Below are positions 1 to 64,000 of a DNA stretch of 64,000 bases, piece after piece (the first letter of the stretch is position 1; the number at the start of each line of letters is the position of its first letter). The notes beneath the pieces were generated by a model, which was given only the letters and a program-made list of their open reading frames with translations, was not told the origin of the DNA and ran no database searches. The position numbers and the translations under genes are program-made. This DNA comes from Rhizophagus irregularis (lineage: Eukaryota > Glomeromycota > Glomeromycetes > Glomerales > Glomeraceae): assembly GCF_026210795.1 (NCBI RefSeq), contig NC_089440.1, positions 3,844,001-3,908,000 of the forward strand, in the 5' to 3' direction.

Positions 1-785
1 TTACCGTAACTAAATATTCTGCAGTGTGCGAATTTTTAGACAAATCAGAAAGTTGATAAAGATATTCTTTACGCGACGGAGTCATTACAATGAAGTTCCA
101 AATTGAACGATGTGTACCAGATGTTTAACCATCAAAGGCTAAATTATAAATTAATATTATATAGTAAGTAAAATTAAATAAAAAATCACGTAACATAGTC
201 TATTTAATTTAACAAACCTAACGTTAAATTCGTTTCCTTTTCAAGCTCAGAATTAACTTTGAAGTTCACTTGAGCTAATTCACGTTCAAGTAGTTGATTT
301 ACTAATACTTCCCTTATTGGTGTATTGTACCTAGCATTAAGCTCTTTTATAAAATTGATGAAAAAGAGATGTTCCACTATTCTAGACGCAATTCCGCACG
401 CAATAAAAAATTTAACTAATGCACGATTAATTTGTGTACATCTTTGTTCGTTAAGCTCTGTTGAATCATGGTAATCATTCATGTTACTTTGACCTTCAGA
501 GTATTTTCTTTTTTTGGATGACTTGGACTTATTTTGCTGTTCCATTACTTTAGTCATATACCTTCTAACAACTGCTGCTGGCGCATCTGGACAATGGTTT
601 GAAAGATGCTTTTCAAGCTTTGAAACTTCACTGTGTGACCATGTATTCTTACAGTACTTGCAGGAGGTGGCAAATTTGCCAGAACCAACAGCTTCTCCTT
701 TATTAATATCTTCCCAAATGCTATTAGGTGGCTGACCTCCTCTATTTTTCTTTTTAATGGGTGAATCTTCTATGTGATCAGTCAT
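1..785 (-). pseudogene. hAT-type transposase remnant with BED zinc finger, 3' part outside the window
   Basis: The first exon (785-218) starts with a lysine-rich stretch followed by a BED-type zinc finger: an aromatic Trp, then CKYC, then KHLSNHC. After it comes the conserved helix block typical of DUF659/hAT transposases in these fungi. A GTTTGT donor at 217 and a TTTAG acceptor ending at 139 define a 79-nt intron that keeps the frame (LTL-A-FDG). The second exon (138-1) reads on into the RNase-H-like domain (WNFIVMTPSRKEYLY). The codon after FDG, where the family has Trp (FDGWTS), is TAA at 127-125, so the reading frame is broken. The catalytic core and hAT dimerisation region would lie left of position 1. 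I infer a non-functional copy. A domesticated N-terminal fragment is less likely. Confidence 0.8.
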
Positions 786-1132
786 TTGAAACAGTTTATT
801 ATTAATTTTATTATTAAGAAAATGGAAGAAAGTAAAAGAAACTTTAGTTCAGTGTTAAAGGAAATGACGGAATTGGGTTTATTAAATGCATGTTACGCAT
901 TTTCCTTTAATGAATATAAGCCCTTAAAAAAACTGCAAAAACGTGTGGGAGTTAGAAATGAAAATTCTAACACTAGATAAAGCTTAAAAGAACTAAGACG
1001 ACGGTAAAATATTGAAGTTTAATCTTTTATCTGTAGATTATTTGATCATCTAAATTATATTATTAATTGGTGTAACTTGGCGTAACTATATGCAAATCTT
1101 ATGATCAACTATGCCGAAACTACAGAGAAACC
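786..1132. other. Intergenic, no supported gene
   Basis: There is a 52-codon plus-strand open stretch from the ATG at 822 with no recognisable domain and no flanking signals. I do not call it a gene. The rest is AT-rich. The stretch just before 1133 (gagaaacc, 1125-1132) is the left target duplication of the element that follows. Confidence 0.5.
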
Positions 1133-2702
1133 AGGACCCCGGATATCTCCAAAACAGGTCATAAGTCACACTTTCGGTTTAACAAAGCTGCGCTTGAATT
1201 TTATTAATTTTTGCCACAAGTTACTTTAGAGAATACCAGGTATTCAAAAAAGAACTGCAACAAAGTGCAGAACTAATCTAATACAAGAACAATAATCTTT
1301 CTAGAAAAATACATAAAAAGAAATGCAAGATTATAAACCCAACACCCTCTCTATATAAATAACTATGGCTACCCCCCGAATTATATCTCAAACCCGGTAG
1401 AATCGACTATGCTATACGTACCCAGCGAGACCCCTTGCTACATTTAAAGATCAAAGAATCCCATTGCCAAATACCATTAGCGCTATCAAAAATACACAAA
1501 ATTCAATTTCCCCTATTTGACTACATATTATGAATAACAAACCTATTTCACAAAGACCTCTGGGAACTTTTTAGTGTCGTGCAGTCCAGCCGATGGGGAA
1601 CTTTTTAGTGTCGTGCAATCCCCGAAGGGACACCCACCTCATTGCGAACAATCCCAAACGGAGGACACCCACCTCATTGCGAACGATCCTTCGACCTAAG
1701 ATCTACCTAGATAAGTCAATCCAATGATAGTCCAACATGTGACCACCATGATCAGCATACTACAAAAACTGCGGTACCCAACCTGTCACCCCCCTTATCA
1801 CCCGGATGATCATCGATTTTAAAAATTAGTAACACCAAGCCACCATGACGATCAAATTTTCCAGTATCCCCCACCCCCCAAAGAAAATAAGGTTACACTG
1901 AAAAAAGCGACCAAGAAAAACAAAAGCAAAAAATAAAAACATAAACCTCAGGAAAACTCGAAATGCAATGAGAAAAACCTGAGTAAAAAACACCAAACAT
2001 ACACCTCAACTCCATCTCCTTATTTTAGAAGACTAACTCCTCCGTTAACAACATCAACTAGCAAGAAATACGTTGGTCAAGAGCTCCTTCCAAGAAATAC
2101 CGGTCTGGCCTGCGAACCACTTGGCCAGTTAGACTTTAAAGGCGTAGGAACCAAGACACACTACTTTTTAACCTTTCAGAAAGCCCAGGGGAACGTTCGT
2201 ATGGAACTGCCATCTTACAGTATTATTGGTAACTCCAAGACTCATGATAACGGTCCTAACTCAATATAAGCCTATAGGAGTTCGGGCGAAACTAAAGACC
2301 TCAGTAATAACTTCATATAACGTCGAAAAGTCCTTTTACTATCACTCAAGGCAAAAAAATCCTCATATTTTTCATCCATAACTTCATGGGAAAAAATGGG
2401 CAGAGCCCAACGGGAGAGAAAGTACAATGATCACTAAGTCACACTTTCGGCAGATTGGCCCATTTTCTAGGGGCTTAAAAAATCGTTTTTTGTAAATATC
2501 TCGGCATCTAGTGGTCCAATTTTGATGAACTATTTTTTAAATTGTAGAGCTAAATGAGGGCTACAAAATAAAAAAAAGTTCATTAAAATTGAATTACTGG
2601 ATGCTAAGATATTTACAAAAAACGATTTTTTAAGTTTCAGCAAAAAGGGGTGTTTTTGGCCAAAAGTCCATTATGACCTTTATATTAGATATCCGGGGTC
2701 CT
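1133..2702. mobile_element. Fold-back MITE (family A), copy 1, split by a later insertion
   Basis: The ends are perfect inverted repeats beginning AGGACCCCGGATATCT. Direct 8-bp copies of gagaaacc flank it exactly (1125-1132 and 2703-2710). Removing the insertion at 1178-2450 leaves 297 bp that align along their whole length with the intact copy at 10231-10525. The two halves of the element are imperfect inverted copies of each other, so a single strand could fold back almost completely. No coding capacity. The 8-bp duplication fits a hAT, P or Merlin type transposase acting in trans. Which one is inference. Confidence 0.88.
1178..2450. mobile_element. Insertion nested in the MITE, flanked by a 16-bp duplication; degenerate, unclassified
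   Basis: The 16-mer taagtcacactttcgg occurs at 1162-1177 and again at 2435-2450. The intact MITE copy at 10231 has it only once, so this is a target-site duplication around a 1.26-kb insert. Several frames keep protein-like runs, for example around 2140-2260 and at 2390-2434, broken by stops and frameshifts. Two short imperfect direct duplications lie at about 1568-1690 (gggaactttttagtgtcgtg twice, and gacacccacctcattgcgaa twice). A 16-bp duplication is typical of LINE or SINE retroposition. I see no poly-A tail, so the class stays open. Probably a dead retroelement fragment. Confidence 0.6.
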
Positions 2703-2719
2703 GAGAAACCTATTATAGA

Positions 2720-2845
2720 GGTTTCAGCTTGTTTCAGCAGTTTCGCAATTTTGACAGGTTTCGCAGTTTCGGTATTTCAGCGTTTCGGCACTATATAAGA
2801 GGTTTCACCTTTCGGCATTAGGCCAAACAGGTTTCGGCAAGCAAC
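2720..2845. repeat. Degenerate cluster of tttcggc/gtttcag words
   Basis: About ten imperfect copies of a gtttc(a/g)g core occur in 120 bases. The complementary gaaac word also lies left of the MITE at 1113-1130, so the MITE inserted into this simple array. No gene. Confidence 0.45.
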
Positions 2846-2849
2846 CTTA

Positions 2850-4600
2850 GTTTTAGTTCCAACTCAAACCAGAAAAAAACTGCACTGAACTAACCCGTTC
2901 AGAGCTTTAATTAACTTTATTAATTGAATATTGTTAATCTACTTGTATATTATGTTTAGTTTAGCTTCACAATATATTGATCATATTTAAAATTGGATAT
3001 AATAAAATATATTTAATTAATAAATATATTTTATAAATTATATGTGTTATAATAAAAATTTAATTAGGTTAGAAGATTGATTTGCTTATTTTTATATAAT
3101 TTTTAAGGTTAGATATCAATAATACTTAGCGATTATAGTAAAAACCTATGTTTAGAGCTACTAATAAAAAATATTTTTGGAACCTTACTTATATAAGTAT
3201 TTTCTGGGGTCCTACAATATTCATGTTTATTTCATTTATTTAGTTCATAAGTAGAAATTTTTTAATTTCAATACCAACTGCTTTATAAGTTTTTAAATTC
3301 AATAGTGGTAAACTTTATTTTTTTTTACTTTATTAACTATTGGCTTAACTTTTGCTTTTTTAGTCAAAATCATTTTTTAATAGTTCTTTTTTTACTTCTA
3401 ATTTTTTATCTTTTAATATTAAGAAAATATAATATCTATATATAATATATATCATTTTATTATAAATGAATTTTATATGTAAATGTAAGCTACAATTTCA
3501 TTGCAGCAGATTTATGAAATTTGGCAAAAATCCTGCTGTGACCTTAGAAATTAAAATTGACTTACAGAAATATTAAGCTTTTTTCCTAAAAAATGTCAAA
3601 TATGATATACCTTTAACATTGAAAAAAATTGGTTAGGTAATGGAAAAATTGGTTAGATGTAAGATTTGGGATACAAAAAAATTTTTTAGAGCTTATTTTT
3701 GACTATTCATTGGAAATTTGGTAACTAAAAGACTGTCAAATATTTATTTAATTTGATATAATAGACAAATTTAAGTATTTTATAAATCTGCCATGATCTA
3801 TAGTATTTATTGTTTTGAAATATATATATATAATGTAATATGAGAATATTTTACTATGTATTATACTGAACTGTTATTTTTTTCAATATTATACAGTATT
3901 ACAAATGATCATCAGTAAGTTTTAAAAGTGTTGATTAATATCAGTATATATGTTGATTAATACTAGCTAGTTGTTCAATATGATTTACAATATTAATTAA
4001 TACCCATATATTGGAGTTTACCAATACATAATGTAAATATATATGTTATTCAACTTTAATATATAGTTCAACACATTATGCATTGTTATACAATGCTATC
4101 AACATTGCCATTAATATACAGCATATTATTATTTTATTATTTATTTTTTTATTTTTGTTTACCTTAAAAATCAAATCAGATAATTCAGTTATTATATCTC
4201 ATAACCTAACAATTGAGATATCTAATTTTTTTTTAATTAAAAATAATTATAATTTATATTTATAGAATACTAATTAAAAAGAAATATTCAAAATTAAAAA
4301 ATTTGACTATAATCTACGATTAGACATTGGTCAAATGGTTATATCACATGTTACACATATCAAAAGTTTAAAAAAAAATTTTATGCATTTTTTTTAAACT
4401 TTTATTTTTCTTTTTCTCATTCTTTAGCTCTATAGGCGTGGAAAAAAAGAATTTTTTTTATTTAAATTTTAATGTGACTCTTTTCCTTTTTGTAGTAATT
4501 TTATGGGAATATAATTAAAACTACGCACCAGACTTTAGATAATAAGGTAAATGGAAAGAAAAAGTTAGTTTTTTTTACTTTAGAACCATTTTAACATTTC
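2850..4600. other. Very AT-rich spacer, no supported gene
   Basis: Poly-A/T runs and TA-rich stretches dominate. A 60-codon open stretch at 4083-4265 encodes an Ile/Leu/Phe-rich hydrophobic segment. I could not link it to a gene, although it lies 350 bases upstream of the mini-exon array and could be looked at as a leader candidate. Confidence 0.5.
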
Positions 4601-4617
4601 TTTTTTTTTTCTTGCAG

Positions 4618-5848
4618 ATATTGCCAAACAAAACGAACTTCATGATAATAAAAAAACTAAGATTTGTAAGTAGAATCTTAATAGTTTATTTTTAATATTA
4701 TGGAACAATTACTAACCATTCTTATTTTTTTTATAGGTTCAGAAAAATAAAAGGGAAAGGGTAAAATGAATAGGAAGGGTAAAATGAAAGGAAGGGTAAA
4801 ACGAAAGTGAAAGAATAAAATGAAAGTAAAAGGTAAAATAAGAATGAAAGGATAAAATGAAAGTGAAAGGAAAAATGAAAGGGGAAAATGAAAGAGATGG
4901 ATTTCTGAAGGACATACTTTTAAGATTTGTAAGTAATATTATATTATAAATCTTAAATTTTTTTTATTATTATTATGGAATGATTTACTAACCGTTCTTT
5001 TTTTTTTATAGGTTCAGATAAACTTTCAATGAATAAAAATTAAGATTCGTAAATACAAGTATGAATCTTAGTTTTTTTTAATTATTTTTTATGAACAGTT
5101 ATTAATAACCGTTTTTTTCTTTTTTTTTAAAATTGGGTGGGCTTTTGTATGGAAAAACCAAGATTTATAAGTAAGTACGAATCTTAGTTTAATTTTTTTA
5201 TTTTTTTTTTAATATTAATAAACAGTTACTAATAATCATTCTTTTTTTTTTTTAGGTTCGAATAGGCTTTCATGTTCTGAAAAATGGAAAAAATTAAGAT
5301 TCGTAAATAAGTACAAATCTTGATTTAATTTTTTTTTTAAAAAAATATTATGAATGGTTACTAATAACTGTTCTTTTCAGGCTTCTGATGAGTTTTGAAG
5401 AATGGAAAAAAACAAAGATTTGTAAGTAATTATGAATCTTTTTTTTTTTAATATTAATGAACGGTTACTAATAACCGTTCTTTCTTTTTTTTAGGCTTTC
5501 AAGTTCTAAAGAACAGAAAAAAGAGAACTAAGGTTTGTAATATACATGCTACCCAAATTATTTTGGGATGCCATAATTATAATTTGGGATGCCATAATTC
5601 ATTCGGTTTATATATAATTTACTATGTAAAGTGCCAAAATAATTTGGGATGTCATAATTGAATTTGGGATTTTACTTATAATTACGGCAGTCCAAAATAA
5701 TTTGGGTGGTATGTATAGTTTGTAAGTATTTCGAATTTTTAATTCTTTTTCTTTTTTTTTAGATTATGAATGATTACTAATAACCATTCTTTTTTTTTAG
5801 AATCAGATGGGCTTTCTGATTCTGAAGAATGAAAAAGAACCAAGATTT
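4618..5848 (+). repeat. Tandem array of 48-nt mini-exons separated by short introns, decayed
   Basis: At least eight units repeat at roughly 70-130-base spacing, apart from inserted DNA. Each has a T-rich AG acceptor, an exon-like block ending in AAGATTT, and a GTAAGT/GTAAAT donor. The downstream intron carries a TACTAA-type branch point and a T tract. Exon-like blocks: 4618-4665 (48 nt), 4737-4928 (192 nt, filled with a gaaagggtaaaatgaa minisatellite), 5012-5048, about 5131-5166 (acceptor and donor lost), 5256-5302, 5381-5421, 5495-5536 and 5801-5848 (48 nt). The best blocks encode about 16 residues of the type SDGLSDSEEWKKTKI. They start and end in the same codon phase, so whole units can be skipped or added without losing frame. 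Several blocks now hold stops (TGA for the Trp codon in the last) or off-frame lengths. The layout recalls the exon-per-repeat genes of mycorrhizal SP7-like secreted effectors. That link is inference, and no signal-peptide exon was found. Confidence 0.65.
5541..5717. mobile_element. Fold-back MITE (family B), copy 1, inside the mini-exon array
   Basis: Inverted termini TATACATGCTACCC and GGGTGGTATGTATA enclose inner inverted tttgggatgccataatt blocks. The 8-bp word gtttgtaa flanks it on both sides (5533-5540 and 5718-5725). That word is the 3' end of an exon unit plus its splice donor, so the insertion duplicated the donor. Non-coding. Copy 2 lies at 6542-6698. Confidence 0.82.
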
Positions 5849-6361
5849 GTAAATATATATGAATCTTAGTTTCATTTTTTTTATTTTTTTTAAAAAAATA
5901 TTATGAACGGTTAAATTTTTATTAAGGTTTTATATAAAGTTAAAATTCTACTTTAAAACATCAAAAATCATATTAACAAAAGTTGTTTTCATATTAAATT
6001 CTACATATTCTATTAAGCTTTTATATAATTACAATTAATTATCAATAAAATCATTAAAGTTAAGTGCAAAGTTTTTTAAAATTTTATGATTATTTTAAAA
6101 TACAACTTTTGACCAATAAGTAATTTTCAATTTTTTAATATATAATTAATAAGATAATTTCTTAATATATACTAGTATATGAAATACATATCACGTGACT
6201 ATAATTTGTCATCCATATCACATCCTATAGTTTTTATTTTTACTATTTATTTTAAGAACTTTTAGTAAAAAAAACTTATTTATTATATATTATATGTCAC
6301 GTTTAATAATTTTAGCCAAATTTTATAATTCCAATTAAAAATTACTGTAATTTCCAATTTT
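5849..6361. other. AT-rich spacer, no supported gene
   Basis: It begins with a truncated intron unit of the array (ending near 5912). The remainder is A/T-rich with no open frame of note. Confidence 0.5.
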
Positions 6362-6541
6362 GGAGGTTGTCTAAAGCAGGGGCAAATCATGTAATTTCAA
6401 AAAAAATTGTTTTTATAAAATAAAACTTTTTACCATATATTCAACCATTCTAAATACACATTTTAAATGCATTTTTGCCTGCTTTACAAGTTTACTTAGA
6501 GCGCAGAGTAAGCATAGCTTGAGACTTTATATCGCACTTGC

Positions 6542-6698
6542 TATACATGCCACCCGGAAATTATTTTAGACGCCGTAATTTTAAGTAAAATCCCAAATTC
6601 AATTATGGCATCCCAAATTATTTTGGCACTTTACATAGTAAATTATATATAAACCAAATGAATTATGGCATCCCAAAATAATTTGGGCAGCATGTATA
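6542..6698. mobile_element. Fold-back MITE (family B), copy 2
   Basis: Same inverted termini as the copy at 5541 (TATACATGCCACCC ... GGGCAGCATGTATA), with the inner sequence in opposite orientation. Flanks gcacttgc and catcttgc are a degraded 8-bp duplication (5 of 8 bases). Non-coding. Confidence 0.72.
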
Positions 6699-7035
6699 CA
6701 TCTTGCCGATCATTTGTTGATCACATGATCCAAATTTTAAAACTTCTTGCAAAAATGCAGATTTTTATTAAAAAATAACATGACAAAATACAATGAAATT
6801 CAAGCTAAACATAATATTTATTGTAAATTTAAAATTATATAATTATTGGCATAATTTTTTTATTTTGCTATAGTACAATATTCATATGTGATAATTTAGG
6901 ATCATTAGACAAAAATTGGTTGACGAAGATGAATATGCATCAGCGAAACTTAAAATTTTGCATAAATATTCCTTATATCATATACAAACTATGGCTAAAA
7001 TAAGACAGTAATCAGACCCATAAGACAGATTTTGT

Positions 7036-7321
7036 ATTAATAGAGTTTTTTTTTTTTTTTTTTTTTTTCCGCAGCGCATTTGCAGTTTTATTAAAGTAAA
7101 AAAATAAAGAAAATATATACAAAGTAAAATTCCTAATAACTACTTTAATATAATTAAACTACAAACCACTCGTCATACCAGTAGTACCCCACGTGTGCAC
7201 TGTCGAGTGATCGTTTGACTCTGTAGGTAGACTTCGTTTAGTAACGGGTCATCTTAGCCATAAAGGCCCTATCTTCAATGTCTGGTGATCGCGGAATCCA
7301 TACGCTGCAACTTTATCATAA

Positions 7322-7353
<32 letters not shown>

Positions 7354-8862
7354 TTTATGTTGAACGGTAATTTTTCTAGACTTCCAGGGAGGCAATAAAC
7401 CAGTTGTTACCAAATGATATAGATGATCTTTGCATCAACGCAAGCCTTCATTATATTTTGATGCCTTTTGTTCACGAAATGCAGTTAGAGTATGTCGATA
7501 GTGATCGCGTTGAGTTTCTGCGTCCTCCTTATGTGTCCTTGAGGTCTTACACTTGTCCTGATGTGTAATATGCAACGATTCTTCTAGTTCATTCATCATT
7601 TTACATCGCGGTTTCCAAACATGTTTTCTAAAAGCTTCATGAAAGTATTTAATGATCTTTAAAGACAGGAGTGAAGCAATTCTTTTTGATGTGAGTTTTC
7701 TAAGCTTCTTTACGATTGTGTGTGAAATCAAACCACGTAGTAATTCCTGTCTGTTTCTTTGTTTCAGTTCAGGGAAAGCAGGGTCTCTATATTCAAATAT
7801 GCTGATGTAGAGTTCGTTGATCGTGACAGATTTTTTTGCATTTGAAACGTTTGAGATATTTCCGAATCTTATCTATCGTTTCTTTTTCAGCAGCGAGGAA
7901 AGCTTGTTCCAATCCAGTACATATTACTAAATGGTTCAAAGTCTCTTCATGGTCACGGCAAGCTGGACACGGTACATCATCATAAATGTCGTTACGTTTT
8001 CTGAGATTGTCAACTGTAGGTAATAAGTTATTTGAAGACTTTATGAAATTAATTAGAGTATTATTAGTATCAAAATTATCACAACGGCTCTTATTAATGT
8101 TATTAAGATAGTGCCAGTATGCGGTCCAATTCCATTCTGTTGATATATCGTGTGTTTGGTTATCAAAATAATCCTTCCAATTACTATTCAAAGACCACGT
8201 AACCTCTTCCAATGATTCCGAAACTATTCTACAAAATTGTCGAACACGTCTATCTATCTCTATACTATGCCAAACTGGCAGAAATAATAAAGGAAAACTA
8301 TAACTACATATAAATTGTAAGTCAACTAATCTATTAAAATTGACAACCGCCGTTTCTCTACCTATTTTTACTATCGCGTCAGCCTTATCATTCCAATGGC
8401 AACCTGAATGACCTTTGACCTTATGTATTTCAATGTCCAATCTCTTAGACGTGATAATATCATAAATGGCAAAAAGAATGATATAATTATTAAGTTTAAG
8501 AAATTTGCGGCCATGTCTCGATACCATATTGTTAATTGTGTTGATACCATCGATCGCTGCCTGACTATCCGTATGAATGTGTACCCGTGATTCACTGGGG
8601 GCGACTAGTAAAGCTGTCAGTATGGCAAGCAATTCAGGTCTGGTTGATGAGGGGTGGAATCTTATTCCGCATGAGAAGCTAATATCTGTATTTTTTAAAA
8701 TCCAGCCTGCTCCCATTACAACGACGTCTTCATTGTTTATACAATTCAAATTCATTGAACCATCGGTAAAAAAGTGAAACTCTTGATTGTCAAATTGTTC
8801 GAGGCATCCGAGGATATCTGAGAGCTCCGTGATTAGTAATGTTGATGATTAATAGAGTTTTT
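7036..8862 (-). mobile_element. 5'-truncated LINE retrotransposon insertion
   Basis: The 15-mer attaatagagttttt occurs at 7036-7050 and 8848-8862 as a target duplication. A run of 23 T at 7046-7068 is the poly-A tail of a minus-strand insertion. The body (about 7051-8847) carries the end of the reverse-transcriptase protein and a 3' untranslated region that includes an ATT microsatellite near 7330-7353. The 5' part (endonuclease and polymerase domains) is missing, the normal result of incomplete reverse transcription. It sits inside the family C element, so it is younger than that element. Confidence 0.88.
7435..8847 (-). pseudogene. RNase H and C-terminal part of a LINE polyprotein, frameshifted
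   Basis: Reading leftward, the frame enters at the truncation point with FHFFTDGS. It continues through a type-1 RNase H domain: first Asp in FTDGS, Glu in RPELLAIL, Asp in HTDSQAA, last Asp in HWNDKADA, and a KVKGHSG loop. A C-x2-C motif (CPAC) and HLVIC follow in the tail. That frame ends at 7793. A run of seven A on the coding strand (7837-7831) is one base too long: from there the next frame continues the family-like tail (FEYRDPAFP, then a long Lys/Arg-rich stretch) to 7435. With no start, polymerase or endonuclease it cannot act on its own. All four acidic RNase H positions are present. Confidence 0.8.
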
Positions 8863-10230
8863 AATGAAATAATGTTATGAAATTTAATAAATAAAATGCC
8901 ACGAAACTTCATAAATAAATGCTTTTATAAAATTTAATATACAGCAAATCAAAACTATAATTAAGTTGTTTATAAAGTTTGAGCATATATTATTATGTAA
9001 AATCTTTCAATAATTATAAATAATGATATTTATATTATGTGATATAATCTTAATAAATGATTGTCAAATGATCATTAAAATTGTGATAAAATAGAGATGT
9101 TCGCTATGCTATGCAGAGTAGAGTTTTGAATGCTATTTTTGATTTATTTGACTTTTCAATTTCGTTATCCATTTTTGGATATGATCGGTAAAGTTTTGTT
9201 CATTCATATGTAAAGTCAAAAACAATATTCAAAATCCACTTTTTTTCCCTAAGTAAATTTGCAAATCAGATAAAAATATGCTTATATTATAATTTTAAAG
9301 TTTCTATTAATTTTTCTTTATAAAAAATTATTCTAATTAAAATTACACTGAATCATGTGATTTACCACCGCTTTAGACGACTTCCAATTTTGAAAATTAG
9401 AGTAACATTATACTTATAAAATAACTAATTCAAAAAAGGCAATTCTGTTTTTCAGTAAAAATAAATTGCATTATACACATTTTCAAAATAAGGGACCCAT
9501 TGAGATCTTTTGATTCCCTCCTAAGAATTGCCATATCAAATTAGTTCTCATAAATAAAACTTAATATCAAATGAAGTTAATAATACAAAACATTTAAAAA
9601 GGTAAAAATAAATTTCACTCTTTGATAATTCTCTTTACAAAAGTTTATTTTTATTTCATCTTATAGTTATCAATTTAATATAATAAATATTAATAAAAGT
9701 TAGGGTGAACTATATTACTTTTCATTATTATAATACTTTATTAATATTGAGTTCCCAAAGATTGACTGAAATTAAATCCAAAACTCAGTCTTTAAATACA
9801 AATTTACATTTCATTACATACCTTAAAAATTAAAAGTACCCTAAAAATATTCTTTAATCTAAAAATATTTTCTAATTTATTTTTAATTTTTAATCTGTTC
9901 TTTAATCTGTTCTTTAATCTTGATATTCTTTAATATATGATATTATATTTATTATTTATATATTTTTCTCAAAAATAATTCTAAGTCCACGATCTTGTCG
10001 ATTTGATAAGATCTATATATATACTTCATTTTATTAATTACGTGATCTTTAGTCACATGATTTCATTATGTGATTTTATCTTTACTTCTTTTGTTATGTG
10101 ACGTCATGTAGTGATGTGGTGGAACAGTATTTCACAAAATTTTGATGTCCTGTCTAAGTCCAATTTCATTTATTCCTTTTTATCCTGTCCAAAATATTGT
10201 CCAATTTCATTATTAATATTATATATAAAT
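8863..10230. other. AT-rich spacer, no supported gene
   Basis: Apart from the right arm of the family C element (to about 9385) I see only A/T-rich sequence with short homopolymers and no coding or RNA gene signal. Confidence 0.5.
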
Positions 10231-10525
10231 AGGACCCCGGATATCTCCAAAACAGGTCATAAGTCACACTTTCGGCAGATTGGCCCATTTTTCAGAGCTC
10301 AAAAAATCATTTTTTGTAAATATCTCGGCATCCAGTGGTCCAATTTTGATGAACTTTTTTTTAAATTGTAGAGCTAAATGAGGGCTACAAAATAAAAAAA
10401 GTTCATTAAAATTGAATTACTGGATGCTGAGATATTTACAAAAAACGATTTTTTGAGTTTTAGCAAAAAGGGGTGTTTTTGGCCAAAAGTCCATTATGAC
10501 CTTTATATTAGATATCCGGGGTCCT
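10231..10525. mobile_element. Fold-back MITE (family A), intact copy
   Basis: 295 bp with perfect AGGACCCCGGATATCT-type inverted ends and an exact 8-bp duplication, atataaat at 10223-10230 and 10526-10533. The two halves are inverted copies of each other, for example tttttgtaaatatctcggcatc against gatgctgagatatttacaaaaa. It supplies the uninterrupted reference for the split copy at 1133-2702. Confidence 0.9.
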
Positions 10526-10753
10526 ATATAAATTATATATCCTCTTATAATGAATTTTTGTCCTGAACATCAACAACATCTTGTTCAAGTTCTAGACTGT
10601 CCTGTTCTGTCCCATTTAAGGATATGTTCCAGTCCCAGTTACAACACTGACGTCATATGATCTAATATTTCTTAATTGCTCTACTTAAGTTTTTATTCTA
10701 CCTACAATTTTTATTTGATTTATTCATGCTTGGTATATGATGATTATACTGTT

Positions 10754-11158
10754 AAAGCGGGTAGAATCACGTAATTTAAATTACTATAATTTGGTAAATT
10801 TTTTATAAACTAAAATTAAAATGAACTTGAAAATTATTAAATAAGTGTATTTCAACCTGCTCTGCAAGTTTATTTAGAGAGAAAAATTGGATTTTAAACA
10901 ATATTTTTGATTTTACATATGAGCAAATGAATTCTGCTGATTATACCTAAAAAAAAATAGATTAATTTTAATAAAATTGAAAAAGTTGAATAAATCGAAA
11001 ACAGTATTTTAAACTTCATTTTGTGATCTAAATAACCTTGCAGAACAGGTCAAAATGCACTTAATATACATTTATTTGGAAAGTTTTATATACTATATAA
11101 TAAAGAGTTTTATTTAAAAAAAAAAAAAATTTCAAAAGTCACATGATTCTACCTTGCA
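10754..11158. repeat. Inverted-repeat element (family C), short copy
   Basis: Left end gcgggtagaatcacgtaattt is matched by right end agtcacatgattctaccttgc in inverted order. Inside lie the inverted words caacctgctctgcaagtt and aaccttgcagaacaggt. The arms are related to those bounding 6362-9385. About 400 bp, non-coding. Exact ends are uncertain. Confidence 0.5.
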
Positions 11159-12849
11159 GAAAATGATAATAATCATATAACCTATGTTCATACATATAGT
11201 GTACAAATAGAAATAGCCAATTAATAAATAATAATAATTGCTACATGATATATAATTTAAACTATTTTGTAAAAAAATTTTATTAAAATTGCTTTATTTT
11301 TCATAAAATCAGATGAAAGCTGAAATTTTATGAAAGCTGAAATTTGGTAAAATTGCGGGAAAATTTGCCTGCAATTGCTTACAGTTTAAAGGATATAATA
11401 TAGTAATTAGTATTATTTATTTCATGGGAAGTTGGAAATAATAAGGTTTTTTTCCTAAAGGGAAAAACCCTATGTTTTCCTTTTTATGAAATAAATGGAT
11501 AATCTCTTAAAGTGTGTTACTCATTATTAAATATTAACTATTTTAAACTTAACTATTTTAAACTTAACTATTTTAAACTAAAATTAGTAATTTTTCAGCT
11601 ATCTATATGAGGTCTGGAAATAATTAAACGAAAATTCCCAGTCATTTATAAACTCAGCTAATCACTCGCAATTTTTAAAAATTAGTATAAAGGTGATCAT
11701 AAGTGACATACTATAGCATGACAGGAGATTATAGAGTTTATTTTATATTAATTTGAACCTAAAAATTTCCCATATACTGGTTATAGTAATTAGTAATATA
11801 ATTGTAATTATAAAAAGTTTTAAATACTTCAATAAAAAGCTAAACATGTAAGTATTTTTTTTTGTTCACAAATAATTTTTTCATACTTTCCAGTTTTATA
11901 ATTTTAAGATATTATTATTTAGTAATAATATATGGGATGTGATTATATACAGTATAAAGTAATTATAGGTAAGTCTAACTCTAATTTATAAAACTTTTGA
12001 ATGGCATTTAAAGAAATAAATTGGTAATTTTGTTTTACAAGACAAGTACTAGATTTCATATTTGAAATAAAAAATCACATAGTAGTTGTTTAAATTTAAA
12101 TTGATATTTATTTATACGAATACTATTCAAACCTGTTGTTATTTAGGTTCATTTATTTTGTCAATTTATTTTTTTTTATATATGCTTGTTATATTTTTCA
12201 TATAAAATTGAGATACAAAATTTGTTAACTCCTTTACAAAGTCATGTAAAACAATGTTTGTGACATAATATGCTAACAACATAACAACACGTAAACATCT
12301 TTATTTGTTACATGTAAAATATGTAAAATTGGATTCTATAAACTTAATTACACATTAAACATTATTTAAAAGATTATTATATAACTATTAAATAAGGGAA
12401 TTTTTTTAAGTTTTGTTTAATGATTCTTCAAAAATATAGAATTTTAAGAATTCATTACTTATGATGGTATTTTTTTTTTAATGAAGAAAATGGTATGTAT
12501 AAAAGAGAAGAAAAAATGTACAAAAGAGGAAAATATTAGAGTACATCCTCTTAAATTCATTAAATAAATTTTTTAAAAAATTAATGGATGGTTATTTTTT
12601 TTTGAATTGTTGAAAAATGTACACATTGTATGAATTTTTTTTTAATATTGGTTGAAAAAACTAACGTTAAAATTAAAAAAATTCTAAGGAAAAAGACAAA
12701 ATAAAAAATAAAAAAATGTTCATTTACGATTAAAAAAATTCCCGATTTATTTATTTTTTTGAAGACCCCCCCTGAGTTTGAAAAAGAATGTAAAATCAGT
12801 AAAAAATATGATAAAAAAAATCAATAATGCAACTTAGAAAATAAAATTT
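11159..12849. other. AT-rich spacer, no supported gene
   Basis: Only A/T-rich sequence with short tandem duplications (for example gaaattttatgaaagct near 11317, and ttaactattttaaac near 11525-11580). It forms the 3' flank of the eIF4G gene. Confidence 0.5.
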
Positions 12850-15800
12850 TTATCTCACAAGATCTTCGATATATTTGTTTATATCATCTTTATTTTTCTT
12901 TGGGAATAGCGATGTAAGATCAAATTCGTTTATTTTTTGTACATATTTTTGTTCATCCTATTTTATACAAAAATATATTAAAACAAAAAAACTAGTTAAA
13001 AAAATTTTAATGTACGAAAATAATATTAACATACCACATCATTTTTTAATGCCTTCGCATATCCTTTCACAATTTTATCAATTGCCATATCATCATCCAA
13101 AGGTTTAAGAAGTTCTATAATATCCCGAAAATCAAGTTCGGTACTAAATAACAATTGTCCTGTATAAGAATAAGCCATTGGAGCATCTGCACCAATTTCC
13201 ATCAAAAATTCTAAAGTAGCTTTAAAACCATCTTTAAAAGCATCATTATCACAAGTACTGGAGGATACAATTTCTTTGAACAATTTCATAACATCGTCCA
13301 CATCTTTCTGCTTTTTCTCGATCACTTTGTTTGCGAATGTTTCTATTGCCTTTGGATGGTATTCTACTGGAGTATCCTCTTTAAGGCAAGTGATGACCTC
13401 CTGAAAAATCATATAACCAGATTAATGTTTAGTTACAATATAGAGGGGGGCTTACAAAAATACACCTATATTAATTGCACATACTTGACTATCCAATATT
13501 GAAAAGTATTCTTCCATCATATTAACAATACTTTTACAGATCTTCTTTGAATCTAACTCTACTGTTGTTTGTGATGATGATGCCGACCCGGAAGTAGATT
13601 TAGATACCAATTTTACAGGCTCTTCAGATGTGAAACTCTTTGTACGTGGAGCTAAAATTAATTTTTTACGCTCTGTTGGTGGAGAGGGTTTTTGAGTGTC
13701 TGATGAATTTGATTCGGAGCTTTTCCTTCCCTCTGAGCTCTCTGAATTTAATACGCTATATATATTCGTTGTTGAATTCGCCCTATTAAGGCCAGGTTTA
13801 TCATTTGGATCTTTATTTTCATTACCCTTGGACCAACCTTTAGCCCCTCCTGATAAGCCTCCTAATATGCCTCCCGGTGCTAAACTGACGATTTTACTAC
13901 GATTTACTGATCCAAATTTAGTAAGGTCACCAACTTTTTCTTTATTTCTTTGTGATGAACTTCCAACGGTACTCCATCCATCTGGTGATTGTGTCATTCC
14001 TTTGTCTGATCGATGTTGACGACTTGAACCACTGCGCGACATTTGCTCTGACATCTTAGGCATACCTAAATTTGATTATGATTAATTAATAACAGTTTAA
14101 GTAAAAAGCTACCCTAATTTTAAATGAACTTACCTCTACCACCTGAACTAGTCGTTCGTCTCAGATACTCAGCCTCTTCTTTTTGTTTTGCGGCCTAAAA
14201 TTGAAAAAAAAAAGAATATTTATTTAATATATGTACTAAATATACGTATATTCTCTATACTATTTTCATTACATCTTCGTGAATTTCTGCGATCGTCTTT
14301 GGAGCATTAATATCTCGTCGTGGTTTCCAAGCGTTACTTCGTAAATCCATAACATCCTGAAAAAGAGAAAAAAAATACATAATAGATATTAGCAAAATAA
14401 TAAGAATAAATATTATACAAGAACAAAAATATTTACCATTAACATAAATTTTATGCGACTTGACAAATTTGGAAGCTTCGATATCTCCTCCATACGATCA
14501 AAATAAGATTCCATATATTTTTTTGCTTTTGCATGATCAAGTTGGGTCGATTTCATTTGTTCATGTGGATTTGGTTTGACATGATCAAGTTGTTCTCCTA
14601 CTGTATTCATTAATTTACATAAACTTTCCATTTCTTCTTCTTCAGGTGAGCCTTGAAATATTAATAATTTCTTTATACATTCATGCATAATACGTTCTGT
14701 AAGCATATTTAATTTAAATAGTTCGCCAATGAAACGTATTAGACCAAGGCCTTGTCTTTTAGCCCTTGCAGCTACATAATATTCATCTGACATCAAATCT
14801 GGTTCCCCCTTTTCATTGGAAGGCACTGGGACATTAACCTTCCAACCTTTCTCGAATTCTTCTTGACAACGATTAAGAAGATATTTTCTAAATAATGTAC
14901 CGCCTTGAACAAATTTACCCTCAGTGTTTTTGACATTTTCATCAACTATTTCAGGGTCGACTCTTTCCATCATCTTACGACAAAGCTGAGCATACATCGC
15001 ACAGAAATTTGATTCATCACAAGATTTCTCAAATATAAGACGAATTACTTCTCTTAATATACGTCCATCTCTTTCATCCCTCGATTTGTTTGCAAAATCA
15101 ATGATTTGATCTGATATAGAATCAAACTTTTCCAACGTCAATTTATTTAAAAGCGCTTTAACTTTACGTTGTACTGATTCAAAAGGTATGGATTCTTCTG
15201 ATTTAGGTAAAGGAGTACTACTATTTAAAATTTGAGGAACCCATCGGTTTTCTGTACGTTCAAGTGGTGCAACATGTTCTTGTCCCATATTTGATCCTTG
15301 CATTTGATGTGAACCTTTGCCGGTTCTTCTATTGTCTCTATTACGTCCACTAGGTGTACGACCTGGACTTGGAGGTGTCATTGCTGCAGTTGGTGGTAAT
15401 AATGTGCTTCCACTTCCAGTACGACCAAGTGCGGTTCGTCCAAAAATACCTGAAGCAGGCATTCCATTTCTCATCGAAGCGGCAAATCTTTCTTCACTTG
15501 TCTTCAAAGGAGTGAATTTAAATTCACCCATTTGAGAGAATTGAGATTGATTTGGACTACCCTTATGCAATGATGATGTTCTTGGACCGCTATTAGAACG
15601 TGTATTTGTTCTCTTCTTGTCATCTTTAGATTCTTCCATACCAATAGCTTCTAACGCAGGTAAATTTTCTGGCTTTTCTTTACAAACGGTCATAAATTGC
15701 ATGAGAAAAGTACGATCGTATTTAAATTTTCCTGGCTCAGCGTTAGAATTCAATTCTGGATTAGGTGATTTAATACCCTGTGGGTATTGTATAGAGCTTA

Positions 15801-18603
15801 AGTCATCAAGCATACGTGCACTACCAAGTGCACTAAGTGGTGCACTGGGAATTGCAGGTGCAGATGTAGTACGTGATAAATCTAATGGACCTGGCCGTTT
15901 CTTTTCTTCTTTCTTATCATCTTTTTTATCCAATGCTTCAGCTTTTTTCTTTTTTTCAGCTTCTTCTTCAGGTGTTGCTTTTGATTTAGGTTCTTCCTCT
16001 TCCTTTTTCTCAATATCTGCTTCTTTAAGAAGAGCTTTTTCTTCTTGCTCTTTAAGAGCCTTTTCTTCTGCTTCTTTACGTTCTTTTTCAATACGCTCCA
16101 CCGCCTCTAAACGCTCTCTCTCCTCTCTTTCTTCTTTTTCTTTGCGCTCCCGTTCTTCCTTTTCTTTTGCAATTCGTTCCAGCTCTAGACGCTCACGTTC
16201 TTCACGTTCTTTACGTTCCTGTTCCTCCTTTTCTTTTGCAATTCGTTCCAGCTCTTCCCGTTCTTCACGTTCTTTACGTTCACGCTCTTCTTTTTCTTTT
16301 ACAAGACGTTCCTGCTCTTCCCGTTCCTCCCGTTCTTTACGTTCTCGTTCTTCTTTTTCTTTTGCAATTCGTTCCAGTTCTAGACGTTCGCGTTCTTTGC
16401 GTTCTCGTTCTTCCTTTTCTATTGCAAGACGTTCTAGTTCTTCTCGTTCTTTCTTTTCACGCTCTTCACGTTCTTTGCGTTCCAGTTCTTCCTTTTCTTT
16501 TGCAATTCGTTCCTGCTCTTCCCGTTCCTCCCGTTCTTTACGTTCACGTTCTTCTTTTTCTTTTGCAAGACGTTCCTGCTCTTCCCGTTCCTCCCGTTCT
16601 TTACGTTCTTGTTCTTCTTTTTCTTTTGCAATTCGTTCCAGTTCTAGACGTTCTTCACGTTCTTTGCGTTCTCGTTCTTCCTTTTCCTTTGCGATACGTT
16701 CTTGTTCTTCTCGTTCTTTCTTTTCACGCTCTTCACGTTCTTTAATTTTTTCTGCAGGATCAACAATTGGGACAGCTTTTGAAACACCTTTATCATCGGA
16801 ACTAGGTCTGACTTCTTTATCAGATTCTTTGGTTTTTTTATCAGGAACAGTGGAAGGTGTTTCCTCTCTTTTGTAATTTTGCTGTTGTCGTTGTATATTA
16901 TTAGTATTGATCTGAATAGGAGCGTTTCTATTTGGATCAATTATCTGGATAGCTTTACTTGTTGGTTGCTTTTGAAAAGAAACATTATTAACTGGAGGAA
17001 TAGGCTGTGACATTGGTGGTGGGCGTTGTGGTACAAATGGTGGTATCGAATACATATTATGAGGAGCAACAGGATAACCTGTAGTATAGTCCATGTAATA
17101 CTAAAAAAATATAAGTGAAATATTAATATTATCAATAATAAAATTAAAATAATGACGAAACTAATAAAAATTAATAAAATAATATCTTATTAAATAAGAA
17201 AACCTACTACCCCTCGGTGGTTAGGATACATTTGAAACATATGTGGTGGTGGTCCAATGGGCATTGCACTTTGTTGTGTTGGGACAGGTTGTTGTGCAGG
17301 ATTTAAATGTGGGGATGGATGTTGTTTATCCCTCGGCCGATACATTTGTTGTATGGGTTTATGAGTATTATGATGTTGTGGGTGTCGAAACGCCGGATGA
17401 CCATGTTGATTCGTATGATTGGGAGGATGATGTGGCGAATGATGAGGATGAAATTGTGGTTGGCCATCATTTGATGATACGGTAGAAGATACCGAATCTT
17501 TACGATGATTTAATGGGGGATTATTATTATTAACCGATGCTGAAGATTGTTGATGAGGAGGAACGGCCGCAGACTGCTGTTGATGTATATTATTAGGTTG
17601 AGTACGGGCAGGTACTACAATGGATGTATGACCTGATTGCCCTACATTTCTATTATTTGAATCTTGAAATAATGGTGGAGCAGAATGTGTACGAGGTATC
17701 TCGTTCGCACGCGCAGATATTGATTTAGAAGTGCCATTACTATTATTGTTATTATTGTTATTATTTATATTATTAACTCCCGGACCAGAAGTTCCAACAG
17801 TAGTAGGTGTAGCTTGTGTTGCCTGTGTAGCTTGTGTAGTAGGTGTAGTAGTAGTATTAGTTGGCAACTATTTAAAAATATAAAAAATATATATAGGTAT
17901 ATAATAAAAAAAAAAGAAAAAGAAAAAGAAAAAAAAAATAACAATAGTAATTAATCTCCCTTCTTTTTTTTTTAAACTATATTATTAGATAAACTAAAAA
18001 CAGGCACAACCATTCTTTGAAGTACTTACCGATCCAAAAGTTGGAACTCCTTTTGTAGGTAAAGTCGTAGGAAGTCCACCACCACTTGTAAGCGTTTGAC
18101 TAGTTGAAGAAGGTAATGAAGATATTTGTGCGTTTGATGTATTTTTTATTGATCCAAATACAAGAGACGTCGCTATAAATATAAAAAAAAAAATTTTTTT
18201 TTTTTTTAATAAAACAAATAATAATTTTATGTATAATGAAAAGCTATATTATTATTAATTCATAAGTATACTTACGTGCAGTTTCCCAAGAGTGACCATT
18301 CGTTGGTAGTGTTACGCTGTTCTTCTGTTGTTTGATCGAAGCAGAACGACCAGTATTACCATTTCCCATAGTTGAATTATGCGGTGTCTGTGGCTTCGTT
18401 TGTGAGTTATTAATAGACTTTCCGTTAGCGGATGAAGAATAATTTGAGGATGTAGGAGGACCTGAAGCTTGATTTTGTTGAGACACCTGTTGGTGGTGGT
18501 GTTGTTGATTTTGATGGGATGGATTATTAGTGTGAGAAGCTTGTTTATTATTTTTTTGCTGCGCTGCAGCTTGGGCGTAATTTTTATTATTTGTTCGGTT
18601 CAT
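12850..18603 (-). CDS. Translation initiation factor eIF4G
   Basis: Scaffold of the cap-binding complex eIF4F, linking eIF4E, eIF4A and poly(A)-binding protein in the cytoplasm. Nine exons join in frame: 18603-18276, 18172-18030, 17867-17211, 17100-14437, 14356-14273, 14195-14134, 14065-13495, 13400-13035 and 12957-12850, giving about 1660 residues. The N-terminal third is Asn/Gln/His/Pro-rich. A block of roughly 240 residues (16745-16080) is almost pure Glu/Arg/Lys in KEKEERERKE-like repeats, probably a long charged helix. The eIF4E-binding motif YDRTFLM (pattern YxxxxL plus hydrophobic) follows near 15715. The MIF4G domain starts around FESVQRKVKALLNKLT and ends with the DVMDLR..W exon. An MA3 domain (SIVNMMEEYFS ... 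EVITCL) closes the protein. An in-frame ATG nine codons upstream (18630) is an alternative start. I prefer 18603 because the Asn-rich leader begins there. Confidence 0.93.
16080..16745 (-). repeat. Coding minisatellite in eIF4G (Glu/Arg/Lys repeats)
   Basis: Imperfect units of about 30-60 bases encode strings such as ERIAKEKEERERKE. They vary only between Leu/Gln/Arg and Ile/Leu positions. The antisense strand is therefore open in two frames over several hundred bases, which is an artefact of the repeat and not a gene. The copy number is likely to vary between strains (inference). Confidence 0.8.
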
Positions 18604-21474
18604 TTTTTTTGGGCGACTATAACATGACAAGATTCGTCGTTACAAATATTAAAGTTAAATAGCTGTATACCGTTCAGCGGTGCACGGCTGTTAAAAAATG
18701 AAATATTAAGTATTGAAAAAGTGAGAAAAAAAAAATCGATGATAAAAAAAATCGAAATAGAAAGATTGGTTAAATTTTTTTTTTGCGATAAAACCGATTT
18801 ATATTAAAACAGAACCCCTTTTTCGTCATCAGAAACCAAACTACCTATAGAAAATGATTTGTTAATCAATTAAAATAATTACTGCGGTTTCGAACATATT
18901 TAATTTTTTTTTTTTATTTTATTTTATTTTATTTTATTTTTCTATTGTTGTCTCTTAAAAACCATAGTTTCTTATTTAATTTTGATGAAAGACATTCCGA
19001 TGTGGAGACGTAAAACTTGAGATCTGATTGGACATTTGATTTATACAAAAGAAAATACAAGAAAAGAAACATGCTTTTAAATGATGGCCAGAACAATTTT
19101 TTTTTTTTTAACCTAAACATAAATAATGTGGTTATTGTCCTTAAAATTTATTTTTATTGCATCACATGATTGTTACACAATAAAATTTTTTTCATTATTT
19201 CAATTGTCTCCGATAATGGAAATTTGGGAAAGGGGGGGTCGTTTGATTGACGTCACTACATATTAACGTAACATCAAGTTTTTTGAGTTAAAAATAGAAT
19301 ATGCAGTCATTTGGTAAAAATATTATATAACTGATAAGTCATATATATAATATATAAGTCATATAAATATACGGTATATATATGTATATATAATAATATA
19401 TAGTATATAAAATATATAAAAATACCGTATATATATATATATTATTTATTTATTATTTATATACATAATATGTTATTACATTACGTTACAATATGTAAAT
19501 AAAATAATTTATTTATAGTATTGATTTAAAATAATTTTCAATGAAAATTTTCGTTTTTTAATTTATTATTATTTATTTATTTTTTTTTTTAAGGAGGAAA
19601 TGGAGAAGAATGTTTTAAAATGTTTTAAGAGTCGTTAGTATTTTTTTTTTTTTTTTTTATTATTATTATAATTTTTTTTTATTATTATTATTATTTTATT
19701 ATTTTATTAAAAGGTTTCTTGATGAATAATAAAAAATAACATTATGTTGCAAAATTGTTATTGTTTATCAAAATTATATAAATGAGGCGTTTTTTTTTTT
19801 CCATAATTCTATAAAAAGTAAAACAATATCAAAACAATATATTTTGTGGCTTTAAGTGAATAGAGGATTATCATTTCAAAAAATATATTTCATAATCTTA
19901 TCATATTTAGAAACAATAAAATAGTTTGAGATAGTTTTGTGTAATTTTAGAGTAATTGTCTACATTTTTTGACCAGAATTATTTAATCATGGATTAATTT
20001 TGTATAATTTTGAAATAATAAATAAATAAATAATATGAAACTGATTTATTTTCATAAGATAAAAAATTATTAATAATGACAAACATTTTTATTGTAATTT
20101 GTAATAATGTATACAACAAACAATAAAGTAATAATATTCAACTGTGCTATAGGTTGCTCATATCAAATTTTTGCACCTTCCTTTCATTATTCGTCCCGAA
20201 ACCTTATATAACAAGTCTTATATATATCGGGACCTCCGAATTGAAGGCTTAAAAATACTTATATCACATGATCATAAATAAGTCTTTTTTGATTTTTTAT
20301 CAAAAATAACCACACCCCCACACCCCACATTGATATAACTGCTTTATCTACACAATTTTATGCGAAATTCGGGGGTATAAGTGATCGCATAATTGTGTAA
20401 ATAGTGGACGATCAGGGGATAATTAACTTTTGTCTGGCGTTAATATATTTTCTTTTATGCTTTTATAGTAAATTCATTTTCAAACTAGACGATAAATTTT
20501 CGAATTTTATGCCCAATAAGTATATATTGGTAAAATAATATCACTTGAAGGGCCGATAGTCCCCGTAACCGATATCTGATATATTAAATATATTTAAAAT
20601 TTTATTTCTATTATGAGAGAACATATAATACACATATTTTTAATATTTTAAAGATACCTTATAAGTTATAATATCGAGTTTGACTATAATATGGTAGCTC
20701 AGGTTGAGCAATATTGTTACACAAAGCCCGCATACCTAAAATAGCGAAGAGAGAATAAAATTTTTTTATTTTTTATTTTATTTTATTTTTTTTCTCGTCT
20801 TTTTTTTTTTTTTTGTCTTGGAATTTTTTAACAAATTTTTTGATCTACACAATGCGTAAACCGTATCAACTGTTACATCACAGTTATTAAGTTACGTTAA
20901 CAAATAAAAACTGCACGATCGATTTAATTGACATTGACATGAAATAATGAATTAGATCATAAATAAGTTGGAAATTGATAGAATGAGTTTAAAAAAGGAA
21001 ATTTTAAATAGTTTTAAATACACGTGATTTCCCAAAGCTAAGAAATCATCGGATTTTCTTTCGATTTTTGAATTAATCCTTTTATTTTTAATTAATATTC
21101 CGCATAAACTTTTATCCAGCCGGTGTTTATTTCCAAATTCAGATAGATATGCAGATAGATATTAATTAAATAATGTTTTTTTTTTTATTCAACTACGGAT
21201 TGTTACTCAACGGAAATAAATATTCATTTTTTATCATATGCGCCGAAAGTTCGGTAATACTGTGACAATTATTTTTAAACCAAAAAATTTTTGTTTCTTT
21301 TTAAAAAAAATCTTTTTTTTTTTTTTACGTCTCTTTAAGTTCGGTCATACTGTGACAAAATTATTTTTAACCCAATTTTTGTTTTAAAAAAAAAAAATCT
21401 CTTTAAAACTGTAAAAAAAAAAAATTTTTTTTTTATTTTATTCCTCAAGTCTCTTAATAATAAAAAAAAACATA
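18604..21474. other. Long intergenic region between divergent eIF4G and the mannosyltransferase
   Basis: 2.9 kb without a supported gene. It contains many homopolymer runs, TA-rich microsatellites around 19330-19470 and ATT tracts near 19660-19710. A twice-occurring word, agttcggt(a/c)atactgtgaca, lies at about 21248-21268 and 21339-21358, just upstream of the mannosyltransferase start. It could be a duplicated promoter element (inference). No tRNA or other RNA gene was recognised. Confidence 0.45.
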
Positions 21475-22816
21475 ATGTGTATCCATATCAAATATTATGA
21501 ATATCGAATATCATTATCACGTCCAATAATTCGATTTTTAATATTATCATTAATATTATCAAGTTTATTAATTTTATATAATTGTTTTAAACCAACTATT
21601 CGTGATGATTTTTTTAAATATAAATATAATGATCCTTATAAGGATATCGATTTATTAATGAATTCTCGTATAAAAACAAATAAAGTAAACGCATGTATAG
21701 TTGTATTAGCAAGAAATAATGAATTATATCAATTAAAATCTTCTATGAGACAATTTGAAGAAAGATGGAATAAAAAATTTAATTATCCTTATGTATTTTT
21801 AAACGATGTAGAATTTTCTGAAGCATTTATAAATCAAACAAGTTCAATCACTCAATCTGAAACAAAATATGGTATTATTATTTTTTTTTTTTTACATACA
21901 TACATACATATATTACATATATTTATTATATATGCGTTTTTATATCTCTATTTCTCACTTTTTCCTTTCCTCTTTTTTTTTTACATAATATCTTAGCTGT
22001 GATACCGAAAGAAATGTGGAGTTATCCAAGTTGGATAAATCAAACAAAAGCTGCTGAAAATCGAAAAAAAGCAGAACAAGATCATGTAATTTATGGTGGA
22101 TCGGAATCATATAGACATATGTGTAGATTTAATTCAGGATTCTTTTTTAGACATCCTGCTTTACTTGATTATGATTATTATTGGAGGTTAGAACCTTCAG
22201 TAGAATTTATGTGTGATATTGATTATGACCCATTTTTATTTATGAAAAAGAATGATTTATATTATGGTTTTACTATATCATTATATGAATTTGAAGATAC
22301 TATACCAACACTTTGGAATACTACAAAAAAATTTATGAAAGAATATCCTCATTATATTAATGATGATAATTCTTTAAAATGGGTTACAAATGATGAAAAT
22401 AATTATAATTTATGTCATTTTTGGAGTAATTTTGAAATTGCAAATTTAAATTTTTGGAGAAGTGAACAATATATCAAATATTTTGAATATTTAGATAAAG
22501 AAGGTGGATTTTTTTATGAGAGATGGGGTGATGCACCAGTTCATTCACTTGGATTGGCATTATTTGTGAATAAATCTAAAATTCACTTCTTTAATGATAT
22601 TTCATATTCTCATCCACCTTATCAACATTGTCCCATTGATAAAGAATTTCATGAAAGTGGAAGATGTCATTGTAATCCTAATAAATCTTTTGGTAAAAGA
22701 AATTTTTTATTTATAATTATTTTTATTTATTTATTTATTTTTACTAATTATTACTTATTATTTAAATATTAGATACAGATTGGTATTCATGCACTGAAAA
22801 ATGGTGGGCACTTTAA
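21475..22816 (+). CDS. Alpha-1,2-mannosyltransferase of the KTR/MNT1 family (GT15)
   Basis: Golgi type II membrane enzyme that transfers mannose from GDP-mannose onto O- and N-linked glycans. Exons 21475-21871, 21997-22692 and 22773-22816 join in frame to 378 residues, close to the family's usual 400 or so. An N-terminal anchor (about residues 20-37, FLILSLILSSLLILYN) follows a short cytosolic tail. The luminal domain has the family landmarks VVLARN, FEERWNKKFNYPYVFLND, PKEMWSYPSWI, MCRFNSGFFFRH, YYWRLEPSVEFMCDI, FYERWGDAPVHS with its conserved acidic residue, and CHC near the end. The last exon adds DTDWYSCTEKWW. It is convergent with the phosphatase gene 297 bases downstream. Confidence 0.92.
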
Positions 22817-23113
22817 TCAGTATATTAAGATACTGTATATCACAAAAAATAATTATTTATTTAAGATTATATATTAAAAGTATTTTATTAATAGACTAAT
22901 AAAACTAATACTTCTTGATTTATGTTTATCAAATGTTAAGTTATTGTAATGTTGTAATTTATTATTAAGAATTCCCATTAAAACATCAATATTATTTAAT
23001 AAACATTTAAAATTTTTCTCTTCTTTGTTACAATAAAATAAATTTATCTTAAGGAATTAATAATTTACTCAATTGATGTTTTTTTTTTAGAACTAATTCA
23101 TTACTTATTTAAA

Positions 23114-24071
<958 letters not shown>

Positions 24072-24544
24072 ATTAACAAAGTTAAAAGTTAAAAAAGAAG
24101 ACGACTTTTTTGAAGCATAGTAGGAATTTATTCCCTGATTTAGTGACACAAACTGCGAACTCGTGAACACGTGAAACTCATATTTGACTAATGACCAAAT
24201 ATTTGAAATTAGCACTATAACAGTATAACTCACTTATTGGATGGTCTTCGACCGACCTAACCTCTATCAAATAACTAACCATTTTAAAGTATAATTTTTT
24301 AAACGAATTGGATCTATATCGGAGATTCGGAGTATTGATTTTGTATATAACGTTTATGCGATGTAACTAAAAATATATTTGTGGCAGTGTCGACATTATT
24401 ATATAAGAAAACGACTTTCCAAATTTAGAGATCAAAATATATTTATGGTGACGCTTGTAGCTTGCTGCGCAGAGATTTTAGTCGTATATATTACTATTAC
24501 ATCAGACATTCTCTAAAAATTTTCATTACTAAAAACACTTAATT
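24072..24544. promoter_or_regulatory. Shared divergent promoter region, phosphatase and t-SNARE
   Basis: 473 bases separate two start codons pointing away from each other. It is GC-richer than the surrounding introns. No clear TATA box or operator could be assigned to either gene. Confidence 0.4.
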
Positions 24545-25658
24545 ATGGACGATTATCGCCGTTACCGTCAAAGCGACAATTCTGCAAAGAACGAGCTTTT
24601 TAAGGGAGCTACCAATAACCAATATCCTCCTCAAGGTTACCCACCACCTTACCAACAACAACAACCTTATGGTGGTTACCAACAACAACAACCTTATGGT
24701 GGTTATCAACAACAACAACCTTATGGTGGTTATCAACAACCGTACGGTCAACAACAAGAAACTGAGGAAGATGTCGAAGAAATTAAATCTCAAATTCACA
24801 GCGTTAAACAAGATTCTGTAAACTCGACTTTGAAATCGTTACAGATGATTGAACAAGCTGAACGAGCAGGACAAAATACTTTAAATAAACTTGGTGAACA
24901 AACTCGTAAGTAGGAATTTTAATATTAACATTTTCGAATATACCAAGTAACTTCTTTTAAATCATACACAGATCGTATAAATTATACTGAAACTCAATTG
25001 GATCTCGCTGATGCACATGCTGAGATAGCATCCGAACAAGCCAATAAACTTAAAAAGGTCAGTATTTGATCTGAAATAATAAATTATTTTGTATAAATTA
25101 CAATGTTTAAAATTGATTCGATCCCAATTAGGTCAACGGTTCTATGTTTGGTTTTGACGTAAGTAATCCATTCACCAAAGGGAAACGCGAAGCTAAGGAA
25201 TTAGCACGTGTTCAAGCTATGCAAGAAGAACAAAGAGCTAGTCGTGAAAATATGAGAGTCGGTAATTGGCAATCACAACAAAGAATTAACTCAGCATTGA
25301 AACAAGGCCAGAATTCATCTAGTTATAAGCCTGGAAAGTCCTCACAAGAACATAGAGGTAGATTTCAGTTCGAAGCTGATGATGAAGATAATAGAATGGA
25401 GGACCAATTGGATAATAATTTAGATCAAATTTCAGCCGGGTTAACCAGATTAAACGGCATGGTATGTCTATCGTTAACATTTGATACATATATATATACA
25501 TATGTCATTAATTAATTGTTAACTTGTTCTTTTAGGCTATCGCAACTGGCCAGGAAATAAAGAGCCAAAATGAAACTTTGGATAGAATTTCCGCGAAAAC
25601 TAAAGATGTGGATGATTCTATTGTCAAAACAACTTATTCATTAAAGAAAATTAGATAA
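24545..25658 (+). CDS. Sec9/SNAP-25-like t-SNARE
   Basis: Plasma-membrane Qbc-SNARE for fusion of secretory vesicles, acting with syntaxin and synaptobrevin. Exons 24545-24905, 24972-25057, 25132-25461 and 25536-25658 give 299 residues. The N-terminus (residues about 30-75) is a Gln/Tyr/Gly/Pro repeat with three near-identical PYGGYQQQQ units. The first SNARE helix follows (VNSTLKSLQMIEQAERAG..TLNKLGEQT), with the zero-layer Gln in the EQAERAG segment. The second helix runs from MEDQLDNNLDQISAGL to the C-terminus, with Gln in ATGQEI. A basic linker with NPF lies between them. There is no cysteine palmitoylation cluster, as in yeast Sec9. It ends only 17 residues after the last heptads. Confidence 0.9.
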
Positions 25659-25957
25659 TTTATTTAATTATAATTTTCTTTTTTTAGGTTTTACAGATTT
25701 ATTTATAAAAATCTCTTTTTTATATATTTCATGGAACATTTTATCAATTATTATTAATTATTAGACTTCTCTTTTGAAAACATTATAAATTATAAAATGA
25801 AGAACTATTTTGATATTATATTATAAATAAATTTTTTCTTGTATTACTCATTATTTTTAGATTTACAAAAAAAAACAATGTATAATTTTAAAGCCACGTA
25901 TAATAAATAATTACAATAATAAATTCAACTTTATAATGAACCCTTTTCATGATACAT
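25659..25957. other. Convergent 3' spacer between t-SNARE and histidyl-tRNA synthetase
   Basis: AT-rich, with several AATAAA-like words on both strands that could serve as polyadenylation signals. No gene. Confidence 0.4.
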
Positions 25958-28243
25958 TTATACTTTTCCTAATCTCAATTTTAATTCCGTTATCATATCA
26001 CTTCTTTTCACAGAAGAGCCTCCGCCTCCGCCTTGCTCTTTGGATCTCATATCTTTAATTCTAACTTGGCCAATATCTAATTCATCCTTTCCAATAATAA
26101 CAGCGAATGGAATTTGATATCGGTCACACGTCGAAAATTGAGGTTGCAATTTTGGTTTGGCCTTGTACATAAATTCAGCCTAAGATAAAAGAAATTAAAA
26201 AGTTTATTAAACGCCACTCCTGTTTCTCGGGGCCAAATTAATAGTGATTACTGAACAAACCTTAATACCGGCATTCCATAACTCTGCACATACTTTCATG
26301 CGATCTTCCATCAACCCATCACCCACCGCTATAACATAAACTTCCACTTCATTTGCTTTAACTTGTTCAGGTTTATATTTTTGCAGCAAAATAGAAAATA
26401 CTCGCTCCACGCCGATAGAAACTCCAACACATGGTATATCGCTGTTTGTTCTACCTACAAGCGTACCAACAAGTTTATCATAACGGCCTCCTGCTGCGAT
26501 TGATCCTACACCAATAGTTGTTTCGTCAAACTCATCCGAATCTTTTTTTAATTTTCTCGCAACTTTTGTACCATCTTCAAGCGCTATGCGATTAATGTAA
26601 TATTAATTAAACAATAGGAAAAAGTTCAATGATAAAAAAAAATTTAATTCTCACTCGGAGGACCAGAGTGCTCAGTGATAGCTTCATAAATAATTCCGGT
26701 ATAATAATCTAGGCCTCTTGCAAGACTAAGATCAAATGAAATCTTAGAGTAAATAAATAAATTAATAAAACATTTGAATTAATTAAAAAAAGATCCACTA
26801 TAAAAATTATGCCTAATAATACGATACCATATCTAAAACTTCGAAAACTTCTAAATATTTAAAAAGAAGAAACAAATCCTCTAATCCTCCTTTAGCATTT
26901 TTATTGGCACATAATTTCTGGTCTTGGTATAACTTTTCCAATAGATCTTTACCACCTATAAAACAAATTCATATTAATGCCCAAATTCGAACAAAACAAG
27001 TTAATAATTTTTTTTTACCTTTTAATTTAACATATTCCCCTATACGATCAGCAACAATAGGATCTAAACCTTTTTCATTTGTCATTTCATCTCTGACATC
27101 TTTCCAAGGTGACTAATAATGTACGAGTTATGTTTATTTTACAAGTGTTAAAAGCATATCGTGTGAAATTTTTTTGCAGAAGTATCAAACAAATAACATT
27201 TACCTTGTCTAATTTGTCTACAGCCGAAGATATAGGCCTGATTTTTTCCTCTGGAACACCGCAAATCTCAAAGATTCCGTCCAAAATTTTGCGGTGATTA
27301 ACCTAAAAAAAAAATAATGCTTGCAGAATAAGTGTATTTTTTTGAATAAATGGAAATAATTGTATAATTTACCTTTATAGTAAATTTTCCAATATCAAGT
27401 TCTGTCAAACATTCAATCATAATTTTGATAACCTCGGAATCAGGTATCATAGGGTCAAAATTTCCAGCAATATCAAAATCCTTAATTATGAATGCATTTA
27501 GTTGAGAAATTTCAGAAACTTAAATAACTAAAAATGATACCTACGCATTGATAAAATTCTCGCATCCGCCCTTTAGTCATGGCTGGTTGATCCCTTCGGT
27601 AAACTTTTGCAATCTGATATCGCTTGATACTTTGTGTTCCATTCATAGCCAAAAATCTTGCAAATGGCACCTATAAATAACGTCTGATATACGTTAATAA
27701 ATATTCAACAATGAGTACTGAAAATTTTCGAACTTACCGTTAAATCATACCGCAATGAACATAACTCGCCGCCTTGATCTTCAAGATTATAAATCAATTT
27801 GCTCTCTTCGCCATATTTTCCAGTAAGAATTTCTCTCAGTTCAAATACTGGAGTATCTATAGTAACGGCACCGTGTCTCTTAAAGACAGATATGATGGTC
27901 GAAAAGACTTTTTCACGTATAGCCATTTCAATTTCATTGTAGTCCCGTGTTCCCTGTTAATATACAAAAGAAGAACAAATAATTTTAATTAGAAATTTAT
28001 TTTTTAACACGAAAAACCCTATGATTATTCCGAAAGATTTTCCGATGTTCACATTACCTTTGGTACTTTTAGTAAGATTTTATTTTTATTCTTGTTGTCT
28101 TCTCCAGTAATACCATTCAACTGTTTTTTAAGTTCTACTATAGCAGCAACTTCTGCATCCACCAAACTCTGATCAGCTTTTTGTGCTTTCAAAGCTCGAA
28201 CTTGTTCACCCTTTTCTTTAATTTTTTGTTTAAGTAATTCCAT
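25958..28243 (-). CDS. Histidyl-tRNA synthetase
   Basis: Class II synthetase charging tRNA-His. Fungi usually make the cytosolic and mitochondrial forms from one gene. Ten exons (28243-28058, 27953-27738, 27670-27545, 27480-27373, 27302-27204, 27112-27019, 26955-26828, 26742-26655, 26583-26261 and 26179-25958) join to 529 residues. An N-terminal WHEP-like helical segment (residues 1-60, Lys/Glu/Ala-rich, animal-type) precedes the catalytic core: [10 protein letters not shown], motif 2 region LRYDLTVPFARF and [15 protein letters not shown], the histidine-specific [10 protein letters not shown], and AAGGRYDKL. The anticodon-binding domain ends in a short Gly run and KLRLGKV. No mitochondrial presequence is seen before the first Met. 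A leaky upstream start is possible but not visible. Confidence 0.94.
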
Positions 28244-28703
28244 TCTAGCTTTTTACAATTGAGCTTAAGAATTAAAAAAAAAAAATAAAGCGGTTGTATT
28301 TCTGAAGGCTTAGCTCCGACTTTTTATTATCAATGCTGACTCATTTCCCGTTCGTACTGCGGATCGAATGATTTAATGGTACCCACATTTAAATGACATT
28401 AATAATTTTAGAATAATTTTTATTCTTATACAATATAAATTAAAAAGCAAAATATGTGTAATACAAAGGGTTTCACTGAAACTACTTTACATAAATAAAT
28501 AAAAAATTATATATAAGAAAAGAAATGGAAATAATGAAAATTTAATACAAGGTGATGAACGAAATTAACATGTATTATACAGTCGTAACACTGTAAGCAG
28601 AAGGTTTTTTTTTTGAAAATCTAATTAATAATATATTAATTTTATAAACCCCAATTCCTTTTAATTTTGACCGAATTATAAATATTACATTAGTAAAATA
28701 AAA
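28244..28703. other. Spacer between histidyl-tRNA synthetase promoter and flippase 3' end
   Basis: Tandem minus-strand genes. The region near 28290-28390 is less AT-rich and is likely the synthetase promoter and leader. No gene. Confidence 0.4.
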
Positions 28704-31700
28704 TTAACCCTTTGGTTTTGCCAAAGTGGTATCGTATACTCTGATAAGTTGCGCTTCTTGCCCAGATTCGTTTTGAGAAAAGGCAAACCCACGACTTTTT
28801 CGTAATCTTTGTACAGCACGCACTTTTCGTATTGCCTTTTGGAATTGCTCCATGCGAGGTCGGTAATCGGGAATATTGAATTTTTGGATTTCTTGCACAG
28901 TATGATAAGAACGTGAAATGTACATACGTTTTGCGCTAAAATAGAGATTTGATTAATAAAAATCTTTGATGTTCAAATTATATTTTTAAAGTAAAATTAA
29001 TAACTTACTATTTCCAGGCAAAATCTCTCAAAAGACACATAGTTGGTATTAGAATAATAGTAGCATAAAATATTGGACTTGTGAAAATTACTCCAACAAT
29101 GCCTTCATATTCTTCTGAAAATCTTAGTTTTGGAGCAATTGAACCATATAATACAATGAAAACCAGCCAGAAAATAAATGACCCTGGAATCGCAATATAG
29201 GTATATTTTGTCCATAAACTGTATGAAATAACAATTATTAATATAGTTATATCAAGGAATAAAAAATAAATGTAAATATATTAAACATACTCTGTTATTA
29301 AAGCAGCTTTCCCTAAAACTGTTGCTAAAACTGCTGTATAAATTGTTGTACCCCACACCCAGTGGCCTGCTAACTGTCCACTTGACAACACAAGGTCTTG
29401 ATTGAAAATAACTACTGGTACATAATATAAAATCTAAAAATAATAAATTTTTATTAACACACATTGAATAATATGCAATTTTAGTTCAAAATTATTACTT
29501 ACCAAGGAATGATAAAAAGCATTTATCGTCCAGCCCCAAAAAGTTTTGACATTAAACTATATTTAAAAGTTATGTCCATACATTTTTATAATTAATAAGA
29601 GGTTATTAAATTACATACGAGATTAATTTATACTCACAAATTCACTCTTTTGGCCCAACATGTACATTTGTGGATAGCGATCTAACATTCTCGCACTAAC
29701 AAACTGATCAAAAACTCCTATTACGATTGGTGGTAATACAGTAAAAAGGACATTATAATACGTAATCGTCCAAGATTCATAAATAACTTGACCGGAGAAA
29801 CCGTTTTGGAATGTGTACCAAAATTGAGTCATATAGAGTGTTATGTTCTTATAAAAAGAGTATAAAATAAGTTTACTCAATCTTTGGTAACTCCATGCTC
29901 CGTGTACCAATAGAAGTTTTTTCAGATATTTGAACTGGCTAATAGCAACATCAGCGCTACGAGCTGCCTGCATTCCCTCAAGACCACTAATACCAACACC
30001 AACATGAGCTGCTTGAATCATGGAAACATCATTTGCGCCATCACCAATAGCTAGGAGAATGGCTTTTAAGTGACGTTTTACGAGTTTTACGACAAGAGCC
30101 TTTTGAAGAGGTGAAACGCGACAACAAACCACAGCTTTACACAAAGTCGCGAGCTCAAGAAAAGTTTTCTCAAGATCTTTTTCAAGCGCAAATTCAAGTG
30201 TACGACCATCAATAACAAGAGCAAGTGGCTAAAATATAAAATAGATCGAGATAAATACATAATTTCACTCAGATTTTATTCCTTTACAATAATTATTTGT
30301 TACCTCTGCTTCGGGATTGATGCGACCCTTCATTGCTTGAATTTTTTTCTCCAGAGATTCTTTTGTTTCCCAATGACTCTCCTCGTTAATAACAATCAAA
30401 GTCATTTCTTCTTGAATTAATTTACAACTAAGGCCAATGTTTATTGCAGTTTCCTGTCTGTCACCAGTAAGAACCCAAATTTTGATGCCAGCTTGTTGAA
30501 GGGTATGAATAGTTTCTGGTACACCATCTTGTAATTTGTCTTCAATAGCTGTTGCACCCAAAAGGAAAAGATTTTTTTCAATCATTTCAGCAGCTTTATC
30601 GAGTTCTTCCTGACGATTCGTTAAAGTTGTAGAAGCTTTTTCATAAACACCAGCCCAAATTCTGTATTCTTCCTCTGATATCTCACGCATGGATATACAA
30701 AGAGTTCTAAGACCTTCGGTGGCATATTCTTCAAGATGTTGTAAAGTCTGTTCAGTAAAAGGATTATTCTCACTTAAACGTTCTAAAATTACCGTATCGG
30801 CTCCTTTACAATATAACTTTATCTTTCCGTCAGGACTGCGGACAACTGTTGACATACGCTTACGTGTACTGTTGAATTCACAAATATTTAAAACTTCAAA
30901 TTCCTGTTCTTGTCCATTAACAACTATTGTAACTGACTTTGGACGACGCGTCTAAAAAGAGAAATAGATTTTAAAAAAAGGACTCACTATAAACTATAAA
31001 ATATAAGTAGAAATATTGAAATACCGTAAATTTAAAATCAAGCGTCGAAGCGCCTTTTACAAGAGCACCTTCGTCAGGTGAAGAAGCCTGATATATGATA
31101 TCTTAAAAGAAACGATGATTTTTAAGTCAATACAATAATATCATAACGAATCAATGTATAGATAATGAATTTAAACTTACCATTAATATTTTTCTCGTTT
31201 CCTTCAGGTATTACAGTGTGACATACTGCTAAAAGAGTCAAGAATTCATTGATGACATTAGCGGTTGAATGATTTCTCAAATTCGATTTTAGTTTCTTAA
31301 AGTCGTGTAAGCCAACTTCTACACCATCGATTACTCGAGCACGCTTTGACTCTTCTACTGCATCTGCATATGCTATCCCGGCAATAGAACATTGCCTAAA
31401 CTCCATTTCGTTACATGTGAGTGTACCAGTTTTATCAGAAAATATATATTCAATCTACAAATAAGATAGATATAGATTTAACAGAATATATATATATCAA
31501 TGCTATGAATTATGAATTTAACAACATACTTGTCCTAATTCCTCAACTAAACTACTAGTTCTGCATAAAGCTGGAGTATCGGTCTTTTCATAATACATAT
31601 CCAGGTCCGAATTAATCAATGAAGCTTGTTGAAATTTCACAACTTCCATTGTAACAATCAAGCTACAAATCAAACATAAATTTACTTACTTCACTAATAA

Positions 31701-34021
31701 TAACGTAAAAAATGTCATGAAAATGCGTACCTTATAGGAATTAAATTATTAAACAAGATTAGAAAAGTCAATATATTGAATCCAAATTGACTAAAAAGAT
31801 TATCGTTCGCTCCGAAAAGATTAAGATATGGCATTTCATTGCCGAATTTCAACTAAACATTAAAAAAAAAATTATTTTAAGATTCGAAGAAATAAATATA
31901 TATTGCAAATACTTACAGCTCTGATAAAAAATCCGATAGAACACGCCAAACTCATTGTCAACAAAATACAGAATAAGAAAATAATCTGAATATTGACCAT
32001 TTTTTCAACGCTAGTTCTCTTTATGGGTGTTGCACTGATTTTTAAAGTTACTTTTAATAAAATATTCTTAAAAAAATATATATATATATATATTTCAATT
32101 TTCGTACCTGGCATTTCTCATCAATTTAGTTTCATGGCCGGTAAAGATTACAATACCATAAATCCATGGCGTATTCCTTAATTGTGCACCCTAACATCAA
32201 AAGAAAAGATAAGAAAAGAAAGTTTAAAACATGAAAAATATGGATTAATTATTCCAAATTAGACTAACCCTGAGTAACAATTGAGTAGGATCCAAAGGAA
32301 CTTGTTTTTGGCCATTTATCCCATTCATTACTAGTAAACCATCATATGTATATAAACTATTATTCGGCTTTTCGGATTTAACATAACCTATTTATTGAAA
32401 TTTGAAATCATTGACTCAATTTCCATTTAAACTAACTTCAATGGATCAAAATTTATAGTTTATAGATTGGTTACCTCCTAAACGGCTTATTTCTGAAGGC
32501 GAAATTAAATTGGACGTTTCACTAGATGCTTGTTTAATTTTCAAATTGGTTTCACTAAAAAATTATAAAATGAAGAGTATGTTGTTACTTAATCATTACT
32601 ATAAGCGCTGTCACCAACAAATTTATATTTTTTAAAAAAATGGCAACAGAGTCGCTGGGCAATTTTGCATGTCTTGACAACATGGATTATGTTAGCACCT
32701 TGAATAATAAATATATAGTAGGTCAAACTAACCCGTCCAAATTACTTGTTTCAATATAGCATAATCCTTCAGGTTCAGAACTACTGAGCAAAACCAAATC
32801 AGCTGGAAAGAAATCTCCACTCTCTACGCGAACAATATCTCCAACTTTTATTTCATTCCACTCTTTTGCAACAAATGAGCTTCCTTGTAAAGTTTTACAG
32901 GAACGTTGATTGACTTCTGCGTCAGAACGATGCCGTTTCTTAACAATTGTAATTGAATTAAAATTGACAAAAAAAATTTTTAATAGTTGAATAATAAAAA
33001 TGCGGTGACATAATTGATCATAAAATATTTCTCTTAACTTACGAAGTCTTCCATAATTTCCTTAAGTGCAGTAGCTGTCAAAACGACAACTAAAGTACCA
33101 AGCGTCGTATATGGGTTTGTTGGAGATACATCTTTAATTTGCTATATACAAAACGTGTAAACAAGTTTTAGAACGCGTACATATATAGTTTAAATAGTAT
33201 AAAATTTCATTTTCCTTAATACATATGTTTATAGATAATCTTTGAACCTCCAATTAATTAATAATCTCTATAACTACACCAAAGGATTAAAAATTGAATT
33301 ACCTGTATGCAAGCTAAAATTCATAAATATGAGTTAAATAAACGCAAGAATAAAAAAAACGAAAATTGAACAGAATTGAATTGAATTGAATTGATCATGC
33401 ACCTGTAAATAAAAAAAACAAATTGGCATATTTCGAAAATTGTTCATACAAAAATTTTGGTAAAAAAGTCAACCAATTGTATTTTGCTGTAGAAATTCTA
33501 TTATGCAAGAATTTTTGTTGTAAGTTGCGTGGAGAATCATTAACGTATATTGTACGTCCATCATCATTGTTATTTGAGCCTCCTCCTCCTTCAGTTTCAG
33601 GCTTTATAGTATTACTTATAGAAGTCCGCATTTCACCTGGGCCCATTGATGGTGAAGGTGATGTATTGAGAGCAGCATTTGACGTTAAAGGTAGATTAGC
33701 CTCAGACATATTGGAATTTTGACGCATAAGCCCAGTAGAGTCTGAATAAAATGCTTCCTGGTCTTCGTCTTCGTCTTCTATAAAATCGTTGTAATAAGGG
33801 TTTAATTGAGAATACGTCAAAGACCGTCGATTTTGGTTCCCTGGTTGGATATAAGTTGGTCTAAAAGATGGTGGTGTGACAGCTGCCTGCAGACTCTGCA
33901 GCGGGACAGGCTGATTAATAGAGTTTTGTTGAATTTCGACGGTTTGTTGGTCGTCGAAAGGGTCGATGAGATTTGGAGGTGAAGGTCGCGGAGGTGAGTT
34001 ATTATATGAAAAACCTGACAT
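28704..34021 (-). CDS. P4-type phospholipid flippase, Drs2 class
   Basis: Moves aminophospholipids to the cytosolic leaflet of Golgi, endosomal or plasma membranes, usually with a Cdc50 partner. Eighteen exons were joined in frame to 1272 residues: 34021-33403, 33313-33303, 33141-33043, 32938-32733, 32554-32475, 32387-32269, 32190-32108, 32034-31917, 31852-31731, 31662-31530, 31454-31181, 31101-31025, 30951-30304, 30228-29638, 29556-29503, 29433-29291, 29218-29009 and 28935-28704. Landmarks are [10 protein letters not shown] and [16 protein letters not shown] at the start, the P4-specific DGET (in NLDGETNLK) in place of the TGES of ion pumps, phosphorylation motif DKTGTLT in exon 11, [39 protein letters not shown], and ten predicted membrane spans. 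Exon 2 is only 11 nt and supplies CIQ. The N-terminal 150 residues are acidic and Pro/Ser/Asn-rich. Confidence 0.95.
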
Positions 34022-35230
34022 TCTGCGATAATAAACAGAAAGAAAAAGCAAACATGGATATCCGGTATCCTTGTTGTGCAAAATTCGATTATGTCACCTG
34101 TTATATTAACCTAACTTGTTGTATTAGCTCCCGCCAAATTTTTAGACCTTTTGGGCGGCCGATTAGGAGTTGTCACAATAATATATAGTAAATATTGAAG
34201 CCTCAAGGCTTTGTTTTCTTAACCCGCAATTGAATCCACCAAACCAGTAATGATCAGACTATTTTGCCAATCGTTCCGAAATCTGGGTTTAAAAAAACGC
34301 ATATGATCAGATTTTCCTTTTCTAATTATTTACTTGTAAAAAGTGAAAGTGTAAAACTATACCAATAGATAATAATACTTATTAAAAAAAAAATAGATTC
34401 ATGAAACCAATATTGTAAATATTATCAATACAAGATTTCCATTTTTATCTACTGTGGACATCACATTTGTTTCATTTTCCTGCTGCGTACAATTCGATTT
34501 TTTCCTTATCAAATAATTTTTAAAAATTAAATTTCAAACACATAACACACTGGCAATACAAATATTACAAAATAACTGAAACTTAAATATTGATATATTA
34601 TATCTAAAAATACTAATTCGTATATATTGTATTAAATGTTACATTACATTGAATACATTCTTAACGTACATATAATTTATCTTCTAGATTATTGTTCAAT
34701 AGTAGAATTATGATACTTTTTATGGTTCTTATAAAATTTTAAAGACTTGTTAATATTTTGTTAATATTACTATTGATAACCGATAATCTAAATAATACTT
34801 AAAAACGCGCAAATTTAATAAATGTATAAAAAATGCTGTTCGAATTTGCATCAGCACGTTGAATCTTTATTAATTGTGCTTTAAAAAAAAAAATCGGGAA
34901 TAGGCGAAAAAAATTGTAAAGAATAAAAACCACCGGAGAGAGCGGAAAATGTTAAAATTAAATATTCACGTGATCATTTAAAGTTAAGTCACGAGATAAA
35001 TCATTACTAATTGTAAAATTTCCGATTGTAGCCGGCCGGAAACTTCAATAAGAGGCTGACATACCTGTCAGCTGGTTTTTTTCCTGGTATAAAGGAACTC
35101 AAACATCACCTGTAGTGACTAAACAGTCTTCGCTTTTCACTTTCCCACAATAAATCTATTTCTTCTTTCATACTTTTCCTTTATTCTTACAAAAAACTAC
35201 TCCCACTTTAAACCCAATATACATCACAAA
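34022..35230. promoter_or_regulatory. Divergent intergenic region, flippase and ALY
   Basis: 1.2 kb, with no gene seen. The right end holds a TATA-like TATAAAG at 35088-35094, about 140 bases before the ALY start, followed by a C/T-rich leader. The middle is AT-rich. Confidence 0.4.
35088..35094 (+). promoter_or_regulatory. TATA-like box of the ALY gene
   Basis: TATAAAG within ctggtataaaggaact lies upstream of a pyrimidine-rich leader. Position and sequence fit a core promoter. No experimental support. Confidence 0.35.
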
Positions 35231-36612
35231 ATGGATAGAATTGACATGAGTTTGGACGACATCATCAAGGACAATAAAAAGAAGTCAAAACAGGCAACAA
35301 AGGGAAATAATGCAAATGGCAACAGCACCAAAACGAGTAACGGAAATAATTTAAACAACAATAATAAGAGTAAAACGGGACCAATTCGTGCTAGATCAGC
35401 GGGTAAAAAGTTGACTCGACAGAAGGCCAGCCCATATCCGGTAAGAATCCAAACAGCTTCATAGGGAAACGCTGGGAAATACAAGTTGATCTCAATGGTC
35501 GACAAATGGCCAAAACCAAAAGAAAGTGCTGTTCTTTCAGAAGAATATGGCGAAACTTTTTGTTATGGTCTTTTGATACTTCCCGGCGGGTTTTTGACTT
35601 TTTGGAAAACACAACATACCGATTACGAGACTGATCAATTCCGTTACGGCTGTTTTGATATCTTGCCATCAAACATATTTAGAGACCTAAATCTCTAAAG
35701 ACAGGAAATCCGAACGGTGTTTGGCGTCACGACCTTTTCTCATCTCTTAATCCTGGTGGACAAACTAAACGACCTGCTCAAACAAATAATGGTCTTTCTA
35801 TCCAACATCGTTTGGGTACTGGAAAAACTTCTCCTGGTAATGGAGTTGCGAATCGATTGTCTATCAAAGGTGTTGCCGGTGGCAAGCAAACAGAATTTTC
35901 TATCAAGGGAGAAGGTGGTCCAGCTACTATTTACATTAACAACTTAGCTCCTGGTACAAGTGCTAATGATGTCAAAGTAAGTAATTATTTGAGGAATTAG
36001 AAAAAAAAATCTTTTTTAATATCAGGGAAGTTAATAACGAATTATGGTTCTTTTATCATTTGTAGACCGCCTTTTTGGAATTTGGCGATATTTCAACAGT
36101 AAATATCAAAGATGATAAAATTACTCGCGGCGCTATTAGTGCAGAATTGACTTTTTCAAGCAAGCCTTCTGCTATTGCTGCCATAAACAAATATAATACA
36201 GCTCTTGTCGATGGTATAATGCCGTTTATATATTAGAATTCATATTTATCTCTTTCTATGAAACGAGAGCTAATGAAGAGATATCTTTTTGTGATTATAT
36301 CTTATTTGTAATAATTTATTTTTATTAGGTCGAGTCTTAAAAGTTCAATTGAAACAAGCCGGAACCAACAATAATCTTGGTGCTGCTTCATACCGGCTTA
36401 GAAATAAGCCCAATAAGACACAATTCAGTACGCAGTAAGTAATTATAATTATTTAAATAAATTATTGAACATTTTATTTATTAATTTATTTATTTATGTT
36501 TTCCTTGTACAATAGAAATGGGAAACTCTATTCTGATCATTTGACTGGAAATTCAGGTCAAAAAAATCGAGGAAAGGGAAAACAACCGTCATTTAGCGGT
36601 GTTTCTTTCTAA
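35231..36612 (+). CDS. ALY/REF/Yra1 (THO complex subunit 4) mRNA export adaptor
   Basis: RNA-binding adaptor loading the Mex67/NXF1 exporter onto spliced mRNA in the nucleus. Exons 35231-35440, 35701-35976, 36066-36213, 36329-36434 and 36516-36612 give 278 residues. The N-terminal UAP56-binding type motif is MSLDDIIKDN, followed by an Asn/Lys-rich basic arm. The RRM starts at ATIYINNLAPGTSANDVKTAFLEFGDI (RNP2 IYINNL) and runs to VDGRVLKVQL. The C-terminal tail is Gly/Lys/Asn-rich and ends SGVSF. Intron 1 (35441-35700, 260 nt) is longer than its neighbours and its acceptor ctctaaag lacks a T tract. The frame allows only this join, and retention would stop translation after two dozen codons. 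Confidence 0.9.
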
Positions 36613-37027
36613 TCACGTTTTATACTCGATTTATATTCATATACCCTGACACCTGAAAATCGACGGTTTTCTTCAATGTGGGAAAGTGTAAGAAAATCTT
36701 TATGCCGGATTATATATGGATAAATAGAAATTTTCTCCATAATATTCGCTAGTTTGTTGGATGGTATTAGCGGTCTCACTTTTTTACTTTTTCTTTCTAT
36801 TTACATCCCCTTTTTTTTGCGATATTTTTATGTAATTATTTTATATCAATATTAGCAGGTATATTTAGAATAAAGCCAAGTCGCAATGATATAACATTAT
36901 TCCTTCATTTTATACAAAGAGAAATAACTTACTATTCAAATACCAACTTTGATTGCAATTTTTGAACGGCATTTATTAATTCTTTTAAATTTTGATAATA
37001 ATTGATATGATATTTCAACATTATATT
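36613..37027. other. Convergent 3' spacer, ALY and JmjC protein
   Basis: No gene. It contains AT-rich 3' untranslated sequence for both genes. Confidence 0.4.
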
Positions 37028-38670
37028 TTAAAACCAAAAACTCACACTAAAACTTATGGTTAGTGACCGTACATAATGCCACCAGCCTGGCTTTTTATTT
37101 AATAATTTATTATGATGTAGTTAAAAATTGTAGATTGAAAGAATCAAAAAAGAATTAATATACTTCTGAAAATCATATAATAAAATTCAAATATTTATAA
37201 AAGAAACAATAGTTTAACTCACGGGAATATATAACATATCTCCTGGTTCCAAAACACAATCCAGATAGTTAGCAGAAGCAAAAAGTGGGAAACGTTCTAA
37301 ATCTGGTGTTTCAATCTCAACCTTTATTGAAGTATAAAATAAATAAAAAAATTATTTTAATGATGAAAGAGTATTTAAAGATAAAAAACCTGACTAGTAT
37401 TTCCCAAAAAACCATCTTGTTCAAAAGGATAAACTTTCGAAGTTTCGGAAGGAGCATATAGTCTAATATACTTATTTCCGACTATTTGAGCTAAAAGGTT
37501 ATGATAAGGATCAGTATGCATAGGAGAAATAGTTCCTTGAGGACCAAACCATGCATTTATAATAACATCTGAGGGTGGAGTATATTGCACATGATTGCAG
37601 GATATAAAATATGGTTTAGTATCAACAAAACAATAATCAGGAATTATTATATCTTCCTTAAGACGTGGAATTTGTGCAAACAAGTCGTGTTGAGCTAAAT
37701 AGGCAATGTCCCCATCATTAGTTGGATTTTTAATCCATTTTTCTACAAATTCTTCAAAATTCATTAATTTCTGTGTCCATGAATTATCAGTATATTTTGC
37801 TCCAATTTCAACTGGAACTATTCTCTCCTTTCCAGTAACACTCAAAAGATAATCGAAATCCGCCCAAGGATTTGTCGAAAGTGCTGGCCAATGTGAAAGA
37901 CAAGAAGTAAGTATAATAGGTTTAGGACTCAGCGTATTAACATGCGAAGTGAATGTAGCCAAACTAGGAGATGAAAGTTTTGGTATAGGAAATTTTATAG
38001 TTGGTAGATTTGTATTCTCTAATTTTATACGTTTTTCAAAATCGTTCTCTCTTTCATTATCATCAATTCGACGTTTTGTTAAAGATTCGGTTATGTTATT
38101 AGATTCTCTATTATTTTCTTCAATATTTTTTATAGTATTTTCCACTTCCTTAATTAGATGGAAAATCATTTCCTTCCTGCCATTTCCAGGAGCTCCTGTC
38201 ATAACCAAAGCCATATCTAAGGTTTTAACTATATTTTTCCATGATTCTTTTTCCTTTTCAGTTCTCAACGCTATAAAAATTTCACACAAACTTTTTACAA
38301 TACTTGCATCAGTATATAAACGTCTCCAGCATAGAGGAACATCTTTGTATGGATAAGCATGCAATTTTTCGGTAGCAAAGTCGATAAGAGAGGATATTTT
38401 TAATAACACTGACGAAATTTCATCAGAATTTACGTGATATACTGTGTTTAAACACCCATGAAGTAAATATAGAGATGCTTTATCACAAATAGAAAGTTCT
38501 GAAATAATTTAATTTAATTTAATTTAATCATTGAAATTCTTTTAAAATTCTAAAAAAACATTTAATTTTTAAATCAAATATTATTGTTAAAATTTTGAAA
38601 GTTCTTTACCATCCTCAAAGTTCGTATCCTTTAATTTTTCGATAATTGTTTCGCAAGTTTTTAAGGACAT
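37028..38670 (-). CDS. JmjC-domain 2-oxoglutarate oxygenase, JMJD5/KDM8-like
   Basis: Fe(II)/2-oxoglutarate dioxygenase. Animal JMJD5 is reported as an arginyl hydroxylase or histone-directed enzyme, so the fungal substrate is unknown. Exons 38670-38610, 38498-37390, 37321-37223 and 37090-37028 give 443 residues. An N-terminal helical region (with YPYKDVPLCWRRLYTDAS, typical of JMJD5) is followed by a Lys/Glu/Asn-rich linker and the JmjC barrel: WPALSTNPWADFDYLL, VPVEIG, DYCFV, NAWFGPQGTISPMHTDPYHNLLAQIVGNKYIRLY. The iron ligands are His and Asp in HTD and a distal His in WWHYVRSL in the last exon. The Lys in NKYIRLY fits 2-oxoglutarate binding. The protein ends SFSVSFWF as in the family. Head-to-head with the polynucleotide kinase gene. 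Confidence 0.9.
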
Positions 38671-38994
38671 ATGGTTTATATTACATAATAAAAACAGCAA
38701 TTCATTTTGATTGAAATTTTTAAATTTGATCCTTTGTAGATCGGAAAATTCGGAAATTCGGTAATCATTCGACTCTCAGCATTCGATTTTAGCAGCATTC
38801 GAACATCAAAAAATCATATTATTTATGCAGCTGAGACATTCTCACAATACTCTCACAATCATACGACTTGCTAAAGCTAACACGGGTGTGACACTGTGAT
38901 TATCACCCAGAAAAGTATATATAGCGTCAATTCTTTAAAGCGCGCTATAGCCGTAACATAAAAATATATATATAAAAAAAAAAGCTAACATTAA
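38671..38994. promoter_or_regulatory. Divergent promoter region, JmjC protein and polynucleotide kinase
   Basis: 324 bases between two start codons. Contains attcgaatgctg-like words repeated three times near 38765-38800. No defined promoter element. Confidence 0.35.
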
Positions 38995-41145
38995 ATGAAG
39001 AAAAAAGGAGGTACAATTATTTCAGTTTTAATTTATATATTTCGAGGTGAAGTTATCAACCAAAGTAATATGATTTCTTCTTACTATTTGTGCAAAGTCA
39101 AATCAACTGTTGTGAGCAGTAAAACCAGTTCCACGTCAACTTCAAAGTTAAAAAGAAGTCGTTCTATAGGAGAAGAAGAAGTTTCTGTATCTGTAAAAGA
39201 AGCAAAATTAGGTAAGTTTTTTTTCTGTTGGACTTTATTTTTTTTTCATAACTATATTTTTGTATATTTTTTAAAACATTATTTTATAGAAACCACTTCT
39301 GATGTATTTTCGATCTTTAAACCACAAGCTGATATTCAATGGCGTGAATTTGAGTCCGTTATGATCGGACAATATTTGACATCAGATATTAAAAAAATCG
39401 AAGGTCGATCTAAGATTGGCGCTTTTGATTTGGTAGGTACAAAGATCAGATTAATCTATGTACAATTAAGTCTAATTTGTTCTCTTCATAAAACCAACAG
39501 GATAGCACTTTAATAATTGTAAATGGGACTCATAAACGGTCAAAAGATGAAAATGATTGGAAATGGCGGAGTAAAGTTATTCCTAAGAAGTTGAAACAAT
39601 TATATGAAGAAGGGTATGAAATTTACTTTATTCATTATAGAATCAAGATATAGAATAATATTACGTTATTATTATGTAGTTACAAGATTGTTATAATAAC
39701 TAATCAAGGTGGATTGGAAATTTCAAACAAGACCAGTGAAAAGAAAAGAAAAGAATTCAAGGCTAAAATTAAGAATATAGTTAACAATGTAAGCTAGCGA
39801 TTTGTCAGTATTTTGATTGTTTATTGCTTGAATTACTCATGATAATTATTATTTTTTTTTTTTTAATAAAAAAGTTAAATGTACCTTGCGAAATTTATGC
39901 TGCAACTGCAAGAGATAAATATCGAAAGCCAATGATCGGAATATGGAAATATATTACAGAACATGGGAATGACGGAGTTATCACTGGTGCATATTATTTA
40001 TTAAGTTATAGCACTTTTTGCGATTTCTAAATCTATTTTATTATGATAGACATGGAAGAGAGTTTTTATGTTGGTGATGCTGCTGGTCGTGGTGAAAACT
40101 GGAAACCAAATGCACCACGTGACTGGAATGATACCGATAGGTGAGTTAGTTTTTTCCTGAAAAAAAGTAGGAATTTTGATTATATATTTATACAATCTTT
40201 TTTCTCTTTTATATAGAAAATTTGCTGAAAATATTGGAATTAAATTCTATACACCCGAAGAATTTTTTGAAAATGATAAACCGGCACCTTATTCCTACGG
40301 TGATTTTAATCCGAAAAGTCTTTCACAGGACGGTTCGTATCGCTAAGCTTTAATAATATGAATACATTTTCATTATTTCAATTAAACTGATTTTACTATT
40401 TTTAATGATGTTAGTTGAATTATTTGCTCCCGCTTCACCATCACTTGTTCCATCAGATAGACATTGTGAAGTAATTGTGTTTGTTGGATATCCTGCAAGC
40501 GGAAAATCTTCATTCGCTGAGAAATGGTTAATATCTAATGGATATGTACATGTGAATCAGGTATCTTAATTATGAAAATATCTTAATTCTCTTGTTTATT
40601 GAAAGGGTTATTTACAAAAATTGTACTTTGTTAGGATAAATTAAAAACAAAAGCAAAATGTATCAAAAGCTGCGAAGAAGCTTTGCAGGAAAAAAAACCT
40701 GTTGTTATAGGTATTAATTACAAATTGATTATAGCAATAAATTTTATTTGTTTTAACATGTGCGTATTTATCATAGATAATACAAACGCTGATGTTGAAA
40801 GTAGGAAAGCATATATTGATCTGGCAAAAAATTATAAAGTTCCAGTCCGATGTTTTTGGTTCCAAGCGTCAGAAGCTTTGGCTAAACATAATAATATGTA
40901 TAGAGCTTATGGCAATATTGACGGAGTAAGTTAATTGTTCTCTTTTTTCCTTATTATTATAATACTAATTATTTTTGTTTAACAATTTAAAGCCTCGCCC
41001 ATTACCTGAAATTGCATATTCAGGATTTAAATCAAGATTTGTTGAACCAAAATCTGAAGAAGGATTTGATGAAATTAAAAAGATTAATTTTGTTTTTGAA
41101 GGGAATGATGATGAAAAAAGAAAATGGGAGATGTGGTATACATGA
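38995..41145 (+). CDS. Polynucleotide kinase 3'-phosphatase (PNKP/Pnk1-like)
   Basis: DNA end-processing enzyme of single-strand break repair: removes 3'-phosphates and phosphorylates 5'-OH ends. Eleven exons (38995-39211, 39290-39432, 39501-39613, 39680-39788, 39875-39986, 40050-40140, 40217-40332, 40415-40560, 40635-40710, 40777-40925 and 40993-41145) give 474 residues. The haloacid-dehalogenase phosphatase has the nucleophile motif FDLDSTL (assembled across exons 2-3), [10 protein letters not shown], and FYVGDAAGR. The kinase domain follows with Walker [17 protein letters not shown] and [14 protein letters not shown]. There is no N-terminal FHA domain, unlike the animal enzyme and like S. 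pombe Pnk1. The N-terminus instead has a Ser/Thr/Lys-rich stretch. The first Met is uncertain: 39070 is in frame too. Confidence 0.92.
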
Positions 41146-41862
41146 TTAATAGATTTAGATTTATCAACAATAAATGATATTTAATTATATTAATGAAACT
41201 AGAGACTAGATGTGTTCTACCGTATATAAGTAGTTAATAGTAGTCAGGGTTCTGTATTAGTTTATAGATTTTAGAAAGTTAATAAGCATTATAAAAGTCA
41301 TGTTACTTCTAAAATATGTTATAAGTGATATGACAAATGTTAGCTACATTTTATATTTTAAGCAGAAGATATTAATTCTTTATTTTTAATACGTATTTTT
41401 TTTAAAGCATCTTATAATGTTTAAATTAAATTGTATTTCTATAATTTAAATAGATTTAATTACAAAGTTAAGTGAAGATGAATAAGAGTAGAGATTTCTA
41501 ATAATCTTTTTATACTATTTTTATAGAATTCCCCCATATACTAATTTATTTTAAAAACAACAGTTTTTAATAAAGACAACAATGTTTTTAAAAGTGTAAT
41601 TATGGAAAAAATCAACTACATATCTAAATTTCGATTCTTTATATTATTATGTTAAAATAATAATACAAATATTAAAAATTTCGTAAATTAATTTTTTAAT
41701 GATAATTTATATAAGGCAAAAAAAAATGTATGTTTATATTATTATCTTGGCAACTCGAGTACGAGCTCTATTAAAGTGATAAATATCATAATAATTCTCT
41801 TCGTTATAATATTATTTACATAATATATAAAATAAATCTTATATTTATGCGAATTAATTTAA
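41146..41862. other. Convergent 3' spacer, no supported gene
   Basis: 717 AT-rich bases between two converging genes. No open frame, tRNA or repeat recognised. Confidence 0.45.
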
Positions 41863-43874
41863 TCAGGTTTCATTAACAACAATTTTTTTATTTGGATCCA
41901 TAAACTTCTTTAATATTTCGCCAGTTACTTCGGATTTCCTCTTTTTTTTTTAAAGAAAAAATTAATTAATAAATTTTTTTGTAAATTAAAATTTATAATA
42001 TTACATACTTGTTTAAATTCATCAACAAATTTCTGTAATACTTGAATACAACGTGCTTTAAGTTCACCGGTCATCATTTCTCCAGATACATATTTCTACA
42101 AAGTAAACAACAATTAAAAGAAGTTGATCATTACATAAGAATTCGTAACAATAAAAATAATAACCTTTTTAATTTCGTCCAATTCTTCATCGTCATCTAA
42201 AAATACTGATAAATATTGATAAGCAACGTCAACATCTGGATCGCCTCCTTTTAACCTGTGTTCCTCAGCACTATCGCGACCACCTGAGAAAGCGTACTTG
42301 TTGATCTAAAATATTCCAAAATGTCTGTTAGATGAATTAAATTTCCAATTACATTTATTAAAGAGGCAAACCTTTTTTTTAATTTGGTTAGGCGTATCCG
42401 ACATAAAAATTGCAGAATTGTCAAGTGAGGCGCTCATTTTCGTTTGAGAACCCTGATTTTCAAAAAAATATAAGTACAAATACTATATCAAATATTTAAC
42501 ATGTCCAGGAAATCATTAAAATTACTTGAAGAGCTGGGAAGAATTTAGCATGAATAAGGCTAGGTTTAGGATATTTTAGTTTTTGCGCGACGTCACGCGT
42601 CAATCGAAAATATGGATCCTAGATCAAACTTTCGTCAGCAAATTAATAAATGTATATTTATATAGAAATAGAATAATAATTTACTTGGTCTATAGCACAA
42701 GGAATCACACAAGGAATATTACTTCGAGTTCCAAATATTTGTGGAAAACTATTGGAAAATGAAGGTGCAGCTTGTACCGCAACAAAATGAGTTTTGGCAA
42801 TACAGTCACTATAACAACGAAATAAAAAAAAAATATTTAATTAACAGAGACTATACAAATACACAAAAGACATCAAACACACCTATCAACGAAACCAAAA
42901 GTGGCCTTTGACTGACTGTTTGTGATGCTTTTCGCGATCTTTACAATATTATGATAAAATGGACCTCTATTTACGTCATACAGATAATACGGATAATAGG
43001 ATAGTAACAATAATTAATATACACGGAAAAAAGAATCATTCTAAGTAAATGTTTACAAACCCGACATAATCAGTATCTGCGAAAATAAATGTCTTGTCTG
43101 GATCAAATCCACATGCAACAATATCTTTGGCGTTATCATAGGCATATTTGCGCGTTTCTTCTAATGTCAATCCAGGCTTAAATATAAATTTTTCGTCATC
43201 TAGATAGAATATATTAAATTACGCGTTAACTAAATATTTATAACCAAGATTATGAGACAATTACTAACCAGTTAACTGAATGACAATTGGTACATCGAAA
43301 ACATCTTGTAACCACCTAATGCCAGAAAAAACACTTTAATTCATGATGGCATAACTTTAGATAAAAAAGTTTAATCCTCTTACTTGCAAAAAATAAAAGG
43401 GATCATATGTCCAAGATGCATGCTTGAACTACTTGGACCGCGTCCTGTATAAATAAAAAAAGGCTTATTTTGCTCGTAACGATCCAGTATTTTGTTGAAT
43501 TCTCTAAAAATTTAATAATCTCCAATTAATAATATAAAAAATGAATTGGAATTATGAAATTGCAAACATATAAAGCACCTATGTGAGAAGAAAATCCCTC
43601 TTCTCAAGAAAGTGTGACATTTCTTTCCAGTCAACGTTTCGAACCTTTGTAAAAGTTCCTTATCAATAGGTCTCGTTCCAAATTTTTTTATAAGCTTATC
43701 ATAATCAATGGCTCGACCATTACCGTCCACATCCCAAGGCGTAACTGTTTGTTCATTTGAACTCTTTGAACTATTCGAAATATACCTATAATAAAAATAA
43801 AAACAACAACCTATGCCACCGATAACGAAGCCGCCGATAAGACTGCTACGGATAAGAAAACGTTGGTTTTCCAT
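41863..43874 (-). CDS. Tryptophanyl-tRNA synthetase with an N-terminal membrane-like leader
   Basis: Class I synthetase of the eukaryotic cytosolic type. Eleven exons (43874-43579, 43503-43384, 43315-43269, 43199-43061, 42966-42883, 42808-42685, 42618-42526, 42452-42372, 42305-42165, 42095-42009 and 41940-41863) give 429 residues. Core landmarks are [34 protein letters not shown] (the HIGH motif is HLGH), [20 protein letters not shown], and KMSAS in exon 8. Unusually, the first 35 residues contain a Gly/Ile/Phe/Tyr hydrophobic stretch ([20 protein letters not shown]) that could span a membrane. No splice pair in the right phase removes it, and there is no downstream in-frame Met before the core. 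The exon encoding it lies in a tandemly duplicated 200-bp block. Confidence 0.93.
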
Positions 43875-44181
43875 TATTTTACAAAAGAAATTGAAATTGA
43901 AGAAAATTGACGTTAGAAATCGATTTTTTCGATTTTTATTAACAATCGAAGTGAGTCAGGATGATTTTGATTTAGTAATAAATACCTATAATAAAAACAA
44001 CAACCTATGCCACCGATAACGAAGCCGCCGATAAGACTGCCACGGATAAGAAAATGTTGATTTTCCATTATTTTACAAAAGAAATTGAAATTGAAGAAAA
44101 TTGAAGGTAGAAATCGATTTTTCGATTTTTATTGATTGACAATCGAAGTGAGTCAGGATGATTTTGATTTAGTAATAAAAA
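43783..44181. repeat. Tandem duplication of a 200-bp block covering promoter and 5' coding end of the Trp-tRNA synthetase gene
   Basis: Copy 1 (43783-43982) and copy 2 (43983-44181) match at about 95%. They differ by a 6-base deletion in the A-rich part and scattered substitutions. Each contains cattattttacaaaagaaatt, that is a minus-strand ATG with upstream leader, and the bases coding for the hydrophobic leader. The outer ATG (44068) opens a frame, MENQHFLIRGSL..., that diverges after the duplicated part. The block lies in the 361-base gap shared with the divergent PSMD5 gene, so both promoters are affected. Confidence 0.85.
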
Positions 44182-44235
44182 AAGTGTGATTATCATCATT
44201 TTTCTTGAGCAATCTTCCGATTATTATTGTTAATC

Positions 44236-46492
44236 ATGACAACTTCGGAAATTGATACATTAAGAAACTTTTTGTGTTCTCCTGAGAGCATTGATGCTAC
44301 TGAACTAGTAAATACTTTGGGAATTATAAATATTTCCATAGAAGGTAACTTATTTATTAGCTTTTTTAAATCTTTTTTTATTTCACAATTTAACCGTTTC
44401 TTCAAAAGGACCGAACGGAGGACAAATAAAGCAAACGATCCTTAACAGTATACCTCTTTCGGAAATTTTCACGCTTTTAGGAGGTTATAGTGATGCAGTG
44501 ACTTCTACAACTTGTAAAATTCTAGAGAAGTTACTGCAGTCAATGAATTATACTGATATAATCTCTTCAGGGCTCAAGGTTTTATTTTAAAAAATTTGGT
44601 CTAATAACAAATTTCATTATTATTCTCATTTAATTTGCTTTTTACCTTTAGGAACATTTGGCGCTAGGTCTTCAATTTAATTCTTCTGAAGTTCGAATCT
44701 TGGCGTTGTGTCAAGTCGAAAAATGTTTGGAGTCCGAAACAGCAGTTCAAGACTTAGTATTATATTAATTTACATATTATTCATGATTTTTTATAGAGTA
44801 ATAAATAATTATACGGTTTTATTCTTAGGTTGGTTCGCCGATATTTCCTGTCATGCTGGAAGGATTGGGATATGAAGATATTTTAATATCAGCAAAAGTG
44901 ACCGAATTCCTTATAAAGGTAAATATGTACAAGAAACGCTAACTTTGATACATGAGGTTGAATATTTTTATTTATTTATTTCCTTTTGTTTTTTTTAGCT
45001 TGCCAATCACGCCGGCGGGTTACATGCTATATTTGATTCAGGATCAATTGCGATTCTGAATCAACTCTCTCAGGGGTAAACAAGGCTTTAAACTCATAAT
45101 TGAGATTATTATATTCAAGTATTTGATTTTCTTCTCAAATTATAATTCAGAAACGAGTCAGTAAAGTTTCGCGTATTTGATTTGATATCTCAAATATCAA
45201 TATCTTCTCCAGAGGCATTTCAATTATGTGAATCTTCTGGTGCCTTAAATGCGATAACTTCTGGATTTAATTCAACCGATCTATTGCTTAAATTAAATGC
45301 CATAGAAACCTTTTCCAAGGTTTGATAATTAATCATGTTTGAATTTTAAGAATTATAAATTATTAGTAATAGTTTATTTATTATTGAAGATAAACCAAAG
45401 CCATGCTGGATATATATTTCTTGAAAGAGCTGGAATCTTGCAATCTCTTGTTGATGTCATGACACATGATGATGATGGAGACATTGTATTAGTATTAGTA
45501 AAATGTGCGGCACTAAAATTTTTTGGAAAATTATCAGAAATAGAGGTGTGTCTACTAATCATTATAAAAAAAATGTAATCATTCAAGTCAATAATAATAT
45601 TCAATTTTGTATAGGAAGCGGATTTTTCAGAGGTTAATAATAAATACAAGATATTGTCCATTATTGATTCTTATCTATTAAGTTCTAATTTGGATTTAAA
45701 GGTCTGTTTCTGTTTTTAACCAGAAAGTCAAATAATTTTAGTTTAATTGTTGGTTTTGTTTGATTTTGTTTAATTATAAGATAACTACGATTAATATTAT
45801 CGGAGTTATTGGAAGCAATCCTCGTGGTCTAAAATTATTAAATGCCAGTGTAGCACTCGGCAATTTTATGGACCTTTATCAACATTCAGCGGGTGATATT
45901 AAAATAGCTTGTTTACAAACCATTTCATGTTTATTTGGTGCTAGGTAAAACTATTTATTCCTTTTTTAAAATAATTTAATAATTTTAAATTTATAATTTA
46001 TTTATCTGACTCGTTTTATTTTTAGTGAAACCCCACCAACAGAACTTTCTGATATTGCTCATCAAATTTATTTTCAAATTGGAGGTAATAGTATATTTAG
46101 ACTTTAATTTTATTATATTTCAACTTAACCAAATGAAAATTATATTATTAGGCGCTCCTACCCCTCTTTCCACATTAATATCTAATACTAAACAAACTTT
46201 AGAAGATCTTCGGATTGCTAGTTTTGCTATTATGCAAAAAATGGCTCTGCATCCTTGGGGTCAAACTGAGATGTCAAATTCCAAAGAATTTATTGATTAT
46301 ATTTTAAATCGAACAACTGAAACTACTAAATTAGGAAAGGAATGGAAGTTTACGATTGTTCAAACTTTAGTCAAAGCTCATAATGCTGAAAATATTATTC
46401 CACCCAACATTTTTGATCGTTTAACACGATATCTTCGAGAAGGACCTTTCTATGTGAAAACAGAGGCTACTGTAGCATTTGAAAGTGCATAA
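44236..46492 (+). CDS. 26S proteasome assembly chaperone PSMD5 (S5b) family
   Basis: HEAT/ARM-type protein that helps assemble the proteasome base with Rpt ATPases and is absent from the mature proteasome. Eleven exons (44236-44344, 44409-44578, 44652-44756, 44829-44918, 44999-45075, 45151-45319, 45390-45545, 45615-45701, 45781-45944, 46026-46084 and 46152-46492) give 508 residues, the usual length (about 500). The whole chain is Leu/Ile/Ser-rich helical repeats. The most characteristic parts are VGSPIFPVMLEGLG, ANHAGGLHAIFDSG, FRVFDLISQIS, and the C-terminal block DLRIASFAIMQKMALHPWGQ, NRTTE..KEWKF and EGPFYVKTEATVAFESA. No catalytic residues are expected. Its 3' end is only 48 bases from the converging LAMTOR2 gene. 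Confidence 0.88.
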
Positions 46493-46540
46493 AGTTATGT
46501 TTTGTCAAATACCGTAAGATATATTCCTTTAAATTATCAT

Positions 46541-47170
46541 TTATGTTTGCGTATAAGTCGTCATACGTTGAAAAGGTTCTTCAAGATGTCTCGCTAATGC
46601 GTCAGTCTTTTTTCAATTAATAACAATTATTAATAAATTTATTAAAATATCTAATAATAAATCGTTCAAATTAATGTTAAACAGTATAAAAACCTTTGCT
46701 TTTAATATTCCTAGTTCAACTTCAGGCTTAGCAACAAGACAAAGTAACATATTGCTAACCGTAGTTATCGCAACATTTCCTTTCTTTAAGGGTTTAATAA
46801 TAGTGAGAATAAATAATAAAAATGAATGGTAAAAAATTAAGAAAATTATTCACCTCGCATTCAACCAACAAAAATTTTAGATTATCATCACGCATTAAAT
46901 TCTTTCCATTTTTTTCAAAAGTGCTCCATATATTTGAGGCTATTGCAGCATAAACTCTAGCATCACGATCCGAGTCAGAAATAAAAGCTAAGGGAGAACC
47001 CTCAGAATTTAAAAGACTGTAAAGTTTCTTAAATAAGTTAGTAAATCCGAAATTATTTAATTTAACAGTGTGTACGACGACATAAATGTGAAAAAAACAT
47101 ACAGTGTTGCTTTAACACCGCCAGTAGTTGCTTGTTTAAGAACTTGAGAAATTGCCTTTGGTTTGAGCAT
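46541..47170 (-). CDS. Ragulator subunit LAMTOR2 (roadblock/LC7 domain)
   Basis: Small scaffold protein of the lysosomal or vacuolar Ragulator complex, which anchors Rag GTPases for amino-acid signalling to TORC1. Four exons (47170-47103, 47016-46854, 46783-46694 and 46606-46541) give 128 residues, the family size (125). Landmarks: MLKPKAISQVLKQATTGGV, LLNSEGSPLAF, ARVYAAIASNIWSTFEKNG, DDNLKFLLVECEKGNVAIT, NMLLCLVAK, ILKAK and LEEPFQR. The roadblock fold covers nearly the whole chain. No open frame of comparable length shows it, because the exons are short. It rests on joining splice sites and the near-continuous family match. Confidence 0.9.
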
Positions 47171-47852
47171 TTTTTAGAAAATGAAAAATGTTTAGGCTAA
47201 TTTTGATATAAAAAATAATTTTTTGTTACGTTATGCATTAAGTTAAATTACGTCAATAACCGACGGAACGTCAGTTTCAGAAAAACAACTATCACTAGAA
47301 CAAATTAATTATAGCATATTCATTGTCACTATAATATATTCATACAAACCGTAAATAAAAGGAAAATAATAAAAAGATGGCAGTGGTGGCACTTTTTGTG
47401 GCAGTGTTGTACACAACAAATGATTCCAGTTCAATACCATTGTGAAGCATTTTGTATGGCCATAGCAGATAGCACTCATGCTGAGTCAAAGGAAACAATC
47501 ACTACTATTTCAATATTCATGCACATTCGTCATTGCTATTTCAGAAACACTTTCATACATCTATGTTATTTAAAGTAATAACTAATAATTAAAAAAGTAC
47601 ATAAAAAGATTTAGATTATCTATTTAATTTTTGTATTTATCTAGAGTTCATCTACATCTTGCATAACCCCGTATTTTCTTTTTTACTTATTACGGCTTGA
47701 TCATACCTGATGTTGATGTACCGGTGAAAAAAAAAAATTTTTTTTTAAAATATAAAAATAGACAAAAATTTAATTTTACCCCGTACTCTGAAAAAAAAAA
47801 CTTTGCTTTCAAAAGGAAAAAAAGGGTTATTTCTAAATATTAATTAATAATA
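47171..47852. promoter_or_regulatory. Divergent region between LAMTOR2 and homocitrate synthase
   Basis: 682 bases. An open stretch at 47396-47578 has no domain or splice support and is not called. The last 130 bases are a T/A-rich leader before the homocitrate synthase start. Confidence 0.4.
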
Positions 47853-49490
<1,638 letters not shown>

Positions 49491-50055
49491 TTATAACCCC
49501 TCCCTAATTTTTCTAATTACATAGACAAAAGTATATTTTACTAATTTTACTCATTTCGGATAACTTACCCTTTCTTACCGAAGAACATTTATATCAAAGT
49601 CTATTCAAAATATTCAAAATACATTTAATAATATTATAAATGTATATACACATTTGTATATAATATAATATTATTTTTGTTGTCTCTTTTCTTTTTGTTT
49701 TATGTTGTTTTTTTCCTACTATTTGTGAAATTTGTGAAAAAGTATTAATAATAAATAAAAGTATTAATGTTATATTAATGGCGACTTCGCATCCTAAAGA
49801 CGGTGGTTATTTTCATAATATATAAATGAACAAGTGTTATTAATTATTTAATATTATAGATATCTCTTTTATTTTTAAACTTATCTTGCCTATAATAAAT
49901 TTAAAAACTAATTTAATAAATGAATTTTTATTTTAAATCCTAACTACATTTGACCGGTTTTCTTTACTAAAGACGAAAAAAGAAAGGACAATAAAACGTA
50001 TTAAGATGTTATTAATGATTAAAGATACAATATAAATATGACTAATGGTAAATGT
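49491..50055. other. Convergent 3' spacer, no supported gene
   Basis: 565 AT-rich bases between homocitrate synthase and uL24, with AATAAA-like words on both strands. Confidence 0.4.
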
Positions 50056-50706
50056 TCATACTTCATCCATTTCTTCAATCTTAGCTTTATCTTCATCTTT
50101 TTTTAAAACTCTGTTTTTTCGGTCCAGCAGACTCTTTCTGTCCTTATTAATCTTTAGCTTAGTTACCACAACATTTGACGGATGAATACCAACTGGAACA
50201 GTGTTACCGCTTATTTTTTCCTTACTGATGCGATCAATGTGGATAACCCATCTCTTACGATAAACTCTGAGTACTTTTCCATCACGACCTTTAAATGTAC
50301 CACGTACGATACGAACTTCATCATCTTTACGAATTGGAATAGATCGAGTCTACATAAAATTTTTTTTAGATAATAATTAAAATATATATATATATATATT
50401 TGTTTTTTTTTAAAAAAAATTACATTATATTTGTCTCTAAGTTCCTTGGATAATGCAGCACTCATAATTTTCCTGCGGACCGAAGAGGGAGCAGAAAAAT
50501 GCGCTTTTCGGCTTTTACGTCGAGAAGAACTAACATCTAAAATTTATAAAAATTTAATTCATAATGAGAATTCTTTTGCGCGAATTTTTTAATTAAATCC
50601 ATCATTTAAAAATTGCATTATTATAAATTTAACTTTAAAACAATAAAATCCATGAATTAACTAAAAAAAGTCATTTAACAACTCTTTCACCTTTAGAGAA
50701 TTTCAT
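50056..50706 (-). CDS. 60S ribosomal protein uL24 (L26)
   Basis: Large-subunit ribosomal protein near the exit tunnel. Exons 50706-50691 (16 nt: MKFSK plus one base), 50536-50424 and 50349-50056 give 140 residues. The tiny first exon followed by a longer intron is a common layout for fungal ribosomal protein genes. Landmarks: [35 protein letters not shown], the KOW-type [23 protein letters not shown] and [13 protein letters not shown], with an acidic tail. Head-to-head with the aladin gene, about 180 bases apart. Confidence 0.94.
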
Positions 50707-50887
50707 TGTTTCCGGCACTTAGATATCTAGAAGTGAGAGAAGAAAAATTTTTCAACTTCAATTTTTATGATTTATGTGTTTTGATACAACCAATTAAAAC
50801 CTTTCAAGTTCTACTAATTATTGTGTAACGCTGAAAATAAAAAGACACGAACTTTTATCCCGTTTTCGAAACTTCTCAAAAATTAAA

Positions 50888-53177
50888 ATGTCGTTAGATT
50901 TTTCTCAAATTTTAGGTATCTCTTTTTTAGAGTAGAGTTTAAGAGTTACTTCGTCAGCACACGTATTAAAACACGAAAAATTTTTACTGAATCGTTTCAA
51001 ATTTCAATTTCAAGCTCCTAGTTTAAATGAAGTCTCCATAGCAGAAATCGAGGGAAAAATTTGTGAGTTGTACGCAGTACTTCAAAAAAATTGTGAATTT
51101 TTAATTCATTTGGCTTTCCTTTAGTGAATTTAGGATGTGCCAAGGATCAAAACCTCACACATTACATAAATTCCGAGGTTTGTTAAATATTATTTATTAT
51201 TATGTGTAATACGCTAAAAATTAACATTTTATTTACGTTTATTAGGGTATTGTGTTTCCAAACCTGCAAGTCCCTTATCAACTTTCGCATCCAGATTTAG
51301 TTCACCTTGGTACACGAAGAGTTGTAACTGACCTACCAACGTCACCCACCGCTTATGGACGATTTATGGATTCAGTTAAGCATTCGATTGAGTAAGTTTC
51401 TTTTTATAAAATAATTCCCTTTTGTTTTATAATATCACTCATCATTAATCTTATTTTAAAAAGTGAGCAAATAAATCAAGCTCAAACATATATACAAGAA
51501 GTAACTCAAAATATTAAAGATATGCTTCCATCATTCTTGAATAATTACATTTTTAATGCCGATACCGAAGAATATATGCAATCGCTTCGTATGAAAATAG
51601 ATCGTTATCCTGCGAAAATTATTGATTGGCATCCATATTTTTCTATATTTGCAGTAGCCCATAGAGTGGATGTCATTTTGCTATATGATTTACGTGTTGA
51701 AGGTGAGGATTCAGATACTTAATAAAATGTTTAAAAAACGAACCAGATTAATATATTTAGTTGAATTCTAGAATGGTTTCCCGAAGTCTTAGAGAATAGT
51801 TTGCAAAAGGAGATTACATGTATGGCTTGGAAGCCATTAGGCGGAAATATCTTAGCAGTCGGATGTCGGTATGTTTTCAACCAAAAAATAAAATATATAC
51901 GTATGAATAATATTTTCTCATTAAATTCTTTTAAATAATTTATTAAGACGTGGAATTTGTTTATGGGAACTTTCACTTGAACAGAAGAAAGAATCGGTAC
52001 CAACGCGTCTTCCCGCGTGGATGCGTCACCTTCATTACCCTGGACACGAAAATATTGTTTCGTTAGCTTGGCATCCACATGGATAATATCCTTAATTATT
52101 CCACGAAATTTTATTAATAATTATAACAATTATAATAATGTAATCTTTGACTTGTGACATAACCTCATTAGCAACAGGTTCGGCGGATGGTTCAGTAATT
52201 CTTTGGGATACAGCGTTTGAAACAGGAACACCTTTAACAAGAAATCGCAAAGTTACGTTTCTGAGCTGGAGTCCTGTTGGAGAATTTTTATTTTCATCAT
52301 CATTGTAAGGTATTTTAGATAAAGTTATCGACATTCTTGTGCGTATTGTTTATATTAATCAAGTAATGTTATATAGAGACGGTAAAATTGAAGTATGGGA
52401 GACTCAACGATGGACATCCAAAACAATAACTTCGAATGGGTATCCCGTCGAGGTGAATTAATTTTTAATTATTTATTGCTTTTCTAAATAACTTATTATC
52501 CTGAAAAAAAATTTTTTTTTTTAAGACAGGATGTTGGACAACAGATGGACGTGCTTTATTCTTGGGATTCGACGGATATGAGGGTGAAATTCTTGTACTT
52601 TCTATATCTCCAAACTTTGATTACGAATGGTTACCTAAAATAGATTTATCTCCAATTCCTGAATGGTATAATATGAATTCTTTGAATTTTAATGTAAAGT
52701 ATAAAATTTATATGTAACCATATAATGTTAACGTTTTCACATATCATCAGCGCTGGTATAGGAATTGAACAACTGGCAATTGATCCGAACGGCGAACGTC
52801 TTATTGCATGTTTCAAAAATACGCAATTGTTCAAAGATACACCATTGTTACTTGTTTTTGATGCTAAGTTACCATCGCAAGTGTCAAAGAAAGCCAATCT
52901 TTTGAATTTTCCAAGAACGATGCGAGGACCCGCATGGAATGATCCTGACGATCAAGGTGCATTTTTAACACAATCTGACCCCAAACCAGTATCCCTAAGC
53001 TTTGCTAAACAATTTACTAGAGGATCTTTATTAAGTCCGGTATGTATTATTAGGGTATCAATTTTTAAAACATAAAATTTATTAATTAATTTGTATAATT
53101 GGTAATTTAATTTTTAGGTATGGGGAGATGGCCAAATATCTTTTATACCATTTTTATACAATAAAGCTAATAAATAA
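50888..53177 (+). CDS. Aladin-like WD40 nucleoporin (AAAS), 5' end uncertain
   Basis: Nuclear pore component on the cytoplasmic face, anchored by Ndc1 in animals. Secure exons: 51125-51177, 51246-51391, 51464-51702, 51772-51868, 51948-52085, 52164-52304, 52377-52452, 52526-52665, 52751-53039 and 53118-53177, all phase-consistent. An upstream exon ending at 51062 (in frame from about 50951) is also clear. How it joins a start codon is not: ATG 50888 would need an intron of only about 30 nt. WD repeats are visible: IIDWHPYFSIFAVAH, ITCMAWKPLGGNILAVGCRRGICLWEL, IVSLAWHPHGY-SLATGSADGSVILWD, LSWSPVGEFLFSSS, and a last blade with VWGDGQISFIPFLY, like the animal protein's end. The intron at 52086-52163 is AT-AC (minor spliceosome type). 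No GT-AG choice preserves the fourth blade. Confidence 0.85.
52086..52163 (+). other. U12-type AT-AC intron in the aladin-like gene
   Basis: The exon reads AWHPHG plus ta. The intron begins ATATCCTTAA, an exact match to the U12 donor core (A/G)TATCCTT. It ends gacataAC, and tctttgac at 52144-52151 resembles the U12 branch consensus TTCCTTRAC, its A 13 bases before the intron end. The next exon starts ctcattagc, and the joined codon tac restores frame into SLATGSADGSVILWD. Without splicing, TAA follows GGA directly. No GT occurs within reach to serve as a usual donor. Confidence 0.85.
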
Positions 53178-53388
53178 ACTTAATATATTATTTGATGGTT
53201 AATAATTGCATAAATAGTAAAGTATTTAAATATTTTTTCTTAATTAACAAATTAGAAACTCATTTAATTAAGAGTAAATTGGTATAAAAAATTTATATTT
53301 AAACAAATTAAATTATGTTTCATTAGTGTCATCTATATAGAACAAAATCATAGCAAAATATATGAATTGCTTTCGAGGTTGGGTAAAG
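53178..53388. other. Convergent 3' spacer
   Basis: 211 bases, AT-rich, no gene. Confidence 0.4.
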
Positions 53389-54727
53389 TTACCACCCTCT
53401 CTTGGATAAAAGTTGATCGTCAGATAATGTGTCAATATTAATACCAACCTAAAATATTAACAAAATTACAGAAACGTTAACTAAATTCTTTCAATAATAT
53501 AATCAAACAATAAAATTTACCATTGCATCACCAAGATCCTCCGATACTTCGGCCAAAATTTTAGGATCATCAAAATGTGTAACAGCCTGAACAATAGCTT
53601 TGGCTCTTTTAGCAGGATCTCCAGATTTGAATATCCCAGAACCAACAAAAACTCCATCGCATCCAAGTTGCATCATCATAGCTGCATCGGCTGGTCTAAT
53701 AATATTAGAAATAACAAAATTAGTTAGGTATTTGGATGCATAAGTTATATTTAGAAATTTACTCACGTTGCTAAACCACCTGCGGAAAAATTTACAACTG
53801 GAAGTCTTCTAAGTTTGGCGGTCTCTTTTAACAAATTATAAGGTGCCTGTAATTCTTTGGCATAAGAAAAAAGCTCTTCTTCACTCATTAAAGAAGCTTT
53901 TCTAATCTCACGGGTAATAGTTCTCATGTGACGTACAGCTTCCACAACATTTCCTGTGCCAGCTTCGCCTTTAGTTCTTATCATTGCAGCGCCCTCATTA
54001 ATACGTCGAAGTGCTTCACCCAAATTTTTTGCGCCACATACAAAAGGAACTTTATAGTTGTGCTTATTTATGTGGTTCTCTTCATCGGCCGGTGTTAGCA
54101 CTTCAGATTCATCGATATAATCTATACCAATAGACTCTAAAATCTACAAAGATTGAATTAGATCGATAATTCAGTTAAATTGTTACAATAAAATACGTAC
54201 TTTACCTGAGCTTCAACGAAATGACCAATTCTAACTTTAGCCATCACTGGAATTGTGACAGCTTCTTTAATCTCTTTGATCATCTTTGGATCTGACATAC
54301 GTGCCACTCCACCTAAAAAATAGTAAATCGTTTATAAATAGTTCATTTTTAACTTGGCTAATTCATGATTCACGGTTCAATTACCTTGTATTCTAATATC
54401 AGCAGGCACACGTTCTAATGCCATAACAGCACATGCACCAGCCTCTTCGGCAATTCGAGCTTGTTCAGCATTAACCACGTCCATAATAACTCCTCCCTAT
54501 ATTTTTGAAATTCCATTATTTTTGCTCTCTCTACCCTTATTTATTTTGATTTGCTTTAAATGAATATTTCATAAAAAAACTTTATTAAAGGAAATTGACC
54601 AAACCTTTAAATTTTGGGCAAGTCCAGTTTTAACAGTAAATGTAGCCTGAGAGGTAATTCCATTTTGAGAAACTTTAGTCGAATATGATTCTTTGGATGC
54701 CAAATTAGCTGGAATGGAAAAAGACAT
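53389..54727 (-). CDS. Pyridoxal 5'-phosphate synthase subunit PDX1/SNZ
   Basis: Synthase subunit of the DXP-independent vitamin B6 pathway. It makes PLP from ribose 5-phosphate, glyceraldehyde 3-phosphate and ammonia delivered by the PDX2/SNO glutaminase. Six exons (54727-54605, 54496-54385, 54312-54206, 54143-53767, 53695-53521 and 53448-53389) give 317 residues. Landmarks: [22 protein letters not shown](M)[27 protein letters not shown] with the catalytic Lys, [32 protein letters not shown] with the second Lys, [31 protein letters not shown], and LSKRGW at the end. No PDX2 gene is in the window. Confidence 0.95.
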
Positions 54728-55176
54728 TTTATTTTATTTTTTATTTTTATTTTTATTTTTTTAAATTAAAAAAATCAACTGTTTAAATTAAAAAAAAAAT
54801 TTTTGATAAAAATTTTCGATTTATAATAATATATCTTCAATTACTAAATAAGGTAAATCTGATTGTCATTATTTATTATTCATTCATTATATAATCATTT
54901 CTTATAATTATAATTGAGTCTATTTTTAATAATTCCATTAAGAGTGTCGTCAAACGACAGTCAGACCAATAATCAGATTTTTTTTTATAGCTATCACTCT
55001 GCTTAATTACATAAATAAATTACATGGTTGAGATATACTAAATAAATATTATACAAAACGGCTATTTTTGAAGATCTTTGATCAAATCTATTCCATTTAT
55101 CTGTTCTACATTAATATTTAAAATAAAATTAGTTCGCAGTATTCATTAAATCACGTTAATCCCCAAATACCATTTA
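54728..55176. other. Spacer between PDX1 promoter and SERCA 3' end
   Basis: 449 bases, AT-rich. Minus-strand genes in tandem. Repeated attttattttt words lie just upstream of the PDX1 start. Confidence 0.4.
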
Positions 55177-59035
<3,859 letters not shown>

Positions 59036-59699
59036 TCTTGAAAAAGCAGACAATAAGACAGTATTTTTTTTAAAAAAAAACCAAAAAACTTTACAAATCT
59101 ATTTGAATTTGATCAAAATCTTTAATAACGTGTCTTTAATCAATTGGAAGTGACACATTTGTAATTCGATACTAATTTAGAAATGATAATTTTAATGACA
59201 GGGTGTTGGGACTGTGTTGGGGCGTTTAAAGTTTAAATTTGTAATCAACTTGACTAATTTATGAATCACGTGGTGGAGATTTTCATTGTCTCGCATCCAG
59301 TTTTCCTCGCCGCCCAAATCAGTACTTGAGCGCAAATCCACAAAAAGCATTTTTGTTTTTATTTTTTTTTTTTAAAAAAAAAGATAAATCTTACAATGGA
59401 AACGTTTTATTTATCGTCATATGATCCAATTTTCCTAATACTAAAAAAAGCATTATATGCGATCATACTATAGCCAATAGTTGGATGGAAGGATGTCTAT
59501 TGATCTGGTATGAATACATGACAATCACATGGGTGTATTTAAAACGAAAATAAATCACTCAAAGAAAATATGAAAATGAAATGTAAGATTGTCTGAAGGA
59601 TCCTTTCTCTCCAAGCTACTATAATCTCCTTTTTTCCTCTATAAAATATATTCCTTATTTTTCTGCGAGAGATAAAAATAAATAATTAAATATCAAATG
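59036..59699. other. Spacer upstream of SERCA, no supported gene
   Basis: 664 bases with the SERCA promoter on its left side. Nothing recognised on the right. Confidence 0.4.
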
Positions 59700-59739
59700 T
59701 GAACATGGATCAAAGACATAAACCAATATTTGCCGAAGC

Positions 59740-60360
59740 ATTTTCTAATTTTCGATTATTTAGACAAATACGAACATGATTTTGACGAAACAGCTATTCG
59801 TTGTTATCATGTATATTTTTGAAAAAGTTGACTCTTGCCTCGTCCTTACGGAAGTTTATGATGAAGAACATATACCAACTCAGCTTCAGGGGTCTATACT
59901 CTGTTCTTAGTGAGAAAGTACTAGGTGACGGATTTTGTGATAACGGAGCCAGGGTTGTTTTAAAATACTGCTTCCATCATTATAATATCTCGTGAAATGG
60001 GTAGTTGTTAAAGAAAGTTCTTTTATAGTAATATTGCTTGGTATTACGTTAATACGTCAGAACCTAATCTTATTACTTTTGACAAAATAGTTCCCAATCG
60101 GAATTAATTTAAATAGCGGTTTGATTTTTGACGAATTAAGAATGCTTACTTTTAAGCGAGGCATTAATCGAATGACTTTGGCTTGTGGAAATGGTTCAAC
60201 GAGTTGTGTTGCTTTAGAGAAGCGTTTAGGATTATAAACCAATCCATGGGTAAGGCTACAGTCAATGTAAGAAAGAGAACATATAATTGAAAGTGATAGA
60301 TTATTTGAATGGACAGATAATTTCGAGAAAAGCAATCATAATAGTGATGGCCGATCATAA
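59740..60360 (+). pseudogene. Relic of a diaminopimelate epimerase-like (DapF) gene
   Basis: Three signature segments of DapF lie in order on the plus strand but in three different frames. FCDNGARVVLKY (59933-59968) stands for the first active-site Cys region, CGNGAR in the family. SEPNLITF (60057-60080) stands for the substrate-binding GEPH/GNPH region. KRGINRMTLACGNGSTSCVAL (from 60154) stands for ERG..TLACGTG with the second active-site Cys. Spacing between the two Cys codons is about 83 codons, against roughly 144 in E. coli DapF, so segments are deleted as well as frameshifted. Protein-like runs also lie upstream (59760-59910). Fungi make lysine by the aminoadipate route, so a bacterial origin by transfer is the natural reading, but this is inference. 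The product cannot be made. Confidence 0.5.
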
Positions 60361-60547
60361 ATATAATTAATTTAAGCTTAATAATCAATTTATTGAAATT
60401 ACATTTTAAATAATGAGATTGTATCATTTTTATTTTTTTTTGGCATGATGTCATGATTCGTGTTAAATTACTCGCCTAAGTTTTATGTACAAATGAAAAC
60501 AAAAAGCAATAAAATACTATGAAAATTGGAGTTGTAAAATAGGATAT

Positions 60548-61903
60548 TTAAATTTGTTTAACCACGTTTGGTGGTAAATAATTTAAAGTTTTATCAGAAG
60601 AATTGGAATCACTGTTTTCAAAGGTGATAAGACGACTCGTATAAATTGCATCAGGATGCTTATTAAAACTAGTATCCAACTCGGATATCTTTTCATCAGC
60701 AGTAATAAAAGCATTAGATAAAACATTGTCTTCTTGAGTTAAATTCCACCAATTATTGAATGTGTGTGCTAAAAATCTAGCATCCGGACGTTCAGAAGGA
60801 TTCATGTGGAAACATTGAGTCGCTAATCTGACATAATTTTCAGGAGTTCCTTCAGCGAATGAAGGTCTTAAGCCTTCACAAATTTCAATCGCAAGTTTTG
60901 TATCGTGTGGACGATCAACAAATGGCGGGATTCCAGACGAAAGTTCTGCCATAATAATTCCAATACAATATATGTCGGCGCTTTTTGTATACTTTTTTCC
61001 TTGTAATACTTCTGGAGCAAAATAAGGCAAAACTCCGTATAATCCATCCAACGCTCCTCCTTTATTAGCAGGACGAGACAAACCTAAATGAGCAAGTTTA
61101 GCTACGGTCACAATTTTTCCGTCTTTTTTAACCTGGCCTACAAGTATGTTTCCGGGGTGAAGGTCTCGATGTGTAAACCCAGCTTTATGAATCGTTAAGA
61201 GATTTCCGCTAATATTACGAAGCAAATATAATTTACTGGACCAATCAAGGCCTGCAAAATCATTTTGAAGGAAATTACGTAGATCATGATATGGTGCTAA
61301 TTCAGTCACCATAATATAATCGTGAGTTTCTGGATCTTGAGTAATTCCGAAAAACCGGAGGAATCCATGATCAAATCTCATTTTTTCAACATGAGATGGT
61401 GTAGCAGAAACACAACGATAATGAGTTTGAAGCTATAAAAAATTTTGTAAAAATCAGCAATATTTTTTATATTTTTTTTTTTTAATCAATTAAAGTACCT
61501 CGTTAATATATTCTGATGTCATATCTTGTGAATTTTTGATGCTTTTCAATGCAACAGGTCTAGCTTTCGAAGGAGCAGCCCAAGAAAGTCTCTTTTCAAG
61601 ATCATACCATTCAGCTGAATAAACAATACTAAAACCACCTTCGCCGATTTCGTTAATATTAATAAACCGATTGTACGGAATCCATTCTAAAAATGGATCC
61701 GTTCTATTTTTAGCCTTAAGTTGCGTTTCTTTCATGAATTGGTCAATTCCTTTATGACCACTGGTCCAACCTTTTGTCAATCGTTGGGAATCACATCGAC
61801 ACCAAGCCTCATTATCGCGCAAGCGTTTCCAATGTAAGTAAGGGTATTTACATTTTTTTCTTCCAGCAATAAAAGAGGATTGCCGTGAATTTTTATTACC
61901 CAT
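60548..61903 (-). CDS. Protein kinase-like protein with degenerate DFG motif, putatively N-myristoylated
   Basis: Tyrosine-kinase-like fold. Exons 61903-61499 and 61432-60548 give 429 residues. The N-terminus MGNKNSRQ fits the myristoylation pattern MGxxxS with following basic residues. A conserved pre-kinase block (WCRCDSQRLTKGWTSG..ID, KAKNRTDPFLEWIPY) typical of the mycorrhizal kinase expansions precedes the catalytic domain: glycine loop GEGGFSIV, VALKSI (ATP Lys), HRDLHPGN (catalytic Asp and Asn), then KLAHLGLSRP where relatives have ADLGLSRP. The metal-binding Asp of the DFG-equivalent is therefore His (codon CAT for GAT). The activation segment ends YFAPEVLQG, and the C-lobe has DIYCIGIIMAEL and NPSERPDA. 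It may be a pseudokinase. The tail after the kinase is Ser/Asp-rich. Confidence 0.88.
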
Positions 61904-63339
61904 ATTTTGCGCAATAAAAATTTTTTGATATTTGTGTATTTAATTTTCGTATTATAAAATATTTTGGAAAAATCGGATTTTTTTTTTCTTAAAAAAAAGA
62001 AAAAAGAAAAATATTTTTATCCCTAGAAAAAAAAACAAAAATTTTATTTTGGAGGAGAGGCAGAGTGAAATTAATTATACTCGTGAATTTTTTTTTTCAT
62101 TTATAATAAATTTTGTAGATCCCATATAAAGAATTATTCAATGAAATTTTGTTAAACAGTCCTTGTGATATACAACATTGTTTTTTATTCGGCCCTTTTA
62201 TATAAAAAATGCATTAAGAAAGTTTTTATTTTGAACAAGGTTACCTCGATGTTTGTTTATAAGTTTTTTTTTAGAAGAGATTGCAAGAGATTAGCTTCAA
62301 GCCTTTTCATTTTATTAATTTACCGTGGCTGATAAATATGTTGCACTAAAAATCCTTTACAACCAAATCAAGATATTAACAAGATCGCTAAATGTTGTGT
62401 AATGTATATATCTTTCCCGCCGTCTCCCATCCCTAACAGCTTTTTTTATTTAATTAATTATAGAGTCGTACAATCAATCAGTGATAATGCACATGAATGC
62501 ATTAATTTTGCTCGAGCGTACTACCATTTACTTATTCCCGATTATTCCGATGTGAATTTATGATTACAAGAGTTCCACATGTAAAAAGAGCAACAAGTTT
62601 ATAGTCGAAATTTTTGGTTAGGAAATTTGATATTATTATAATATCAAGTTAAACTGCACAGTTTAGAACAATATGAAGATAGGTAAATGCGTTTCTATCA
62701 TATGAATTGCATATTTTTGATATTTTTGGTTGTGGTTATCTTATCAAAGAGTACATTATTCTTCATAGTTACTAACCTATTAAAAAGAAATGTGTGTCTG
62801 GAGAACGTCCGAAAATTTCCGAAAAGGAAACCACTGAACTTCGTGACGATCTGACGGGATAGGCTTCTTGCATCCGTGCATCCAATATTGTGATCTGTCT
62901 TAAGTTTGGCTTGGAATTGAATTTAGTATGTTAAAATTATTCTGTAATTGTTTTTGATGACAAGTGCCTCTAGATACTCATCTTTAATAATGCATCTAGT
63001 CGAAATGGTCGTCTTGAAATAATTCATAGGTTTGTTACGATTCCAATTTGGTTATGAAATTGCTATTACCGGAAACTGTTCTTCGATTGATCCTAATTCC
63101 TAAGGGCATGAAGAGCAATGATAGAACAAAACTTGGAGTTTTTATACAATTTAAAATGTTCTGATATAGCATTAATTCACAATGAGTAAGCTTCTTACAT
63201 TCTAGTATGGAAAATCTTATTCCTTAATAGAGGAAACCTGCACAATGATGTAATTTATGCATCGTCTGATAAGGCTGTACATTTTTTCACAAATATAATT
63301 TCTCTTTTTAACGAACGATCAAATTCAAAAATTAAGATT
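61904..63339. other. Intergenic region with coding-like but broken plus-strand runs
   Basis: Between about 62490 and 63250 several short plus-strand runs look protein-like (for example HECINFARAYYHLLIPDY near 62495 and SGERPKISEKETTELRDDL near 62795) but are broken by stops and frame changes. They may be remains of one or more decayed genes. I could not identify a family. The rest is AT-rich. Confidence 0.35.
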
Positions 63340-63998
63340 ATGAAGTATACGAACGATTTAAACGAGGATGCAATAAAAAAGCTCATAAATGGGCTAGATC
63401 AGGGAGAATTCTGTAATGAAATAATGAACTTGAATAGGGACGAGCTAGAACAGCATATGCATACTAAGTTCAATAAAGTCAAAGATGAGGCAAAAAAAAT
63501 CGTCGAGGATGTAGTCGAGGATATAAAGAATGAAGCTCAGTTACCCGAGGAGCCAAAGATGACAGGCGAGGAGACAGTCGAGGAACATAATACTAAGGTT
63601 AAAGGTAAACGACCCTGTTTTTACTGGAAATGAATTTTATCCATATCGTCTCACTACTCCCACACTATTTTAAAGCGTATGAAAAGAATTTAAACGAATG
63701 TAAAATATTTTATCTCTTGAATATGAATAATGTTAAACAAATCGTTAATTGGCTTTCCGAACTACAAAATACGATTACCACGTTTTTTAAGAATTTACGA
63801 TCCTGGATTGCATCCAAGATTAATAATATCTACACAAGGTAAATAGTTACTCTGAATCTTATCTTTTATTTTGTCTTTCCTTTCTCAGAATTAAGTTCAA
63901 TTATTTTTATTCTTCATTTCATTAGAATTCTCGAATTTTTTACTGAGATTGCAAAGATGTTTAGTCGATTGTATAAAATTATCTTTAAAAAAGATTAG
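63340..63998 (+). CDS. Small uncharacterised protein, three exons
   Basis: Exons 63340-63604 (donor GTAAAC), 63676-63838 (acceptor tttaaag, donor GTAAAT) and 63926-63998 (acceptor cattag, stop TAG) join in frame to 166 residues. The first exon is acidic and Glu/Asn/Lys-rich (DLNEDAIKKLINGLDQGEF), probably helical. The middle and end are amphipathic helices rich in Asn, Lys, Phe, Leu and Trp (IVNWLSELQNTITTFFKNLRSWI). No signal peptide, no transmembrane span strong enough to call, no known domain. Alternatively, reading through the first donor gives a 97-residue protein ending in a Pro-Cys-Phe-Tyr-Trp tail. Function unknown. Confidence 0.5.
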
Positions 63999-64000
63999 TC

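Follow-up and report, generated by a model that had tools for sequence, protein, structure and literature searches.

In animals and plants, U12-type introns with AT-AC ends carry a ATATCCTT donor, a branch word resembling TCCTTRAC, and an AC acceptor as their consensus. The general mechanism of their removal involves U11 and then U6atac at the 5' splice site, and U12 at the branch site, where the branch A is bulged. U2-type introns can also have AT-AC ends, in which case their donors resemble ATAAGT. Among fungi, the closest described system is that of Rhizophagus irregularis itself, the subject of a 2023 study of minor introns in Nucleic Acids Research, reportedly authored by Larue and Roy. 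The sections of that study drawn on here give 205 minor introns for this species, or 0.272% of 75,377; they also report the full set of four minor snRNAs and many proteins of the minor spliceosome (PMC10639083). The same sections quote about 4 minor introns for Rhizopus oryzae and about 20 for Phycomyces blakesleeanus, two fungi harboring the same class of intron in far smaller numbers than R. irregularis (PMC10639083).

The intron considered here belongs to the aladin (AAAS) nucleoporin gene of R. irregularis, located at positions 50888–53177 on the plus strand of the window, i.e. the whole stretch of 64,000 nucleotides that was analysed, which is part of a genome of 146.7 Mb in 32 contigs. 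The gene model comprises 12 coding exons encoding 484 amino acids, and its 11 introns include 10 of the GT-AG type and a single AT-AC intron. The product is recognized by the Pfam family Beta-prop_Aladin (PF25460) with 173.4 bits, for a cut-off of 171.1, and its top three PDB matches bear the name Aaas-prov protein or Aladin. Both lines of evidence identify the seven-bladed propeller of aladin, and the AAAS-like identity proposed by an earlier, sequence-only reading of this DNA is thus borne out. Compared with a deposited R. irregularis protein, 483 of the 484 residues agree, the sole difference being N392 in the window product and D392 in the deposited protein, and the alignment places the same AT-AC junction in both. 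On the strength of this match, the genome is taken to be that of R. irregularis or of a very close strain. No new named aladin came out of a profile search aimed at other fungi.

The AT-AC intron (52086–52163, plus strand) is 78 nt long and in phase 2. In the gene model, it separates exon 7 (51948–52085, plus strand), which ends in phase 2 with ...HPHG-TA, from exon 8 (52164–52304, plus strand), which begins with C-SLATGSADGS. Its assignment draws on the sequence, the gene model, the scoring of alternative joins and a pattern scan. The first letters of the intron are ATATCCTTAATT and the last ones ...AATCTTTGACTTGTGACATAAC. The 5' splice site ATATCCTT occupies 52086–52093, the branch-site word TCTTTGAC, one base off TCCTTRAC, occupies 52144–52151, and the AC of the 3' splice site lies at 52162–52163; the branch word ends 12 nt before the intron end, the 3' end reading TCTTTGAC-TTGTGACATAAC. 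Across the splice join CATGGATA|CTCATTAGC, HPHG-Y-SLATGSADGSVILWD is recovered in phase 2. Without splicing, the frame runs into a TAA at once, and 3 in-frame stops are found inside the retained intron. The coordinates, the AT-AC ends and the branch word 12 bases from the splice site given by the sequence-only reading were exact on re-reading, and its statements that the join restores the WD-repeat sequence and the codon phase, and that reading stops immediately without splicing, proved correct. The intron therefore combines what characterizes the U12 type: an RTATCCTT donor, a TCCTTRAC-like branch site able to pair with U12, a short branch-to-acceptor distance, and frame-consistent termini. 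Like the animal and plant U12-type AT-AC introns, it has the ATATCCTT donor and, about 12 nt ahead of the AC, a branch word resembling TCCTTRAC. It differs from them in its host, an arbuscular mycorrhizal fungus, and in the base by which TCTTTGAC departs from the consensus, where pairing is kept as G-U.

The machinery expected for such an intron is encoded in the genome. The four minor snRNAs exceed their Rfam gathering scores, with 71.9 bits for U11, 68.9 bits for U12, 79.9 bits for U6atac, and 55.0 bits for U4atac, the latter just over its cut-off of 53; none of the four has a match in the 14 control genomes. Pairing of the U11 5' end with the 5' splice site of the intron is predicted at -8.2 kcal/mol. 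With the branch A bulged, TCTTTG-C of the branch word can pair in full (7 of 7 positions, including two G-U pairs) with the stretch GAGUAAGGA of the genome's U12. Among the proteins, U11/U12-25K (SNRNP25) was found with 98.3 bits for PF18036 in a two-exon reading joined by eye, whose two PDB matches are 1v2y_A (3300001G02Rik protein, the best) and 8r7n_B (U11/U12 25 kDa protein). A CHHC finger of the U11-48K type (PF05253) scores above cut-off, yet this family also matches one archaeal control, and the PDB ranking of the finger places gametocyte-specific factor 1 first (E 4.6e-5) and the 48K chain second (E 0.017); the finger is not exclusive to U11-48K. Six-frame genome searches, run without a positive control, gave no match for CENATAC (PF14968) or for PDCD7/59K (PF16021). 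In the sections consulted of the 2023 study, U11/U12-65K, 35K and 20K are reported in R. irregularis on the basis of reciprocal best hits (PMC10639083). The sequence-only reading had held that the intron would imply a working minor spliceosome in this lineage, and had named a complete absence of minor-spliceosome components among the findings that would refute the proposal. Such an absence is not the case, and the presence of the four snRNAs and of SNRNP25 supports the implication. Its novelty does not stand, as the minor spliceosome of this species was published in 2023 (PMC10639083). According to the part of the source used, depletion of CENATAC in human cells leads to excess retention of AT-AN minor introns (PMC8280824), and AT-AC splicing in a fungus without a recognisable CENATAC is a testable question.

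Two further features of the snRNA loci can be mentioned. A second U11-like copy (L013:1501-1627, i.e. C30:407421-407547; 55.5 bits, above cut-off) matches the main U11 with 89% identity over 179 aligned nt, among them a TATA-like stretch that both have upstream, and is either a paralogue or a decaying copy. The U12, U6atac and U4atac loci (L009, L010, and L011) have in common an upstream element, AATCCCATAA, followed by a TATA-like box; U12 and U6atac carry it as AATCCCATAATTTTTTGAAA, and a weaker version, TCCCACAATTT, is found upstream of U11. This element is possibly an snRNA promoter element of the fungus.

Given the sequence signals, the score of the join (see below), the junction of the deposited protein, and the presence of the minor snRNAs and of U11/U12-25K, the segment 52086–52163 is almost certainly a genuine U12-type (minor) spliceosomal AT-AC intron of the aladin gene, and we infer that it is spliced in the cell through the minor machinery. 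The one-base departure of the branch word, and the lack of CENATAC and PDCD7/59K matches in searches run without a positive control, weigh against this reading. In the proposed route, U11 and then U6atac would read ATATCCTT, and U12 would read TCTTTGAC with the branch A bulged. The minor spliceosome would then take out the 78 nt and join codon 250 (TA|C, Tyr), within the WD-repeat propeller; if the intron were kept, translation would end right after Gly249. The AT-AC termini alone leave the class undecided, as major introns with these termini exist according to the part of the source used (PMC8280824), and an intron of the U2 type would be excised by U1/U2 from the same ends. This alternative is nevertheless very improbable, since the donor ATATCCTT corresponds to the U12 consensus, a U12 branch word is found at the spacing expected for U12, and the genome encodes all four minor snRNAs. 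The U12-type reading offers a clean AT-AC minor intron that can be tested, within a nuclear-pore gene of a plant symbiont.

Alternative joins were enumerated by pairing every GT, GC or AT donor with every AG or AC acceptor over positions 51960–52290, all other junctions being fixed, and were scored on an aladin profile made of P0017 (unnamed) and the insect aladins P0018 and P0020, without Glomeromycota-named or R. irregularis sequences. Among the 140 stop-free in-frame joins, the top score, 155.6 bits, belongs to the 52086/52163 join, and the runner-up AT-AC joins reach 150.1 bits. GT-AG, GC-AG and other joins are clearly outscored, the best GT-AG join having 124.1 bits, 31.5 below the AT-AC join. 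The assertion of the sequence-only reading that no GT-AG pair can replace the AT-AC one is therefore too strongly worded, since 20 stop-free in-frame GT-AG pairs are available in this interval, but even the best of them scores well below the AT-AC join. As regards chance, the triad of ATATCCTT, TCYTTRAC and AC, a pattern composed after the intron was seen, never arose in 40,000 dinucleotide-shuffled versions of the 240-nt region, whereas ATATCCTT alone arose in 70 of 10,000. A looser scan (RTATCC, YCYTTRAY and a matched acceptor, counting only the first match per donor) identified one place on both strands of the 64-kb window, which is the intron 52086–52163; RTATCCTT alone occurs 7 times in the window. 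A GT-AG intron with shifted exon borders, next to which the AT-AC signal would be fortuitous, can draw on the 20 available pairs. The deficit of its best pair on a profile devoid of R. irregularis sequences, the presence of the AT-AC join in the deposited protein, and the absence of the triad from the shuffles make it scarcely credible.

A U12-type intron is not new as a class in R. irregularis: the class is known and the species is known for it, and the published minor introns come from the same species, with the same class and the same four snRNAs as here (PMC10639083, in the sections used). The aladin intron is probably one of the 205 published ones; the main text of that paper mentions neither AAAS nor nucleopor-. 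A literature search combining AAAS or aladin with minor or U12-type introns, also in fungi, found no report, in a corpus where subscription journals are thinly covered. In the alignment with the human aladin chain (PDB match), residue 257 is the counterpart of Tyr250, whose codon the intron splits, and the site would therefore fall between c.770 and c.771 of the human gene. Exon 8 of human AAAS contains c.771 and c.787 in the part of the source used (PMC4578041), which is compatible with either an exon border or an exon interior at this site.

The new part, which is worth follow-up, is a junction-specific scar in the aladins of other Glomeromycota. Fourteen proteins (P0003–P0016) were aligned to the R. 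irregularis protein P0002 with P0017, P0018 and P0020; the fourteen represent 13 further named taxa, with two proteins from Entrophospora sp. SA101. A taxonomy look-up of ten of these taxa placed every one of them in the Glomeromycota (Glomerales, Diversisporales, Entrophosporales, and Archaeosporales); each of the remaining 3 has its genus in common with one of these ten. When a junction counts as clean with no more than one indel residue within 8 residues of it, none of the 14 models is clean at the AT-AC junction. For the remaining ten junctions, taken in order, the numbers of clean models are 4 (the N-terminal one), 12, 13, 10, 13, 12, 12, 5 (ninth intron), 12, and 9. With two indel residues permitted, 3 models are clean at the AT-AC junction and 5 to 13 at each of the others; from the counts, these three are P0003–P0005, whose residues at the AT-AC junction differ from those of R. 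irregularis. Twelve of the 14 models bear one machine name style ('_t:CDS') and may share one annotation pipeline, so that the 14 models are not independent.

The residues found at the break are QSLTCDIT-SLATG in Glomus cerebriforme, FLTIGIT-SLATG in Funneliformis geosporum, and ALTCGIT-SLATG in Gigaspora margarita; translation of the R. irregularis intron's 3' end in the same frame yields SLTCDIT-SLATG. In these three relatives, the break residues look like translated intron 3' ends, and codons for them could accommodate both a U12-like branch word and an AC at the end. Models P0009 and P0013, both from Entrophospora, have HPNE-KYP at the junction, which fits an RTATCC donor in the same phase, and a metagenomic protein fragment (P0001) stops at HPHG, where unspliced R. 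irregularis hits its stop. Although breaks in 14 of 14 other models could naively resemble gene decay, a pseudogene or a frame-breaking assembly error hardly merits consideration at the R. irregularis locus, where 12 exons join into one open frame whose product matches the deposited protein at all residues but one, and the break residues of the three relatives resemble the translated 3' end of this very AT-AC intron. The junction breaks instead suggest a phylum-wide minor intron that is mis-annotated, and the public aladin models of the 13 other taxa are probably wrong at this same junction. It appears fairly likely, as judged from these protein models, that the intron was present in the Glomeromycota ancestor and has been kept throughout the phylum, including Geosiphon and Ambispora. 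In this proposal, it would have been missed in public models because gene finders expecting GT-AG ends break the protein there. If true, breaks confined to one junction could serve as an RNA-independent guide to conserved minor introns.

Similar introns were also searched for genome-wide. The pattern RTATCCTT-N35-65-TCCTTRAC occurs 41 times in the genome, versus 10 times for the pattern read backwards. The aladin intron falls outside these 41 because of its one branch-word mismatch, and the set includes near-duplicates (L036/L039 and, in part, L016/L050). Candidates were retained when a matched acceptor lay 8–15 nt past the branch word and each joined side had at least 25 open codons. Fourteen of the 41 passed, including 11 of 26 in the AT group (AT-AC) and 3 of 15 in the GT group (GT-AG), with branch-to-acceptor distances of 9–14 nt within the 8–15 nt search window. 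The mismatched pairings gave 0/26 for AT-AG and 0/15 for GT-AC. By itself, the openness test is weak and the acceptor control is not clean: other acceptor dinucleotides passed in the AT group (TT 10, AA 6, TG 5, CA 3, and AT, TC and GA 2 each, of 26) and in the GT group (TT 4, AT 3, AA, TC, CA and GA 2 each, and TG 1, of 15). Within the GT group, AG stands out only against AC and does no better than AT or TT.

Elsewhere in the window, an open reading frame on the minus strand (7793–8755) looks by eye like the RNase H region of a retroelement.
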